A stretch of 59,716 nucleotides of DNA from Clostridia bacterium. Lineage in GTDB: Bacteria > Bacillota > Clostridia > Peptostreptococcales > Acidaminobacteraceae. Below the pieces are notes generated by a model. The model was not told the origin of the DNA. It searched no databases and saw nothing but the letters and a program-made list of their open reading frames with translations. Both the position numbers and the translations under genes were made by a program. Below are positions 1-59,716 of this stretch, piece by piece; the stretch's first letter is position 1; each line of letters begins with the position of its first letter. The stretch spans positions 1 through 59,716 of the forward strand of contig JACUUV010000011.1 of assembly GCA_014859095.1 (NCBI GenBank), read 5' to 3'.

Positions 1-55
1 CTTCGCATCACTACCACCTGTAGAGGTGGTGGACTTCTTGCTGAATTCTGTTAAA
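1..55 (-). mobile_element. Left copy of a 53-base element end (IS200/IS605-type candidate)
   Basis: Positions 3-55 are the exact reverse complement of 59664-59716. On the minus strand, similarity begins at TTTAAC (50-55) and runs outward into AGAATTC and a hairpin with 7-base arms (ACCACCT, loop CTAC, AGGTGGT). Sequence inward of TTTAAC differs between the two copies. A fixed TTTAA(C) flank, a subterminal hairpin and no sign of a target duplication are what is known for IS200/IS605 (TnpA/TnpB) elements. No transposase is visible, so the family is an inference. Confidence 0.5.
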
Positions 56-99
56 CTGAGGACCAACGCAAAGGCCAGCCCTTTTTTGTGTGATTTCAT
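1..99 (-). pseudogene. Secreted-protein gene start, interrupted by the left element
   Basis: On the minus strand an ATG at 99-97 follows a good ribosome site (GGAGGT, complement of 106-111). It opens with MKSHKKGLAFALVLSL, a typical start of a signal peptide (positive charges, then a hydrophobic core). After 16 codons, at TTTAAC (55-50), the reading frame enters the repeated element sequence and runs off the window. I infer that the element inserted into the signal-peptide region. What the mature protein was cannot be told. Confidence 0.5.
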
Positions 100-236
100 T
101 TGAATACCTCCATTTATTGTATTGATATTGATTTGACGTAACTAAAGCATGGAAAGTTCCATGATGAAAATGACTTCAAAAAAACAATGATTATTGGCAA
201 CAAGCACTAAATCGTCTGAAATTTCTGTGAAATGGT

Positions 237-265
237 TTGACAATACCCTGAGGGTGAAATACAAT
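237..265 (+). promoter_or_regulatory. Sigma-A promoter of the ridA-like gene
   Basis: TTGACA (237-242) and TACAAT (260-265) are separated by 17 bases and lie about 35 bases before the ATG at 300, with a GGGAG ribosome site between. This is close to the housekeeping consensus. Confidence 0.75.
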
Positions 266-299
266 TCACGCAAACACATCAAAAAGGGAGAACACATTT

Positions 300-716
300 A
301 TGAGCAACTACAACGCGGTACTACCAATAAACACAGATAATGCTCCAAAAGGTATAGGTCCATATTCACATGCGGTAGCGTTCTCACATTACAATAATTT
401 TTCAGCTCAATTGCCACTTGATCCGAAAACTGGCGAATTGGTAGCCGGCGGTGTAAAAGAGCAAGCTGGTCAGTGCCTTAAAAATATCAAGGCAATCGTA
501 GAAAGTATCGACCATTCGATGAAAGATGTGGTTAAAGTCAATATATTCCTTAAAAATATCGCAGATATCGATGCTGTCGATGAAGTATATGCTGGATTCT
601 TCCCTAATGGAGTGCCTGCAAGAAGAACGGTAGGAGTATCCGCCATTCTTAAAGAGGCATTGGTACAAATCGATGTGGTTGTATCCAACGAGGAAGGTAC
701 ACCATCTAGAGTATAA
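300..716 (+). CDS. ridA: RidA/YjgF family protein (reactive imine/enamine deaminase-like)
   Basis: 138 residues, the normal length for RidA plus a short tail. RidA proteins hydrolyse reactive 2-aminoacrylate-type enamines/imines made by PLP enzymes and so protect other PLP enzymes. The family motifs GPYSHAV (Tyr equivalent to E. coli Tyr17), QLPLDPKTGEL and the PAR-RTVGV stretch with the substrate-carboxylate arginine (R108, equivalent to Arg105) are present. The residue matching E. coli Glu120 is Gln (Q123), which may weaken canonical deaminase activity; some family members act on other substrates. It is monocistronic, with its own promoter and a strong terminator. The start is fixed by GGGAG ten bases upstream of ATG. 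Confidence 0.85.
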   Translation: MSNYNAVLPINTDNAPKGIGPYSHAVAFSHYNNFSAQLPLDPKTGELVAGGVKEQAGQCLKNIKAIVESIDHSMKDVVKVNIFLKNIADIDAVDEVYAGFFPNGVPARRTVGVSAILKEALVQIDVVVSNEEGTPSRV

Positions 717-731
717 TCTTTAACTAGCATG

Positions 732-770
732 AAAAAAGCTGTCTTGATTGAAATTGAGACAGCTTTTTTA
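732..770 (+). terminator. Rho-independent terminator after ridA
   Basis: Inverted repeat AAAAAAGCTGTCT / AGACAGCTTTTTTT with a T tract, just after the stop at 716. Confidence 0.85.
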
Positions 771-855
771 GTGTGAAGGAGAAAAACATTGATTAAAATA
801 GCCAAATTAGCTAAAATATAAATATGAAATGAGTTTTAGTAAAGGAGGCGTACAT

Positions 856-1644
856 ATGAAAGTAACATCTACCGATATAAAAAATGCGTTCGGCAAATAT
901 TTGAGACTATGTTCTACAGAGCCGGTGTACATCACAAAAAATGGTGTTGTGATCGCAAAGTTATTGAACCATACTTTTGAGGATGAGATCATTGAGCATT
1001 CTGGAAATCTTCGAAAAGTTTACGGGGTGGACGCGATTGAGCAAAAAGATTACGATTATGATCGTGTGTCTGAAGCCACTTATGCTTATAATCTGAGCAG
1101 AGTGAAGATGACCTTTGAAGAATTTGATAAGATGAATGAAGAGGCAAGCAACCGTTACGAGTTCATCGATGGTGAAGTGTATATGCTGGGATCTCCGAAT
1201 ATCTTTCATCAACGAGTTGTTTCCAGGCTTCACATTGAAATGGATCGCTATCTGACGGGAAAGCCCTGTGATGTGTTTGAATCGCCATTTGATGTGACGT
1301 TGTATCGCAGAGGGAACGAAAAATTTACAAATATTGTCCAGCCAGATCTGTTGATCGCTTGCGACTGGAGAATAGATACAAATGAGAAAGGTAGATATAC
1401 AGGGATTCCTCGTCTGCTTGTAGAAGTGCTCTCTCCAGGGAATACAGAAAAAGAGATGTTCACGAAATTGGATCTTTATCGGGATTCTGGCATAGAAGAA
1501 TATTGGGTCATTGATCCACAAAGAGGCAATGTGATCATTTATAGATTTGAAAACTATGGCATTTTGGAAACGAAAGTGTTTAGCGGAGACAGTGAGTGTG
1601 AATCATTGATTTACCCGGGTCTGACTTTTCGAGTTTTGGAATAA
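856..1644 (+). CDS. Phd/YefM-like antitoxin domain fused to a Uma2-family (DUF820) PD-(D/E)XK nuclease domain
   Basis: 262 residues. The start is ATG 856 because AAAGGAGG lies at 841-848; an in-frame earlier start at 829 has no ribosome site. Residues about 1-45 (MKVTSTDIKNAFGKYL, then ITKNGVVIAKLL) look like a Phd/YefM DNA-binding antitoxin fold. Residues about 80-262 are Uma2: EFIDGEVYMLGSP, QPDLLIAC, PRLLVEVLSPGN and YRDSGIEEYWVIDP, which include the D and ExL-type positions of the PD-(D/E)XK core. Uma2 proteins are abundant in cyanobacteria and some Firmicutes, and their biological role is unsettled. I infer that the antitoxin-like part either targets the protein to DNA or makes it self-regulating. 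No separate toxin gene sits beside it. Confidence 0.75.
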   Translation: MKVTSTDIKNAFGKYLRLCSTEPVYITKNGVVIAKLLNHTFEDEIIEHSGNLRKVYGVDAIEQKDYDYDRVSEATYAYNLSRVKMTFEEFDKMNEEASNRYEFIDGEVYMLGSPNIFHQRVVSRLHIEMDRYLTGKPCDVFESPFDVTLYRRGNEKFTNIVQPDLLIACDWRIDTNEKGRYTGIPRLLVEVLSPGNTEKEMFTKLDLYRDSGIEEYWVIDPQRGNVIIYRFENYGILETKVFSGDSECESLIYPGLTFRVLE

Positions 1645-1817
1645 TCATTGGATGGAATCCATATAAAAATAAAGTGTGAGAGGTTGAAAAAAAAGAAAAA
1701 TGAAACGAATAAGACATATCGCAGTTTTCTAAAAGATGATATTAGGCTCGAAACTGATTTCAGTCGTTCTGACCAGAATTTTGGTAAAATTGCTCCGCTG
1801 CTTGGAATTGATGGATA

Positions 1818-1831
1818 AGAACACTTGTTCT
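1818..1831. promoter_or_regulatory. LexA (SOS) box
   Basis: GAAC-ACTT-GTTC at 1819-1830, flanked by A and T, matches the Gram-positive LexA/DinR operator core GAAC-N4-GTTC. It overlaps the -35 element of the promoter below, which is how LexA represses in Bacillus and Clostridia. Confidence 0.8.
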
Positions 1832-1853
1832 TTTCGTGCGATTCAGATATAAT
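1825..1853 (+). promoter_or_regulatory. Promoter of the Y-family polymerase/yolD operon
   Basis: TTGTTC (1825-1830), 17-base spacer, TATAAT (1848-1853). The -35 lies within the LexA box, so the operon should be damage-inducible. Confidence 0.7.
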
Positions 1854-1880
1854 ATAAGGATAAAAAGGGGGATGTGGATC

Positions 1881-3164
1881 ATGGAAAACCGTACATATAT
1901 CTGTATCGACCTCAAGTCCTTTTATGCTTCAGTTGAGTGCGTCGAGAGAGGCCTTGACCCAATGACGACCAACCTTGTTGTTGCAGATCCCGAACGTTCC
2001 GATAAAACAATCTGTCTTGCCATCACACCTTCCATGAAAAAACTCGGAATCAAAAACCGCTGTCGTATATTTGAAATTCCAAAGAACGTTGAATACATTG
2101 TTGCACCGCCAAGAATGCAGAAATATATTGATTATTCCGCAGAGATATACGGCGTTTATTTGAGATTTGTATCAAAGGATGATATTCATATCTATTCCAT
2201 CGATGAAGCCTTTCTTGATATCACGGAGTATCTCTCCACATATCATATGACTGCAAAAGAAATGGCCATGATGCTTATGGATGAGGTTCTCAGGGAAGTT
2301 GGGGTCCGCGCCACATGCGGCATCGGAACAAATCTTTATCTAGCAAAAATCGCATTGGATATCACTGCAAAGCACTCCCCAGACTTCATTGGAGTACTCG
2401 ATGAAAACTCTTATCGTGAAATTCTATGGGACCATAAACCCCTGATTGATTTTTGGCGTATAGGCAAGGGAACGGCTTCAACACTTGAACGATACGGGAT
2501 CACAACCATGAGACAGATTACAGAAATGGATGAGGATTTCCTTTATAGTGTGTTTGGTATCGATGCGGAACTGCTTATCGATCATGCATGGGGGCTTGAA
2601 CCTGTGACAATTTCAGATATTAAGGCCTATAAACCCAAATCGAATTGCATCTCCAGTGGACAAGTTTTAATGAGAGATTATGATTTTGAAGAAGGACGGC
2701 TCATCGTTCGAGAAATGATGGATTTGCTGTGTTTGGACCTTGTCGACAAAGGGCTGGTCACAGATTCTGTGACCATTTATATCGGTTATTCAAACGCACT
2801 CCATGCAGAACCTGTAAGAGGGACTGCGAAACTCGATAAATCAACCAGTGCTGACAGCATCATTCTACCTGCAGTCACAGCGCTCTATGATCGCGTTGTC
2901 GACCCTGGCAAACCCGTTCGGAGAATCAATATCACCTGCAATCACGTCACTGATGATATGCCTAGCGAAGCGATTCAAATCAGTATGTTTGATAATCCTA
3001 AAGATGATCAATCCACTGAGCGTAATAACAGAGTTCAAAAAGCAGTTTTAGGTATAAAGAAGAAATACGGGAAAAATTCAATCCTAAAAGGAATGAACTA
3101 CAGTGAAGGAGCGACAACCAGGGATCGGAATCGTCAGATAGGAGGGCATAAAAGTGGCGAATAA
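1881..3164 (+). CDS. Y-family (DinB/UmuC-type) translesion DNA polymerase, UvrX-like
   Basis: 427 residues from ATG 1881, preceded by AAAGGGGGATG; the in-frame upstream codons overlap the promoter and are not used. Y-family polymerases copy damaged templates with low fidelity. The palm shows DLKSFYASVE near the N-terminus (the metal-binding D and the FY steric-gate region) and YSIDEAFLD with the second and third catalytic acids. A helix-hairpin-helix-like stretch CGIGTNLYLAKIA follows, and the little-finger domain fills the C-terminal 180 residues. The ADPERSDKTICLA insertion and the yolD gene directly downstream are typical of the Bacillus UvrX/YqjW branch rather than housekeeping DinB. A LexA box covers its promoter. 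Pairing with YolD is known for Firmicute phage and plasmid UV-repair genes. Confidence 0.9.
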   Translation: MENRTYICIDLKSFYASVECVERGLDPMTTNLVVADPERSDKTICLAITPSMKKLGIKNRCRIFEIPKNVEYIVAPPRMQKYIDYSAEIYGVYLRFVSKDDIHIYSIDEAFLDITEYLSTYHMTAKEMAMMLMDEVLREVGVRATCGIGTNLYLAKIALDITAKHSPDFIGVLDENSYREILWDHKPLIDFWRIGKGTASTLERYGITTMRQITEMDEDFLYSVFGIDAELLIDHAWGLEPVTISDIKAYKPKSNCISSGQVLMRDYDFEEGRLIVREMMDLLCLDLVDKGLVTDSVTIYIGYSNALHAEPVRGTAKLDKSTSADSIILPAVTALYDRVVDPGKPVRRINITCNHVTDDMPSEAIQISMFDNPKDDQSTERNNRVQKAVLGIKKKYGKNSILKGMNYSEGATTRDRNRQIGGHKSGE

Positions 3165-3495
3165 ACCAAAATCTCCTATGCCAATCTCCGAGAGAGCAAA
3201 ACAATTTTTACCCTTTGCTGCTGTCAAGGGATTGACTGAAGCGCTTGAAAAGAAAGAAAAGGTAGCTCTTTCAAAGACAGAAATATCCGAAGATTTGGCT
3301 GCAGAGCTGAATGAAAAAATTCATAAAGTCAAGAAAGCTTCAATTGTCACAATCACATATTTTTACAATGACGATTTTATTGAGTTGACTGGAGCAGTTG
3401 ATCAGATAGATTCTGCCTACCGTACCATACAGATTGGAGATAATTTTATTGATATGGATGATATTTTGGGTATAAACATTGTGGAAGAGATGTGA
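3154..3495 (+). CDS. YolD-like family protein
   Basis: 113 residues, GTG start at 3154 with GGAGGG at 3141-3146, overlapping the end of the polymerase gene by 11 bases (translational coupling). MPISERAKQFLPFAAVKGLTEAL is the family signature. The C-terminal part (ITYFYNDDFIELTGAVDQID) is the usual beta-rich YolD region. YolD proteins accompany UvrX-type polymerases and are thought to be UmuD-like partners, though the biochemistry is thin. LexA control is inferred from the shared operon. Confidence 0.88.
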   Translation: MANKPKSPMPISERAKQFLPFAAVKGLTEALEKKEKVALSKTEISEDLAAELNEKIHKVKKASIVTITYFYNDDFIELTGAVDQIDSAYRTIQIGDNFIDMDDILGINIVEEM

Positions 3496-3570
3496 TATTC
3501 CAGTTTTAGAGGAAGTAGACAGTGTTAAGCTCATGTGATTGGGTATAAGTGTAGTGAAAGTGAGGTTCAT

Positions 3571-4458
3571 ATGAATACTATACAATTAAACAGAATGAAA
3601 AATGATCAAGGTTTTATAGCGGCGTTAGACCAAAGTGGAGGGAGTACTCCAAATGCCCTTCTAGCATATGGAATATCAAAAGATGGTTATTCGAATGATG
3701 AAGAAATGTTTGAACTTGTACATCAAATGAGATCGAGAATCATGGAAAGTCCCGCTTTTAACAAGGATAGGATTCTTGGAGCGATTTTATTTGAGAAAAC
3801 GATGGATTCCAAGGTGGAAGGTCTTTATAGCGCAGATTATCTTTGGGATACCAAAGGCATCTTACCATTTCTAAAAGTCGATAGTGGACTTGCTGAACTA
3901 GGTAATGGCGTTCAATTGATGAAGCCTATACCAAATTTGGATGAATTGCTTGTTCGTGCAAATGAGCGCCATATTTTTGGAACCAAAATGCGTTCCGTTA
4001 TCAAAGAAGCCAACAAAGAGGGCATAAAAGCTATCGTTGATCAGCAATTTGAGATTGCTAAAATCATCAGTGAAGCTGGTTTGATTCCAATAATTGAGCC
4101 GGAAGTGGACATCAATATGCTAGATAAAAAAGGCGCTGAAGCGATTCTAAAAGAAGAATTGATGAGTCATATCAATGCTTTAGATGAAAACCATCAAGTG
4201 ATCTTCAAGCTTACAATTCCAACAGAAAACAATTTGTATGCGGATTTGATAAAACTACCCAATGTTGTGAGAGTTGTCGCTTTATCAGGAGGTTACTCCA
4301 GAGAGTTGGCAAATAAATTACTTGCTCATAATCACGGACTCATCGCGAGCTTTTCGAGAGCATTATCGGAAGGTTTACATGCGGACCAGACTGATGAAGA
4401 GTTCAATGAGATGTTGGATGAATCCATTCAACACATTTTTGAAGCTTCAATCAAGTAG
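3571..4458 (+). CDS. Fructose-bisphosphate aldolase, class I
   Basis: 295 residues from ATG 3571 (ribosome site GTGAGG; upstream in-frame codons discarded). It cleaves fructose 1,6-bisphosphate to DHAP and glyceraldehyde 3-phosphate through a lysine Schiff base, in the cytosol. The family stretches [38 protein letters not shown] and [10 protein letters not shown] are present. The catalytic lysine is most likely the one in IFKLTIP. The length is normal for the short bacterial class I form found in Staphylococcus and Clostridia. It is monocistronic, with a hairpin following the stop. Confidence 0.9.
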
Positions 4459-4467
4459 ACCAGTTAC

Positions 4468-4520
4468 AAAAGATAGTCATACGTGCCATGTTTATGGCGA
4501 CGCAGGCTATCTTTTTTTTT
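4468..4520 (+). terminator. Probable terminator after the aldolase gene
   Basis: AAAGATAG and CTATCTTT arms flank a loop of about 30 bases and are followed by a run of nine T. The loop is long, so this is a moderate call. Confidence 0.55.
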
Positions 4521-4643
4521 GAAGTAGTTCATATTGGAATAGGAGTCTATATAGAAATTTCGTAAGCTATTAAAGATTTGCTAGAGAATGAAAAACTATG
4601 TGCAATAGCTACTAAATTTAGTGACAAACTAATGTGGTTTTAT

Positions 4644-4691
4644 CCGCCGTTGCGTTACCGCCGTTGCAGTACCTGGTACCCAAACGGCGGT
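4644..4691. repeat. GC-rich tandem repeat and hairpin upstream of the T-box
   Basis: CCGCCGTTGC occurs twice 14 bases apart (from 4644 and 4658). ACCGCCGTT (4657-4665) pairs perfectly with AACGGCGGT (4683-4691), with GGTACC inside the loop. It stands out from the AT-rich surroundings. There is no T tract, so a terminator is not clear. Confidence 0.5.
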
Positions 4692-4706
4692 TTAAAACAA
4701 AAAAAC

Positions 4707-4735
4707 TTGCGCTTTTCCATAACCTGCTGTATAAT
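4707..4735 (+). promoter_or_regulatory. Promoter of the T-box/trpB transcript
   Basis: TTGCGC (4707-4712), 17-base spacer, TATAAT (4730-4735), just upstream of the T-box leader. Confidence 0.65.
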
Positions 4736-4754
4736 TTAGAATAACTTCATATCA

Positions 4755-5024
4755 AAGCGTTGAAAGAGAAGAGTAGATGAACAGAACATTTTCAGAGAGT
4801 TGGCCATTGGTGGGAGGTCGACAGTGTGAAATTCGTTGAATGGGCTCTTGAGTGGGATCCGAAATTCATAGTAGGTGACACGGGCTTCTCCCGTTATAGA
4901 GATAGAATATCGGTATTTTGTACCCGTATTTGATTTGAGAAATGGTCTAATGACCCTTTACCAAGAGGTGGCACCGCGAGTTATCGCCCTCTACATGTTT
5001 GATGCATGTAGAGGGCGTTTTTTA
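4755..5024 (+). promoter_or_regulatory. T-box riboswitch, tryptophan specifier
   Basis: All landmarks of a T-box leader are readable. An AGTA specifier-loop 5' strand lies near 4771 and the distal loop GGTGGGA near 4829-4835. GAA-TGG follows at 4838-4843, giving TGG (Trp) as specifier codon. The conserved AGAGGTGGCACCGCG is at about 4965-4979, and a terminator at 4985-5024 is mutually exclusive with the antiterminator. The antiterminator bulge reads TGGC, whose last base pairs with a G discriminator, as in bacterial tRNA-Trp. Uncharged tRNA-Trp should therefore switch on trpB. Confidence 0.92.
4985..5024 (+). terminator. T-box-controlled terminator
   Basis: Arms CGCCCTCTACATG and CATGTAGAGGGCG around a short loop, followed by a T run. 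It is the off-state structure of the Trp T-box. Confidence 0.9.
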
Positions 5025-5054
5025 TTTGATTTTTTTAGGAAAGGAGGGATCAAT

Positions 5055-5069
5055 ATGTGGCAAAAATGA
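5055..5069 (+). CDS. Possible four-codon leader peptide or gene remnant (Met-Trp-Gln-Lys)
   Basis: Between the T-box terminator and trpB, a very strong ribosome site (AAAGGAGGGATCAAT) leads into ATG TGG CAA AAA TGA. A six-codon frame (MNFIAQ) starts in the same spot at 5066. This could be a second, translational Trp sensor, or the scar of a deleted trp gene that once stood before trpB. Nothing proves that it is translated. Confidence 0.25.
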   Translation: MWQK

Positions 5070-5129
5070 ACTTTATCGCTCAATAAGATTTTAACTAAAA
5101 ACTATGAAACTATTAAAAAGGAGATTATT

Positions 5130-6356
5130 ATGATGACACAAGCATATACCGGTGATGGCAATTTTGGCGCATATGGAGGTCGTTTCGTTCCTAGCGCACT
5201 TGAATCCCCACTCAAAGAGGTTGAACAAGCATTTTTTCAGTACATTGAAGATCCAGAATTTTTACGCGAATTAAAAGATCTACAAAAAGATTATGTAGGG
5301 CGTTCCAATCCACTCACCTACGCTAGAAATCTCAGCGATACCCTCGGAGGTGCAAAGATTTATTTGAAACGTGAGGACCTTAATCACACTGGAGCTCATA
5401 AAATCAACAATTGTATCGGGCAAGTATTACTTGCGAAGCGTATGGGTAAATCACGCATCATTGCCGAAACTGGTGCTGGACAACACGGCGTCGCAACTGC
5501 TACTGTTTGTGCCTTATTTGGAATTCCTTGTACCATTTACATGGGAAGTGAAGACATGTCCAGACAAAGTCTAAATGTGTTTCGAATGAAGATCCTTGGA
5601 GCTAAGGTTGTTCCTGCAACTCATGGAAGGCAAACACTCAAAGATGCAGTGGATGCTGCACTAAATGATTATATCGAAAATGCTGAATCCACCTATTATT
5701 TGTTGGGTTCAGCAGTTGGACCACACCCTTATCCTTTGATGGTCAGGACATTCCAAAGTGTAATAGGTGAAGAGGCGAGAGCACAAATTTTAGAAAAAGA
5801 AGGACGATTGCCTGATCATATTGTTGCATGTGTTGGTGGAGGCAGCAATGCGATTGGATTATTCCATCCGTTTTATGAAGATAGTACAGTTAACATCATA
5901 GGTGTAGAGCCAGCGGGAAAGGGACTTGAGACAGGCGAACACGCAGCTTCTCTAACCCTTGGCAAAAAAGGAATCATCCATGGTTTTGAATGTTATACTC
6001 TACAAGATGAAAATGGTGAACCTCTACCTGTTCACTCCATCGCAGCTGGACTGGATTATCCAGGAGTGGGTCCAGAACATTGTGCATACAAAGACAGTGG
6101 CAGAGCAGAGTATCACTCCATTACAGATGCCGAAGCTCTCGATGCATTTTTGACGCTCAGTAAAACAGAAGGCATCATACCTGCACTAGAAAGTGCCCAC
6201 GCAGTTGCTTATGCCATGAAATTTGCGAGGACACTATCAAAAGATAAAATCATACTGGTGAATGTTTCTGGTCGAGGCGATAAAGATGTTGAGCAAGTTC
6301 AAAGTATGCTGTACAAGAAAGATCTACCTTTGACAAAAGAAGTGTATGGATTCTAA
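5130..6356 (+). CDS. trpB: Tryptophan synthase beta subunit (TrpB1 type)
   Basis: 408 residues, standard length. It condenses indole with serine to tryptophan using PLP. The Schiff-base lysine is in HTGAHKINN, followed by [18 protein letters not shown]. The phosphate-binding loop is GGGSNAIG and the C-terminal serine-loop region NVSGRGDKD. The [18 protein letters not shown] start is typical, with AAAAGGAG at about 5116-5122. It stands alone: no trpA, trpE or other trp gene is in the window. It may therefore serve indole salvage or be one piece of a dispersed pathway. A Trp T-box controls it. No terminator is obvious before the convergent aldo/keto reductase gene. Confidence 0.95.
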
Positions 6357-6378
6357 ATGCAAGCATAAGGTTAAGATA

Positions 6379-7236
6379 TTATTTTTTCTTTAGTGGGAAG
6401 AGGGGAACGGTAGCATTTGCAATCCTACTGAGTTCTTCCAAATCTTGCTCATTGAGTGGAATATCATATTGTTTCATGATTTCGATAGCCCATCTGAATT
6501 GTGCAATGTTTCCTGGGGGAATTATGACATCAACACCTCTTGAAAAAGTGTATTTAACAGCTTTGTTTGCCAGTTCGAAATTTTCTATCGGATGGTACCA
6601 TGCTTTTGGGTAATCAATGACATCAGATTCCTGGCGTTCACTTAACACCATGGATTTGAGACCAATGATGCCCATTTTCTTTTCCAGTGCTTTTTTAAGT
6701 ACAAAACTTCCATAGTCATTTTTGATTAGTGATACAAAATTGAAGGGGAACATGATGCTGTCAAAGTCATAGTATTCCATGAGGGCAAGAGCCGATTCAG
6801 TGGAATGAGCCGAAAAGCCGATATGTTTGATATACCCTTGTTCTTTTGCTTTGACATAGGTCTCAAATGAACCATTTGGACCAAATGTCCTTTCTACATC
6901 TGCTAGGTTATAAACAGCATGCAATTGGTATAAATCAAAATAGTCCGTCTTAAGATTCTTAAGGGACTTCTCAAGCAATGCTTGAGAACCTTTTCGTGTA
7001 CGATCTTCAGTTTTACAGGCTAAGAAAATATCTTTACGCTTGCCTTTAAGTGCAGGTCCGAGTCGCTCTTCCGCATTGGAATAAGTCGGAGCCACATCAA
7101 AATAATTGATCCCGGCATCGATGGCTTCTGCGACATAATTGTTTGCATCCATTTGACTCTCTTCAGCGACGATGATCCCGCCAAACGCCACTTTAGAGAG
7201 TGTGTAATCCAGTTTTTCAATTTTAACTTTTTGCAT
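6379..7236 (-). CDS. Aldo/keto reductase
   Basis: 285 residues; ATG at 7236-7234 behind AAGGAG. NAD(P)H-dependent reduction of aldehydes/ketones is the family activity; the substrate is unknown. The catalytic tetrad is readable: Asp and Tyr in NYFDVAPTYSNAEERLG, Lys in LACKTEDR and His in LYQLHAVYN. The AKR family C-terminal cofactor region is represented by the stretch around VDVIIPPGN. It is divergent from the metal ATPase gene with 197 bases between, and convergent with trpB. It resembles the predicted oxidoreductase group of clostridial AKRs. Confidence 0.88.
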   Translation of the reverse strand: MQKVKIEKLDYTLSKVAFGGIIVAEESQMDANNYVAEAIDAGINYFDVAPTYSNAEERLGPALKGKRKDIFLACKTEDRTRKGSQALLEKSLKNLKTDYFDLYQLHAVYNLADVERTFGPNGSFETYVKAKEQGYIKHIGFSAHSTESALALMEYYDFDSIMFPFNFVSLIKNDYGSFVLKKALEKKMGIIGLKSMVLSERQESDVIDYPKAWYHPIENFELANKAVKYTFSRGVDVIIPPGNIAQFRWAIEIMKQYDIPLNEQDLEELSRIANATVPLFPLKKK

Positions 7237-7364
7237 GATAGGAACTCCTTATAGAATATAGTTTGGGGTTATTGATACGCCTATAACCTTATATACCCCA
7301 ATTTCTTTCTTATGTAATCCATATAAGCAATACTTAACCAAGTTTTATGAACATTTAGCGAACA

Positions 7365-7380
7365 TGTGAGTTGAATCACA
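7365..7380. promoter_or_regulatory. CRP/FNR-family operator
   Basis: TGTGA-GTTGAA-TCACA is a perfect match to the TGTGA-N6-TCACA consensus, inside the longer palindrome ATGTGA...TCACAT (7364-7381). Its centre (7372.5) lies 41.5 bases upstream of the start expected from the TATAAT at 7402-7407, the classic class II activator position. There is no good -35. Confidence 0.65.
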
Positions 7381-7401
7381 TTAATGAATGTTATCAAGGC
7401 A

Positions 7402-7407
7402 TATAAT
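7402..7407 (+). promoter_or_regulatory. -10 element of the metal ATPase promoter
   Basis: TATAAT with no recognisable -35 at the proper distance, as expected for an activator-dependent promoter using the CRP/FNR-like site. Confidence 0.55.
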
Positions 7408-7433
7408 GGATTTAATATATAGAAGGAAAGAGG

Positions 7434-9296
7434 GTGACCGGATTGGACAGATTCATACTTAAAAAGAAAAAACTCATAACTTTGATCAGTGGTTTGCTTA
7501 TTGTGACCGCATTCGTGAGTGAGATGGGATTTGAAAATGCACAGATCTTTATTTGGACACTGATGATTGCTTCCATAATCGGGATCTCGCCTATTGCGAT
7601 TCAAGCCTATCATGCACTAAGAGTCAAAGTGGTCAGTATTGATGTTCTTGTTACTATTGCAGTTACAGCGGCATTTTTAATCAACAATTATGAAGAGTCT
7701 GCAATCGTAACGTTCTTGTTTCTTTTTGGTGATTACCTCGAAATGAGAACACTGAGCAAGACGCGCTCTGCAATTAAAGAATTGACTGAAATGGCACCAG
7801 AAAGTGCATTGAAACAAATGGAAAACGGAGATTTCAAAGAAGTAGGCGTGGACGAAGTTGGCGTAGGCGACCTTTTACTTGTTAAAACAGGTGCCAAGGT
7901 TCCAGTTGATGGTACTGTTTTAACTGGTGAGGGACATATCAATGAAGCCAGTATTACCGGTGAATCTTTACCAGTAAGCAAGAATAAGGACTCAAAAGTC
8001 TTTGCAGGAACCATACTAGAAAATGGAACAATTCAGATTTTGGCGGATCGTGTAGGCGAGGATACGACATTCGGAAGAATTATTGAATTGGTTGAAGAAG
8101 CACAAGATTCCAAATCCGAAGCTGAGCGCTTCATAGATAAATTTTCTAAAAACTATACTCCTATTGTACTAATTTTAGCCGGCGTGGTCTGGTTCTTTTC
8201 GAAAGATATTGAACTTGCAATCACAATTCTGGTTTTAGGATGCCCTGGAGCTTTGGTCATCGGTGTACCGGTATCGAATGTTGCGGGTATTGGCAACGGT
8301 GCGCGACACGGTGTTCTTCTGAAAGGTAGTGAAGTGATCCATGATTTCAGCAAAGTGGATACCATAGTGTTTGACAAAACAGGGACGTTGACAATAGGAA
8401 ATCCCAAAGTGGCTGATACAGAGATCTATACAGATCAAGCCGATAAAATATTGAAATACATTGCAAGTGTTGAAAATGAATCCGACCATCCTCTGTCTAA
8501 AGCAGTTGTAGATCATACACGAGTAACAAAGTTTTATCCAGTAGAAGAAACACATGTTGTAAAAGGCGGTGGAATAATCGCGAAAGTGGATGGTCAGAGG
8601 GTTGTGATTGGGAATGTTGCACTAATGGAGCAAGAAAATATCCATTTGAATGATAAAGTCCGTAAAGATATTGCTCGATTTGAACAGAATGGCAATTCGC
8701 TTGTTCTTGCATCAGTTGATAGTGAGATAATGGTGCTGATTGGCATTCGAGATCAAATTCGTCATGGCGTCAAAGATGATCTTATAAAGCTAAGAAAATT
8801 AGGTGTCAAAAATCTAATAATGCTATCAGGTGACAACCAAGGAACCGTAGATCTAGTAGCATCTGAGCTAGGGTTAAATGAAGCTCATGGGCATATGTTG
8901 CCCGAAGACAAATTGACCTTTATCAAAGACATGCAATCAAAAGGGCATATTGTTGCATTTGTGGGAGATGGTGTCAATGACAGTCCATCTCTGGCTCAAG
9001 CCGAGATAGGAATTGCTATGGGAGGTGGAACTGACGTGGCCATAGAAACATCAGATGTTGTTCTGATGAACTCGGATTTCAGTAGATTGCCTCATGCTTT
9101 AGGCCTTACAAAGGCAACTGCAAACAATATGCTTCAAAATATCATAATAGCAGTAGGAGTTGTTTTAGTGTTACTTTTCAGTGTATTCTTCAGTGATTGG
9201 ATGAACATGTCCATAGGAATGCTGGTACATGAAGTGAGTATCTTAGTGGTGATCTTGAACGGTATGAGATTGCTCAGATACAAAATTAACCTATAA
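7434..9296 (+). CDS. P1B-type heavy-metal transport ATPase with CPG motif
   Basis: 620 residues; GTG start at 7434 with AAGGA about seven bases upstream (TTG 7443 is an alternative). It pumps a soft or transition metal across the membrane at the cost of ATP. Visible are the actuator ITGESLP, the phosphorylation site DKTGTLT (D314), the nucleotide-domain SDHPLSKAV (HP signature) and the hinge GDGVNDSPSLAQAEIGIAMG. The transmembrane metal motif reads GCPGALVIG (C270), so Cys-Pro-Gly replaces the usual CPC, CPH or SPC, and metal specificity cannot be assigned. There is no N-terminal HMA domain; a free HMA protein follows 16 bases downstream. Confidence 0.9.
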   Translation: MTGLDRFILKKKKLITLISGLLIVTAFVSEMGFENAQIFIWTLMIASIIGISPIAIQAYHALRVKVVSIDVLVTIAVTAAFLINNYEESAIVTFLFLFGDYLEMRTLSKTRSAIKELTEMAPESALKQMENGDFKEVGVDEVGVGDLLLVKTGAKVPVDGTVLTGEGHINEASITGESLPVSKNKDSKVFAGTILENGTIQILADRVGEDTTFGRIIELVEEAQDSKSEAERFIDKFSKNYTPIVLILAGVVWFFSKDIELAITILVLGCPGALVIGVPVSNVAGIGNGARHGVLLKGSEVIHDFSKVDTIVFDKTGTLTIGNPKVADTEIYTDQADKILKYIASVENESDHPLSKAVVDHTRVTKFYPVEETHVVKGGGIIAKVDGQRVVIGNVALMEQENIHLNDKVRKDIARFEQNGNSLVLASVDSEIMVLIGIRDQIRHGVKDDLIKLRKLGVKNLIMLSGDNQGTVDLVASELGLNEAHGHMLPEDKLTFIKDMQSKGHIVAFVGDGVNDSPSLAQAEIGIAMGGGTDVAIETSDVVLMNSDFSRLPHALGLTKATANNMLQNIIIAVGVVLVLLFSVFFSDWMNMSIGMLVHEVSILVVILNGMRLLRYKINL

Positions 9297-9312
9297 AATA
9301 AGGAGGAAAAAA

Positions 9313-9540
9313 ATGCAAAAAGCAACCATTCAATTAGGACCTTTAACTTGTCCATCTTGCGTCAAAAAGATAGAAGGTGCAGTAAAATCTTTTGACGGTG
9401 TAGACAAAGAAAGTGTCAACGTAATGTTCAATTCCAGTAAAGTGAAATTTGACATGGATTCGGAAAAACTTCAAGTGATTGATGTTGAAAGAGCAATCAG
9501 TTCACTTGGATATGAAGTTATTAAGTCACAAGTCAAATAG
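9313..9540 (+). CDS. Free HMA-domain metal-binding protein (CopZ-like)
   Basis: 75 residues forming one heavy-metal-associated domain: beta-alpha-beta fold with the metal loop LTCPSCVKKIEGA (CPSC). AAGGAGG precedes the ATG. It probably delivers metal to, or stands in for the missing N-terminal domain of, the ATPase encoded just upstream. The two form one operon ended by a strong terminator. Cu(I), Zn or Cd are all possible ligands. Confidence 0.88.
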   Translation: MQKATIQLGPLTCPSCVKKIEGAVKSFDGVDKESVNVMFNSSKVKFDMDSEKLQVIDVERAISSLGYEVIKSQVK

Positions 9541-9588
9541 AAAAAGTGGTTGATTTAGAATGGAAGTTCTAAGTCAGCCACTTTTTGA
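9540..9588. terminator. Bidirectional terminator
   Basis: AAAAAGTGG-TTGA-TTAGAA / TTCTAA-GTCAG-CCACTTTTT, an almost complete stem with A and T tracts on either side. It serves the HMA gene and the convergent DUF2804 gene. Confidence 0.85.
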
Positions 9589-9609
9589 TTTGAAATTATC
9601 ATTGAGTTG

Positions 9610-10641
9610 TTACCATTTGTTGCGTACTTTTTCTGCAAATCCGAGCAGATTTTCAAATTTTAAATTTTCACCAGAATCAAGAATAGCAGTTCCATTAAAG
9701 TAACCAAAAACCTGATGTTGGTCGCTCAGAAGTATTCCAAATGATGTGTATGCCGATCGATCCAGAATCGGATTGAATGTAGCTTCAAAGCGGCCATCCG
9801 ACGAAGTGAACTGCCATGGAATAAGATAATCTGGAGATCCATCTTCTTTATGAGGTATGTTAAAGGTTACATGATCGAGTTTGTGGGCGCCATCGTAAAA
9901 TAACATGTTTTCAGTGGCGGACGAAGTATCTCCAAAACCGTACCCTAAGTTGAAACCAAATACTTTCCCACCTATAATTCCGTTTGCAGCACTCCAGGAC
10001 CATGTGTTATCGTATGTCCAAACCCCTCTGCCCCAGTCCAAGATGCCAAAGGACTCCACAGGATCAAATACATAATGTTGATTTTTATAGTTCACAGAAC
10101 CATTTGCGCGCATACCGATTATTTTTTGATTGTAATAAAACTTCCGTGATTTTTTCTTGAATGGAGTTGCGATGACCAAACTTTCATCCATGGTAGGTGT
10201 CAAAGTCACATCGATATAGAATGAGGACTGTTTGTGAAACTTAGGTATGTTTAGTCTAATGCGTCTCGCTCCATTTTCATGTGTGAAATGAATCTCAAGT
10301 TTATCATCCTTATAATGAATATCCCCAGTCTCCGAACTGGAAGGCATACCGAGCTTTCCTAAAGTCATGAGTTTCATGGGGCTTATAGTCTGTACTTCGC
10401 CGGTGATGAAATCCAGAAAGCTCGCACTGATGAGTCCCATATAACCGTTATCTGCAATGGTGAGTGCCACGCCGAAATCTTTATTGTAAACCAGATAATA
10501 GTCCCACTCCTTTATGCGTAGTTTGCCTGCTTTGATATCACGACGATCATAGGTTTTGACAGGTTCTGTTGCATAACCGGATTGAGTTAAGCGGCCCTTC
10601 TTATCGAGCAATTTTCCTGCTTCAAGTTTTATTTGAATCAT
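9610..10641 (-). CDS. DUF2804 family protein
   Basis: 343 residues. It matches the DUF2804 family along its length (GRLTQSGYATEPVKTYDR at the start; FGILDWGRGVWTYDNTWSWS in the middle; SSDGRFEATFNP near the end). The predicted fold is all-beta, related to lipocalin/AttH-like proteins of lipid or hydrophobic-ligand handling. The biochemical role is unknown. No signal peptide is visible, so it is cytosolic. It is monocistronic and divergent from the hemerythrin-GGDEF gene. Confidence 0.82.
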   Translation of the reverse strand: MIQIKLEAGKLLDKKGRLTQSGYATEPVKTYDRRDIKAGKLRIKEWDYYLVYNKDFGVALTIADNGYMGLISASFLDFITGEVQTISPMKLMTLGKLGMPSSSETGDIHYKDDKLEIHFTHENGARRIRLNIPKFHKQSSFYIDVTLTPTMDESLVIATPFKKKSRKFYYNQKIIGMRANGSVNYKNQHYVFDPVESFGILDWGRGVWTYDNTWSWSAANGIIGGKVFGFNLGYGFGDTSSATENMLFYDGAHKLDHVTFNIPHKEDGSPDYLIPWQFTSSDGRFEATFNPILDRSAYTSFGILLSDQHQVFGYFNGTAILDSGENLKFENLLGFAEKVRNKW

Positions 10642-10780
10642 GTTTTTCCCCCTCTGAAAAAAAGTACCATTTCTTTGTATTTATATTATAATATAAGGAA
10701 GAAGATAAACATAGCCAAGTTACTGATGTGATAAAGATTATATATAGATGCAGTGAATACAAAAAAACGGGGGGCTAAGT

Positions 10781-11902
10781 ATGGAAGGGATTTATTTTCA
10801 ATGGGATAAAGATTTTTTGACAGGACTCAATAAAGTAGATGAACAACATCGTGGATTGGTTGAAATCATTAATGATCTTCTGAAATTCAGTTTAAAAACC
10901 GAATTGATTGGAGTTGACGAAATTGATGAAATACTTGATAGATTAACAAACTATGTGGTGGATCATTTTCAGACCGAAGATGAGCTGATGTTTGCATATG
11001 GAATTGATACACGTCATATTGAGTTGCATAAGAGACTCCATAGTGATTTTGTGAGAAATGTGAATCGGTATTTTTCCAATAAAAATGAATTGAGAGATCC
11101 AGAAAAATTGAATGAGGTATCAGAATTTTTAGTTCGATGGCTTGCATATCATATTTTGAATACAGACAAGAGTATGGTCCGTCAAATGGAATATATCAAA
11201 AATGATGGATTGACAGGAGTAGAGGCATATGAAAAAGATCAAGGCTATGTGGATGCGACGACGGAACCACTTTTGAAAGCGCTTAAAGGTTTGTTTTATT
11301 TAGTATCTCAAAAAAACAAGGAACTTGAAAATCAAAATCAGGAACTTGAGATCAGGGTCAAAGAGCGGACTATAGCACTTGAAGATGCAAACCGAAAACT
11401 GCAAGAACTATCTATGAATGATGCACTTACAGGACTGCCGAACCGTCGATATATAATGGGTGAAATTGATCGTTTAATCGATCATTATGAGAGGTATCAA
11501 GTTGTTTTTTCTGTGCTTTTTATCGATCTGGACAAGTTCAAGGCGGTCAATGACACTTATGGACATGAAAAGGGAGATGAGGTGCTAAAATGGATATCGG
11601 GGTTCTTAAAGAAAAATGTTAGAAAAACGGATATCGCATGTAGACTCGGCGGGGACGAATTTGTAGTTGTGAGTCCACATTCAAATGGAGAAGGTGCACT
11701 TTCATTAGCCCAAAAGCTTTGTGAGTTGCTACATTCTGAGGAATCTCAAATTCAAATACCTTTCTGGAAACCTTCCTTCAGCATAGGTGTTGCTGAAGTC
11801 AATGCCAATGTCAAATCAGCAAGCGGGTTGTTGATCGAAGCAGATGCAGCGATGTATGAAGTTAAGAAGAGCGGGCGCGGCGGAGCACATCTAATGTTAT
11901 GA
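10781..11902 (+). CDS. Bacteriohemerythrin-diguanylate cyclase (oxygen-sensing candidate)
   Basis: 373 residues. Residues about 5-135 are a hemerythrin domain with the full set of di-iron ligands: H23, H62, E66, H83, H87, H124 and D129. A coiled coil follows (about 175-205, rich in E, N, Q, K). The GGDEF domain has an intact RLGGDEF active site (290-294) and an RKTD inhibitory site (281-284) five residues before it, so it should make cyclic di-GMP under product inhibition. Oxygen or redox sensing by the di-iron site is known for related proteins (Vibrio Bhr-DGC) and inferred here. It is cytosolic, with no membrane segment. GGGGGG precedes the ATG. Confidence 0.92.
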   Translation: MEGIYFQWDKDFLTGLNKVDEQHRGLVEIINDLLKFSLKTELIGVDEIDEILDRLTNYVVDHFQTEDELMFAYGIDTRHIELHKRLHSDFVRNVNRYFSNKNELRDPEKLNEVSEFLVRWLAYHILNTDKSMVRQMEYIKNDGLTGVEAYEKDQGYVDATTEPLLKALKGLFYLVSQKNKELENQNQELEIRVKERTIALEDANRKLQELSMNDALTGLPNRRYIMGEIDRLIDHYERYQVVFSVLFIDLDKFKAVNDTYGHEKGDEVLKWISGFLKKNVRKTDIACRLGGDEFVVVSPHSNGEGALSLAQKLCELLHSEESQIQIPFWKPSFSIGVAEVNANVKSASGLLIEADAAMYEVKKSGRGGAHLML

Positions 11903-12307
11903 TGAAGCGAGTTTGACTAAAAAATCATACAGATGTATAATCACTTGAGCGCTGTAGTATGCAGATTTGCTCATACACCAATAGAGGTGTTTTGAATGTC
12001 GGATATTTAAGAAGAAGTTTGAAAATTTCAAGGATGATGTCCTTAACAAGATCAATGACAAAATGGATGAATCCGAAAAAAAATAAATTTAAATCACGAA
12101 AATTAATGCAACCACTAATATTTCAGATCTAATAATTTGATCTAAATATTTGGAATGGTTGTATTTTTCTTTTGTAATTACTTGTGAAAGATAATTGTCG
12201 GACAAATATTTTTTGTTAATAATTTTGCAACTTGCAGAAATTTCAGACAAACAAATATGTTATACTGAAGAAAAAATAGCATGTCACAAATTGGGGGACT
12301 TTAATAA
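11903..12307. other. Intergenic region with a degenerate short frame
   Basis: This 405-base gap holds a lysine/aspartate-rich reading frame (about 12007-12085) without a usable start, probably a decayed small gene, and the hairpin listed at 12105-12170. I see no other gene or RNA. Confidence 0.5.
12105..12170 (+). terminator. Long hairpin terminator
   Basis: AATGCAACCA-CTAATATTT-CAGATC pairs imperfectly with GATCT-AAATATT-TGG-AATGGTTGTATT, followed by T-rich sequence. It probably ends the GGDEF transcript or a small transcript from the gap. Confidence 0.6.
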
Positions 12308-13912
12308 GTGTTTATATCAATTTTATTTGGTCTGATTGGTGGCTTAGGGCTGTTCTTGTTTGGTATGAATATGATGGCCTCGGGGATGCAGAAAGCTGCA
12401 GGTAATAAATTAAGACGCATATTGGAACTGTTGACATCCAATCCTTACATGGCTACTCTTACAGGTATTCTAGTAACAATTGTTGTACAAAGCAGCAGCA
12501 CCACTTCTGTAATGGTTGTGGGTTTTACAAACTCAGGGCTCATGGGACTTTCTCAAGCTCTTGGTACCATGCTTGGTGCGAGCATTGGAACCACAATTAC
12601 CGCCCAGTTGATTTCCTTTGATTTTTCATTGATTGTGTATCCACTTATTGGAGTGGGTGTCGGACTTCATATGTTTGGCAAGAAACGCCTATATAAGTCT
12701 ATAGGGCAAAGTATACTCGGTTTTACGATATTGTTTATTGGTCTTGAAATTATGTCGGAAGCTATGTATCCATTAAGAGATTTTGCATTTTTCCATAATC
12801 TTATGGTATCTGTGGGCAGCGCACCTATTTTAGGTGTGTTGATCGGTGCTATCTTTACAGCCCTAATTCAAAGCAGTAGTGCCACCTCTGGTGTTGTGAT
12901 TGCAATGACGCTCCAAGGTACAATCAATGCACCTGCAGCGATTGCCTTGATGCTCGGAGCCAATATTGGAACGACTATAACCGCTGCTCTCGCAAGTATT
13001 GGAACCAATATCACAGCGAGGCGGTCCGTTCTCGCCATTTTCCTCGTGAAAATACTTGGAACTGTTGTTGTGCTGATCTTATTCCGTCCATTCTTGGATT
13101 TGGTTTCATTGACATCAAATTCCATTACACGTGTTGTGGCCAATGCGCATACAATTTTCAATGTTGCAAATGTGCTCCTTTTCATACCGTTTATGAAACC
13201 GGTGCTGAGTTTTGTAGTTAAAGCTATACCTGGTGAGGACATTGTTCTGGAAACTGGTCCAAGGCATCTTAATGACCGTCTTCTCAGTTCGCCTGTCGCG
13301 GCTCTTGAAGCGGCAAGACAAGAGGTCCTACACATGTCCAATATATCCAGAGAACTTGTGGCTCAATCCATTCGTATTTTTTTATACGAAGAAAAGCATT
13401 TAATTGAAGGATGTATAAAGAAAGAAGAACTGATTGACAGTCTTGAAAAAGAAATTGTGATTTTTTTGAATAAATTGGCGCAAAGCTCTCTAAGTAAAAA
13501 TCAGACAGAAGCAATCTATGCACTGATGCATATCAGCAGTGACGTGGAGCGCATCGGTGACCATGGGATCAACATCATAAAAATGGCTGAAATCAAAATG
13601 GAAGAGCAACTTAAGTTTTCTGAAGTGGCCATCGAGGAACTGGTTCACTTCCATAGTATGGTGGATCAAATGCTTGAAAGCGCGATTGAGGCATTCATCA
13701 AAGACGACGTTAAACTTGCAAGTCAGGTGATTCTTAAAGATGATGAGGTCGATGCTGAAGAAAGAAACTTGAGGAAAAGTCATATAGAGAGGCTCAAACA
13801 GGGGATTTGTTTGCCCCATTCCGGGATACTGTTTTTAGATGTGATCAGTAATCTTGAAAGAGTTGGAGATCATTCTACAAATTTGGCGGAAGTTGTGACA
13901 GGAGAGTTTTAG
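12308..13912 (+). CDS. Na/Pi cotransporter family protein with C-terminal PhoU-like domain
   Basis: 534 residues; GTG start with TTGGGGGACT upstream. It is a membrane protein of the type II Na+-phosphate cotransporter family. The two inverted QSSS repeats are VVQSSSTTSVMVVGFTNSG and IQSSSATSGVVIAMTLQG, each followed by a LGA(S/N)IGTTIT motif. Residues about 1-310 form the membrane part. Residues about 335-534 are a helical PhoU-like domain (repeated SDVERIGDHGINI and SNLERVGDHSTNLAE). The fusion is common in Clostridia and is thought to sense or gate phosphate uptake. Confidence 0.92.
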   Translation: MFISILFGLIGGLGLFLFGMNMMASGMQKAAGNKLRRILELLTSNPYMATLTGILVTIVVQSSSTTSVMVVGFTNSGLMGLSQALGTMLGASIGTTITAQLISFDFSLIVYPLIGVGVGLHMFGKKRLYKSIGQSILGFTILFIGLEIMSEAMYPLRDFAFFHNLMVSVGSAPILGVLIGAIFTALIQSSSATSGVVIAMTLQGTINAPAAIALMLGANIGTTITAALASIGTNITARRSVLAIFLVKILGTVVVLILFRPFLDLVSLTSNSITRVVANAHTIFNVANVLLFIPFMKPVLSFVVKAIPGEDIVLETGPRHLNDRLLSSPVAALEAARQEVLHMSNISRELVAQSIRIFLYEEKHLIEGCIKKEELIDSLEKEIVIFLNKLAQSSLSKNQTEAIYALMHISSDVERIGDHGINIIKMAEIKMEEQLKFSEVAIEELVHFHSMVDQMLESAIEAFIKDDVKLASQVILKDDEVDAEERNLRKSHIERLKQGICLPHSGILFLDVISNLERVGDHSTNLAEVVTGEF

Positions 13913-13927
13913 AAAAAAGGAGGCCAT

Positions 13928-14343
13928 ATGATTTACAGAAATGCTATAGTGGAGGACATTCCAGCAATACTTGCACTACAAAAAAAGTATCTTGGACTTT
14001 CTGGTCCAAATGGCCACTGTTTCAACATATGATCAAAGACTTGCCCAATCTGGAATATAAAGGCATCCCATTATCTACTGAAAATTCATATCAGTATGGT
14101 CCGATTTGTATAGACACGGCTTACCGTAGCACAGAAGTACTTCCAAACGTGTTCAAATATTCCGCTTTACAGATGAAAGAACGTTTCAAGGTACTTGTTA
14201 CTTTCATCAATCATATCAACCCAAGATCCTACAATGCACATGTGAGGAAACTTGGACTAGATGTCATACAGGATTTTGAGTTCAATAATAATCAATATTA
14301 TGAGCTGGCTCTGGATTTGACGAATTATGGAGAGAAATTATGA
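13928..14343 (+). pseudogene. GNAT acetyltransferase, internally deleted and frameshifted
   Basis: An intact start (AAAAGGAGGCCAT then ATG 13928) encodes MIYRNAIVEDIPAILALQKK but hits a stop at 14030. The C-terminal half continues in another frame: the codons upstream of 14029 read FWSKWPLFQHMIKDLPN, then the fragment runs to 14343 ending ELALDL. About 50 codons of the GNAT core seem to be missing between the halves, judging from a usual length near 160-170. It should be inactive as an acetyltransferase. Its last codons overlap the B3/B4 gene start (ATGA). Confidence 0.75.
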
Positions 14344-15044
14344 AAAAATTTATCATTGAAGAACAATTTTGGGAAGTGTTTCCGGAGGCAAAGATAGGTG
14401 TAATAGTTTGTCGTGGAATCGACAATGTTGTAAAAGACCCGGAACAATATAAAAATCTGCTTCAATCTTCAGAGGAATTGGCTTTGTCCCATTTCAAAAA
14501 GGATGAATTCAGCAGCAACGAAGTCATAAAGGTATGGAGAGAGGCTTTTCAAAAGTTCAAGACTAAGAAGGGGGCAAGGTCCTCAATTGAGGCACTGCTT
14601 AAGCGTGTCAACAAAGGAGATCACATTGGTACAATCAATCCACTGGTGGACATATACAATTCTATCTCACTTAAATATGCCTTACCTTGTGGTGGAGAGG
14701 ACATCGATACATTCGTTGGTGATATCAAACTGACAAAAGCTGTTGGTGACGAGCCTTTTATCACATTAGGAACTGATGAAAATGCATCGCCTTATGAAGG
14801 TGAAATAGTTTATAAAGATGAGCAAGGTGCAATTTGCAGATGTTGGAACTGGAGAGAATCTGTCAGAACTATGCTAACAGAAAACACTAAGAATGCATTT
14901 CTATGTATTGAACTCGTTGACGTTGATAGGGTTGAGATATTCGAGTCAGCAATTAATGAACTTGCTGATTTAGTCAATCAAAACTTAGGCGGAACTTACA
15001 AAATTTCAGTACTTGACAGGGACCAAAAGGAAATTGAAATATAA
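14340..15044 (+). CDS. B3/B4 tRNA-binding domain protein
   Basis: 234 residues, a free-standing form of the B3/B4 domain found in the beta subunit of phenylalanyl-tRNA synthetase. In that enzyme the domain hydrolyses mischarged Tyr-tRNA(Phe). The stretches SSIEALLKRV, INPLVDIYNSISLKYALPCGGEDID and CRCWNWRESVRTMLTE are characteristic of the free-standing clade. It may act as a trans-editing enzyme; the substrate is unknown. The start overlaps the preceding stop in an ATGA, so it was once coupled to the broken acetyltransferase gene. Confidence 0.85.
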   Translation: MKKFIIEEQFWEVFPEAKIGVIVCRGIDNVVKDPEQYKNLLQSSEELALSHFKKDEFSSNEVIKVWREAFQKFKTKKGARSSIEALLKRVNKGDHIGTINPLVDIYNSISLKYALPCGGEDIDTFVGDIKLTKAVGDEPFITLGTDENASPYEGEIVYKDEQGAICRCWNWRESVRTMLTENTKNAFLCIELVDVDRVEIFESAINELADLVNQNLGGTYKISVLDRDQKEIEI

Positions 15045-15081
15045 ACAACAAAGCGCAAAGTGTTAAGAAATTTTTGCGAGA

Positions 15082-15375
15082 GTGGGTTATGCTGATTGCA
15101 GGAGGTGTGAAATGTACTATAGCGGCGTGCTTAAAAGAATCGTTAAATCTCCGAATATGTATTTTTTTGAAACCTATGTGATTATTGAGCAAAATCAAAC
15201 TCTATATCCAATAGAAATCAAAAAAAGTGCACAGTCTAAACCAAACTCAATCAGACATTTAAAAGTGCTTGAAAAAACTGGAAGGCAGATAGATTTGGGA
15301 GCGGTCATTTGCTTATGTAGTAATATTATACCAATTGATCGTAACAATAACTTTGTTCCAGTAAGTATGATTTGA
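15082..15375 (+). pseudogene. Remnant of a DUF4143-type AAA ATPase (C-terminal domain)
   Basis: A frame with a usable start at 15112 (GGAGGTG upstream) encodes KSPNMYFF, then ETYVIIE, then QNQTLYPIEIKKSAQ and ends RNNNFVPVSMI. In complete DUF4143 proteins these three segments are separated by about 40 and 25 residues. Both joins lie where the family has similar words (FFDT versus FFET; VIIE versus LIIE), as if deletions occurred between short repeats. The N-terminal ATPase is absent. It may be translated as an 87-residue scrap but cannot be a working ATPase. Confidence 0.75.
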
Positions 15376-15489
15376 AATTAGTTGCTAGTATTAATGTCAT
15401 ATCCTCCAACAAATTTTGTATAGCCCTCCAATATCATTATTAATAAACGTTGGTTATAATTAAACCAAGTAAAAAATCTTGGAGGGCAT

Positions 15490-16584
15490 ATGGCTAAGTT
15501 AACACTCAATAATATCAATAAGATCTACGACAATGGATTTCAAGCTGTAAAAGGCGTTGATCTTGAAATCGCAGACAAAGAATTTATGATTCTTGTAGGA
15601 CCGTCCGGCTGTGGAAAGACTACGACACTTCGAATGATTGCTGGTCTTGAGGAAATCACGGATGGTGATCTCAGAATTGGTGACGAATTGGTCAACGATA
15701 TCGCGCCGAAGGATCGAAATATAGCAATGGTATTTCAAAATTACGCACTTTATCCCCATATGTCGGTATATGACAATATGGCATTTGGACTCAAACTCAA
15801 AAAGACACCTAAGGGCGAAATTAAAGAACGCATCGATAAAGCAGCAAAGATATTGGATATCGAGCAACTATTGACTAGAAAGCCAAAACAACTTTCAGGT
15901 GGACAAAGACAAAGGGTTGCACTTGGGCGAGCAATCGTCAGAAAACCTGAAGTGTTTTTGATGGATGAGCCTTTATCAAATCTTGATGCGAAACTCAGAA
16001 TCCAGATGCGTGCTGAACTCATCAGACTTCACAATGAGCTGCAAACGACATTTGTATACGTAACGCATGATCAGACTGAAGCAATGACTATGGGAACAAG
16101 AATTTGCGTAATGAATGATGGCATCATTCAACAGGTCGCGGAACCTAAAACTATTTACAACAAGCCTGCAAATTTGTTCGTAGCAGGTTTCATAGGTGCG
16201 CCGCAGATGAATTTCATCCCGGCCAAACTCATTGAAAAGGATGGCAAGATTGTTGCCGGTATTGATGGAAGTGAAATCTTACTCAGTACGGAAAGTGCAT
16301 CAAAAGTCAAAGCTGGAAATTATGTAGGCAAAGATGTAATCGTCGGTGTCAGACCTGAAAACATTAAAATTGTGGATGGGGATACCGGTCTTAAAGTCAA
16401 AGTCGAAGTCACAGAACTTTTAGGCAGTGATTCCAATATATATTTCACTTTCAGAGACAAACAATATATCGCTAAAGAAGATGGTTCAATCGATTTGAAA
16501 TTTGGTCAAGAAATCCATATTGCATTTGATAACGAAAGAATTCATTTATTCGATAAAGAAACTGAGCAATCAATCCTCCGTTGA
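15490..16584 (+). CDS. msmK: Multiple-sugar ABC transporter ATP-binding protein (MsmK/UgpC type)
   Basis: 364 residues, ATG 15490 after GGAGGGCAT. Walker A GPSGCGKTT, Q-loop MVFQNYALYPHM, signature LSGGQRQRVALGRA, Walker B VFLMDEPLSNLDAKLR and the switch histidine in YVTHDQTEAM are all present. Residues about 240-364 are the TOBE/OB regulatory domain. Such ATPases often serve several sugar importers. The xylo-oligosaccharide importer at 23.9-27.2 kb has no ATPase of its own and is the likely client. A terminator follows. Confidence 0.93.
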   Translation: MAKLTLNNINKIYDNGFQAVKGVDLEIADKEFMILVGPSGCGKTTTLRMIAGLEEITDGDLRIGDELVNDIAPKDRNIAMVFQNYALYPHMSVYDNMAFGLKLKKTPKGEIKERIDKAAKILDIEQLLTRKPKQLSGGQRQRVALGRAIVRKPEVFLMDEPLSNLDAKLRIQMRAELIRLHNELQTTFVYVTHDQTEAMTMGTRICVMNDGIIQQVAEPKTIYNKPANLFVAGFIGAPQMNFIPAKLIEKDGKIVAGIDGSEILLSTESASKVKAGNYVGKDVIVGVRPENIKIVDGDTGLKVKVEVTELLGSDSNIYFTFRDKQYIAKEDGSIDLKFGQEIHIAFDNERIHLFDKETEQSILR

Positions 16585-16598
16585 TTCTTACATCCTAC

Positions 16599-16641
16599 AT
16601 TGGGACAGAGCCTCCACTTCTGTCCCATATCCCTTTTTTAA
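16599..16641 (+). terminator. Terminator after msmK
   Basis: TGGGACAGA and TCTGTCCCA arms with a nine-base loop, then CCCTTTTTTT. Confidence 0.8.
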
Positions 16642-16699
16642 AAATTGTGCTAGAATTGTAATATACCTTAAAAGGGAAATATTTAGGAGAGGTGGATGT

Positions 16700-17554
16700 A
16701 TGAATGCTTTGCTTCAGGAACTGCAGTTAATTTTAGAGTGCAAGGTTGAATTGGTCGGATCCAATCAGCTGAAACCCAACAAAAATCAGACAATAATCAA
16801 TGGATCGAATCATATGAATTTGCTGGTTCATCGCACGCTCAATCCGGTGGAAACAGGTCTGATTCAAAGGTTGGTGGAGAGCTCATCAAATTTGAATCCA
16901 CTTGGCAAACTCAACATTCTCAGTGATCCAAACGGTTATAAAAGCAACGATAGATCGTTTAAATATCCACTGAGATTGTGGCGCATACTTTATAGAGACA
17001 GCAAAGAGGAAGTTGCCGAAATATTGAAATCCTCATTCCGAAAAGATGACATCATTCATATGAATAACAATGAAAGTGTGGTTATTGTGACAACTGATGA
17101 GATTACACCCTATGAACTATTAGGTGTTCTTGAATCTGAAGCATTGACCAGTGTCAAAATAATCATAAGCAGTTCGATAGCACATCCATGCGATTTGCAT
17201 AAGGGCTACATTGACACCATTGAACTATCTGAGCTTGGGAAACACATTAAAGAGAAGGCTCAAATCATTAAATATGAGGAAATGTTGTTTCCCATGTTTG
17301 TAAGTCAATTGAGAAGAGCGGAAGGGCTTAATCTCAATAGTGTTGCTGTGGGTGATTCCGAGCTTGAACTAACTGCAATGGTTTTTCTTGAAAACAACTT
17401 GAACATAACTGAGACGGCGAACAAACTGTTTATTCATAGAAACACTCTGATTTACAGGCTCAATAAACTCGAGAACATCACCGGTTATGACATCCGAAAA
17501 TTCAATGATGCCATCAACTATTATTTGAGCTATCTAGCAGATCAGATCAAGTGA
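16700..17554 (+). CDS. PucR/CdaR-type helix-turn-helix regulator
   Basis: 284 residues from ATG 16700 (AGGAGAGGTGG upstream); earlier in-frame codons overlap the msmK terminator. The C-terminal 60 residues are a PucR-type HTH_30 domain: FLENNLNITETANKLFIHRN then TLIYRLNKLENITGYD. The N-terminal 200 residues are a poorly conserved sensor region. Regulators of this type commonly sit next to msmK in Clostridia and probably respond to sugar state; the target genes are not shown by the sequence. Confidence 0.8.
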   Translation: MNALLQELQLILECKVELVGSNQLKPNKNQTIINGSNHMNLLVHRTLNPVETGLIQRLVESSSNLNPLGKLNILSDPNGYKSNDRSFKYPLRLWRILYRDSKEEVAEILKSSFRKDDIIHMNNNESVVIVTTDEITPYELLGVLESEALTSVKIIISSSIAHPCDLHKGYIDTIELSELGKHIKEKAQIIKYEEMLFPMFVSQLRRAEGLNLNSVAVGDSELELTAMVFLENNLNITETANKLFIHRNTLIYRLNKLENITGYDIRKFNDAINYYLSYLADQIK

Positions 17555-17565
17555 CAGTCCATATT

Positions 17566-17598
17566 CAAAAGTTCCTCAGGGACTTTTTATTTTATTAG
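17566..17598 (+). terminator. Terminator or attenuator between the regulator and GH1 genes
   Basis: AAAAGTTCC-TCA-GGGACTTTTT followed by T-rich sequence, only ten bases before the GH1 ATG. No promoter is visible between it and GH1, so read-through is needed for expression of the next gene. Confidence 0.65.
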
Positions 17599-17608
17599 GG
17601 GGACAAAC

Positions 17609-19024
17609 ATGGCATTTAAAAATGATTTTCTTTGGGGATCCGCTTCTGCGGCATATCAAATTGAAGGCGCTCATAATACAGATGGAAAAGGGCAGTCCAT
17701 ATGGGACATATGGGCACATCTACCCGGTAAAACTTTTGAGGGGACAAATGGGGATATTGCCTGTGATCATTACAACAGATATAAAGAAGATGTTGCTTTA
17801 ATGAAAGAGATGGGGCTTCAGACTTATCGATTTTCCATAGCTTGGACGAGGATCTTGCCAACTGGTACAGGTGAAGTGAATGCAAAGGGAATTCAATTTT
17901 ACAACAATCTTATTGATGAACTCTTAGCAAATGGCATTGTTCCTATGGTTACACTTTATCACTGGGATTTGCCTCAGTCACTTCAAGAACAATATGGAGG
18001 ATGGGAATCTCGAACCATAATTGATGATTTCGTGAATTACGCAAGGATATGCTTTGAATATTTTGGAGATCGAGTGAAGCACTGGATCGTAATGAACGAA
18101 CCCAATATATTTACTTCTCTAGGATATATGCTCAAATTGCACCCACCGGGTGTTCAAGATGAAAAACTATTTTTAAAGACATTTCATCATACAGTGCTCG
18201 CGCATGCGAGGACGGTTTTGACTTATAAGGAAATGGGACAAGATGGGTTAATAGGATCCAGCATTGCATATTCACCATCCTACGCAGCTACAGACAAAAA
18301 AGAAGATTTGGAAGCGAAAGCAATGTTTGATGCCACTGGACCTTTATGGTATTTGGACAGTTATTTCAAGGGAGATTATCCTGATGAGGCAGTTGACTAC
18401 TATATAGAGAAACAAGTGATGCCAGTTGTGACAGAATCAGATTATGATGAAATGAAACGTGCGGCATTGAAGTGTGATTTCATAGGCATCAATTATTATC
18501 AAACATCAACGGTTGCTCATAATCCAGTCGATGGAGTAGGATTCTCAGGCATGAATACAACGGGAAAAAAAGGAACACAATCCGATAACGGTGTACCAGG
18601 TCTTTATAAGCATGTGCGAAATGAGAAGCTAGAGTATACCGATTGGGATTGGGCTATTGACCCGGATGGACTTAGATATGGACTTGAACTGCTAAAAGAA
18701 CGCTACGATTTGCCAATCATTATCAGTGAAAATGGACTTGGAGCTTATGATTCGTTAACTGAAACTGGAGAAATTGAAGATGATTATCGAATTGATTATC
18801 TTAAGAAACACGTCATGGCATGCGACCGTGCCATTGAAAACGGTGTTGATTTGATGGCGTATTGCACCTGGTCTTTTACTGATTTGTTGAGCTGGCTCAA
18901 TGGCTATAAAAAGCGATATGGATTTATTCATATTGATTTTGAATCTGAAGAATTGCCTCGAACTCGAAAAAAATCATACGAATGGTATAAAAATCTAATT
19001 GCCTCAAATGGCAAAACACTCTAG
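17609..19024 (+). CDS. GH1 family beta-glucosidase
   Basis: 471 residues, full length for GH1. It hydrolyses beta-glucosides such as cellobiose. The acid/base glutamate is in HWIVMNEPNIF and the nucleophile in IISENGLGAYD. The N-terminal FLWGSASAAYQIEGA is typical. The residues around the nonreducing-end subsite do not suggest a phospho-beta-glucosidase, but I am only moderately sure of that. There is no signal peptide, so substrate is split inside the cell. It is followed by a ROK sugar kinase after eight bases, forming a cleave-and-phosphorylate pair. Confidence 0.92.
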   Translation: MAFKNDFLWGSASAAYQIEGAHNTDGKGQSIWDIWAHLPGKTFEGTNGDIACDHYNRYKEDVALMKEMGLQTYRFSIAWTRILPTGTGEVNAKGIQFYNNLIDELLANGIVPMVTLYHWDLPQSLQEQYGGWESRTIIDDFVNYARICFEYFGDRVKHWIVMNEPNIFTSLGYMLKLHPPGVQDEKLFLKTFHHTVLAHARTVLTYKEMGQDGLIGSSIAYSPSYAATDKKEDLEAKAMFDATGPLWYLDSYFKGDYPDEAVDYYIEKQVMPVVTESDYDEMKRAALKCDFIGINYYQTSTVAHNPVDGVGFSGMNTTGKKGTQSDNGVPGLYKHVRNEKLEYTDWDWAIDPDGLRYGLELLKERYDLPIIISENGLGAYDSLTETGEIEDDYRIDYLKKHVMACDRAIENGVDLMAYCTWSFTDLLSWLNGYKKRYGFIHIDFESEELPRTRKKSYEWYKNLIASNGKTL

Positions 19025-19032
19025 GTGGAAAT

Positions 19033-19935
19033 ATGAATTATGTTGCGATGGATATTGGTGGATCGGCAATAAAAGCCGGCATAATAAGTTCAAATGGCCA
19101 TGTACTCAAAAAAACCAGTATACCCACACCTATGGGATGTTTGGAAGATTTGATCCGTGTCCTATCTGGAATTATAGAATGGGCCATGAAGGAGACGAAG
19201 ATACACGGCATTGCACTTAGTCAGCCTTGTGCCACAGATGCGGCAACGGGTCAGGCTCTTAGTGAGGGCTCTTTGATTTATATCAAAGATACCAACCCGT
19301 CTAAAATTTTGGGTGAAAAGTATGGGCTTCCATATTCGGCGGCAAATGATGGAAATTGCGCAGCTTTAGCGGAAGTATGGATAGGCAATGCCAAAGATGT
19401 GGGGAATGTGGCACTCGTAGTATGTGGCACTGGAATAGGTGGTTCCGTTTTGATCGATCAAAAAATCGTAAGCGGAAAGAGTAATTTTGCAGGAGAGTTT
19501 GGAATGTTTGTCACCGGTTTTGATGAGGAACAAAATCCGATCATTTGGAGTGCCAATGGATCTACTAAGGCATTGGTGGATGATTATGCAAAGAGATCTG
19601 GAATCGACCCGAAGGCTTTGGATGGAAAAATGGTTTTTAATCTCTCTGACGGTGGAGATCCTGTTGCGAAGTCCTGTGTGGCTGATTTTTTCAAAATATT
19701 TGCCTATGGTGTCCACAACATTCAGCACTCTTTTGATCCGGATCGGATATTGGTGGGAGGGGCAATCAGTGCAAGACCAGATTTCGTTGCTCAAATAGAC
19801 GATGCACTTGACGTTCTGTATACTCATCTGAAAAGATTGATGTCACGTCCATCTCTTTCAGTTTGTGCTTGTGGGTCCGATGCCAATATGATCGGCGCAG
19901 TGTATCATCTTCTGAGCACGGCCAATATTGACTAA
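19033..19935 (+). CDS. ROK family sugar kinase (glucokinase-like)
   Basis: 300 residues. ATP-dependent phosphorylation of a hexose, probably the glucose freed by the adjacent GH1. The phosphate-1 loop AMDIGGSAIKAG, the catalytic Asp region AANDGNCAALAEVW and the GTGIGGSVLIDQ phosphate-2 loop are visible. The zinc-type CxCGxxGC motif of classic ROK members is missing, as in several Gram-positive sugar kinases. No HTH is present, so this is an enzyme, not a repressor. Confidence 0.88.
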   Translation: MNYVAMDIGGSAIKAGIISSNGHVLKKTSIPTPMGCLEDLIRVLSGIIEWAMKETKIHGIALSQPCATDAATGQALSEGSLIYIKDTNPSKILGEKYGLPYSAANDGNCAALAEVWIGNAKDVGNVALVVCGTGIGGSVLIDQKIVSGKSNFAGEFGMFVTGFDEEQNPIIWSANGSTKALVDDYAKRSGIDPKALDGKMVFNLSDGGDPVAKSCVADFFKIFAYGVHNIQHSFDPDRILVGGAISARPDFVAQIDDALDVLYTHLKRLMSRPSLSVCACGSDANMIGAVYHLLSTANID

Positions 19936-19957
19936 ATTTATAAATAAGTGTTATAAT
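19928..19957 (+). promoter_or_regulatory. Promoter of the lacI-type gene
   Basis: TTGACT (19928-19933), 18-base spacer, TATAAT (19952-19957). The -35 overlaps the stop codon of the kinase gene, and the operator at 19963-19982 covers the start site. Confidence 0.75.
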
Positions 19958-19962
19958 TGTGA

Positions 19963-19982
19963 AGTCGAAAACGGTTTCGACT
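19963..19982. promoter_or_regulatory. LacI-family operator A (autoregulation)
   Basis: AGTCGAAAAC-GGTTTCGACT, a near-perfect 20-base palindrome containing CGAAAACGGTTTCG. The same 14-base core recurs exactly at 21688. Confidence 0.8.
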
Positions 19983-20021
19983 CTTAATCAATATTGCAAG
20001 AGTGCGGGAAGGCAGGTCATC

Positions 20022-21056
20022 ATGGTAACAATCTATGATGTTGCAAATGCGTGTGGTTGTTCCAGTGCAACGGTTTCAAAAGCGCTGAACAATTATTCGG
20101 ATGTAAACATAAATACAAAAGAGAGAATCCTCAAAAAAGCAAAAGAGATGGGATTCGTCCCCAATCTTCAAGCGAGAGCGCTGAGCACAAAAAGAACATG
20201 GAATATAGGCGTATTGTTTGAAGATAAAAGCAACAGCGGACTGACGCATTACTATTTCTCTCAGGTTCTGCAGGCAGTTAAAGAGCAGGCTGAGGAAAAA
20301 GGGTACGATATCACTTTTATCTCAAAAAACCTTGGTGGCGTTGAAATGTCATATCTAGAGCATTGCAATAGACGAAATATCGATGGAGTGGTCATTGCTT
20401 GTATAGATTTTGAAGACCAACAAGTTCAACAATTGATGGAGAGCAACATCCCGGTTGTTGTGATCGACTATGACTCGGAACATGTCAGTGCCATCATGTC
20501 GGATAATGTAAGAGGCGTATATGAGTTGACGCATTATATGATTTCTCTTGGACACAGAGATATTGTTTACGCATACGGTCATGAGGTTTTTGTAACTGAA
20601 GAGAGAATCCGAGGCTTCAAAAAGGCACTTGATGAGGCAAAGATTCCTTTTACTGAAGATATGCTGATCAAGTCTAGATACAGTGAGAAACAAGCGAATA
20701 TCGATGCTGTAACCGAATTGCTTAAAAGAGATAAGCTTCCTACAGCAATGCTGTTCCCGGATGATTATTCTGCAATATGGGGCATCAATGCACTCAGAAA
20801 CAATGGAATCAAAGTACCAGAGGAGATTTCGGTTGGAGGTTTTGATGGGGTGGAAATCGGAGAGATGATTTTCCCTAGATTGACGACCATCAGACAAAAC
20901 ACCTCTAGACTTGGGAAGGAAGCTTCACTGAAATGTATCCAGATGCTGGAATCCAAATCCAAAGACAACACCAAAATTACTGTTGGAGTTGAACTGATTC
21001 CTGGTGGGACTTGTATGGCACCTAGACTTTTCCAAAGTAAAAGTCCGCGTAGGTAA
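20022..21056 (+). CDS. LacI family transcriptional repressor of the xylose operon
   Basis: 344 residues from ATG 20022; the upstream in-frame codons include the operator and are not used. The N-terminal HTH is VTIYDVANACGCSSATVSKA and the hinge helix NLQARALSTKRT, followed by a periplasmic-binding-type sensor domain to about residue 330. Operators with the core CGAAAACGGTTTCG occur at its own promoter and twice at the GH3/xyl operon promoter, so I infer control of both by a xylose- or xylobiose-type inducer. A terminator follows at 21126. Confidence 0.9.
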   Translation: MVTIYDVANACGCSSATVSKALNNYSDVNINTKERILKKAKEMGFVPNLQARALSTKRTWNIGVLFEDKSNSGLTHYYFSQVLQAVKEQAEEKGYDITFISKNLGGVEMSYLEHCNRRNIDGVVIACIDFEDQQVQQLMESNIPVVVIDYDSEHVSAIMSDNVRGVYELTHYMISLGHRDIVYAYGHEVFVTEERIRGFKKALDEAKIPFTEDMLIKSRYSEKQANIDAVTELLKRDKLPTAMLFPDDYSAIWGINALRNNGIKVPEEISVGGFDGVEIGEMIFPRLTTIRQNTSRLGKEASLKCIQMLESKSKDNTKITVGVELIPGGTCMAPRLFQSKSPRR

Positions 21057-21077
21057 GTTTTCCGCAGGAAAACTTAC
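21053..21077. repeat. Perfect hairpin overlapping the lacI stop codon
   Basis: GTAAGTTTTCC-GCA-GGAAAACTTAC, an 11-base perfect stem with a three-base loop. The TAA stop lies inside. There is no T tract, so it may protect the mRNA 3' end. Confidence 0.6.
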
Positions 21078-21125
21078 TAGCGTAAAGTAGAATTTTCGAA
21101 TTGATAAAAAGAGGCGTATTCTCAT

Positions 21126-21172
21126 AAAAAAACAGAGCTGGCTTAATCTATTTTAAGCTGGCTCTGTTTTTC
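21126..21172 (+). terminator. Terminator after the lacI-type gene
   Basis: AAAAACAGAGCTGGCTTAA and TTAAGCTGGCTCTGTTTTT around a short loop, ending in a T tract. Confidence 0.8.
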
Positions 21173-21215
21173 GTGCATTTATCCCAATGTGGAGAAGGTG
21201 AATGAAGAGGCGCTA

Positions 21216-21438
21216 CTATGCGGTCGTTTCTAGAAAATTACCTAAAAAAACGACTACATAAGGTTGAGTGGTCTGGACTTTCATGATTATTCCCGATTCC
21301 GGATCCATCAATTCTGCCATTGTGGTGTAGTCACTTGAATCATCAAGAGCGCTTTTTATGGATGATTCTTCCGCAAGTTAGAATTTGAACTTTGAAACCG
21401 GTTTCGATAGTGAGCGTTATTAGCTCTATTGCTCTCAT
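21216..21438 (-). pseudogene. Frameshifted small conserved-looking protein gene
   Basis: On the minus strand, AAAGGGGGCAAT precedes an ATG at 21438. The frame reads MRAIELITLTIETGFKVQ and stops early. A one-base shift continues it as AEESSIKSALDDSSDYTTMA, then ELMDPESGIIMKVQTTQPYV and VVFLGNFLETTA up to a TAG at 21216. The length (223 bases) is not a multiple of three. The uniform protein-like quality in two frames points to one frameshift in a gene of about 73 codons. The function is unknown. Confidence 0.55.
21393..21406. promoter_or_regulatory. LacI-family operator-like site B
   Basis: TGAAACCGGTTTCG, two mismatches from the operator core. It lies inside the frameshifted reverse-strand gene, so it may be either a remote auxiliary site or coincidence. 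Confidence 0.35.
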
Positions 21439-21572
21439 ATTGCCCCCTTTGATATATTATATTTACTTGATTTTCATTAATGTCATCATACTTTGAAGTG
21501 TATGACAAGTCATGTGTTGGAGGTCTTAGTTGTATTGGTGTGAAAAAAGTATGAACAAATCACAAAAAAATA

Positions 21573-21601
21573 TTGACCTGAGCATAGGAAGTCACTATAA
21601 T
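21573..21601 (+). promoter_or_regulatory. Promoter of the xylosidase/xylose operon
   Basis: TTGACC (21573-21578), 17-base spacer, TATAAT (21596-21601). Operator C begins nine bases downstream, over the expected transcription start. Confidence 0.8.
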
Positions 21602-21609
21602 AAAAATAA

Positions 21610-21623
21610 CGAAAGCGATTTCG
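21610..21623. promoter_or_regulatory. LacI-family operator C
   Basis: CGAAAGCGATTTCG, two changes from the core at site A, placed right after the -10 element. Confidence 0.75.
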
Positions 21624-21687
21624 AAACTGACATTTGTTTATTATGAAGTGCTGTGCAACAGAAATAACTCTTTTTTTTACGAATTTA

Positions 21688-21701
21688 CGAAAACGGTTTC
21701 G
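21688..21701. promoter_or_regulatory. LacI-family operator D
   Basis: CGAAAACGGTTTCG, identical to the site A core. Its centre is 78 bases from that of site C, a spacing that could allow looping between two dimers. Confidence 0.8.
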
Positions 21702-21740
21702 AAACAAAATATAAATTAGATAGGAGACTAGATTGATAGA

Positions 21741-23831
21741 ATGGAAAAATATAGAGAAGAGAGTTTGAGCGTGGAAGAAAGAGCAAAAGATCTAGTCTCC
21801 AAGATGACTGTTGAAGAAAAGATCAATCAATTGAGATACGATGCATACGGTGTGGAGCGACTCGGGATTCCAGCTTACAATTGGTGGAACGAAGCATTGC
21901 ACGGAGTAGCAAGAGCTGGAACAGCGACAATGTTTCCCCAAGCCATTGCTCTTGCAGCCACATTTGATGATGGACTTCTTGAGAGAGTAGCTGATGTTTG
22001 TTCAACAGAAGCCAGAGCCAAATATAATCATAATAAGAAGAACGCAGATTTTGGTATTTATAAAGGTTTGACCATGTGGTCTCCAAATATCAATATATTT
22101 AGAGATCCGCGTTGGGGAAGAGGACAAGAAACTTATGGTGAATGTCCATATTTGACTTCAAGACTTGGAGTGGCCTTTGTAAAAGGACTTCAAGGCGATG
22201 ACAAAATCATGAAAACCTCAGCATGTGCCAAGCATTTTGCCTGTCACAGTGGTCCTGAAGGAATCAGGCATGAGTTCAATGCAGAGGTGAACAATAAGGA
22301 CTTGAATGAAACCTATTTACCTGCTTTTGAGGCGTTGGTCAAGAAAGCCAATGTTGAGAGTGTGATGGGTGCTTACAATAGACTCAATGGAGAGCCTGCA
22401 TGCGCAAGTGATTATTTGACAGGGAAACTCGAAGAGTGGAACTTTGAAGGACATTTTGTCTCGGATTGCTGGGCGATTCGAGATTTTCACACAAAACATA
22501 AAATCACCAACTCTCCTGCCGAATCGGCAGCACTGGCACTCAAGCACAGATGTGATTTGAATTGCGGAGACACTTACCAACATTTGCTGACTGCACTTCA
22601 AGAAGGTTTGATCACAGAAAAAGAGATTACAGATTCTGCAGTACGATTGATGAAAACCAGAATCAAACTTGGTATGTTTGATGAATCCACTCCGTTTGAT
22701 GAACTTGGTTTTGAAGCTGTCAGCAGCACTTTTCACAAACAATTTGCCCTTGAATGTGCCCAAAAGTCAATGGTACTTCTGAAAAACGAAGGAATTCTTC
22801 CATTGGATATCAGTCAAATCAATACTATTGGTGTGATTGGTCCCAACGCTGACAGTTTAGACGCACTCAGAGGCAATTACTATGGGACTGCCGATGAATA
22901 CACTACATTTCTCAGCGGAATCAAAAAAGCTTTTAAAGGAAAAACTCTATATGCCGAGGGTGCACATTTGTTCAAACCGTCCTTACAACCATTGGGGAAA
23001 CCAGGAGATGGACATGCTGAAGCGATTACAGTGGCAAACAATTCCGATGTAGTGATCCTTTGTGTAGGACTTGATGCGACCATCGAAGGAGAAGAAGGAG
23101 ACACGGGGAATGCCTTTGCGGCCGGTGATAAAAACGATTTGATGCTACCTGAAAGTCAACGTGTGCTCGTCGAGAAAATATTGAATCTGGGCAAACCAAC
23201 AATTATAGTAGTCGCATCTGGCAGTTCAATCAATACCCTGGGTGAATCTGCCAAAGCAGTCATACAAGCATGGTATCCAGGACAAATGGGGGGAACAGCA
23301 CTTGCAGATATTCTCTTTGGAAAAGTTTCACCTTCTGGAAAATTGCCAGTGACTTTTTACGAAAATGCAGATCTTTTACCGGATTTCACGACATACACTA
23401 TGGTGAATAGAACCTATAGGTACCTTGAAAACAATGTGCTTTATCCTTTCGGATATGGACTTTCATATTCAAAAGTCATATGTGATGCGCTAAGATATGA
23501 TTCCAAATTTAAAATGGCTACTGTCACAGTAGAAAATATCGGAGCGTATGACACGGATGAAGTCATCCAGTTCTATATCCGTGACGAAAAGTCAAAATGG
23601 GCTGTCAGAAATCACAAATTATGTGGATTTCAAAGGGTTCATGTAAAAAAAGAAGAAAAATTGGAAGTCTCCGTGTTACTCTCAGAAGAGGCATTTACTG
23701 TTGTGGATGATTCCGGCAGCAGATTTGTGGATAGCAATGAATTTACTTTGTATGCCGGCATCAGTCAACCAGATGCCATAAGTTTCAAATTAACAGGAAA
23801 CGAAAGTGTAGCTTTATCAATTGTTTTGTAG
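21741..23831 (+). CDS. GH3 family beta-xylosidase
   Basis: 696 residues. The N-terminal AYNWWNEALHGVARAG then MFPQAIALAATFD is typical of GH3 xylan 1,4-beta-xylosidases. The nucleophile Asp is in HFVSDCWAIRDF. The second domain carries VILCVGLDATIEGEEGD and the third is a fibronectin-III-like domain (YPFGYGLSYSK onward). No signal peptide is seen, so it hydrolyses imported xylo-oligosaccharides in the cytosol. It is the first gene of the xylose operon, behind a promoter with two LacI-type operators. The ribosome site TAGGAG is 14 bases from the ATG, rather far. alpha-L-arabinofuranosidase side activity is possible in this clade. Confidence 0.9.
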   Translation: MEKYREESLSVEERAKDLVSKMTVEEKINQLRYDAYGVERLGIPAYNWWNEALHGVARAGTATMFPQAIALAATFDDGLLERVADVCSTEARAKYNHNKKNADFGIYKGLTMWSPNINIFRDPRWGRGQETYGECPYLTSRLGVAFVKGLQGDDKIMKTSACAKHFACHSGPEGIRHEFNAEVNNKDLNETYLPAFEALVKKANVESVMGAYNRLNGEPACASDYLTGKLEEWNFEGHFVSDCWAIRDFHTKHKITNSPAESAALALKHRCDLNCGDTYQHLLTALQEGLITEKEITDSAVRLMKTRIKLGMFDESTPFDELGFEAVSSTFHKQFALECAQKSMVLLKNEGILPLDISQINTIGVIGPNADSLDALRGNYYGTADEYTTFLSGIKKAFKGKTLYAEGAHLFKPSLQPLGKPGDGHAEAITVANNSDVVILCVGLDATIEGEEGDTGNAFAAGDKNDLMLPESQRVLVEKILNLGKPTIIVVASGSSINTLGESAKAVIQAWYPGQMGGTALADILFGKVSPSGKLPVTFYENADLLPDFTTYTMVNRTYRYLENNVLYPFGYGLSYSKVICDALRYDSKFKMATVTVENIGAYDTDEVIQFYIRDEKSKWAVRNHKLCGFQRVHVKKEEKLEVSVLLSEEAFTVVDDSGSRFVDSNEFTLYAGISQPDAISFKLTGNESVALSIVL

Positions 23832-23836
23832 TATGC

Positions 23837-23858
23837 AAACTTGTGATATCATAAGTTT
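23837..23858. repeat. Palindrome between the xylosidase and binding-protein genes
   Basis: AAACTTGTGATATCATAAGTTT is a 22-base palindrome with one mismatched pair. It could be an operator or an mRNA hairpin; no promoter is evident next to it. Confidence 0.45.
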
Positions 23859-23893
23859 ACATAAACCATGATTAAAAGATTAGGGGGAAGACA

Positions 23894-25276
23894 ATGAGAA
23901 GAATTTTGAGTTTACTATTGGTTGTGTTGATGATATTTGGATTGGCCGCATGTGCGTCTGACAGCACGACCCCAGCACCAGTTGAACCTATCGCGGGAAG
24001 TGAGACGCCTGCTCCTGCACCTTCTGGCTCAACAGCAAAAACGGTCCTCAATGTATGGTCATTCACTGATGAAGTTCCAAAGATGATCGAAAAGTATTTG
24101 GAAATGCATCCTGATTTTGCTGAAAAGTATGAGATCAAAACAACAATTATCGCAACAACTGATGGTGCTTATCAACCAGCTCTTGACCAGGCACTTTCTG
24201 GTGGTGGCAAAGATGGACCGGATATCTTCACAGCTGAGGCCGCTTTCGTACTCAAGTATTCACAAGGCGACGGTTCTCAATTTGCAGCTTCTTACAATGA
24301 TTTGGGCATCGATGTAAGCAACAAAATCAAAGATGCGGATATCGCGCAATACACTGTAGATATTGGTACAAACGGCAATGGCGATGTAGTTGCTCTTGGT
24401 TATCAGGCAACTGGTGGTGCATTTATCTACCGTAGATCGATTGCCAATGACGTTTGGGGAACAGAAGATCCAGCAGAAGTTGGCAAGATTGTCGGACCAG
24501 GCTGGGATAAATTCTTTAAAGCAGCTGCTGATTTGAAAGCTAAAGGATATGGAATTATCTCTGGTGACGGAGACCTTTGGCATCCAGTAGAAAACAGCTC
24601 GAAACTCCCTTGGGTTGTTGATGGCAAACTTGTTATTGACCCTGAGAGAGAAGCGTTCCTTGATTTATCAAAACAACTTAAAGACAATAATTATCACAAT
24701 GACACGCAAGACTGGCAAGATGCATGGTTTGCCGACATGAAAGATGCGGGAGCAAAGAAAACACTTGGTTATTTTGGCCCAGCATGGTTAATCAATTACG
24801 TTATGGCTGGAAATAGTGGTGATACCGCAGGAGACTGGGCAGTGACTGAGCCACCAGTTGGTTTCTTCTGGGGCGGCACTTGGGTATTCGGATCTGCTTC
24901 ATCTGAGAAAAAAGAAGCAGTTGGCGAAATTATCGAATGGATCACACTGGATACATCTGAGCAAGGCCTCCAGTATATGTGGGCAAATGGAACCCTTAAC
25001 GGAGAAGGCGGTACAAAGGATACAGTTGCTTCAGGTAAAGTTATGAGCATCTCCAATGGGGAACTTGAATTCCTTGGTGGACAAGATATGTTTGATGTAT
25101 TTATACCAGCCAATCAATTCGCAAATGGCAAGAACTTGACACAATATGATGAGACAATCAACATGTACTGGCGTGATCAAGTAAGAGCCTACACATCAGG
25201 TGCAAAAAGCCGCGAGGCAGCACTCAAAGATTTCAAACAAATGGTTGCCGACAACTTGGATTTAATTGTAGAATAA
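23894..25276 (+). CDS. Sugar ABC transporter substrate-binding lipoprotein
   Basis: 460 residues. The signal peptide MRRILSLLLVVLMIFGLAAC ends in a lipobox with Cys20, then a Ser/Thr/Pro/Ala-rich linker, then a family 1 solute-binding domain (TKTVLNVWSFTDE-type start, GPDIFTAEAAFV, GYFGPAWLINYV). It anchors outside the membrane and delivers sugar to the two permeases encoded downstream. Context (GH3 xylosidase, xylA, xylB, LacI control) suggests xylo-oligosaccharides or xylose. Confidence 0.9.
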   Translation: MRRILSLLLVVLMIFGLAACASDSTTPAPVEPIAGSETPAPAPSGSTAKTVLNVWSFTDEVPKMIEKYLEMHPDFAEKYEIKTTIIATTDGAYQPALDQALSGGGKDGPDIFTAEAAFVLKYSQGDGSQFAASYNDLGIDVSNKIKDADIAQYTVDIGTNGNGDVVALGYQATGGAFIYRRSIANDVWGTEDPAEVGKIVGPGWDKFFKAAADLKAKGYGIISGDGDLWHPVENSSKLPWVVDGKLVIDPEREAFLDLSKQLKDNNYHNDTQDWQDAWFADMKDAGAKKTLGYFGPAWLINYVMAGNSGDTAGDWAVTEPPVGFFWGGTWVFGSASSEKKEAVGEIIEWITLDTSEQGLQYMWANGTLNGEGGTKDTVASGKVMSISNGELEFLGGQDMFDVFIPANQFANGKNLTQYDETINMYWRDQVRAYTSGAKSREAALKDFKQMVADNLDLIVE

Positions 25277-25288
25277 AAAAAACATGTG

Positions 25289-25331
25289 AATTGGGATAGG
25301 ATAGATTACAATTCTCTTTCCTATCCCAATT
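25289..25331. repeat. Stem-loop between binding-protein and permease genes
   Basis: AATTGGGATAGG (25289-25300) pairs perfectly with CCTATCCCAATT (25320-25331). Without a strong T tract it is likelier a 3' stabiliser or partial terminator that keeps the binding protein in excess over the permeases, as known for malE-malF. Confidence 0.7.
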
Positions 25332-25354
25332 ATCTTTATGGAGGTGAGTGAAAG

Positions 25355-26332
25355 TTGAAACGTCGAAAAAACGTGAGTTATGCAAAATACGGATACATTT
25401 TTAGCTTACCTTTTATCCTTGCATTTTTGATTTTTTCGCTGTATCCAACGATATATACAGCAGTTCTTGGATTTACAGACTATAAGGGGTTAGCAGCAAC
25501 ATCGTGGAGCTTTCTGGATAATCCATTTGACAATTTTATATCTGTATTCAATAATGGTTCGTTCAGGCAATCTTTGGTCAACACTTTTATTATTTGGATT
25601 GTAAACTTTACACCTCAAATTCTTTTGGCCTTGGTGCTTACAGCCTGGTTCACATCCAGACGTAACAAACTCAGGGGTAAAGGATTGTTCAAAGTACTCT
25701 TTTACTTGCCAAATATCATAACAGCTGCAAGTATCGCAATTTTATTTTATTCATTGTTTGGATATCCAGTAAGTCCTGTCAATAGTCTGCTCATGAAACT
25801 TGGAATAGTGGATGGTCCGGTGTTCTTTTTGGTCAACAAAGCTTACGCCAGAGGCATTGTCTCCTTTATACAATTTTGGATGTGGTATGGCTACACCATG
25901 ATTATTCTCACATCCGGGGTTCTGGGAATTAATCCTGAAATATACGAAGCCGGTGAAATTGACGGGGCGACAGGCATTCAGGCATTTTTCTATATAACAC
26001 TTCCGAATTTGAAAACAATTTTGCTTTATGTCTTGATCACTAGTATGATCGGTGGTTTGAATATGTTTGATATACCAAAGCTTTTCATGCAAGGTGGACC
26101 TGACAATTCAACACTTACAACCAGCGTGTTTATCTACAATCAGGCATTCAGTGGTAGCTATTTATATAATAGGGCAGCAGCGGCCAGTATGATCATGTTT
26201 TTAATCATCGCCATATTTTCAGCAATCTTATTCTTCCTGATGAGAGATAAGGGTGAGATTCAGATTCAAAAGGAAGCGAAACTGCTTAAGAAAGAACGCG
26301 CTAGACTAGCAAAAAGTCAGGAGGCCATGTAG
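25355..26332 (+). CDS. Sugar ABC transporter permease (MalF type)
   Basis: 325 residues; TTG start at 25355 with GGAGGTGAG upstream and no better ATG. About six membrane segments; the EAA loop is EIYEAGEIDGATGIQAFFYI, which contacts the ATPase. It pairs with the next gene and needs an external ATPase, probably the msmK product. Confidence 0.92.
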   Translation: MKRRKNVSYAKYGYIFSLPFILAFLIFSLYPTIYTAVLGFTDYKGLAATSWSFLDNPFDNFISVFNNGSFRQSLVNTFIIWIVNFTPQILLALVLTAWFTSRRNKLRGKGLFKVLFYLPNIITAASIAILFYSLFGYPVSPVNSLLMKLGIVDGPVFFLVNKAYARGIVSFIQFWMWYGYTMIILTSGVLGINPEIYEAGEIDGATGIQAFFYITLPNLKTILLYVLITSMIGGLNMFDIPKLFMQGGPDNSTLTTSVFIYNQAFSGSYLYNRAAAASMIMFLIIAIFSAILFFLMRDKGEIQIQKEAKLLKKERARLAKSQEAM

Positions 26333-26333
26333 T

Positions 26334-27182
26334 ATGTCAAAGACAAGAAAAAAACGAGGAATACTTTTTAGAGTCGTTGCCTATACAGTATGTCTTTTAC
26401 TGGCAATCTTGAGTGTTTTACCATTTTGGATTATGTTTGTGAACGCGACTCGTGACACTTTTCAGATTCAACAAGATGCAATATCACTGATCCCATCCTC
26501 ACATTTGATGAGCAATATAAAAATTTTGCTTGGAAAAACATTCGATCCTATAAAGGGACTTAAAAACTCAATGATCGTATCGACGGCATCCACAATATTG
26601 ACCATTTATTTTTCAGCACTCACAGCTTACGCTTTGGTAGCGTACAATTGGAAATTGAGAAAGCCGTTTTTCACATTTATTCTTGCAGTTATGATGATTC
26701 CAGCACAGGTATCGGTCATTGGATTTTATCAATTCATGTATAAAATAGGTATGACCAACAACTTCATGGCGCTGATTTTACCTGCAATGGCAGTACCTGC
26801 GGCGGTATTTTTCATGAGACAGTTCATGATAGTCTCTTTACCGCTCGAACTTGTAGAGGCGTCTCGAATCGATGGTGCCAGTGAATTTTACACATTCAAT
26901 AAAATCGTTTTGCCGATTATGAAGCCAGCAATGGCGACTCAGGCGATTTTCACATTTGTTTCAAGCTGGAACAGTCTGTTTCTGCCACTTGTACTCCTCA
27001 CCGACAGTGACAAGTATACCATGCCGATCATGGTGAGTTTGCTTCGTGGAGACATTTATAAAACTGAATATGGTGCGGTATATTTAGGGCTTGCCCTGAC
27101 AGTTCTACCGCTTTTCGTTGCCTACTTCCTACTCTCAAAGTACATTATAGAGGGTGTGGCGCTTGGTGGTGTCAAAGGATAG
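26334..27182 (+). CDS. Sugar ABC transporter permease (MalG type)
   Basis: 282 residues with about six membrane segments and an EAA loop LVEASRIDGASEFYTFNKIV. It starts one base after the preceding stop (ribosome site GGAGGCC inside the end of the upstream gene). It completes the importer. Confidence 0.92.
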   Translation: MSKTRKKRGILFRVVAYTVCLLLAILSVLPFWIMFVNATRDTFQIQQDAISLIPSSHLMSNIKILLGKTFDPIKGLKNSMIVSTASTILTIYFSALTAYALVAYNWKLRKPFFTFILAVMMIPAQVSVIGFYQFMYKIGMTNNFMALILPAMAVPAAVFFMRQFMIVSLPLELVEASRIDGASEFYTFNKIVLPIMKPAMATQAIFTFVSSWNSLFLPLVLLTDSDKYTMPIMVSLLRGDIYKTEYGAVYLGLALTVLPLFVAYFLLSKYIIEGVALGGVKG

Positions 27183-27206
27183 AACTTAATTATTGAGGAG
27201 GATTTT

Positions 27207-28517
27207 ATGGAATATTTCAAAAATATTGGAAAAATCAAATTTGAAGGGGAATCTTCTAATAACCCTTTGGCCTTTAAATACTATGATCCAGAGAAAATTG
27301 TATCTGGGAAACCTATGAAAGAACATCTTCGATTTGCCATGAGTTACTGGCACACGCTTACTGGAGAAGGATCAGATCCATTTGGGACAGGCACCATGGA
27401 AAGACCATGGAATGAACTATCTGGACTGGAAAAGTCAAAACTGCGTGCTGACATCGGTTTTGAACTTATGGAAAAACTAGGTGTTGAATACTTCTGTTTC
27501 CATGATCTGGACATTGCTCCAGAAGGCGATAGTCTTAAAGAAAAAAATAAGAATCTCGATGAGATGGTTGCTTATATTGAAGGATTGATGGAGAAGACAG
27601 GGATCAAATGCCTCTGGGGAACAACAAATGCATTCACTCACAAAAGATTTGTACACGGCGCTTCCACTTCTCCAAATGCAGATGTATTCGCATATGCAGC
27701 CGCACAAGTTAAAAAAGCCATGGAGGTCACCCAAAAATTAGGGGGAGAAAACTATGTGTTCTGGGGTGGTCGTGAAGGCTACGAGACACTGCTCAACACC
27801 AACACAGAACTTGAACTCGACAATCTCGGACGGTTCCTGCAAATGGCTGTGGATTACAAAGAGAAAATCGGCTTTACTGGACAACTGCTCATCGAACCAA
27901 AACCGAAAGAACCAACCAAACACCAGTATGACTTCGATACATCAACCGTCATCGGATTCTTAAGAAAGTACAATCTTCAGGACCATTACAAATTGAATAT
28001 CGAAGCCAATCACGCGACACTGGCTATGCATACTTTTGAACATGAACTCAACATGGCAAGAATCAACGGCATGCTGGGCTCAATCGATGCCAATCAAGGC
28101 GATTTGCTTCTCGGATGGGATACAGATCAGTTCCCGACAAACATTTATGATGCAGTACTGGCTATGATCGAGGTCCTCAGAAATGGCGGAATCGCTCCAG
28201 GAGGACTCAACTTCGACTCAAAAGTAAGAAGAGGCTCTTTTGAGATGGATGACCTGTTCTACGCTTATATCGCTGGAATGGACACTTTTGCCAAAGGACT
28301 TCTTATCGCAGATCAAATCGTTTCAGATGGTAAATTTGACAAGTTGATGAAAGAAAGATATTCAAGCTATGAGAGTGGTATCGGCGCTAAAATTGTGAGT
28401 GGTGAAGTTGGCTTTGAGGAACTGGCAGAATATGCGCAAGAGCTTGGCGAAATCAAAAACACATCGGGTCGTCAGGAACTTCTTGAAAATATCTTGAATC
28501 AGTATATTTACAAATAA
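27207..28517 (+). CDS. xylA: Xylose isomerase
   Basis: 436 residues, class II length. It converts D-xylose to D-xylulose. The catalytic His is in [12 protein letters not shown], metal-ligand regions in [16 protein letters not shown] and [20 protein letters not shown], and DANQGD follows. GGAGGATTTT precedes the ATG. It is in one operon with the xylosidase, importer and xylB, under LacI-type control. Confidence 0.97.
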
Positions 28518-28549
28518 GTTCAATCCACATTCTGTCTAAGGAGTTGACT

Positions 28550-30007
28550 ATGTATATTGGAATAGATTTAGGTACTTCTTCAGTTAAAGTCCTGCTCATC
28601 ACAGGAACTGGTAAAATAATCGATGAAGCTACAGAAGAATACCCTGTGTATTATCCCCATACCAATTGGGCTGAGCAAAATCCAGAAGATTGGTGGCAGG
28701 GGACACTTACTGCACTAAAGAAACTGATTGATGCGAATCAAAATGTCAAAGATGATATCAGAGGCATAGGATTCAGTGGACAGATGCATGGTATGGTCGC
28801 ACTTGACGAGATGGGCGAAGTTCTGACTCCAGCCATTTTATGGTGTGATCAAAGAACGTCGGATGAATGCTTTGATATCACAAAGCATTTTGGGATGAAG
28901 AAACTTGGTGAACTGGTAGGGAACAAAGCCCTCACCGGATTCACCGCACCAAAAATACTCTGGCTTAAAAAGCACCATCCTGAGATCTTTCAAAAGGTGG
29001 ACATGTATCTTTTACCTAAAGATTATATCAACTATATGTTGTCAGGTGTTTATGCAACTGATTACTCTGATGCTTCAGGCATGTTGCTACTGGATGTGCA
29101 GAATAAATGTTACTCAAAACCTATGCTTGAATTCATTGGAATCACTGAAAAACAATTGCCTGAACTTCATGAATCCTTTGCGGTAACTGGAAACCTTTCA
29201 GATGAAATCAAATCAATACTTGGACTTTCACAAGACGTTATCATAGTCGCGGGTGCTGGTGATCAGGCTGCTGGTGCCATAGGTACAGGGACAGTCGGTG
29301 AAGGCGTAGTTTCAGTGACTTTAGGTACATCTGGAGTGGTCTTTGCGGCTCATGATGATTATAAGATGGATTCAGAGAACAGACTTCATGCATTTTGTCA
29401 TGCTAGTGGTAAGTATCATTCTATGGGAGTCATGCTATCTGCTGCAAGTAGTCTTAAATGGTGGTCTGATGAAGTCGCTAAGGATTCCATTGATCATCTG
29501 CTTGATGAGGTGGATAAAAAAATATCGGATGTGATTTTCCTTCCATATTTGATGGGCGAAAGAACGCCTTATGCCAATCCAAATGCCAGAGGCACTTTTA
29601 TCGGAATGGACATGAACAGCGGCCGAGCAGAAATGACAAAAGCAGTACTCGAAGGAGTAGCTTTTGGTCTTAAAGATTCACTGGACATTCTAAAAGATAT
29701 GGGCGTTCCCGTGAATGAAATAAGGGTTATTGGTGGTGGTGCAAGAAGCCAAAAGTGGCGTCAAATCATTGCGGATGTTTTCGGACATGAAATTGTAGGC
29801 ATCAATACCAATCAAGGTGGTGCACTTGGAGCTGCTATTCTAGCGGCTGTAGGTGAGGGCATCTATGAAACGGTTGAAGAAGCCACAAAAGTGATGATTC
29901 AAACCGTTGATTCAACTAAGCCCGAATCTGCAAACGTAGCCATTTATCTCGAGAAGCATAAAAAGTATAATAGTTTGTATCAATACTTGGAACCATATTT
30001 TGCATAG
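28550..30007 (+). CDS. xylB: Xylulokinase
   Basis: 485 residues from ATG 28550 (AAGGAG six bases upstream; an in-frame TTG at 28544 is too close to it). FGGY family kinase: MYIGIDLGTSSVKVLL at the start, GFSGQMHGMV with the substrate contacts, the catalytic Asp region VAGAGDQAAGAIGTG and the C-terminal IRVIGGGARSQKW. It makes xylulose 5-phosphate for the pentose phosphate pathway. A strong terminator follows. Confidence 0.96.
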   Translation: MYIGIDLGTSSVKVLLITGTGKIIDEATEEYPVYYPHTNWAEQNPEDWWQGTLTALKKLIDANQNVKDDIRGIGFSGQMHGMVALDEMGEVLTPAILWCDQRTSDECFDITKHFGMKKLGELVGNKALTGFTAPKILWLKKHHPEIFQKVDMYLLPKDYINYMLSGVYATDYSDASGMLLLDVQNKCYSKPMLEFIGITEKQLPELHESFAVTGNLSDEIKSILGLSQDVIIVAGAGDQAAGAIGTGTVGEGVVSVTLGTSGVVFAAHDDYKMDSENRLHAFCHASGKYHSMGVMLSAASSLKWWSDEVAKDSIDHLLDEVDKKISDVIFLPYLMGERTPYANPNARGTFIGMDMNSGRAEMTKAVLEGVAFGLKDSLDILKDMGVPVNEIRVIGGGARSQKWRQIIADVFGHEIVGINTNQGGALGAAILAAVGEGIYETVEEATKVMIQTVDSTKPESANVAIYLEKHKKYNSLYQYLEPYFA

Positions 30008-30018
30008 TTAAATTCTAG

Positions 30019-30054
30019 AAAAAACCACGATGTTTTGACTGTCGTGGTTTTTTT
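30019..30054 (+). terminator. Terminator of the xylose operon
   Basis: AAAAAACCACGA and TCGTGGTTTTTTT around an 11-base loop. Confidence 0.88.
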
Positions 30055-30125
30055 ACTTTGATAGGGTAAAAACTGTAAGAGAAGCATATATGATATTACA
30101 AAAGAAGGAGTGAAAAATTTGAGTG

Positions 30126-30162
30126 ATCAAAAAACACAACCTATTTTTAAGGTTGTGCTTTT
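30126..30162 (-). terminator. Terminator of the VOC gene
   Basis: On the minus strand, GCACAACCT and AGGTTGTGTTTTTT flank a short loop; the stem begins at the stop codon. Confidence 0.75.
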
Positions 30163-30542
30163 GCAAATGCAATGATGTTGCCATCAAAATCTGAAACATA
30201 AGAAGTGTAATCACCCCAATTTCTTTGCTTTGCCTCGCTGATTCCCCTTGCACCGAGATTTAGTGCTCTCTCGTAATATGCCTCTGGTGAATCCACATAA
30301 AGGTAAATCTCACATCTGGGATAAGCCGTGTTCTGATTAGGGTTGTCAATGTTGCCTTCCAATATCTCCACTATACCATTTCCAGGGAGTAGACCGATGT
30401 ATGTGGTATCGTTGAGCTGGATTTCGGTCATCCCGTCCACGTCAAGTGCGGGAGCTCTATCAAAGAGTGCGGTATATAAATCCTTTGACTTGTTTTGGTC
30501 CTCTACATATACAATGAAATTGATTTTGCTAGTATTGATCAT
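30147..30542 (-). CDS. VOC family (glyoxalase/bleomycin-resistance fold) protein
   Basis: 131 residues, one vicinal-oxygen-chelate domain pair: NFIVYVEDQNKSKDLYTALF in the first half and EIYLYVDSPEAYYERALNLG then YVSDFDGNIIAFAK in the second. The Glu/His metal positions are only partly conserved. The substrate is unknown; it may be a metal-free binding member. It is monocistronic. Confidence 0.82.
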   Translation of the reverse strand: MINTSKINFIVYVEDQNKSKDLYTALFDRAPALDVDGMTEIQLNDTTYIGLLPGNGIVEILEGNIDNPNQNTAYPRCEIYLYVDSPEAYYERALNLGARGISEAKQRNWGDYTSYVSDFDGNIIAFAKAQP

Positions 30543-30679
30543 AAATACCTCTCATTCATATCATTTAGATGATTAGTGTCTTTTTATGTTACATCTTATT
30601 TTAACATAATTATGTAGTGACGCAAATATGAGAGTTGACTCTATAACGTGATATAATGAATTAATAGTGGAGGTGTGAT

Positions 30680-31510
30680 TTGAAAATAAAGATCATATTG
30701 GTTTTGGTTATTATAATTGTATTTTCTGTATGGCAAAACAATAGCATCATAACAACACAAATTGAAAGATCAAATAGTAAAATTCCGGATGCGTTTGATG
30801 AGTTCACTATTGTTCAAATCTCAGATCTTCACAACAAGGTATTTCGAACCAATCAGAGTTCACTTTTAAAGAGTGTCATAGAAGCTTCTCCAGACATTAT
30901 TGTGATTACCGGTGACCTTGTGGACAGAAGGAAGTACGATCTTGATGATGCGATGTTATTTATCGATGGAGCCGTTAGGATTGCACCTGTGTACTTTGTA
31001 TCTGGTAATCATGAAGCGTGGTCTGGTGAGTATGTTGAAATTTCAAAACGGCTCACAGATGCCGGTGTGATAATTCTTGATGACGAGAAAATCAAACTGG
31101 ATAGAAGTGGGGAAGTTGTTGAACTCTTAGGATTATCCGATCCCGACTTTTTCACTTCCTCATACCTGGAAGGCACAAAATATTCCAATTTAGAAAAAAG
31201 TCTCATAGATATGTCAGATGAATCCGTATTCCAAATCTTACTCTCGCATAGACCGGAACTTTTTGACCTTTATGTCGACCATAACATTGATTTGATTTTC
31301 TCAGGTCACGCACATGGCGGCCAGTTCAGACTCCCTCGAATCGGAGGGGTGATTGCACCGGACCAAGGATTCATGCCAAAGTATACCAGTGGTTCCTATA
31401 AGGAAGACCAGTCGACAATGGTAGTCAGCAGAGGTCTCGGAAATAGTATTATACCTGTTCGAATTTTCAATAGACCTGAAATAGTAGTTGTGACGCTTAA
31501 AAGCAAATGA
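30680..31510 (+). CDS. Membrane-anchored calcineurin-like metallophosphoesterase
   Basis: 276 residues; TTG start at 30680 behind GGAGGTG. Residues 1-20 form one N-terminal membrane anchor. The metal-binding motifs appear in order: VQISDLHNK, ITGDLVDRR, VSGNHEAWS, LLSHRPE and FSGHAHGGQFRLP. It resembles the YkuE/YaeI group, which act at the envelope on lipid or UDP-linked substrates. The stop codon overlaps the ATG of the truncated acetyltransferase gene. Confidence 0.9.
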   Translation: MKIKIILVLVIIIVFSVWQNNSIITTQIERSNSKIPDAFDEFTIVQISDLHNKVFRTNQSSLLKSVIEASPDIIVITGDLVDRRKYDLDDAMLFIDGAVRIAPVYFVSGNHEAWSGEYVEISKRLTDAGVIILDDEKIKLDRSGEVVELLGLSDPDFFTSSYLEGTKYSNLEKSLIDMSDESVFQILLSHRPELFDLYVDHNIDLIFSGHAHGGQFRLPRIGGVIAPDQGFMPKYTSGSYKEDQSTMVVSRGLGNSIIPVRIFNRPEIVVVTLKSK

Positions 31511-31875
31511 AATCGCTTCAATACTACATAAACATGCAAAAGACCGAAGGCTTCTCTCCCTATGTGGTGGTGCTCAAAGAAATCGGAGAAGTGGTGGGGG
31601 TTTGTGGGTTCAATCCACCAGATCATGGATGCGATGCCGAGTTGATGTATCATTTCAAGAGAGCACACTGGGGAAATGGATACGCCACTGAGGCTGCCGG
31701 AGCCTGTGTGAATTATGCAACACAACTCGAAAGCATCAATGTTTTAGGAGCTTCAATCGACCCTGAAAACACATCTTCTGAGAACGTATTGAGCAAACTC
31801 GGTTTTTATAGTGTAGGAGAGAAGTGGTGTGAGCAAACAGGTCAGAATGAACCTTATTACAAAAAAGAAATATAG
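31507..31875 (+). pseudogene. N-terminally truncated GNAT acetyltransferase (RimJ/RimL-like)
   Basis: 122 residues in a group usually near 170-180. The retained part runs from VVLKEIGEVVGVCGFNPPD through HWGNGYATEAAGACVNYA, which holds the acetyl-CoA loop, to NVLSKLGFYSVGEKW. The first 50 or so residues, with strands beta1-2, are absent, and the frame starts inside the end of the upstream phosphoesterase gene (ATGA). I infer a deletion that fused the two loci. A residual function cannot be excluded. Confidence 0.6.
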
Positions 31876-31879
31876 ATAC

Positions 31880-31906
31880 TAAAGCCGGTAACCACCGGCT
31901 TTTTTG
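31880..31906 (+). terminator. Terminator
   Basis: AAAGCCGGT-AACC-ACCGGCTTTTTT just after the truncated acetyltransferase frame. Confidence 0.88.
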
Positions 31907-31985
31907 ATGCGAAATGTCCGTCGAGTCACCAGTTTTCAAAAGGGTATATATCAGAATAGGCAGTAAATGTATAGGAGATGAAAAC

Positions 31986-33700
31986 ATGGATCGAAAGAAT
32001 AGACCAAAAGGTAGAGAAAAGCGCGTCGGTTCAGGAAGTGTTAAAGTTGAGAAAAGGGGAAGTGGCTTAGGGAGACAATCTTCTGGACCTGTAGGGGGGA
32101 TTGGTGGATTGGGATCCGATTCGCCACTTGTGGATTTAGGATCAAGCCTTGGAACAAACAATCAAGGGTCACCTCCTGTCGGAAAGTAATTATCCTGCAG
32201 ACAGGTATTTTCTCGTCATGTGGGACCACGGTGGCGGCTCTGTCGCAGGTTATGGCTATGATGAACATTTCAAAGGGGATACCATGACACTGGATGAGAT
32301 TGAGCGTGCTCTTTTTAATTCAGGTGTGGTATTTGATCTAATCGGATTTGATGCATGTTTGATGGCTACACTGGAAACGGCATTCGTAGTGGAACCTTAC
32401 GCTGATTATCTCATTGCTTCTGAGGAACTTGAACCTGGGATTGGTTGGTATTACACAGGGTGGTTGAATGAAATTTCCAAGAATTCCTCCATTGAAACGA
32501 TTGATCTCAGTAAGAGATTGATTGATGATTATATTCAAGAGGTTAAGAGAAATGTCCCTCAATCACAGGCGACTTTATCCTTGGTGGATCTTGCGGAACT
32601 CAGCAGTACTGTACCTGAACCATTCAGCAAATTTGCTGAGTCTACAGGCGAGCTGATTGAATCGGACAATTTTAAGAAGGTATCGGACTCAAGGGCTGGT
32701 ACCAAAGAATTTGCTGCTTCATCAAGAATCAATCAAATCGATCTCGTCGATTTTGCGAATAGATTGGGAACGCCTGAAGCATTGGCGTTTGCGGCAGCAT
32801 TAGACGGTTATGTTGCTCGGAGGTGGGCAATCAGGGGCCTCACAGGGAATCGCCTCAAATGTGATTTCGACCCTTCTGAACTCGTTTTTATCTGGGGGCA
32901 ATTTTTCATCCATAACGGGTGGAGATACTCAAAAGCCTGATTGGCTTGATACACAGCAGGTCACTGATTCTGCGGATTATTATAGTGAAAACATGATTGA
33001 TCCGGCCTCTATCGTCATCACAACTAAAGACGGAAAGCGTGTCCTCGAACTCACTGAAAAGGAATGGGATCTGGTCCACAACTTGGAGCTGGATGTGTTT
33101 ATTGATGATGGGGAAGGATTCATTGATTTAGGCAGAGATAATGTTGTAGAGTACAATGATGACGGGGACTTGATTCTTGAGTATGACGGCACTTGGATAG
33201 CAATCAATGATCAGATTGTCAGCTACTTTATGACCAGCTATGACACCAACGGAGACAATTACAAAATTTTGGGTAGAGTGCCTGCGCTGTTAAATGGAGA
33301 ACTTGTGGATATCATCTTATCATTCGACCAAGATAATCCATATGGTGAAGTATTAGGCGCGAGAATCATATATGACAATGAAAAAGAAACCCCAAATTTA
33401 CCAAAGGGGCTTCTAGAAATCAATACAGGTGATCAAATCGACTATTTGTGTGATTACTACAGCTATGAAGGTGATTTTGACGATTCCTATTACTTGGGAG
33501 AGACTTATATCGCAACTGGTGAGTGGTATATTGAGAACTTGTCGATATCAAACCTTGATTTTTTAATGAGCTACAAAATCACAGATATTTATGGCAACAG
33601 TTATTGGACTCCTGTAATTACAGATTTTTTTATTTTACACTTTTTCGCCACAGTTTTTGCAAAACTTGGCATCTTCATCGTTCAGTTCAGATCGAACTAA
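31986..33700 (+). pseudogene. Clostripain-type C11 family cysteine protease, broken in at least two places
   Basis: Three fragments in different frames. 31986-32189 (AGGAGATG upstream) has the Lys/Gly-rich N-terminus MDRKNRPKGREKRVGSG. From about 32179 comes the catalytic core, SNYPADRYFLVMWDHGGGS with the His and IGFDACLMATLE with the Cys. From about 32810 the C-terminal domain continues (KPDWLDTQQVTDSADYYSEN to ITDIYGNSYWTPVITD). Segments between the fragments are missing: a membrane anchor and N-terminal catalytic part, and a stretch after residue AALDGY. Intact relatives are secreted or anchored proteases. The end past 33625 is unrelated sequence. Confidence 0.8.
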
Positions 33701-33768
33701 AATCAACAAATCCGATTTTGCGTTTGCATTTGTGATTCGGACAAATCCATGATTGTTATTATAAATAT

Positions 33769-33807
33769 AAAAGGCTAACTGATAAAAATCAGCTAGCCTT
33801 TTTGATT
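33769..33807. terminator. Bidirectional terminator
   Basis: AAAAGGCTA-ACTGAT-AAAA-ATCAG-CTAGCCTTTTT, placed at the 3' end of the SLH-carboxypeptidase gene. Confidence 0.8.
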
Positions 33808-33809
33808 GA

Positions 33810-35135
33810 TTACCATCCAAGGAAGGAGAAGTGCATATAATCGTTGCTTGTAGGCCACGCATCGCCGCCCCAAGTGAAACCATATTTCTTAAAGGCACGG
33901 ACAACATCGCCGTCGGGTTTGATGGAGTATGGATTTTCTCCAGGAAGCCAGAATGAACCTGCAACAATTGAGCCATCTTTCCGGATCATATAATTTTCAT
34001 TGGCGTTGATATCGACTGCAAGACCTAAGTTGTGTTCCGAAGTTGAACTGGATCTCCATGAATAACCATAGATATCTTTGATTGGAAACTGTTCAGGACC
34101 TTCGTATATTTCTTTAAACACCTTTGTAAAGATATCAGCAATTGCAGAATTAACTCTTATGGTTCGTAATCCGGGTGTTTTTGTTCCGTCAGATTTCAGT
34201 GTCCATACATCAACAGTAATATTCACCATATGACTGAGAGCTTCTTCTGATGTTGCATATCTTCCAGCATCTGGAGAACCAAAAACGGCGGTATATTTTG
34301 TTGTGTTATTGCCTTGCATGACCATGAGTTCTTCATATGAATAAAGAGCTTCGAGTGGAAGGCCTCTTCTGCTACCTCTGCTGACGGAGTACTCATTGTT
34401 AACAGGATAGTTCGTGACCAGTTGCTTAAGTGCATCGTTGGATTTACTAAGTGATACGGGTTGACTGTCGGTAGCCTTAAGTGTTCTTGTCAAAATCACC
34501 ATTGCCTGTGCACGTGTAATTGGCAGTTTAGGTTCAATTTTTCCTTGATCTGTACCAGCAAGTATGCCGAGATTGATGAGTACGGATGAAGCCTGTTTAG
34601 CCCAGTCACTCACTTCTTGACCATCTGTGAACCTCAGAAGGGATTCATTGATTATCAAGTTTTTCTGCTCTTCACTTAGAGCAGTCTCTGTGCTAGAATC
34701 AAAATGGATAATCAGATTATTGATCATAACAAACATCTCTTGACGTTTGATGTTACTGATTGATCGATAAGTTCCATCGGTATAACCCGAGACAAACTCA
34801 AGTTCACTCGCGATTTGTGCATAAACATTGGGTTGATCACTGAAACGGGTGGAATTCCATGTTTCAGGCAGAGAACCTGTTAACCTTACATAAGCAAGTA
34901 CGATAGCTTCTGCGAATTCACCTCTTGTAATTGGTGCGTCCATTGAAACATCTTTAAATCTGCTTGGCATGATTTGCCATTTTATCGCTTCTTCAATTCC
35001 CTCTGTGTACCATGGAGCAACATTCTGATAACCTTCTACTGAAGATTCATAGGAAGACTCCGCAAAAGTCAGTGTTTGTGTCATTGTGAGTGTCGTAATC
35101 AAAGTGAAAACACTCAGCAATTTTATTATTTTCAT
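33810..35135 (-). CDS. S-layer-homology, M15 (VanY-type) D,D-carboxypeptidase
   Basis: 441 residues from the ATG at 35135, which has AGAGAGGTG at the right distance; an in-frame GTG two codons earlier is less likely. Signal peptide about 1-28 (ends TLTFA-ESS). Three SLH modules span about 35-215 and would bind cell-wall polymers. The C-terminal peptidase holds the M15 zinc ligands in SEHNLGLAVDIN (SxHxxGxAxD) and DYMHFSF. It probably trims peptidoglycan stem peptides at the cell surface. Confidence 0.88.
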   Translation of the reverse strand: MKIIKLLSVFTLITTLTMTQTLTFAESSYESSVEGYQNVAPWYTEGIEEAIKWQIMPSRFKDVSMDAPITRGEFAEAIVLAYVRLTGSLPETWNSTRFSDQPNVYAQIASELEFVSGYTDGTYRSISNIKRQEMFVMINNLIIHFDSSTETALSEEQKNLIINESLLRFTDGQEVSDWAKQASSVLINLGILAGTDQGKIEPKLPITRAQAMVILTRTLKATDSQPVSLSKSNDALKQLVTNYPVNNEYSVSRGSRRGLPLEALYSYEELMVMQGNNTTKYTAVFGSPDAGRYATSEEALSHMVNITVDVWTLKSDGTKTPGLRTIRVNSAIADIFTKVFKEIYEGPEQFPIKDIYGYSWRSSSTSEHNLGLAVDINANENYMIRKDGSIVAGSFWLPGENPYSIKPDGDVVRAFKKYGFTWGGDAWPTSNDYMHFSFLGW

Positions 35136-35327
35136 ATACACCTCTCTGGTTTACATAATTTGAATAGTTTCATTATAACATTTTTATTCGATAAGTATTT
35201 AATTATAATGAATATAGTGCAATGTAGGCAAAATAATGTATAATATTGGTGTCGGTTATTTCATGATATAAAAGAAAATCATCATTACTTTAAAATTATA
35301 TATTCAAGTGGTGAGGAGGACTGTTAA

Positions 35328-36269
35328 TTGAATGACACATGGTGTAAGTTGTATGCTACAGTAAAAACAAACGAATTTCAGACGATTCAAGATAATTTAG
35401 CCAAATCGACTGATTTGGCGATTATTACTGTGGACTACAAGGGCAGTCCTTTGACAGCTCACAGTGAATGCAGCAAGTTTTGCAGACAAATAAGAAAGTT
35501 GCCTGAATATGCGATTTTATGTGAAAAGTGTGATGCATATGGAGGACTTGAAGCCGCCAAGACCAAAGAACCGTTTATATATCTGTGCCATGCGAACATA
35601 ATTGATGTAGCGGTACCTATCATAGTGAACGACATGTATCTGGGGGGAATCATGGCTGGTCAAATACGACTTGCTCCAAATGAATCCAAATCCAAAATCG
35701 AACAGATTTATCGAGAAAGCAATCTTGAAATATTATTTGATTTAGATCCTGATTTGAAAAAAGATTACTACGATTTGCCTACCATCTCATTAAATAAAAT
35801 TGAAGCAACAGCGAAAATACTTGAAACGATATGTAAATATATGGTACAAAATCCTAGCGAAAAATTATTGGATGAAATTGTGAACTCAGTGGAAGTGATA
35901 CATCAAAATCAAGAATGGACAAGTTCCACAAACGAAATTCTATTAAAGCCCGCCATACTTTATATTGATAAAAACTTCAGTAGGAAAATCACTTTAAAAC
36001 AGTTGGCTCATGCATGTAATATATCTGAAAGTTATTTTAGCCGATTGTTTGCGAAGTGCTTCGGGAAAAACGTCACGGATTACATCAATGACATCAGAAT
36101 TGAAAAAGCCAAGGTTTTATTGTCAAATCCGGACATGACCGTTAACTATATTTCAAGATTTTGTGGTTTTGAGGATAGTAGTTACTTTATTAAACGTTTT
36201 AAAAAATTCACTGGAGTAACTCCTCAAGAATTTAGAAAAGTGCTAGGTGGCAATGAGATTCACAGATAG
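35328..36269 (+). CDS. PocR-domain AraC family regulator
   Basis: 313 residues; TTG start with GAGGAGGA seven bases upstream. Residues about 10-175 form a PocR ligand-binding domain (SECSKFCRQIRKLPEYAILC with a cysteine-rich C-x3-C / C-x2-C region). Residues about 205-313 are two AraC helix-turn-helix motifs (ITLKQLAHACNISESYFSRL; VNYISRFCGFEDSSYFIKRF). PocR domains sense small diols and hydrocarbons such as propanediol or glycerol derivatives. It is convergent with the dihydroxyacetone kinase-glycerol dehydrogenase operon, which it likely activates (inferred). Confidence 0.9.
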   Translation: MNDTWCKLYATVKTNEFQTIQDNLAKSTDLAIITVDYKGSPLTAHSECSKFCRQIRKLPEYAILCEKCDAYGGLEAAKTKEPFIYLCHANIIDVAVPIIVNDMYLGGIMAGQIRLAPNESKSKIEQIYRESNLEILFDLDPDLKKDYYDLPTISLNKIEATAKILETICKYMVQNPSEKLLDEIVNSVEVIHQNQEWTSSTNEILLKPAILYIDKNFSRKITLKQLAHACNISESYFSRLFAKCFGKNVTDYINDIRIEKAKVLLSNPDMTVNYISRFCGFEDSSYFIKRFKKFTGVTPQEFRKVLGGNEIHR

Positions 36270-36292
36270 GGAATGATGATAAGTCTTAAAAC

Positions 36293-36336
36293 AAAAACAG
36301 ATGGATCTCTTTGAGAAATCCATCTGTTTTTTTATG
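36293..36336. terminator. Bidirectional terminator
   Basis: AAAAACAGATGGA and TCCATCTGTTTTTT flanking a 13-base loop, between the convergent regulator and kinase genes. Confidence 0.85.
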
Positions 36337-36351
36337 CTATGAAAATTTAAA

Positions 36352-38109
36352 TCAGTACATTTTATTGGATATTTCTGTGAAGATTACACCTAGAGCGTGT
36401 GCACCAGCATCAGGATGTCCGATACTTCGATCACCAACGGTACCGGCTCTTCCCATTCTTGCCACAATACCTTTAGTGGCATCAGCACCCTGAACTGCCG
36501 CTTTTGCACTCAGTTCAAGTGCTGATTTTATTGAGATTCCGTCTTTTGCGCTTTGTTTCAATGAAGTGATGGCTGGAACAAGTGCATCAATTAAAGTCTT
36601 GTCACCAACCACAGCTCCACGGCCAAAAGATCTTTCACCAGTTTTTTGAATGGCCTTTGCAGATGCCTGCATTATCTCAACAAATTGATTCAAATCAATT
36701 TCAGTAGCAGCACCTGCCTGCTTACCAGCTCCTCTAAACGCAGAGCCCCAAATTGGTCCTGAGGCACCACCACAATGTTCCATAATAATCAAAGAACAAG
36801 CCTCAAGAAAATCACCAATTGATTTGGATTCTTTGATCAAATCATTCCATTCTCTTTTAAGTTGCTTGAATCCTTTTGCTACACTCATTCCAAAGTCACC
36901 ATCTCCGGCATGTGAGTCCAGCTCGCAAAATGGAACCTCATTTTTTATGATACATGCACTCATGGCATCAATCATGTACTCGAGATTGCCAAGTGTCAGT
37001 TGGTTATCTTTAATGAGTGCATTTGAAATGTCGGTTTCAATTTCAAAGGATACATTAGTCGATGAACCATCCTGATACATAAATGAAAGTGGCTGATAAG
37101 AGGTTGTTTCCTGAGGTCCTCTTACCGTCAATCCCGGTGTCTCACATGGGGAATTCAGAAGCGATTTTAGTTCCTCGTCCAGCTTCATGATAGAAACAGA
37201 TGCACCTAGCATATCAATACTTGTCATGAAATTTCCAACAAAAATTCGATGGACTTGTATCCCTTTTTCATGTAGTTTTTTATACACAGAGTGGTTCAAT
37301 AGATACAGTTCTTGTAGCGGTGTGCTACCAAAACCGTTGATCATCAATGCGATTTCTCCTTTTTCCATTTCAAGTGCTGTCAGTAAAGCAGTGACCATTC
37401 TTTCTGATAATTCATCAGCTGATATTATCTTTTCTCTCTTGATTCCTGGTTCACCATGAATGCCTACGCCATATTCCATTTCATCATCTGATATTTCAAA
37501 AGTTGGAGCGCCTTTTGCGGGTACAGTGCAAGAACTAAAGGCAAAGCCAATGCTTTTTACGTTATTGGCAGCTTTTTCAGCTATAGCTTTGACTTCATGG
37601 AGCTCTTTACCCATTTCCGCGAGTGCTCCAGTAATTTTATGAACCATTACAGTGCCGGCAACACCACGGTGTCCAACTGTGTAAAGCGAGTCCTGAACGG
37701 CGATGTCATCATCTACCTTGATATAATCGACTTTTAAACCATCTTCATTTGCCAGATGAATAGCATTTCTGAAATTCATTATGTCACCGCTATAATTCTT
37801 GATGATCAATAAGGTCCCTTTTTCACTGGTAGTTTCAAGAATTGACTGATAAACCTGAATTTGTGATGGCGAAGCGAAAACATCTCCACATACAGCGGCA
37901 TCCAGCATGCCTCTTCCAACATAACCGGCATGAGCTGGCTCGTGACCACTTCCGCCACCACTGATAAGTGTGACTTTTTGGTCGTTGATTGCACGTTTTT
38001 TTATAATTTTGAACTTTTCAATGAATTGCAGTTCTGGATGAGCAAGTTCAATGCCTTTACACATCTCATAAACTAGGTTTTCTGGACGGTTCAGTATTTT
38101 TTTCATCAA
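36352..38109 (-). CDS. ATP-dependent dihydroxyacetone kinase (fused DhaK-DhaL)
   Basis: 585 residues. The DhaK domain (about 1-330) has GGGSGHEPAHAGYVG and the substrate-binding histidine in GVGIHGEPG. The DhaL domain (about 380-585) has the ATP/Mg-binding DSHAGDGDFGMS and GGASGPIWGSAFRGA. The fused form uses ATP rather than the PTS; no dhaM is present. It turns dihydroxyacetone into DHAP. It is co-transcribed with glycerol dehydrogenase (nine-base gap). Its neighbour across a 528-base shared control region is the sulfoquinovose operon. Confidence 0.93.
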   Translation of the reverse strand: MMKKILNRPENLVYEMCKGIELAHPELQFIEKFKIIKKRAINDQKVTLISGGGSGHEPAHAGYVGRGMLDAAVCGDVFASPSQIQVYQSILETTSEKGTLLIIKNYSGDIMNFRNAIHLANEDGLKVDYIKVDDDIAVQDSLYTVGHRGVAGTVMVHKITGALAEMGKELHEVKAIAEKAANNVKSIGFAFSSCTVPAKGAPTFEISDDEMEYGVGIHGEPGIKREKIISADELSERMVTALLTALEMEKGEIALMINGFGSTPLQELYLLNHSVYKKLHEKGIQVHRIFVGNFMTSIDMLGASVSIMKLDEELKSLLNSPCETPGLTVRGPQETTSYQPLSFMYQDGSSTNVSFEIETDISNALIKDNQLTLGNLEYMIDAMSACIIKNEVPFCELDSHAGDGDFGMSVAKGFKQLKREWNDLIKESKSIGDFLEACSLIIMEHCGGASGPIWGSAFRGAGKQAGAATEIDLNQFVEIMQASAKAIQKTGERSFGRGAVVGDKTLIDALVPAITSLKQSAKDGISIKSALELSAKAAVQGADATKGIVARMGRAGTVGDRSIGHPDAGAHALGVIFTEISNKMY

Positions 38110-38118
38110 AGACCTCTT

Positions 38119-39261
38119 TCAGTTATTTATAATTTTTGATGCCTTGAACGCATTACCGATGAGATCGGCGGTTTTGATTGCTGCGGCAACTGAATTGACT
38201 GTGATAGGGAATGGCATGGAATGTATGGACTCCTCAGGAATACTCGCTTTTTTTGCTACTTCATATAGTTCTTCTTCCGAAATGGATTCAACACCAATAT
38301 CTGAAAGGCAAACAGGCAATCCGACAGTATGACAAAATTCCAAAACTTCATTGATTTCTTCTTTTGAAGAGTTTTCTAGGACCAACTGAACCAATGTACC
38401 GAAAGCGACTTTTTCACCATGGAAGTATTTATGAGTACCTTCTAGGATTGTTAAACCGTCATGAACAGCGTGCGCCGCTGCAAGTCCTCCACTTTCAAAC
38501 CCCAATCCGGAAAGTAATGAATTTGCTTCGATAATATTTTCCAGTGCGGGAGTCACTTGATTTGCATCACATGAGTGTTTTGCTTTAAGACCATCTGCGA
38601 GAAGTGTCTCGTAACATAATTTTGCCAGTGCGAAAGCAGTGTTTGTACCCTTAGATTCCCCACAATAGCCTTCTCTGTACCCACAGGGTAGACCAGCGTT
38701 CACATTAGAAAAAGAATTTCTTGTCGCTCTTGCTTCAAAATATGTCGATAAGGCATCACCCATACCAGAAACTAGAAATCGGGTTGGCGCATTTGCTATC
38801 ACAGTAGTGTCAACCAGCACCACACTCGGATTTTGATTAAAATATGCGTAGTCTTCAAAAGCGCCGTCTGGTGTATAAAGCACTGCTGAATGACTGGTTG
38901 GAGCATCTGTAGCGGCAATAGTGGGGCATATGATCAAAGATTTGCCTTTTGCAACGCATTTTGCAGTATCAATTGCTTTACCACCACCTAAACCTATTGT
39001 GCAATCACAATTGTTGGTTTTTGCAACTTCTGTCAATCTTTCAATTTCTTGTCTGGAACATTCACCGCCAAAATTGCTTTCTACAAATTTGATGCCATAC
39101 TTTCTTTCAGTTTCATCCAACTTGACTTTAACGCGTTGCACGTCCTCCGGATGAGCGATCAATAAAGCTGATTGACCAAAAGTTTTAACAAAATACCCTA
39201 AGTTCAACAATTCGTCTTCGCCCTGAACATACTTAGATGGTGATATAAAAGCTTTTCTCAT
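38119..39261 (-). CDS. gldA: Glycerol dehydrogenase (NAD+)
   Basis: 380 residues. It oxidises glycerol to dihydroxyacetone. The NAD-binding stretch is TIGLGGGKAIDTAKCVA. The zinc ligands are visible as Asp in GMGDALSTYFEA, His in AAAHAVHDGLT and His in YFHGEKVAFGT. GGAGG precedes the ATG. First gene of the reverse-strand operon; together with the kinase it gives a full glycerol-to-DHAP route. Its position beside a sulfoquinovosidase operon suggests use of glycerol set free from sulfoquinovosyl glycerol, although free glycerol or DHA are equally possible inputs. Confidence 0.94.
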   Translation of the reverse strand: MRKAFISPSKYVQGEDELLNLGYFVKTFGQSALLIAHPEDVQRVKVKLDETERKYGIKFVESNFGGECSRQEIERLTEVAKTNNCDCTIGLGGGKAIDTAKCVAKGKSLIICPTIAATDAPTSHSAVLYTPDGAFEDYAYFNQNPSVVLVDTTVIANAPTRFLVSGMGDALSTYFEARATRNSFSNVNAGLPCGYREGYCGESKGTNTAFALAKLCYETLLADGLKAKHSCDANQVTPALENIIEANSLLSGLGFESGGLAAAHAVHDGLTILEGTHKYFHGEKVAFGTLVQLVLENSSKEEINEVLEFCHTVGLPVCLSDIGVESISEEELYEVAKKASIPEESIHSMPFPITVNSVAAAIKTADLIGNAFKASKIINN

Positions 39262-39789
39262 AAATGATTCCTCCTTTTAATTTCTTATAAATAAGTATAT
39301 GTAAGTTTTAAAAACAGTACATTAGACTCAGATGGACAATGATAAAACAATTTGATAGAAAAATACAACCGACTTAAGACAAAATATTTGCATCAGAACA
39401 AAATGGTTTTATCGTAAATTTTTATAACTGATTATAAAAATGTGAAGTGGGCTTTACATTATCCCAATAATTCCAATCATTTCAGCATTATGCAAAAGAA
39501 AAAAAATCAAATAATCAGTGTCATTTGCTGATCATTATTCAATTTAAGTTGTTTGAATTGTCTGAAAATTGATATTGACACGTTATTGTCAAGACTTTAT
39601 AATGAAAATGTAAATAATTAGTTAAATGACTTAATTAAAAGATTCAAAGTCTTTACATTGTTATTACAAACACGTGATTCCAACTTATAAACAAAAATTA
39701 ATATAGTAAAGCCGATTGACTAATGCAAAAATACTGAATTTAGTATGTTGTATACAAGAATATTCGCTTGAAATTAAGGAGCCTGTCAT
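39262..39789. other. Divergent control region between the gldA-dhaK and sulfoquinovose operons
   Basis: 528 bases, very AT-rich, with no gene on either strand. It contains a consensus promoter (39575-39603) with a palindrome on its -35, a second TTGACT near 39716 without a convincing -10, and the ribosome site AAGGAG before the ROK gene. The leader from the consensus promoter would be about 180 bases, with no riboswitch I recognise. Confidence 0.6.
39575..39603 (+). promoter_or_regulatory. Consensus sigma-A promoter with operator-like palindrome, sulfoquinovose operon
   Basis: TTGACA (39575-39580), exactly 17 bases, TATAAT (39598-39603): a perfect consensus. The -35 is half of TTGACA-CGTTAT-TGTCAA (39575-39592), a perfect inverted repeat that could bind the ROK repressor encoded next. 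Confidence 0.75.
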
Positions 39790-41001
39790 ATGTCAAAAAA
39801 AGGATTGAATTCAAATGAAGTAAAAAAGAGAAACAGAAGTAAAATCCTTAGAATATTACGGAATGGCATTGAAATTTCGAGAAAGGATTTGTCAGATCAA
39901 ATGGGGTTGACGAAAGCGGGAATTTCAACCATTGTTTCTGAAATGATTGAAGAAGGCGTCATTATAGAAACTGGTAGCCAGGAGAATGGAGGGCTTGGAA
40001 GAAACCGGGTCACACTTGAAATCAATAAGAATTTCGGGTATGTTCTTGGCCTCTCATTTACAGAAACGCATTTGACTTTACTGATTTCAAATGTTTTGGG
40101 ACAGACCATCGACTTATATACACAAGACTATTCACAATTAGAGACTGTTGAAACGGAGAGTTTGCTAACACTTGTAATTGATAAGAGTCTCTATCTTCTT
40201 TGGAATAATAACATAGACAAAAGTAGTGTATTAGGATTTGGAATTGGATATATAGGTGGACTTAAAAATATTGATGTGAAGAAAATTGAAATTGAAATTA
40301 AAAAACGACTGAATATTGAAGTGTTTTCCGATAACAACGTCAAAGCATTGGCCATGTCACAAATGGATTTTACACCACAAGATAAAAGCGATAATTTTCT
40401 GTTCGTCAAATATGGGCCGGGTCTAGGCATGGCAATTGTTCAAAATGGATCAATCATAAATGGTTTTGATAAGAGAGCTGGAGAAATCGGGCATACTATA
40501 ATTGCGCCACATCTGGAAACGTCATGCCGGTGTGGAAGAAAAGGGTGTTTGGAATCTCTGATCTCAGAGAAAGGTATTATAAAAGACCTTGAAGAGCAAG
40601 GGGACTCGTATTTATCTCTCATACTTGATAAAAGTCGTTCAATAATTGATTATCAACAAGTCAATAGTTTACTTGAAAAGGAGGATCCAATTACTCTATC
40701 GATTTTTCAACCGAGATACGAGCATTTTTCAAAATCATTGGCAAACAGTATTATTCTTTTCAATCCGGAGTACGTATGTGTTTATGGATCCATATTTAAT
40801 CAATCAAAAATTTTCAGTATGATTTCCGACAGTGTTGATGATTATTTGGGAACGAACACAAATGTCAAAGTCATACTATCAAATTTGGATCTCAATAATA
40901 GCGCACTGGGGTCCGTTGCTCTTGCATTAAGGTACACATTTTACAACAATGGAGCTTTCAAAGAAACTATCGATGAAAATTTGAATAGTGCTCCAATCTA
41001 G
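39790..41001 (+). CDS. ROK family transcriptional repressor (NagC/XylR type)
   Basis: 403 residues. The N-terminal winged HTH is ILRILRNGIEISRKDLSDQ then MGLTKAGISTIVSEMI. The ROK sugar-binding domain follows, with FVKYGPGLGMAIVQNGSII, the EIGHT motif (RAGEIGHTII) and the zinc motif CRCGRKGCLE complete. First gene of the forward operon. I infer that it senses sulfoquinovose or a derivative and represses the consensus promoter upstream; DeoR/GntR-type regulators serve this role in other bacteria, so a ROK sensor would be a variation. Confidence 0.9.
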   Translation: MSKKGLNSNEVKKRNRSKILRILRNGIEISRKDLSDQMGLTKAGISTIVSEMIEEGVIIETGSQENGGLGRNRVTLEINKNFGYVLGLSFTETHLTLLISNVLGQTIDLYTQDYSQLETVETESLLTLVIDKSLYLLWNNNIDKSSVLGFGIGYIGGLKNIDVKKIEIEIKKRLNIEVFSDNNVKALAMSQMDFTPQDKSDNFLFVKYGPGLGMAIVQNGSIINGFDKRAGEIGHTIIAPHLETSCRCGRKGCLESLISEKGIIKDLEEQGDSYLSLILDKSRSIIDYQQVNSLLEKEDPITLSIFQPRYEHFSKSLANSIILFNPEYVCVYGSIFNQSKIFSMISDSVDDYLGTNTNVKVILSNLDLNNSALGSVALALRYTFYNNGAFKETIDENLNSAPI

Positions 41002-41057
41002 ATGGATGGTGAATGGCTTATTTGCCATAAAAATAAAATATATAAGGGGATATCAAG

Positions 41058-41285
41058 ATGAAAAGAGTATTTAGAGTTTTTTTAATGTGCCTTATGATAG
41101 CCGCAATGGTTCTCATGACGACAGGATGTCAGTCGCAGGCTGAAACTCCAGCTACAAAACCAGCAGCTTCAGAACCAGCGGCTTCAGAACCGACTTCTAC
41201 CAATTTATCGCTTTGGTGTCATCACAAATCGCTGTGCCGGCATATGATAATGGAGGACCTAGTCCAAGAATCATTCCATATTTAG
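41058..41285 (+). pseudogene. Truncated TctC-type binding protein (signal peptide only)
   Basis: A 75-residue frame: MKRVFRVFLMCLMIAAMVLM then TTGCQ with a lipobox (Cys24), an Ala/Pro/Glu linker (KPAASEPAASEP), then out-of-frame TctB sequence until the stop. The solute-binding domain of about 300 residues is missing. Placement before tctB-tctA sequence identifies it as the TctC-type receptor of a tripartite tricarboxylate-type transporter. Confidence 0.7.
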
Positions 41286-42964
41286 TGTTATCAGGCATTT
41301 TGATATGTTCCATTGGCCTTATTTTCCAAAGTATGGTTTTGAAAAAAGATAAAGTTGTGCTGTTTGATCTTAAAATTGAAAAAGCATCTTTGATCATGAT
41401 TGGATTGATGATTCTTTTTGGTGGATTATTGGAAGTATTAACACTGTATAATCTTGTAGTCATTGTACTATCAATTATTCTGGGTATGATTGTTGGTTGT
41501 ATTCCTGGACTGACGGTAACTCTTGGAATTATTCTACTCCTACCGTTGACATATTCTTTTTCATCACCATCGACAGCGATTATTGCTCTTCTTAGTGTCT
41601 ACGTCGGTGGCATGTATGGGGGGTCCATAAGTGCGATATTGCTTAACACTCCTGGAACTAACGCGGCTATTGCAACAACTTTTGACGGCTATCCTTTGTC
41701 AAAACAAGGCAAAGTAAAAAAAGCTCTTGATGTTTCCCTCTTTGCTTCGGTAGTCGGAGGAATCATCGCATCGGTAATATTGTTGTTCACATCCGGACTG
41801 ATTTCTAAAATGGTTTCAAGCTTTACATCAACTGAATATTTTTGTCTCGCGGTACTTGGACTGTCACTTATTGCTGGAGTAAGTGGTGAAAACTTATTCA
41901 AGGGAATCCTTGGTGGACTTATGGGGCTGTTTATATCCGTGATTGGACTTGACTATGTAACAGGTGTTTCAAGGTTTTCTTTCAATACCATGTTGTTTTA
42001 TGGAGGACTTTCAATAATGCCTGCAATGATCGCTTTTATCGCTCTCACTCAAGTCATGATCAAATCCAGGGATTTCATCAATTCTAAAGGTCAATTGGGT
42101 GACATTTCAAAAATTGATAAGGAAGGCATGACAAAAAAAGAAAGAAAATCCATAATGCCCGCGATTTTAAGATCTACAGCCATCGCTTCAGTGATTGGAA
42201 CGATGCCAGGAGTTGGAGGCGGAGTTGCTCAGTTTTTATGTTACAACGAAGCAAAACGCGCCTCAAAGCATCCCGAAATGTTTGGTAAAGGCAGTTTGGA
42301 AGGCGTTGCAGCAGCAGAATCCAGTAACAATGCCATTGTTGGTACGGCAATGATTCCACTGCTGACACTTGGTATTCCTGGAGACGGTGTTACGGCAATC
42401 TTATTGGGTGCATTTATATTACATGGAATAATTCCAGGTCCTACTATGTTTACTAAACAGGGAGTCACTGCTTATGCCATCATATTTGGTGTTTTGATTG
42501 CAAATTTCTTGCTTTATTTCATAGGAAAGATATTTACGAGACAAATTGCAAAAATTGTTCAAGTAAGATACAGCTACCTTGGACCACTCATTATAACATT
42601 CTGTTTTGCCGGAGCATTTGCCGCAAACGGATCATATTATGAAGTGATTTTGATGATGGGTATCTTGGCAATCAGTTATATTCTAATGATTCTTGATATT
42701 TCGGTAATTCCAGTCATGCTAGGTATGATATTGGCACCAATCTTAGAGCAGAATTTTGTAAATAGTATGCTCATTTACGATGGTGATTTGCTTATATTCT
42801 TCAAGAGACCTATCAGCTTGGTGATATTGATTCTTACAGCTGTTTTGGTTTACTCTTTCACAAAAGTCAATAAAAGAGTAGATGCACTGAACAAGGAACA
42901 CGAAGATCATTCAGACCCTTCAGATGACGGAATAGAAAAATTAATAGAAATACCAGAAGTGTAA
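41213..42964 (+). pseudogene. TctB-TctA fusion by deletion (tripartite tricarboxylate transporter)
   Basis: The frame opens inside TctB: LVSSQIAVPAYDNGGPSPRI then IPYLVLSGILICSIGLI, the middle of the small four-helix subunit. It then passes at about residue 68-75 into nearly complete TctA (YNLVVIVLSIILGMIVGCIPG, the AILLNTPGTNAAIATTFDGYP motif, GIPGDGVTAILLGAFILHGI), to residue 583. The first TctB residues, its last two helices and a few TctA N-terminal residues are lost. TctA itself is readable without interruption, but without TctC and a full TctB the transporter should not work. No ribosome site suits the 41213 start. Confidence 0.75.
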
Positions 42965-42999
42965 AAAGACCAGATCAATCAAATTTTGTGAGGTGTAAT

Positions 43000-44979
43000 A
43001 TGCAATTGATCAAGAGTGAGAATGCTTTTAAGGTTTTACTAAATGGCACGGCTTTGATTGAGCACTCGGAAAAAGAACCATTTGTTTATATAGGTGTAGG
43101 AAAAGAATCAATAAGTCAACATTATGGAGATTTTAAAATTAAGGATAAAATCATTAAAAAAATACCTTTGAGTTCAGTGACATTTCAAGATGATCAACTT
43201 AAGTTCAGCAATTGTGGTTATGAACTTGCATTGATCTTAAAGATTGAAGATAAGTGTCTTGAAATAAGTGACATAAAATATGATGAGAAGAGCATCAATA
43301 GGGTTTACTTCAATTTTACATCTGAAAAAAAAGAACGTTTTTTTGGGTGCGGTGAGCAGTTTAGTTATTTGAATCTTAAAGACAGAAATTTTCCTATATG
43401 GACATCAGAACCTGGCGTCGGAAGGGACCGTAATAGCTTGATCAGTTTTAAGGCTGATCAAATGGGGGTAGGTGGTGGCGACTATTATACGACCAACTAT
43501 CCACAACCCACTTTTATTTCTGATAGAAAATATCTTTTTCACATGGAGACTTCTTTTTACTGTGATTTTGACTTTTCTGAAGATCAATTGACTCAAGTTT
43601 GTGCGTGGGGTAATCCGAATCGTATTATCATCGAAGCAAGGAACAGTTATCTTGATATTATGAATTTGGTTACCGAGACATTCGGTACACAGCCGATGTT
43701 ACCTGATTGGCTATTGAATGGCATCACACTTGGAATGCAAGGTGGTACAAATGTCGTTTATGATAAAGTGAAAACTGCAAAAGAGTATGGTATTCATGTC
43801 AATGCTGTTTGGTGCCAAGATTGGGTTGGGAAAAAAGTCACTTCTTTTGGAAAACGTCTCTTTTGGAAGTGGGAGAAAAGTGATGAACAGTATCCATTGT
43901 TTGAAAAAATGATTGAAGACCTTCAAAATGACGGCATAAGATTCATGGCTTATATCAATCCTTATCTGCTAGAGGGGACGGACTTGTTCAATCATGCAAT
44001 GGAACACAAATATTTTGTGAAAAAAACGGATGGAAGTGCTTATATCGCGGATTTTGGTGAATTTTACTGTGGGACGATGGATTTCACAAACCCAGAGGCT
44101 ATGCAATGGTATAAGCAAATAATTCAAAAAAATATGATTGACATTGGAATCAGTGGATGGATGGCAGACTTCGGAGAGTATATTCCCGTGGATGCGGTAT
44201 TCTTTAATGGAAAAACGGGCGCGGAGATGCACAATGAATATCCTGCACTCTGGGCAAAGTGTAACTACGATGCTGTTTCTGAACGCAATAAACTTGGTGA
44301 AGTAGTCTACTTTATGCGAGCGGGTGGAGTAGGAAATGCCAAGTATTGCACATTGATGTGGGCTGGTGATCAGAGTGTTGACTTTACTCTCCATGATGGA
44401 CTTGCTTCAACCATACCAGCGGCATTATCTCTAGGTCTTATGGGAAATGGGTTGACTCATTTTGATATTGGGGGTTATACCTCACTTTTTGGTAATGTCA
44501 GATCAGAAGAGTTAATGCTCCGATATTTGGAATATTCAGTTTTCACACCTTATATGCGGACGCATGAAGGAAACCGTCCTGATGAGAATTTCCAGTATGA
44601 TCAAAGTGACAATTGCCTAAAACAATTTGCTCATTTTTCAAATTTACGAAGCAAACTACTACCATATATCAAACATGTGATCAATGAAAATGTTACGACT
44701 GGAATCGGCGCTATGCGCCCCTTGTTTATGCATTACGAAGATGAAGCGTGTCTGGATATTGCTTATGAGTATCTCTTTGGAAGAGATTTGCTTGTAGCGC
44801 CTGTTTATGAGGCCGGTATTTCGGAATGGGATGTCTTCTTGCCTGAAGATCAATGGATGCATCTTTTTACAAAAAAGAAGTTCAGCGGTGGCGTTTGTAA
44901 AGTGTCGGCTGAACTTGGAAATATCCCTGTGTTTTGTCGAGTTGAATCGGCGTTTATTGATTTATTTGAATCCATTTAG
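43000..44979 (+). CDS. yihQ: Sulfoquinovosidase (GH31, YihQ type)
   Basis: 659 residues from ATG 43000 (GTGAGGTG upstream). It releases sulfoquinovose from alpha-sulfoquinovosides such as sulfoquinovosyl glycerol. Every key residue of E. coli YihQ is present at a constant offset of 15: Q247, Q273, R286, W289 and Y493 (YihQ Q262, Q288, R301, W304, Y508: sulfonate and sugar contacts), nucleophile D390 (D405, in WMADFGEY) and acid/base D457 (D472, in WAGDQSVDF). The length is normal and there is no signal peptide, so it acts in the cytosol. It is the entry enzyme of the operon. Confidence 0.95.
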   Translation: MQLIKSENAFKVLLNGTALIEHSEKEPFVYIGVGKESISQHYGDFKIKDKIIKKIPLSSVTFQDDQLKFSNCGYELALILKIEDKCLEISDIKYDEKSINRVYFNFTSEKKERFFGCGEQFSYLNLKDRNFPIWTSEPGVGRDRNSLISFKADQMGVGGGDYYTTNYPQPTFISDRKYLFHMETSFYCDFDFSEDQLTQVCAWGNPNRIIIEARNSYLDIMNLVTETFGTQPMLPDWLLNGITLGMQGGTNVVYDKVKTAKEYGIHVNAVWCQDWVGKKVTSFGKRLFWKWEKSDEQYPLFEKMIEDLQNDGIRFMAYINPYLLEGTDLFNHAMEHKYFVKKTDGSAYIADFGEFYCGTMDFTNPEAMQWYKQIIQKNMIDIGISGWMADFGEYIPVDAVFFNGKTGAEMHNEYPALWAKCNYDAVSERNKLGEVVYFMRAGGVGNAKYCTLMWAGDQSVDFTLHDGLASTIPAALSLGLMGNGLTHFDIGGYTSLFGNVRSEELMLRYLEYSVFTPYMRTHEGNRPDENFQYDQSDNCLKQFAHFSNLRSKLLPYIKHVINENVTTGIGAMRPLFMHYEDEACLDIAYEYLFGRDLLVAPVYEAGISEWDVFLPEDQWMHLFTKKKFSGGVCKVSAELGNIPVFCRVESAFIDLFESI

Positions 44980-45029
44980 ATTATTAAAGTAACCAAACAA
45001 ATTGTTTGGATTGAAAAGGAGAAAAAAAA

Positions 45030-45710
45030 ATGAAGTATTTTTTGGATAGTGCAAAATTGGATGAAATTGAGTACGCATATGAGTTTTTCGGAATAGATGG
45101 TGTTACTACAAACCCAAAGCATATAAAGCTTAGTGGCAAACCATTTAAAACAGTGATTACTGAGATGGCACAGTGGGTTAAGTCAAAGGGCATAGAAGGT
45201 GCTGATAAATTCCCGATTTCGATTGAGATCAATCCACATTTAGACCGTTGGGAAGACATGGTCTCAGAAGGTAAGATCTACTCGGAAATCTGCAAAAATT
45301 TCGTAATCAAAATACCTTGTACGGAACAAGGGATTATCGCTGCTAGAAAACTTGAAATGGAAGGGATCAGAACGAATGTGACACTAGTTTTTTCACCTTC
45401 ACAAGCAATTATGCCTGGTAAAGCAAACTGTATGTTCGTGTCCCCATTTGTAGGTTGGAAAGAAAGCAGTGGAGAAGACTGCACACAATATATTCAAGAT
45501 ATAGTAGACATTTATGCGAATTATGACTTTAAGACTGAAATCATAGTCGCGGCACTTAGAAATGGTAAACAAATAAAGGATGCTGCCATTGCTGGAGCCG
45601 ATATAGTCACTTGTGGATTACAAGTCTATAAAGAAGCACTTGAACATCCATTTACTACCCATGGTCTAGGTGTGTTCAGAGACGCTTGGGATGATACTGC
45701 AAAGGAGTAA
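45030..45710 (+). CDS. Short transaldolase, probable sulfofructose transaldolase
   Basis: 226 residues, the size of FSA/TalC-type transaldolases. Schiff-base lysine K94 (FVIKIPCT); GVTTNP near the start. Two residues argue for transaldolase over free aldolase: Glu66 in SIEIN (TalB Glu96; FSA has Gln) and Phe140 in SPFVGW (TalB Phe178; FSA has Tyr). The phosphate-binding arginine of TalB/FSA (Arg181/Arg134) is Trp143 here. That fits a sulfonate instead of a phosphate at C6. Proposed reaction: 6-deoxy-6-sulfofructose plus glyceraldehyde 3-phosphate gives sulfolactaldehyde plus fructose 6-phosphate (SftT/SqvA role). AAAAGGAG precedes the ATG; the next gene follows after three bases. Confidence 0.82.
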   Translation: MKYFLDSAKLDEIEYAYEFFGIDGVTTNPKHIKLSGKPFKTVITEMAQWVKSKGIEGADKFPISIEINPHLDRWEDMVSEGKIYSEICKNFVIKIPCTEQGIIAARKLEMEGIRTNVTLVFSPSQAIMPGKANCMFVSPFVGWKESSGEDCTQYIQDIVDIYANYDFKTEIIVAALRNGKQIKDAAIAGADIVTCGLQVYKEALEHPFTTHGLGVFRDAWDDTAKE

Positions 45711-45713
45711 AAA

Positions 45714-47054
45714 ATGAGAAAGTTCAATGCTTTATACTTGCCAATCGGTGTTCCAACCTTTCATAAGGAGAGCATTGATCAACAATTTCATTTATCAAAA
45801 AAATTATTGGCCAGCATCTCTGATACAATCGAAATTCCTGAAGAGCCACTGCTCACTGTTCCAGATCTTTTAAGTTTTATTCAAGGTAAAGACTGTGATC
45901 TCATTATTCTACAAAACAACGCATTCGCAAATTCAGAATACACTTCAGAAATTTTAAGACACTTAAATGCTGATATTCTTCTTTGGACCTTACAAGAACC
46001 CGTAATTGATGGAGGCAGACTTAGACTGAATTCATTGACAGGAGCATATTCAGCCGCAAATTTGATGCATCATTTTGGAAAAGTTAATTTTGAATATATT
46101 TGGGGATCTCCCATGGACGAAAGTGTCATAAAAAAAATCAAAGCTGTAGTCGCTGCTGCAGCTTTAAAGAAAGAGCTGCAATCACTGACGCTTGCTTCAA
46201 TAGGTCATACACCCCAAGGGTTTGGATTTGGAAGAGGCATCGATGCGGAAATCGGAAAGTATTTTGGAATGAAGCACATTGCGGTGGAAGTCAGAGAACT
46301 TATGGACCGTGCAAAAAAACTGGATTTGGAATCATGTTCAAATGAAATCAAAGAAGTAGAGCAAAAACTTTTGGGACTTTCCCAAGTCTCGGAAAACAAT
46401 AGAAATGACTTTATTCGTCTTTATAAAGCATATTTTGACTTTATCAAGGAGAACAATATTGCTGCAATTTCTTCTAGATGTTGGCCTGATTTTTTTGTGG
46501 ATTTCGGGACGCCCGTTTGTGCGGTCTTAGGAATGCTAAATGACAACCAAATAGCAGCATCTTGTGAAGCAGATGCTTATGGTGCTCTATCGATGCTGAT
46601 CGGTATGAAATTGTCACATGAGAGTGTCTTCTTTGGAGATCCAGTCTCACTTGACAAAGAAGAGAACACAGTCACTTATTGGCATTGTGGAACGGCTGCG
46701 TGCAGTTTGGCACATCCAAATCAAGGGACACAAATAGGAGTGCATCCAAATCGAAAAATAGGACCAACCATGGAATACGGATGCAAACCCTCAGAAGAAG
46801 CGACTGTATTTAGAGTAGGTAGAAAGCCTGACGGCTCTATAAGATTTTTCATTGCAACTGGAAAAATTCTTGATAAGGAGCAACAATTCTTAGGAACATC
46901 ACTTGTGTTTGAAAGCCAGACGTCTTCTATTGATTTGGTGAGCAAAAGTGTTAGCGATGGTTGGGAGCCACATTTCATTGTAGCTTATAAAGACATCAAA
47001 GACGAATTGATGACACTTGGAAAATATTTGAACGCAGAAATTTGCCATTATTAA
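45714..47054 (+). CDS. L-fucose/L-arabinose isomerase family protein, probable sulfoquinovose isomerase
   Basis: 446 residues. The C-terminal half carries the family metal and substrate region (ISSRCWPDFFVDFGTPVCAV; IAASCEADAYGALSM). The N-terminal part is the Rossmann-like domain with LPIGVPTFH. In the known transaldolase and transketolase sulfoglycolysis routes the sulfoquinovose-to-sulfofructose step is done by a member of this superfamily (SftI/SqvD/SqwD), so I infer that role from position between the sulfoquinovosidase and transaldolases. An isomerase of another aldose cannot be excluded by sequence alone. Confidence 0.8.
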   Translation: MRKFNALYLPIGVPTFHKESIDQQFHLSKKLLASISDTIEIPEEPLLTVPDLLSFIQGKDCDLIILQNNAFANSEYTSEILRHLNADILLWTLQEPVIDGGRLRLNSLTGAYSAANLMHHFGKVNFEYIWGSPMDESVIKKIKAVVAAAALKKELQSLTLASIGHTPQGFGFGRGIDAEIGKYFGMKHIAVEVRELMDRAKKLDLESCSNEIKEVEQKLLGLSQVSENNRNDFIRLYKAYFDFIKENNIAAISSRCWPDFFVDFGTPVCAVLGMLNDNQIAASCEADAYGALSMLIGMKLSHESVFFGDPVSLDKEENTVTYWHCGTAACSLAHPNQGTQIGVHPNRKIGPTMEYGCKPSEEATVFRVGRKPDGSIRFFIATGKILDKEQQFLGTSLVFESQTSSIDLVSKSVSDGWEPHFIVAYKDIKDELMTLGKYLNAEICHY

Positions 47055-47096
47055 ACTAATTTTTTGTATGTAGATCAACAATAAAAGGAGATAAAA

Positions 47097-48146
47097 ATGA
47101 GCCTCTTGAAAATGACTAGCCAAACTACCCCAACTAAGTACTGGAATGATTCCTGCGAATTGAAGGGACTCGACTACGCATTGGGAAACAACTGCGTCGG
47201 TGCGACTACTAACCCTATCATCGTTAAAAGTGTCATTGAAAATAATCTCGCAATTTATGAAGAGACAATAATCGAAATTCTAAAGAAAAATCCAACGATG
47301 ACTGAGGATGAACTTACTTGGTATATGATAGAGAAACTTGCAAAGGATGGTGCAAAAAAACTTGAACCGATTTTCAATTCTAAAACAGGTGAGGGCAGAA
47401 TATCGATCCAAACCAACACCAAGTATTGTAAAAGTCCTGACTTATTGATTGAACAAGCTTTATATTTTTCTACTCTTGCTCCAAATATTCAAGTCAAAAT
47501 ACCTGTGACAGCTGCTGGAGTAAAAGCAATTGAAGAAGTCACTTACCAAGGTGTCTCGATAAATGCAACGGTATGCTTCACGGTTCCACAAGCTGTAGCG
47601 GTTGCAGAAGCTGTGGAAAGAGCTTTGGCAAAACGTGAATCAGAAGGAAAAGACAATTCTGAAATCAATCCGGTTTGTACCATTATGATTGGACGGACTG
47701 ATGACTATATCAAAAAAGTCGTGAATTCACAAATGGCATTAATTGATCCTGAAGCTATGGACTGGGCTGGAATTGCATGTGCAAAAAACTATTATAGACT
47801 GTTTAAAGAACGCAACTATAAAACAAAACTACTCACTGCGGCTTTCAGAAATCTACACCACTGGACTGCTTTGGTTGGTGGAGACCTCTTAGCCACAATT
47901 CCTACCCCATTTCAAAAGAGAATTGATGCCAGCAATATTACGATAGACAGTCGAATTGATGAACCTGTAAATGAATCGTGGCTAAATCAATTGAAAACTT
48001 TACCTGAGTTCGTAAAAGCTTATGAGCCAGATGGCATGAAGGTAGAGGAATTTGATCATTACGGTGCAGTCATCGATACTTTAACTCAGTTTTATCAAGG
48101 TTATGATGAACTTGTTATAATTATGAGAAAGTATATTTTGAGATAA
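47097..48146 (+). CDS. Second, larger transaldolase-family protein
   Basis: 349 residues. ATTNP (36-40), Schiff-base lysine K134 in IQVKIPVT and F161 in NATVCFTVPQA are recognisable. It differs from the short transaldolase at each diagnostic point: Gln105 in SIQTN (FSA-like, not Glu), Met197 in TIMIGR where TalB has Phe178, and Arg200 where TalB has the phosphate-binding Arg181. It therefore probably does another reaction, with a phosphorylated partner. AAAGGAGAT precedes the ATG. It may be an aldolase or transaldolase on a C4-C7 intermediate; I do not know its substrate. Confidence 0.75.
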   Translation: MSLLKMTSQTTPTKYWNDSCELKGLDYALGNNCVGATTNPIIVKSVIENNLAIYEETIIEILKKNPTMTEDELTWYMIEKLAKDGAKKLEPIFNSKTGEGRISIQTNTKYCKSPDLLIEQALYFSTLAPNIQVKIPVTAAGVKAIEEVTYQGVSINATVCFTVPQAVAVAEAVERALAKRESEGKDNSEINPVCTIMIGRTDDYIKKVVNSQMALIDPEAMDWAGIACAKNYYRLFKERNYKTKLLTAAFRNLHHWTALVGGDLLATIPTPFQKRIDASNITIDSRIDEPVNESWLNQLKTLPEFVKAYEPDGMKVEEFDHYGAVIDTLTQFYQGYDELVIIMRKYILR

Positions 48147-48151
48147 GTCAT

Positions 48152-49243
48152 ATGGATAGACTATCAGACTTCAGGATAAAAATTGATGCAATCCGATCCA
48201 TCTTAAAAACCAAAGGATTTGATGGGATTGAAATAAAATCACAAACCAATTTCAGCTATGTGACTAGAGGAAGAGGCTTTATTGGTCTCGCCTCAGTTAT
48301 GGCTTGTGCAAGCCTATTTATCACAAATAATCGAGTTGTACTTGTTGGAGAAAACATCGATGCTCAAAGAATTTTTGATGAACAATTGTTGTCAAACCCG
48401 GATATTGATTTAATGATTTTTCCTTGGGATGAACCCGATCATCGAAATGTGATAGTAGAGAGTTTCGCTAAAAACCTAAAAATTGCTACAGAGGTCGATT
48501 TGGAGCATGAATTATATGAGATCAGAACACGGCTATCTGAATACGACATGGATGCTTTTCGTGAGTTGGGCAAAGAAGCTGCGACCATAATTGAAAATAT
48601 CTGTAAACAATTGAAAAAAGGAATCCGCGAGTATGAACTGGCTGGAGAAATCTCTAAGCAATTATGGGAAAAAAATATTGAACCGATAACTCTTCTCGTT
48701 GCTTTTGATGGAAGGGGACAGAAGTATCGTCATCCAGTAATGGTAGAAAACCGTCTGGAAAATTATGCTCTCGTAGGAATATGCGGCAGACGTAATGGCT
48801 TGATTGTGTCTCTGACAAGAGATGTTCTTTTGAAACACGATGCTGAAATTATGGACCATCACTCAAAATGTATACGTGTCAACGCATCGTTTTGGAATAA
48901 ACTAAAGCCAGGAACTTCTGTTTCAGAGGTTTTCGCTGCAGGTGTGGCACAATATGGAATCGAAGGTTATCCACTAGAGTACAAGGAGCATCATCAGGGA
49001 GGTCTGACCGGGTTTATCCCTCGAGAACTAAGAGCATCATTTGAGAGCAAACATGTGATTCGTAGTGGAGAAGCATATGCATTCAACCCAACTCTCAAAA
49101 GTGCAAAAGTTGAAGATACAGTTCTTGTAACAAATAACGGACTTGAAATATTAACGTATACGGGAAATTATTCTTACGAAAACTGCACAATAATGGGGAA
49201 GAATATTAACGTGCCAACGGTTTTTGTTATTGAAGGCAATTAG
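48152..49243 (+). CDS. M24 (creatinase/aminopeptidase P fold) protein with degenerate metal site
   Basis: 363 residues. The N-terminal creatinase-like domain spans about 1-130 and the pita-bread domain about 135-363. Of the five metal ligands of M24 enzymes, the two aspartates are gone (GICGRRNG and VSLTRDV where DxG and SDxTR are expected) and the first glutamate is Asn (AFNPT). A His (KEHHQGGLTGFIPRE) and the last Glu (KVEDTVLVT) remain. It is therefore unlikely to be a dinuclear metallopeptidase. Creatinase itself is a metal-free hydrolase of this fold, so a non-peptidase lyase/hydrolase role is conceivable. It lies five bases after the transaldolase gene, deep in the operon. Confidence 0.78.
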   Translation: MDRLSDFRIKIDAIRSILKTKGFDGIEIKSQTNFSYVTRGRGFIGLASVMACASLFITNNRVVLVGENIDAQRIFDEQLLSNPDIDLMIFPWDEPDHRNVIVESFAKNLKIATEVDLEHELYEIRTRLSEYDMDAFRELGKEAATIIENICKQLKKGIREYELAGEISKQLWEKNIEPITLLVAFDGRGQKYRHPVMVENRLENYALVGICGRRNGLIVSLTRDVLLKHDAEIMDHHSKCIRVNASFWNKLKPGTSVSEVFAAGVAQYGIEGYPLEYKEHHQGGLTGFIPRELRASFESKHVIRSGEAYAFNPTLKSAKVEDTVLVTNNGLEILTYTGNYSYENCTIMGKNINVPTVFVIEGN

Positions 49244-49257
49244 AGAGGAGAGCGGGT

Positions 49258-50382
49258 ATGGGAAACACAAGTTTTAACTATTTTATGCCAACACAATTAG
49301 TGTTTGGTGATGATGCAACTCTTGGTCTTGATGGATTGATCAAAGGGAAAAGTTTGCTGATTATGAGTGATCCGTTTTTATATAATAATGGAACAGCTCA
49401 AGAAGTGGCGGAAGCGACCAAAATTGATTCTGTGGTTTTCTTTCATGAGATAGAACCAAATCCTTCGTGTCAAACAGTTGATAAAGCGGTAGCACTGGCT
49501 AGAGAGAACAAGGTGGATGTAGTAATTGGACTTGGTGGGGGCAGTACTATGGACGCTTCAAAAATGGTGTCCTGTCTTATAGACAATGAAGGAAGCATCT
49601 TTGATTACTACAGCACTGGAAACAAAACGCTTCTACCAAGAAAAGCACAACTGATTTGTATCCCGACCACTGCAGGAACTGGAAGTGAAGTAACAAATAT
49701 TGGAGTCTATACCAACAAGGAAACCCATACAAAAATGCCATTTGCATCAGAATATTTTTGGCCTGATATTGCGCTTATCGATCCGAAATTGACTTATACT
49801 TTGCCCCCGCACATTACTGCATCAACTGGAATGGATGCTTTCTGCCATGCGATTGAAGCCTATTGGAGTGTTAATTCCAATCCGATTTCAGATGCGCTAT
49901 CAATATCTGTAATTAAAAAAATTCTAGATAATATTGAGATGGCAGTAAACGAGCCTGGCAATGTTGAAGCTAGAAATAATATGTCATTTGCCAGTGTAAC
50001 AGCTGGAATATCATTCAGTCAAACAAAGACAACCGGAATTCATGCTGTAAGTTTTCCACTAACTGTTGATTTCGGAGCTAGTCACGGCATTGCATGCAGC
50101 ATTACACTACCAGCTTTTATTCGATTTGCATATGCCGGAAGGAAATCAAAGATGGATTACCTCTTCACTGTCCTTGGTTTTAGCTCAATAGAAGATTTTG
50201 CAGGAAGAGTCGAAGACATCATGACAAGAATTGATCTGCCAACAAGACTCAGCGCAATTAATGTGAAAGAGTCAGATTTAGAACATATCGTAGAGGTCTC
50301 TATGAAAGCGCCACTAATACACTTCACACCTGGAACAATGAACCAAGAAGTGCTTCACAAACTTTTAAAATCGATTCTTTAA
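49258..50382 (+). CDS. Iron-containing alcohol dehydrogenase, probable sulfolactaldehyde reductase
   Basis: 374 residues. GLGGGSTMDASK binds NAD(P). The iron ligands are all visible: Asp and His in TGMDAFCHAIEAYW, His in GIHAVSFPL and His in GASHGIACS. GAGAGGAGAGC precedes the ATG. In the transketolase route a group III alcohol dehydrogenase (SqwF) reduces sulfolactaldehyde to 2,3-dihydroxypropane-1-sulfonate, which would regenerate NAD+ for fermentation. That role is inferred from the operon. Confidence 0.85.
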   Translation: MGNTSFNYFMPTQLVFGDDATLGLDGLIKGKSLLIMSDPFLYNNGTAQEVAEATKIDSVVFFHEIEPNPSCQTVDKAVALARENKVDVVIGLGGGSTMDASKMVSCLIDNEGSIFDYYSTGNKTLLPRKAQLICIPTTAGTGSEVTNIGVYTNKETHTKMPFASEYFWPDIALIDPKLTYTLPPHITASTGMDAFCHAIEAYWSVNSNPISDALSISVIKKILDNIEMAVNEPGNVEARNNMSFASVTAGISFSQTKTTGIHAVSFPLTVDFGASHGIACSITLPAFIRFAYAGRKSKMDYLFTVLGFSSIEDFAGRVEDIMTRIDLPTRLSAINVKESDLEHIVEVSMKAPLIHFTPGTMNQEVLHKLLKSIL

Positions 50383-50394
50383 TAAGGTGATGCT

Positions 50395-51231
50395 ATGAAT
50401 AATTTGAAATTTTTAGAAGAAAAAGCGATGGAAATCAGGCAACTGACCATTGAAAGTATTGGAAAATTAGGTATAGGTCATGTTGGGGGGAGTTTATCCA
50501 TCTGTGATTTACTTGCTTTGCTCTATTTTGATGTGATGAAGATCGATCCACTCCTTCCAAACAATGAAGATAGAGATCGTTTCATTTTATCAAAAGGACA
50601 TGGAGGTCCAGCTGTTTATTCAGCTTTAGCCCTCAAAGGGTATTTTGATAAATCTCTACTGGACACACTCAATCGTCCAAATACGAAATTGCCAAGTCAC
50701 TGCGATAGGAATCTTACCATCGGCATTGACATGACCACTGGCTCTCTTGGACAAGGATTTTCATGTGCGGTGGGAGTTGCGATAGGAGCACGTATGATGA
50801 AAAAAGATTTTTGGACTTATGTCTGCATAGGTGACGGTGAATCACAAGAGGGACAAATCTGGGAAGCAGCGATGCTGGCAGGATCTCAGAAACTGGACAA
50901 ACTGATTGCGTTTACTGATTACAATAAACTTCAAATTGATGGAAATATTGAACAAATCAATGGTCTTTATCCACTCGACGAAAAGTGGGAGTCTTTTGGA
51001 TGGCATGTTCAAGTCGTCGATGGTCATAACATTAAAGCGTTAAAGTATGCCATTACACTTGCACAAAACATTTCTGGTCGTCCATCCATGATCATCATGG
51101 ATACGATCAAGGGAAAAGGCGCAAGATTTGCAGAAAATAAAATTTCTTCCCATAATATGCCTGTCACAGAGGAGATGTGGAAAGAAGCTGTAAAAGAGAT
51201 TGAAGAATTGAAGGTGAGATTATGCAATTAA
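50395..51231 (+). CDS. Transketolase, N-terminal (TPP-binding) subunit
   Basis: 278 residues. The thiamine diphosphate motif CIGDGESQEG...NKLQIDG, plus GHVGGSLS, LSKGHGG and TGSLGQG, are intact. It needs the C-terminal subunit encoded next (overlap of ten bases). Split transketolases occur for ordinary pentose phosphate work and for sulfoglycolysis (SqwGH), where they move two-carbon units from sulfofructose to glyceraldehyde 3-phosphate, leaving 4-deoxy-4-sulfoerythrose. The second role is inferred from context. Confidence 0.92.
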   Translation: MNNLKFLEEKAMEIRQLTIESIGKLGIGHVGGSLSICDLLALLYFDVMKIDPLLPNNEDRDRFILSKGHGGPAVYSALALKGYFDKSLLDTLNRPNTKLPSHCDRNLTIGIDMTTGSLGQGFSCAVGVAIGARMMKKDFWTYVCIGDGESQEGQIWEAAMLAGSQKLDKLIAFTDYNKLQIDGNIEQINGLYPLDEKWESFGWHVQVVDGHNIKALKYAITLAQNISGRPSMIIMDTIKGKGARFAENKISSHNMPVTEEMWKEAVKEIEELKVRLCN

Positions 51232-52178
51232 CTGGAAGATGGCTGAGAGAAATATTTTCTGAACTTTTAATTGAACATGCCAAATCTGATGATCGAATTT
51301 GTTATATCGAGGCTGATCTGATGTTGGCAAGTGGTACAGGAGGATTTAAGGAGCAATTTCCTGATAGAACAATCAATGTAGGAGTTGCTGAGGCCAACAT
51401 GATAAGTGTGGCGGCAGGTGTTTCTACACTTGGAATGATTCCTTTTACACATTCATTTACACCTTTTGCTACAAGAAGATGCTGTGACCAAATAACACTT
51501 TCAGTCAGTTACGCCAAAAATAACGTCAAGATGATTGGAAGTGATCCAGGGATTACAGCAATGCTTAATGGCGGAACTCATATGAGTATGGAAGATGTAG
51601 CAATAATGAGAAATATACCTGGAATGTGTATTGTTGAACCGATTGATGGGGTGCAACTCGTCAGTTTGTTTCCGCAAATTCTCAACCATGATGGACCGGT
51701 TTATATACGTCTGCTAAGGAGAGAAGCCAAATCGGTTTATAGTGAAGGAGAATCTTTCACACTGGGTAAATCTAGTGTAATTCATTCAGGAAAAGATGTC
51801 ACAATTATAGCCAGTGGAATAATGGTGTCAGAAGCGATACAAGCCAGGGAACTATTGATGCAAGAAGGCATTGATGCAGGCATTATTGATTGTCACACCA
51901 TAAAACCTTTTGATAATGAAACACTAATCAAAGAGGCTTCAATATCGGGAGCTGTTGTTACTGCGGAAAATCATTCCATTATCAATGGCCTAGGGAGTGC
52001 GGTAGCTGAGTGCTTAAGTGAAAATCTTCCTTTGCCTATGAGACGTGTAGGGGTAAAAGATCATTTTGGTGAAGTAGGAATGCAGGATTTCTTAGCCGAA
52101 AAATTTGGACTGACAGCTAAAGACATTGTAAATGCCTGCAAACAAGTTGTGGGATTAAAGGGGGAAAAACAATGCTGA
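51222..52178 (+). CDS. Transketolase, C-terminal subunit
   Basis: 318 residues: pyrimidine-binding domain with the catalytic Glu in NVGVAEANMISVAAG, the loop NGGTHMSMEDVAIMRNIPG, and the C-terminal domain (TVIASGIMVSEAI-like, VVTAENHSIINGLGSAVAE). It overlaps both neighbours (ten bases upstream, seven downstream), so the two halves and the isomerase are translationally coupled. The pair would make xylulose 5-phosphate from sulfofructose and from sulfoerythrulose. Confidence 0.92.
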   Translation: MQLTGRWLREIFSELLIEHAKSDDRICYIEADLMLASGTGGFKEQFPDRTINVGVAEANMISVAAGVSTLGMIPFTHSFTPFATRRCCDQITLSVSYAKNNVKMIGSDPGITAMLNGGTHMSMEDVAIMRNIPGMCIVEPIDGVQLVSLFPQILNHDGPVYIRLLRREAKSVYSEGESFTLGKSSVIHSGKDVTIIASGIMVSEAIQARELLMQEGIDAGIIDCHTIKPFDNETLIKEASISGAVVTAENHSIINGLGSAVAECLSENLPLPMRRVGVKDHFGEVGMQDFLAEKFGLTAKDIVNACKQVVGLKGEKQC

Positions 52179-52663
52179 AAATTTTATTGGGATCTGATAA
52201 ATCAGGATTTCAACTTAAGGAGTTTGTAAAAAGGGACCTCATCGAAAAAGGTTATGAAATTGAAGATTGCGGCACGCTTGATTTTGATGCTCCAATGCCA
52301 TTTTATAATGTTGCACCAATTGCAGCAAAGAAAATACAAAACAAAGAATTTGATCGGGCCATATTATTTTGTGGAACAGGGATGGGCATGGCTATAATAG
52401 CCAATAAATTTAACGGTGTGTATGCCGCGGTAGTTGAAAGTACTTACGCTGCAGAAAAGTGTCGAGCGATCAACGATGCTAATATATTGACTATGGGTGG
52501 TTGGATAGTAGCTGAAACTTTAGGAGCTGAAATTGCGAATAAATTTTTAGAAACAGAGTTTACCCAAGGACTTGAAGAATGGCGTCAGGCTTTCCTAATT
52601 AAAGCAAGAGAAGAAGTGAAAGCGATTGAGCAAAATGCCGATGAACTCACTTCAATTCTTTAG
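52172..52663 (+). CDS. RpiB/LacAB-type isomerase, probable 4-deoxy-4-sulfoerythrose isomerase
   Basis: 163 residues. The RpiB fold is clear (LGSDKSGFQLKEF; LFCGTGMGMAIIANK with catalytic Cys67; INDANILTMGG). Two residues conserved in ribose-5-phosphate isomerase B are changed: His10 (phosphate contact) is Lys10 and His99 (ring opening) is Ile100. Loss of the ring-opening histidine suits a substrate that cannot cyclise in the same way, as a 4-sulfo-tetrose would. This matches the SqwI step of the transketolase route. Coupling to the transketolase genes supports it. Confidence 0.82.
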   Translation: MLKILLGSDKSGFQLKEFVKRDLIEKGYEIEDCGTLDFDAPMPFYNVAPIAAKKIQNKEFDRAILFCGTGMGMAIIANKFNGVYAAVVESTYAAEKCRAINDANILTMGGWIVAETLGAEIANKFLETEFTQGLEEWRQAFLIKAREEVKAIEQNADELTSIL

Positions 52664-52675
52664 ACAGGATCTATT

Positions 52676-54034
52676 ATGGAAAACAAAAGAAAAGTATCTA
52701 AATTAGGACTACTCACGATGTCTATAGGTGGTATGATCGGCTGGGGCGCATTTATGCAACCGGGGATTAAATTTTTACCGCAAGCTGGTGTATTGAATAC
52801 TATGATTGGTATGTTCTTAGGTCTCATTATGGTATCTACTATAGCTTCGTGTTATGGAATCATACTCAACAAATCACCTGACTCAAAAGGTGGAGAGTAT
52901 TCGTATAGTAAACTGGCATTTAATAAAATGCATAGTTTCGTGGTAGGCTGGTTTCTAATGATTGTTTTTATTGGTATTGCAGCACTTAATGCCACATCTT
53001 TTGCACTAATCTTTAAAAATGTTGTATTTCCAACTGCCGACTTTATCACTTTGTATGTCATCGCGGGCTCATCAGTGACACTTGGTGAAATCGTTATCAG
53101 TATCTTGGTGATTGTTGTTTTTAGCTTGTTGATGATCAGAGGTGTGGAATCAGTTGTGAAGGTTCAAAATATTGTTACTGTCGCACTGATCATCATTGTA
53201 TTTTCCATCTTTTTCTTATCGCTTGGCAAGATTGACTTTGCCAATTCGCCGCTAATGGATTATTCTATGACCAGCACAATCAGTCTAAGTGGCATTATTG
53301 CAATTCTCGTCATCACCCCTTGGGCTTACTATGGTGTATCCAATATACCAAAAGTCGCAAGCGATGCGAAGTTGCCCTACAAACAGGTTATCATCATAAC
53401 GATAGTTTCTTTGATCTGTGGGTTTATTATCTATCAAATGCTTCTTGTATTAACCGCATCGATGTTCTCACAAAGTGATCTTGTGGGATACAATGGATGG
53501 GCAACAGGAGATGCCATTAGAAAGTTGTATGGCAATACAGGTCTGTTTTTCATCACTTCGGGACTGGCGTTTGCAATATTTTCAGGTGTCAACAGCTTCT
53601 ATATTGGTGCTGTACGTGTTATGAGCACAATGAGTGAAGATGGGTTGTTGTCGAAGAAATTTTCAAGAAAGCATCCAAAGTATGGAACCCCCCACCATGC
53701 GATTTTGTTTATTTTGGTCATAATCATTTCAGCCCCATTTTTCGGCAAACAAGTTATCAAGTGGATAGTGGACATGTCAGCACTTGGAGGAGCATTAGTT
53801 TTCTTTTATACATCGTTTACTGCATATAGAATCAGTGAAGGGATAGAGAAAACAGTAGGATTGGTTGCGACGATTTTTAGCGTTGTTTTCTTACTACTAC
53901 TTGTTATTCCAAGTTCGCCAGGATTCTTATCGACACCTTCAATCATAGCCCTTTGTATTTGGTCAGGACTTGGTGCGATCTTATATTGGATTGACACACG
54001 TCAAACTTTAGCTGAAGCAACCGTTGAAGCATGA
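52676..54034 (+). CDS. APC superfamily permease
   Basis: 452 residues with about 12 membrane helices. The first helix has SIGGMIGWGAFMQPGIKFLP, the unwound substrate-binding segment of APC transporters. Relatives carry amino acids or polyamines. It starts 12 bases after the isomerase gene, so it belongs to the operon. Candidates are import of sulfoquinovose derivatives, export of the C3-sulfonate product, or uptake of an amino acid linked to the pathway. The sequence does not decide. Confidence 0.85.
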   Translation: MENKRKVSKLGLLTMSIGGMIGWGAFMQPGIKFLPQAGVLNTMIGMFLGLIMVSTIASCYGIILNKSPDSKGGEYSYSKLAFNKMHSFVVGWFLMIVFIGIAALNATSFALIFKNVVFPTADFITLYVIAGSSVTLGEIVISILVIVVFSLLMIRGVESVVKVQNIVTVALIIIVFSIFFLSLGKIDFANSPLMDYSMTSTISLSGIIAILVITPWAYYGVSNIPKVASDAKLPYKQVIIITIVSLICGFIIYQMLLVLTASMFSQSDLVGYNGWATGDAIRKLYGNTGLFFITSGLAFAIFSGVNSFYIGAVRVMSTMSEDGLLSKKFSRKHPKYGTPHHAILFILVIIISAPFFGKQVIKWIVDMSALGGALVFFYTSFTAYRISEGIEKTVGLVATIFSVVFLLLLVIPSSPGFLSTPSIIALCIWSGLGAILYWIDTRQTLAEATVEA

Positions 54035-54179
54035 TAGGAGGAAAATGGATCATAGTCCTATTGAAATTTGGAAAAGCTGTTGAATAATAGTTTTTCCTTT
54101 TTTCAGTATTTACATAATTTAACCCATATACGTTTGATGGATGAATTCTAGCTTGAGAAGTAAAAAAGGAGGAGCCTCA

Positions 54180-55664
54180 ATGAATCAGAAGGAAAGAACA
54201 ATACAATCAAAATTGTCATACGGATTTGCTGATATATACGGTGGAGGATCATTTTTAATTATCAGCATTTTATACATGGTCTTTTTAACAGATGTTGTCA
54301 AGATGACACCAGTTCTTGCGGGAACGATCCCATTAATTGGTAAAATATGGGATGCCATAACTGATCCAATCATGGGAAATATAGCAGATCGTACTCAATC
54401 CAAATTTGGAGCGAAGCGGTTTTATCTTCTGATTGGCAGTGTGCTTTCGGGTTTATCTTTTGCTATGCTATGGTCTACTCTCGAGGGGGGAATAATGCTT
54501 CAATATGCTTATTATCTTTTGATGTATATCCTCTTTTCCACAGCGTTTACCATAGTGATGGTTCCTTATAATGCGTTGCTCCCCGATATGATAGATGATT
54601 ATTCATTAAGGGGCAGTTATACCATGTATCGAATGATATTCAGTGCTATATCAGCTATCATCGCAGGATTGATTCCCAGTCTCATCATCAACAGTTTTGG
54701 CAATCATGTCAAGCAAGGCTACTTGGCAATGGGTGCACTTTTTGGGATTGTTTTTTTTCTATCTATAATGGTGACTTTTTTTGGTTCATGGGAGATGAGT
54801 AAACCAGTGGTAAAAAAATCCTTTTATGATGCATTTTCACATTCTTTTAGTGTCTTTAAAAACAGATCGTTTCGATTATACCTTGGTATTTTTCTGTTTG
54901 GTCAAGGCAGTGCGGATTTTGTGACTGGTGGGGTCATTTATTTTCTGGCTGTTGTGATCCGCAGATCGGATTATTTTATGGCTGTGATGGCATCTGTTTT
55001 ATTGTCACAGCTCCTTGCGATGTTTTTATATCAACAGGTTATACGCAATTGGTCAAAAAAGACTCCAATTTTATTAGGCTTTCCACTTAGGATTCTCGCT
55101 ACCATCGGACTTTTATTTTTCGCACATGAAAATGCACCACTCCTACCAATAGTGGTGTTGTCATTTATTGCGGGAATCGGAACAGCCGCTTCCAGTGTAA
55201 CCTCATATGCCATATTAGCGGATCTGAGTGATGTAGATCAACTTATTACGACAGAAAAAAGAGTAGGCATCTATTCTGGGATGGCGACGTTTTCAAGAAA
55301 AATCGCAAATGGCATTGCTATCTGGTTCACGGGTGCGATTCTGAGTTTGTTTCAATATAATTCTGAAGCCTTGGTACAAAAGAGTATAACAGTTATTGGT
55401 GTAAAAATAATGTTTATCGCTATACCTATTGTAATGATGATTGGAACTTTATATTTCACAATTAAATTTCCGATAGACAAAGGCCGTTTTGAAGTTATTC
55501 AAAGGGAAGTTCGAAGAAGGCAAGCCTTTGATCAAGATTTGAAATCAACTACAAATTTCCAAAAGGAGTTTACCCAGCCTACTGACTCAGATCGACTGAT
55601 ATGTGAGCAGATTACTGGATACTCATATGAACACTTATGGAGGCTCGAGAATGAAAGCATATGA
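54180..55664 (+). CDS. GPH family sugar:cation symporter (YihO/YihP/MelB type)
   Basis: 494 residues from ATG 54180, with AAAAAGGAGGA upstream; the frame opens 39 bases earlier without a ribosome site. About 12 membrane helices. The GPH cation motif is in KIWDAITDPIMGNIADRTQS, followed by KFGAKRFYLL. YihO and YihP of the E. coli sulfoquinovose cluster are the same family, so this is the best candidate for sulfoquinovose or sulfoquinovosyl glycerol uptake. The last 14 bases overlap the second GH31 gene. Confidence 0.87.
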   Translation: MNQKERTIQSKLSYGFADIYGGGSFLIISILYMVFLTDVVKMTPVLAGTIPLIGKIWDAITDPIMGNIADRTQSKFGAKRFYLLIGSVLSGLSFAMLWSTLEGGIMLQYAYYLLMYILFSTAFTIVMVPYNALLPDMIDDYSLRGSYTMYRMIFSAISAIIAGLIPSLIINSFGNHVKQGYLAMGALFGIVFFLSIMVTFFGSWEMSKPVVKKSFYDAFSHSFSVFKNRSFRLYLGIFLFGQGSADFVTGGVIYFLAVVIRRSDYFMAVMASVLLSQLLAMFLYQQVIRNWSKKTPILLGFPLRILATIGLLFFAHENAPLLPIVVLSFIAGIGTAASSVTSYAILADLSDVDQLITTEKRVGIYSGMATFSRKIANGIAIWFTGAILSLFQYNSEALVQKSITVIGVKIMFIAIPIVMMIGTLYFTIKFPIDKGRFEVIQREVRRRQAFDQDLKSTTNFQKEFTQPTDSDRLICEQITGYSYEHLWRLENESI

Positions 55665-57585
55665 AGAACTGGTTAAAGGCCTTAAAATCGAATTGGGGTA
55701 TGGTGATGCTAAATACACTATGAAACGAGGCACTTTTAAGACCAAAGATCAGATCAAGAACGTTAGACAATTTTTATTTGAGGGGGTGGTGTCCAACAAG
55801 TACAAGTTTACTGATGGCAGTGACTTCTTTTATATTGAACACAGACACCATGCTATCAGTGAATTTAAAATTGTCTGTGATCTTCCGTACAACCGGATGT
55901 GGATTTACTTACCATCTAAGGAGGATGAAGCATTTTTTGGATGTGGTGAACAGTTCACTCATTTCAATCTCAAAGGGAAATGTGTGAAGAATTGGGTCTC
56001 AGAGCATCATTCCCTGAATAAATTAATTAGAAAAGCGATTAGAGAGAATGTTTTTGGCGTCAATCCCTCACATCGAACTGATTATAAAAATCATCAGACT
56101 TACTATGCACAGCCCACATTTGTATCAAGTGATCTGTACTTTCTTCACTGCGATACCCACGCTTATTCGGAATTCGATTTTAGAAGACCAGAAACGACAG
56201 TTCTTTATTTTAGAGAAATTCCGAAATCATTTTATGTTGGCTATGCCAATTCTTACTCAGAATTATCAGAGCTGCTTTCAAGTTGTGTCGGGAAACAACC
56301 TACGCTTCCAGAATGGACAGGAAAAGGCGCGATTATTGCATCGCAAGGAGGTCTTGAGACTGCAGTCAACACAGTAAAAAAAGCGCAAAATTCTGGTGCA
56401 AAAGTAGTTGGCATCTGGTGTCAGGATTGGTCCGGCCAAATCGTCACCGGCTTTGGAACACAAGTATATTGGAACTGGAGCCTTGATGAAACTTTATATG
56501 AAGGACTTAAAGATCAAATAGAATCATGGAAATCAGAAGGAATCAAATTTTTAGGTTATATCAATACTTTTCTTAAACAAGATGTACCTATGTATCAAGA
56601 AGCTGAATCTAGGGGCTATCTAGTTAAAAATTTTAAAGGTTCACCTTATCATATTTCAGCGACAACTTTTAAGGCCGGTATAGTAGATTTGACCAATCCA
56701 GAAGCTTTTAAGTGGTATAAAAATAAGATTAAAGAAAATATGATTGATTTGGGCTTTTCGGGATGGATGGCAGATTTTGGTGAATATTTACCTACAGATG
56801 CAGTGGTGTACTCTTCTGAAGCTCCTGAAAAACTGCATAATGCTTGGCCGGAGTTGTGGTCAAAACTCAATCGAGAAATCATTGATGAGTGTGGGGTTCA
56901 AAATGAAGTGTTTTTCTTCACAAGGGCTGGATACACTGAAACAATAAAATACAGTAATTCGATGTGGTCAGGAGATCAACATGTTGATTTTAGTGATGAA
57001 TATGGTATGCCATCAGTTATTTGTTCAACACTTAGTCTTGCAATGAGTGGAATTGGCATCAACCATAGTGATGTAGGGGGTTATACGACTATTTTTCATA
57101 TGAAGAGAAGTGAAGAGTTGTTGATGAGATGGGGAGAAATCAATATTTTTACGCCTTTATTTCGTTATCATGAAGGAAATCGTCCTAACTCCAATGCTCA
57201 GTTTGATCATTCTGAGAAATCAATCATGCATTTTTCAAAAATGTCGCAATATTTTCATCAACTATCACCTTATCTCGAATACAATAAAAAGCAATATGAA
57301 AAGTTTGGGATTCCTGTGAATCGACCGGTTTTTTATCATTATGAAAATAAAGATCAATTTGAGACGCCTACCAGTTTTCTATATGGTAGAGATGTTTTGG
57401 TTGCTCCAGTTTTAAGACAAAATCAAGCTAGTGTAGAAGTCACTCTCCCAGAAGATGAGTGGATTCATCTCTTCACAAAAAAAGTATATTCGAGTGGAAC
57501 ACATACGGTCGAATCGCCTTTGGGGGTGCCGTGTGCCTTTTATAGAAGGGCAAGTGAATTTGCCGAGTTATTTGAACAACTCTAA
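55651..57585 (+). CDS. GH31 sulfoquinovosidase-like enzyme lacking the sulfonate-binding arginine
   Basis: 644 residues from ATG 55651 (TGGAGG upstream). It is a paralogue of the sulfoquinovosidase at 43000. Compared with E. coli YihQ, numbering differs by a constant 30: Q232, Q258, W274, Y478, nucleophile D375 and acid/base D442 are all kept. The sulfonate-binding Arg301 is Gln271, and the preceding Lys300 is Thr270 (FGTQVYWNW instead of FGKRVMWNW). The catalytic machinery is intact, so it should be active. A changed or neutral group at C6 of the glycoside seems likely. It ends the operon and overlaps the symporter gene. Confidence 0.9.
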   Translation: MKAYEELVKGLKIELGYGDAKYTMKRGTFKTKDQIKNVRQFLFEGVVSNKYKFTDGSDFFYIEHRHHAISEFKIVCDLPYNRMWIYLPSKEDEAFFGCGEQFTHFNLKGKCVKNWVSEHHSLNKLIRKAIRENVFGVNPSHRTDYKNHQTYYAQPTFVSSDLYFLHCDTHAYSEFDFRRPETTVLYFREIPKSFYVGYANSYSELSELLSSCVGKQPTLPEWTGKGAIIASQGGLETAVNTVKKAQNSGAKVVGIWCQDWSGQIVTGFGTQVYWNWSLDETLYEGLKDQIESWKSEGIKFLGYINTFLKQDVPMYQEAESRGYLVKNFKGSPYHISATTFKAGIVDLTNPEAFKWYKNKIKENMIDLGFSGWMADFGEYLPTDAVVYSSEAPEKLHNAWPELWSKLNREIIDECGVQNEVFFFTRAGYTETIKYSNSMWSGDQHVDFSDEYGMPSVICSTLSLAMSGIGINHSDVGGYTTIFHMKRSEELLMRWGEINIFTPLFRYHEGNRPNSNAQFDHSEKSIMHFSKMSQYFHQLSPYLEYNKKQYEKFGIPVNRPVFYHYENKDQFETPTSFLYGRDVLVAPVLRQNQASVEVTLPEDEWIHLFTKKVYSSGTHTVESPLGVPCAFYRRASEFAELFEQL

Positions 57586-57649
57586 TTTTTTGTTGTCACT
57601 GGATAAGGTTGTCATCTAACTCTTGATGCGGATCAAATTTGTGTGATAC

Positions 57650-57677
57650 TTGTCTAATAAATGGTATCATATATATA
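57650..57677 (+). promoter_or_regulatory. Possible promoter of the DHH phosphoesterase gene
   Basis: TTGTCT (57650-57655), 16-base spacer, TATATA (57672-57677). A reasonable but unremarkable match. Confidence 0.4.
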
Positions 57678-57708
57678 GAAACTATAAGAAAACCAAGGAG
57701 GATTATAT

Positions 57709-58617
57709 ATGAGACTTGTTACGCGTTCAGACTTTGATGGATTAATTTGTGGAATGATTCTTAGAGAAGCGGATATAATAGATCAATGGGTGTTTGTCCA
57801 CCCAAAAGATTTGCAAGATGGCCTATTTACACCTACAAAAGATGATGTTCTAGCCAATGTGCCATTTGTTCCTGGCTGTGGCATGTGGTTTGACCATCAT
57901 ACTTCTGAGAATGATAGATTAGGATGGAATCAGGATGTAAAAGGCGAAAGTCGATTGGCTCCTTCTGCCGCAAGAATAATTTATGAATATTATGGTGGTG
58001 CGGAAAGGTTTCCACTTTACAAAGACATGATCGAAGCGGTAGATAAGGTGGATTCAGGTCAACTTTCAAGGGATGAAATTATGAATCCAACAGGTTGGAT
58101 TTTACTTGGTTTTATTTCCGATCCAAGAACAGGACTAGGGCGATTTAGAGAGTTTAGAATCAGCAATTATCAATTGATGGAAGAACTGATCAATCACTTT
58201 AGAAATATGGATATCAGTGAGATTTTGGAACATCCAGATGTGAAAGAGAGAGTTGAGCTATATTATGAACAATCTGAAAAGTTTAAGGAAATGGTCGAAG
58301 CCCATACTATGGTTCATAAAAATGTCATAGTAACTGACCTCAGAGGTGTCTCCACCATTTACACCGGCAACAGGTTTATGATTTATAGCCTGTATCCGGA
58401 ACAAAACGTCTCAGTTTGGCTCGTCGATGGCAAGCAAAAGCAAAACGTCAGTATTGCAGTGGGATATAGTATTTTGAACCGTTCCTGCTCTGTAGATATT
58501 GGAAAACTCATGCTTGAGCACGGTGGTGGTGGACACAAGATGGTTGGAACCTGTCAGGTGCCATATGATGAAGCGAATGTTGTCATTGAAAACATTGTAA
58601 AACGACTTACAGTATAA
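57709..58617 (+). CDS. DHH/DHHA1 family phosphoesterase
   Basis: 302 residues. Motif I RSDFDGLICG (DxD-like), the DHH motif in MWFDHHTSEN, and a DHHA1 C-terminal domain with LEHGGGGHKMVGTCQV. The family includes nanoRNases, RecJ, c-di-AMP phosphodiesterases and exopolyphosphatase-like enzymes. The substrate of this branch is not known to me. It has its own ribosome site (AAGGAGG) and is not part of the sulfoquinovose operon by spacing (123 bases). Confidence 0.85.
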   Translation: MRLVTRSDFDGLICGMILREADIIDQWVFVHPKDLQDGLFTPTKDDVLANVPFVPGCGMWFDHHTSENDRLGWNQDVKGESRLAPSAARIIYEYYGGAERFPLYKDMIEAVDKVDSGQLSRDEIMNPTGWILLGFISDPRTGLGRFREFRISNYQLMEELINHFRNMDISEILEHPDVKERVELYYEQSEKFKEMVEAHTMVHKNVIVTDLRGVSTIYTGNRFMIYSLYPEQNVSVWLVDGKQKQNVSIAVGYSILNRSCSVDIGKLMLEHGGGGHKMVGTCQVPYDEANVVIENIVKRLTV

Positions 58618-58677
58618 AGGAGCTTTTATTGAGAAATGTCTTATGGGCTCCATGTCCATGACAGGCTACTTATTCGG

Positions 58678-59532
58678 TTAAAAATCCGTACGATGTTTTT
58701 CAAAGAACGAGTGGTAGACCTGCATACTTTTGAGTTCGGTCCATTTTTTGATGGTAACCGGATTTTCATCCATATCGTAGATTTTGGTGTTCTTCATCGA
58801 TAGAAAAAAAGGGGAGTGCGTGGATATGACGAACTGACAGTTCTCGTATCTCGCAAAAGCCTGTAAGTACTCAGCCAGTTCAACTTGTCTTGACGCAGAA
58901 AGGCTGTTTTCCGGCTCATCCAAAAGATAAAGCGCAGGTTCTTGAATGCTTTCAGTGAAGTACTTGAAAGCACTTTCGCCATTGGAGTTGCCTTTGATAT
59001 TGCCCATCAAATTTGCCCGTACAAATTTGGATTGAGTTTTGCTTCTTGCTTGATTTACTTTCTTAAGTTCATGATAATCATCTAGAGAATTGAACTTGAA
59101 TTTGCTGTATTTGGCATCCAAATACTCATCAAAAAGATCTTCTCTTTTTGAGTCGATGCCTTCATTGAGTGCTCTCATATCCAGCATATAGTTGAAAACG
59201 TCATCACTTGTAATGATTTTGCTGTTTGATGGGATGTCTTCTATAAGAGTTGCGTCGCACAGATCCACGTAAGTTTCAAAAAAGCTGGAGCGATTGTACA
59301 TGGAGTCGCGCTCCAGCTTTAATTTTTCAGCAATGATATTTAATACGGATGTTTTTCCTGAACCATTGCCACCATAAAGAATCGTTATAGGTTCAAAATC
59401 CATTCTTTCAAAACCTTTTTTTGATAGTACCTGGAAAGGGTAAAAATTGTCATAGCACTTTCTTTTGATAGACATGAAAAAATTGAATTCTTGATCTGAA
59501 TCTGGAAATTTAAAATGATCAATGTATAGCAT
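58678..59532 (-). CDS. Solitary AAA family ATPase (ABC-type/OLD-like)
   Basis: 284 residues from the ATG at 59532, with GAGGTG upstream; a 16-codon upstream extension lacks a ribosome site. Walker A LYGGNGSGKTS, Walker B ALYLLDEPENSLS and the switch region FVISTHSPFFLS mark an SMC/ABC-like ATPase of the AAA_21 type. Between them lies a variable helical insert. Such single-gene ATPases occur both as housekeeping genes and in defence islands; no partner nuclease is adjacent. It lies next to the right-hand element end. Confidence 0.82.
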   Translation of the reverse strand: MLYIDHFKFPDSDQEFNFFMSIKRKCYDNFYPFQVLSKKGFERMDFEPITILYGGNGSGKTSVLNIIAEKLKLERDSMYNRSSFFETYVDLCDATLIEDIPSNSKIITSDDVFNYMLDMRALNEGIDSKREDLFDEYLDAKYSKFKFNSLDDYHELKKVNQARSKTQSKFVRANLMGNIKGNSNGESAFKYFTESIQEPALYLLDEPENSLSASRQVELAEYLQAFARYENCQFVISTHSPFFLSMKNTKIYDMDENPVTIKKWTELKSMQVYHSFFEKHRTDF

Positions 59533-59663
59533 TATGCACCTCAATAATTTGATTACAATCTTATTAAATAAGTATATCATATCGATTAGGCTATATTCTA
59601 CATGGATATTTTAAATGGTATAATTTTGAAAATCGAATGAGTTTAAGGACATATATGTGGGAT

Positions 59664-59716
59664 TTTAACAGAATTCAGCAAGAAGTCCACCACCTCTACA
59701 GGTGGTAGTGATGCGA
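59664..59716 (+). mobile_element. Right copy of the 53-base element end (IS200/IS605-type candidate)
   Basis: Starts with TTTAAC (59664-59669), then AGAATTCAGCAAGAAGTCC, then the ACCACCT-CTAC-AGGTGGT hairpin, and runs off the window. It is identical, in reverse orientation, to positions 3-55. The flanks inward of TTTAAC are unrelated in the two copies, so the junction is precise. The element body lies outside the window. Confidence 0.5.

Follow-up and report, generated by a model that had tools for sequence, protein, structure and literature searches.

A YihQ-family GH31 subfamily with glutamine in place of Arg301 in sulfoquinovose gene clusters

Can a GH31 sulfoquinovosidase release sulfoquinovose without Arg301, the residue of YihQ that we take to be the main contact of the sulfonate and to form part of the recognition motifs named QQRWY and KERWY? 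This question is raised by the window analyzed here, a stretch of 59,716 nucleotides from a Clostridia bacterium (contig JACUUV010000011.1), in which a single gene run on the forward strand carries two GH31 genes. One is an R-type sulfoquinovosidase homologue in which the Lys-Arg pair is kept (P0002, GKRLFWKW; 42988-44979), and the other is a YihQ-family α-glycosidase (P0001, 644 aa; 55651-57585) with Gln271 at the position of Arg301, hereafter Q-type. An earlier note on this DNA had proposed that an intact enzyme so altered, so near a true sulfoquinovosidase, may have a new glycoside specificity, for another C6 group, a diacyl or modified sulfolipid, or a neutral glycoside.

The assignment of the Q-type gene draws on its sequence, the NCBIfam YihQ model NF007746 and a predicted structure. 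Its frame opens with the ATG at 55651, preceded by GGAGG, and is intact up to its stop at 57585, and the protein scores 714 bits against NF007746 (cut-off 553). Among PDB sequences it matches sulfoquinovosidases best (8r56, 2e-165; YihQ 5aed, 4.3e-164), and the AF2 model (pLDDT 94.7) finds only sulfoquinovosidases at Foldseek ranks 1-23, the next match standing at E 4.8e-46. Structural similarity (VIA Z) is 53.8-55.9 to sulfoquinovosidases, with 36-41% identity in the structure alignments, versus 41.5 to the next family. In both sequence and fold, the window protein is nearer to sulfoquinovosidases than to the other GH31 enzymes of the PDB.

Alignment to an E. coli yihQ (record CP061233), which served as residue reference, gives an offset of 30 at the key positions, six of seven of which are kept: Gln262 as Gln232, Gln288 as Gln258, Trp304 as Trp274, Asp405 as Asp375, Asp472 as Asp442 and Tyr508 as Tyr478. 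Arg301 is replaced by Gln271 (codon 56461-56463) and Lys300 by Thr270, so that on the residues, the intact frame and the neighboring sulfoquinovosidase homologue the earlier note read the sequence correctly. The same alignment places the catalytic nucleophile Asp375 at 56773-56775, the acid/base Asp442 together with a clade-invariant His444 (YihQ position 474) at 56974-56982, and Thr338-Thr339, corresponding to Gly368-Glu369 of YihQ, at 56662-56667. Alignment and model further delimit a rewritten N-loop (residues 119-153; 56005-56109) in which His119 and Lys128 are invariant across the clade and residues 122-135 are predicted to form a helix. Compared with YihQ, SftG, SmoI and BmSQase, the Q-type has in common the fold, the Asp pair, Gln262, Gln288, Trp304 and Tyr508, as well as placement in sulfoglycolysis gene clusters, and it differs in Arg301 to Gln, Glu369 to Thr, Gly368 to Thr, Tyr337 to Phe, the rewritten N-loop (His153 and Lys158 in YihQ numbering) and His474.

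These changes characterize a whole clade. After removal of duplicates and of fragments below 450 residues, and with two remote GH31s and two intermediate sequences (L008, L012) set aside and L139-L142 fetched later, position 301 is Gln in 84/84 Q-type clade members and Arg in 22/22 R-type members, a split that exceeds chance. All 84 Q-type members share His119, Lys128 and His444, while Thr338 is found in 83 and Thr339 in 81; Asp405, Asp472, Trp304, Gln288, Trp402 and His537 are kept throughout, and Gln262 and Tyr508 in 83 each, the remaining sequence having Glu in the first case and an unread letter in the second. The recognition motif of the Q-type is QQ-Q-WY, and the full QQRWY/KERWY motif with Arg301 does not occur. 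Lys300 is not a defining residue, because some R-type members carry Ala (3/22) or Leu (1/22) there. Where it can be read, the N-loop is 35 residues long in 65 of the 72 Q-type sequences, with His153 and Lys158 invariant, versus 31 in 17 of the 18 R-type sequences. Arg301 covaries with an acidic residue at 369 in 35 of 36 sequences (only 2-3 independent pairs), and the change in the Q-type may therefore be the loss of an ion pair. Two remote GH31s located near these loci lack Gln262, Trp304 and Tyr508 in the alignment. L008, L012 and L139-L142 form an intermediate group, with N-loops of the R-type but either Arg or Gln at 301.

In GH31 trees, which were built without the assayed BmSQase, SftG and AtSQase, the Q-type forms a deep sister clade to the R-type sulfoquinovosidases, E. 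coli yihQ falling among the latter, and constitutes a previously unseparated subfamily of GH31 sulfoquinovosidases. The Q/R label changes once on the GH31 tree, or three times when the intermediate group is included, and 3, 5 and 3 times on the trees of SftT, SftI and the reductase, all of these being quick trees with long branches on several sequences. Rooting with distant GH31 was tried and rejected; the outgroup branch reached about 8 changes per column, for which reason neither Gln nor Arg is claimed as ancestral. The Q-type is rare across the phylum sample: at E 1e-90, clade members were found only in G000 and G263 among 391 genomes of the class and only in G000 among 398 genomes of the phylum, in a scan where position 301 of one locus (L144) was not readable. 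Within one family (f31), Q-type and R-type genes each occur in 8 of 200 genera, with both in 2, and the Q-type is alone in 6 of the 8 Q-bearing genomes (E 1e-90). At E 1e-30, a single YihQ-family gene, of Q-type, is present in Pseudobutyrivibrio ruminis DSM 9787 (L063, 9968-11980) and in each of two Butyrivibrio isolates. No relative was found in the viral contigs scanned, and a plasmid collection gave 35 records, all below 60% identity, of which the four fetched (H7, H10, H14, H16) were R-type.

The window gene sits in a sulfoquinovose degradation cluster. The R-type gene is followed by an SftT-type transaldolase (45030-45710), 67% identical to BmSF-TAL and carrying the GWKE motif, with all NCBIfam matches below cut-off, then by an SftI-like sulfoquinovose isomerase (45714-47054; NF048012, 366 bits against a cut-off of 700) and a second transaldolase-family gene (PF00923; 47097-48146). 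By position, an iron alcohol dehydrogenase (49258-50382) would act as an SqwF-like sulfoacetaldehyde reductase, and a split transketolase pair (50395-52178) would correspond to SqwG/SqwH, both below NCBIfam cut-offs, while an RpiB/LacAB-type isomerase (52172-52663) may be SqwI-like. The start of the Q-type gene is overlapped by a GPH-like symporter gene (MFS_2; TIGR00792, 205 bits, below the cut-off of 231; 54141-55664).

Similar neighborhoods surround Q-type genes elsewhere, as the earlier note had expected of a clade tied to sulfoquinovose loci. We compared 80 named loci, which were picked by similarity to Q-type sequences and are no gauge of frequency, using a six-frame recount, since greedy gene picking had hidden some genes under antisense ORFs. 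No R-type gene lies in the covered stretch of 76 of the 77 named Q-bearing loci, although one locus counted as Q-only on this basis (L048) has an R-type further along its genome. A pathway gene is present in 67 of the 76 Q-only loci, and among those of at least 20 kb a sulfoglycolysis gene stands alongside in 36/37, with SftI in 35 and SftT in 29. SftT is 56-70% identical to BmSF-TAL in Q loci (48 sequences) and 60-67% in R loci (5 sequences), and of the 52 named Q loci that carry SftT, 51 show GWKE at the place where two ordinary transaldolases read GRMDD and GRLDD. SftI scores fall under the NCBIfam cut-off in Q and R loci alike, and clearly divergent isomerases occur in some Q loci (L049, 178 bits; L062; L074). 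Trees of the pathway enzymes intermix Q and R loci.

Given the sulfofructose-type transaldolases, the intermixed pathway trees and the sulfoglycolysis genes alongside, the sugar released by the Q-type is most likely still sulfoquinovose, as judged from sequence. The step from a lost arginine to a new sugar is not supported. The pathway enzymes downstream in Q-only loci are for the most part the sulfofructose enzymes that R loci also carry, so that a neutral sugar, or one with a different group at C6, would need to enter a pathway for sulfonates, and is an unlikely product. A changed aglycone of the sulfoquinovoside, another sulfolipid form or a rebuilt sulfonate pocket is possible. We consider it probable that the window gene encodes a retaining α-glycosidase of the Q-type subfamily that cleaves α-sulfoquinovosides inside the cell and feeds the pathway of its own gene run. 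The adjacent symporter would import the substrate, probably sulfoquinovosyl glycerol, the Q-type enzyme is predicted to hydrolyze it in the cytoplasm, and sulfoquinovose would pass to the isomerase and then to the transaldolase and transketolase of the run. Where the R-type would have Arg301 as ion-pair partner of Glu369, the Q-type would substitute a neutral Gln and Thr, and the sulfonate could be held by Trp274, a water on Tyr478, Gln271 and the pair Thr338-Thr339, with Lys128 and His119 of the N-loop and His444 perhaps assisting. That one of these three basic residues takes over the role of Arg301 is a live possibility. The part that we presume for Arg301 as main sulfonate contact stands against this reading. 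No assay of a Q-type enzyme was found in the searchable literature, and in Q-only genomes a GH188 sulfoquinovosidase could also supply the pathway.

R and Q genes share one region in the window and in G023, G588, L060 and G1010, suggesting non-redundancy, which counts against a plain sulfoquinovosidase reading. The coexistence would follow if the Q-type cleaved another sulfoquinovose conjugate, whose aglycone, charged or acylated for instance, would be recognized at the +1 subsite by Lys128 and His119 of the rewritten N-loop. This special form of the same account is possible but less than even in our estimate. It is favored by the longer N-loop with its invariant His and Lys, a loop that in GH31 lines the active-site pocket and makes a +1 contact in glucosidase II (PMC4742823), and by the transporters: a GPH-type gene adjoins 42 of 88 Q-type genes versus 1 of 19 R-type genes, and ABC permeases lie in the loci of 10/19 R-type versus 5/88 Q-type genes, the 88 containing 2 intermediate genes and one or more duplicate loci, and flank lengths varying. 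However, the Q-type stands alone in 6 of the 8 f31 genomes and in the three isolates, so that it must cover the general need as well, and a different aglycone gives no account of the constant change at 301, a position of the -1 subsite.

A neutral α-glycosidase, acting on glucosyl or galactosyl glycerol of plant lipids as a companion in sulfoquinovose operons, would fit the missing arginine. Some sulfoglycolytic bacteria (Caproiciproducens) are described as having neither known sulfoquinovosidase (PMC13219744), and in seven loci the Q-type gene comes after one for a PfkB-family sugar kinase (cluster 16), although this enzyme might just as well phosphorylate sulfofructose. Against a neutral glycosidase, the operons carry dedicated sulfofructose enzymes, almost all named Q-bearing loci lack an R-type in their covered stretch, and four of five sulfoquinovose-recognition residues are kept, which leaves this explanation improbable. 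An inactive, decaying or regulatory duplicate, suggested by the normal R-type gene in the same run, is very improbable in view of a dN/dS of about 0.11 to a single 84% identical orthologue (one pair), catalytic Asp residues invariant in 84/84, and several genomes in which the Q-type is the sole family member.

About half or more of the rumen yihQ amplicons of Krasenbrink et al. (2026) fall on one long branch, that of Mariniplasma BK011_07555, which has many cow rumen amplicons and two yihQ copies in one genome and is treated as YihQ, the main text giving no residue analysis (PMC13219744). By inference rather than alignment, this branch is probably the Q-type clade. The Tyr variants of GH188 SqgA likewise combine an altered sulfonate-site residue with linked gene clusters, but SqgA belongs to another family with an NAD-dependent mechanism, and there the contact is through the backbone and the site is intact in models (Backlund and Higgins, 2024; PMC11465081).

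Sulfoquinovosidases have been defined by signature residues, and the screen of Hanson et al. (2021), which took its motif from the residues of Speciale et al. (PMC8397734), could miss the Q-type. The NCBIfam YihQ model accepts it, and in the rumen amplicon survey of 2026 it is probably included among ordinary YihQ sequences. Whether or not the Q-type frees sulfoquinovose alters the number of gut bacteria credited with this step. If it does, it would show how a sulfonate can be recognized without the canonical arginine. More tentatively, GH31 may hold two solutions for the sulfonate, an Arg301-Glu369 pocket and a Gln-Thr pocket covered by Lys and His of the N-loop, the latter, common among bacteria of the ruminant gut, serving a distinct sulfoquinovose conjugate or route of import.

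The window gene at 55651-57585 is an unbroken frame, its ATG preceded by GGAGG, for a GH31 protein of 644 residues whose top PDB matches are the sulfoquinovosidases 8r56 and E. coli YihQ. With E. coli yihQ from record CP061233 as the numbering ruler (offset 30), Q262, Q288, W304, D405, D472 and Y508 are retained, R301 is replaced by Q271 and K300 by T270. The alignment thus bears out the earlier note on the Arg-to-Gln change, the adjacent Lys-to-Thr change, the offset and the six other intact key residues. Q262, Q288, R301, W304 and Y508 constitute what we take, from Speciale 2016 and Abayakoon 2018, to be the sulfoquinovose motif, in which the sulfonate is reportedly contacted by R301, W304 and a water held by Y508. 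We call homologues with Gln at YihQ position 301 Q-type and those with Arg R-type; the window genome holds two GH31s of the YihQ family, this Q-type and an R-type (42988-44979), plus one remote GH31. The Q-type scores above the cut-off of the NCBIfam YihQ model, so that annotation would not set the type apart. Remote GH31s occur in two other loci (L084 and L093) on the minus strand, at ~19-21 kb of each locus and roughly 7-9 kb away from its Q-type gene; they match the window Q-type protein at E 7.5e-33 and 9.7e-34, and lack the sulfoquinovose motif.

All genes from 42988 to 57585 share a strand and are separated by short gaps or overlap slightly, in the order R-type GH31, sulfofructose-type transaldolase (SftT), isomerase resembling sulfoquinovose isomerase (SftI), second transaldolase, M24-like protein, iron alcohol dehydrogenase, split transketolase, RpiB-type isomerase, amino-acid-type permease, GPH-like symporter and Q-type GH31. 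NCBIfam scores of these pathway genes are mostly under the curated cut-offs, and together the genes look like the bifurcated sulfo-TK/TAL pathway reported from Faecalicatena (PMC11659671). The second transaldolase-family protein (47097-48146), adjoining SftT, has cluster members in L029, L032, L042 and L100, and the M24-peptidase-like protein (48152-49243) in L029, L042 and L121. A same-genus genome has identical gene order and a Q-type 84% identical to that of the window (dN/dS ~0.11), and in a Mycoplasmatota genome (L048) a Q-type and an R-type flank SftI-SqwGHI genes, the same as in the window.

The earlier note had proposed checking for a clade of Arg-to-Gln GH31s tied to sulfoquinovose loci, and GH31 trees and locus gene content recovered it; the Q clade is real and large. 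Our collection, drawn from searches of genomes together with a single named-genome scan, comprised 110 rows after removal of duplicates and fragments of <450 residues. On the first tree (80 of these rows plus an outgroup, Tyr-Gln rows being a random 32 of 62) the Q/R state changed once; on the second (64 rows with six additional sequences, no outgroup) all Q-clade rows fell on one side with support 100; and on the third (36 rows, with more members of an intermediate group) it changed three times. This intermediate group (L008, L012, L139-L142) lies outside the Q clade and beside the R clade, with R-type N-loops and both Arg and Gln at 301; L008 and L012 sit together in one genome (G150), adjoining a binding-protein transport permease pair.

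Residues were compared in 84 Q-type and 22 R-type rows, excluding the two remote GH31s and the intermediates L008 and L012. Position 301 is Gln in 84/84 Q-type rows vs. Arg in 22/22 R-type rows. His153, Lys158 and His474, each present in 84/84 Q-type rows, occur within this comparison only in the Q clade, and Thr368 (83/84), Thr369 (81/84) and Phe337 (83/84) are nearly invariant in it. At position 300 of the 84 Q-type rows Tyr predominates (62 rows), followed by Lys (19), Thr (2) and Ala (1). The N-loop, according to PMC4742823 a part of the GH31 pocket and a +1 contact in glucosidase II, is 35 residues long in 65/72 readable Q rows and 31 in 17/18 R rows, and the structure model of the window Q-type predicts a helix within it at 122-135.

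In f31, a bacterial family sampled at 200 genera, 14 genomes gave a match: eight with Q-type, eight with R-type and two with both. In P. ruminis DSM 9787, Butyrivibrio sp. FCS014 and Butyrivibrio sp. MB2005 (genome completeness not stated) the YihQ family has a single member per genome, a Q-type. Goat, sheep, deer or cattle are named in 24 of 80 titles of the named-genome scan. In the literature searched for sulfonate-site residues of sulfoquinovosidase/YihQ we found no description of the Arg301-to-Gln variant, nor an assay of any Q-type enzyme. A sulfo-TK pathway in Acholeplasma was reportedly treated by Chu 2023, which may have dealt with a Q-type cluster. In the two libraries of Krasenbrink et al. 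(2026; PMC13219744), 64% and 47.5% of the yihQ variants from rumen fall on a long branch that also holds a protein of Mariniplasma, and the genome encoding that protein carries a second yihQ copy; from hosts and branch length, we infer this branch to be the Q clade. The words "residue," "Arg" and "active site" are absent from the main text of that article as available.

The genes around Q-type genes bear on the product. In 76 named loci the stretch covered includes a Q-type but lacks an R-type, and 67 of them contain a pathway gene (SftI, SftT, reductase, SftX or SqwG); the nine without one are mostly short contigs, the exceptions being L083 (20.0 kb) and L123 (22.0 kb). Among such loci of at least 20 kb the figure is 36/37, with SftI in 35, reductase in 31, GPH in 30, SftT in 29 and SftX/DUF4867 in 26, reductase and GPH being matches at family level. 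SftT is 56-70% identical to the reference BmSF-TAL in Q loci (48 rows) and 60-67% in R loci (five rows), and of the 52 named Q loci with SftT all but one show its GWKE motif (L099 has fragments only, without the motif), in place of which two ordinary transaldolases have GRMDD or GRLDD. Every SftI scored, from R and Q loci alike, is under the NF048012 cut-off of 700: R loci gave 404-420 (three loci of f31), 372 and 531 (two others), and the five Q loci gave 410-417 (four of them) and 178 (L049). Divergent isomerases also occur in L062 and L074. Q/R labels change three times on the SftT tree, five on the SftI tree and three on the reductase tree, these trees being rapidly built, with long branches in places and only 5, 8 and 6 R rows. 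Since the GH31 type is swapped while the pathway persists, the sequences point to sulfoquinovose as the Q-type product, as for the R-type. The new specificity suggested earlier is unlikely to be one for a new sugar, because the pathway enzymes that adjoin Q-types are mostly the sulfofructose enzymes that adjoin R-types.

A GPH-type gene adjoins 42 of 88 Q-type genes vs. 1 of 19 R-type genes. Loci with ABC permeases account for 10/19 R-type and 5/88 Q-type genes; the window, L032 and L060 contribute to both figures. A PfkB-family sugar kinase gene immediately precedes the Q-type gene in seven loci (L070, L091, L096, L098, L101, L104 and L107). Near a GPH or GH31 gene lies a protein (L062:7449-9911) without a Pfam match or a convincing PDB sequence match, found at 813-891 aa in eight Q-type loci (L062, L064, L075, L102, L106, L109, L114 and L116, in the last as two parts). 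Its model (pLDDT 69) matches GH38 alpha-mannosidases in Foldseek (best E 5.6e-15) and, more weakly, GH57, and it is possibly an undescribed glycosidase of sulfoquinovose operons.

As the -1 subsite residues are retained, the sugar would likely be recognised by them as before. In 35 of 36 rows an Arg at 301 is accompanied by Glu or Asp at 369, and a Gln by Thr or Ala (exception L007, Arg with Ala), a covariation of only 2-3 independent pairs, too few for a statistical test. The Arg301 change would thus amount to loss of an Arg-Glu ion pair, with the net charge of the pocket probably little altered, and the sulfonate or the aglycone may be held by His153, Lys158 and His474. The best account is that the Q-type is a sulfoquinovosidase whose site has been rebuilt, perhaps to accept a different sulfoquinovoside.
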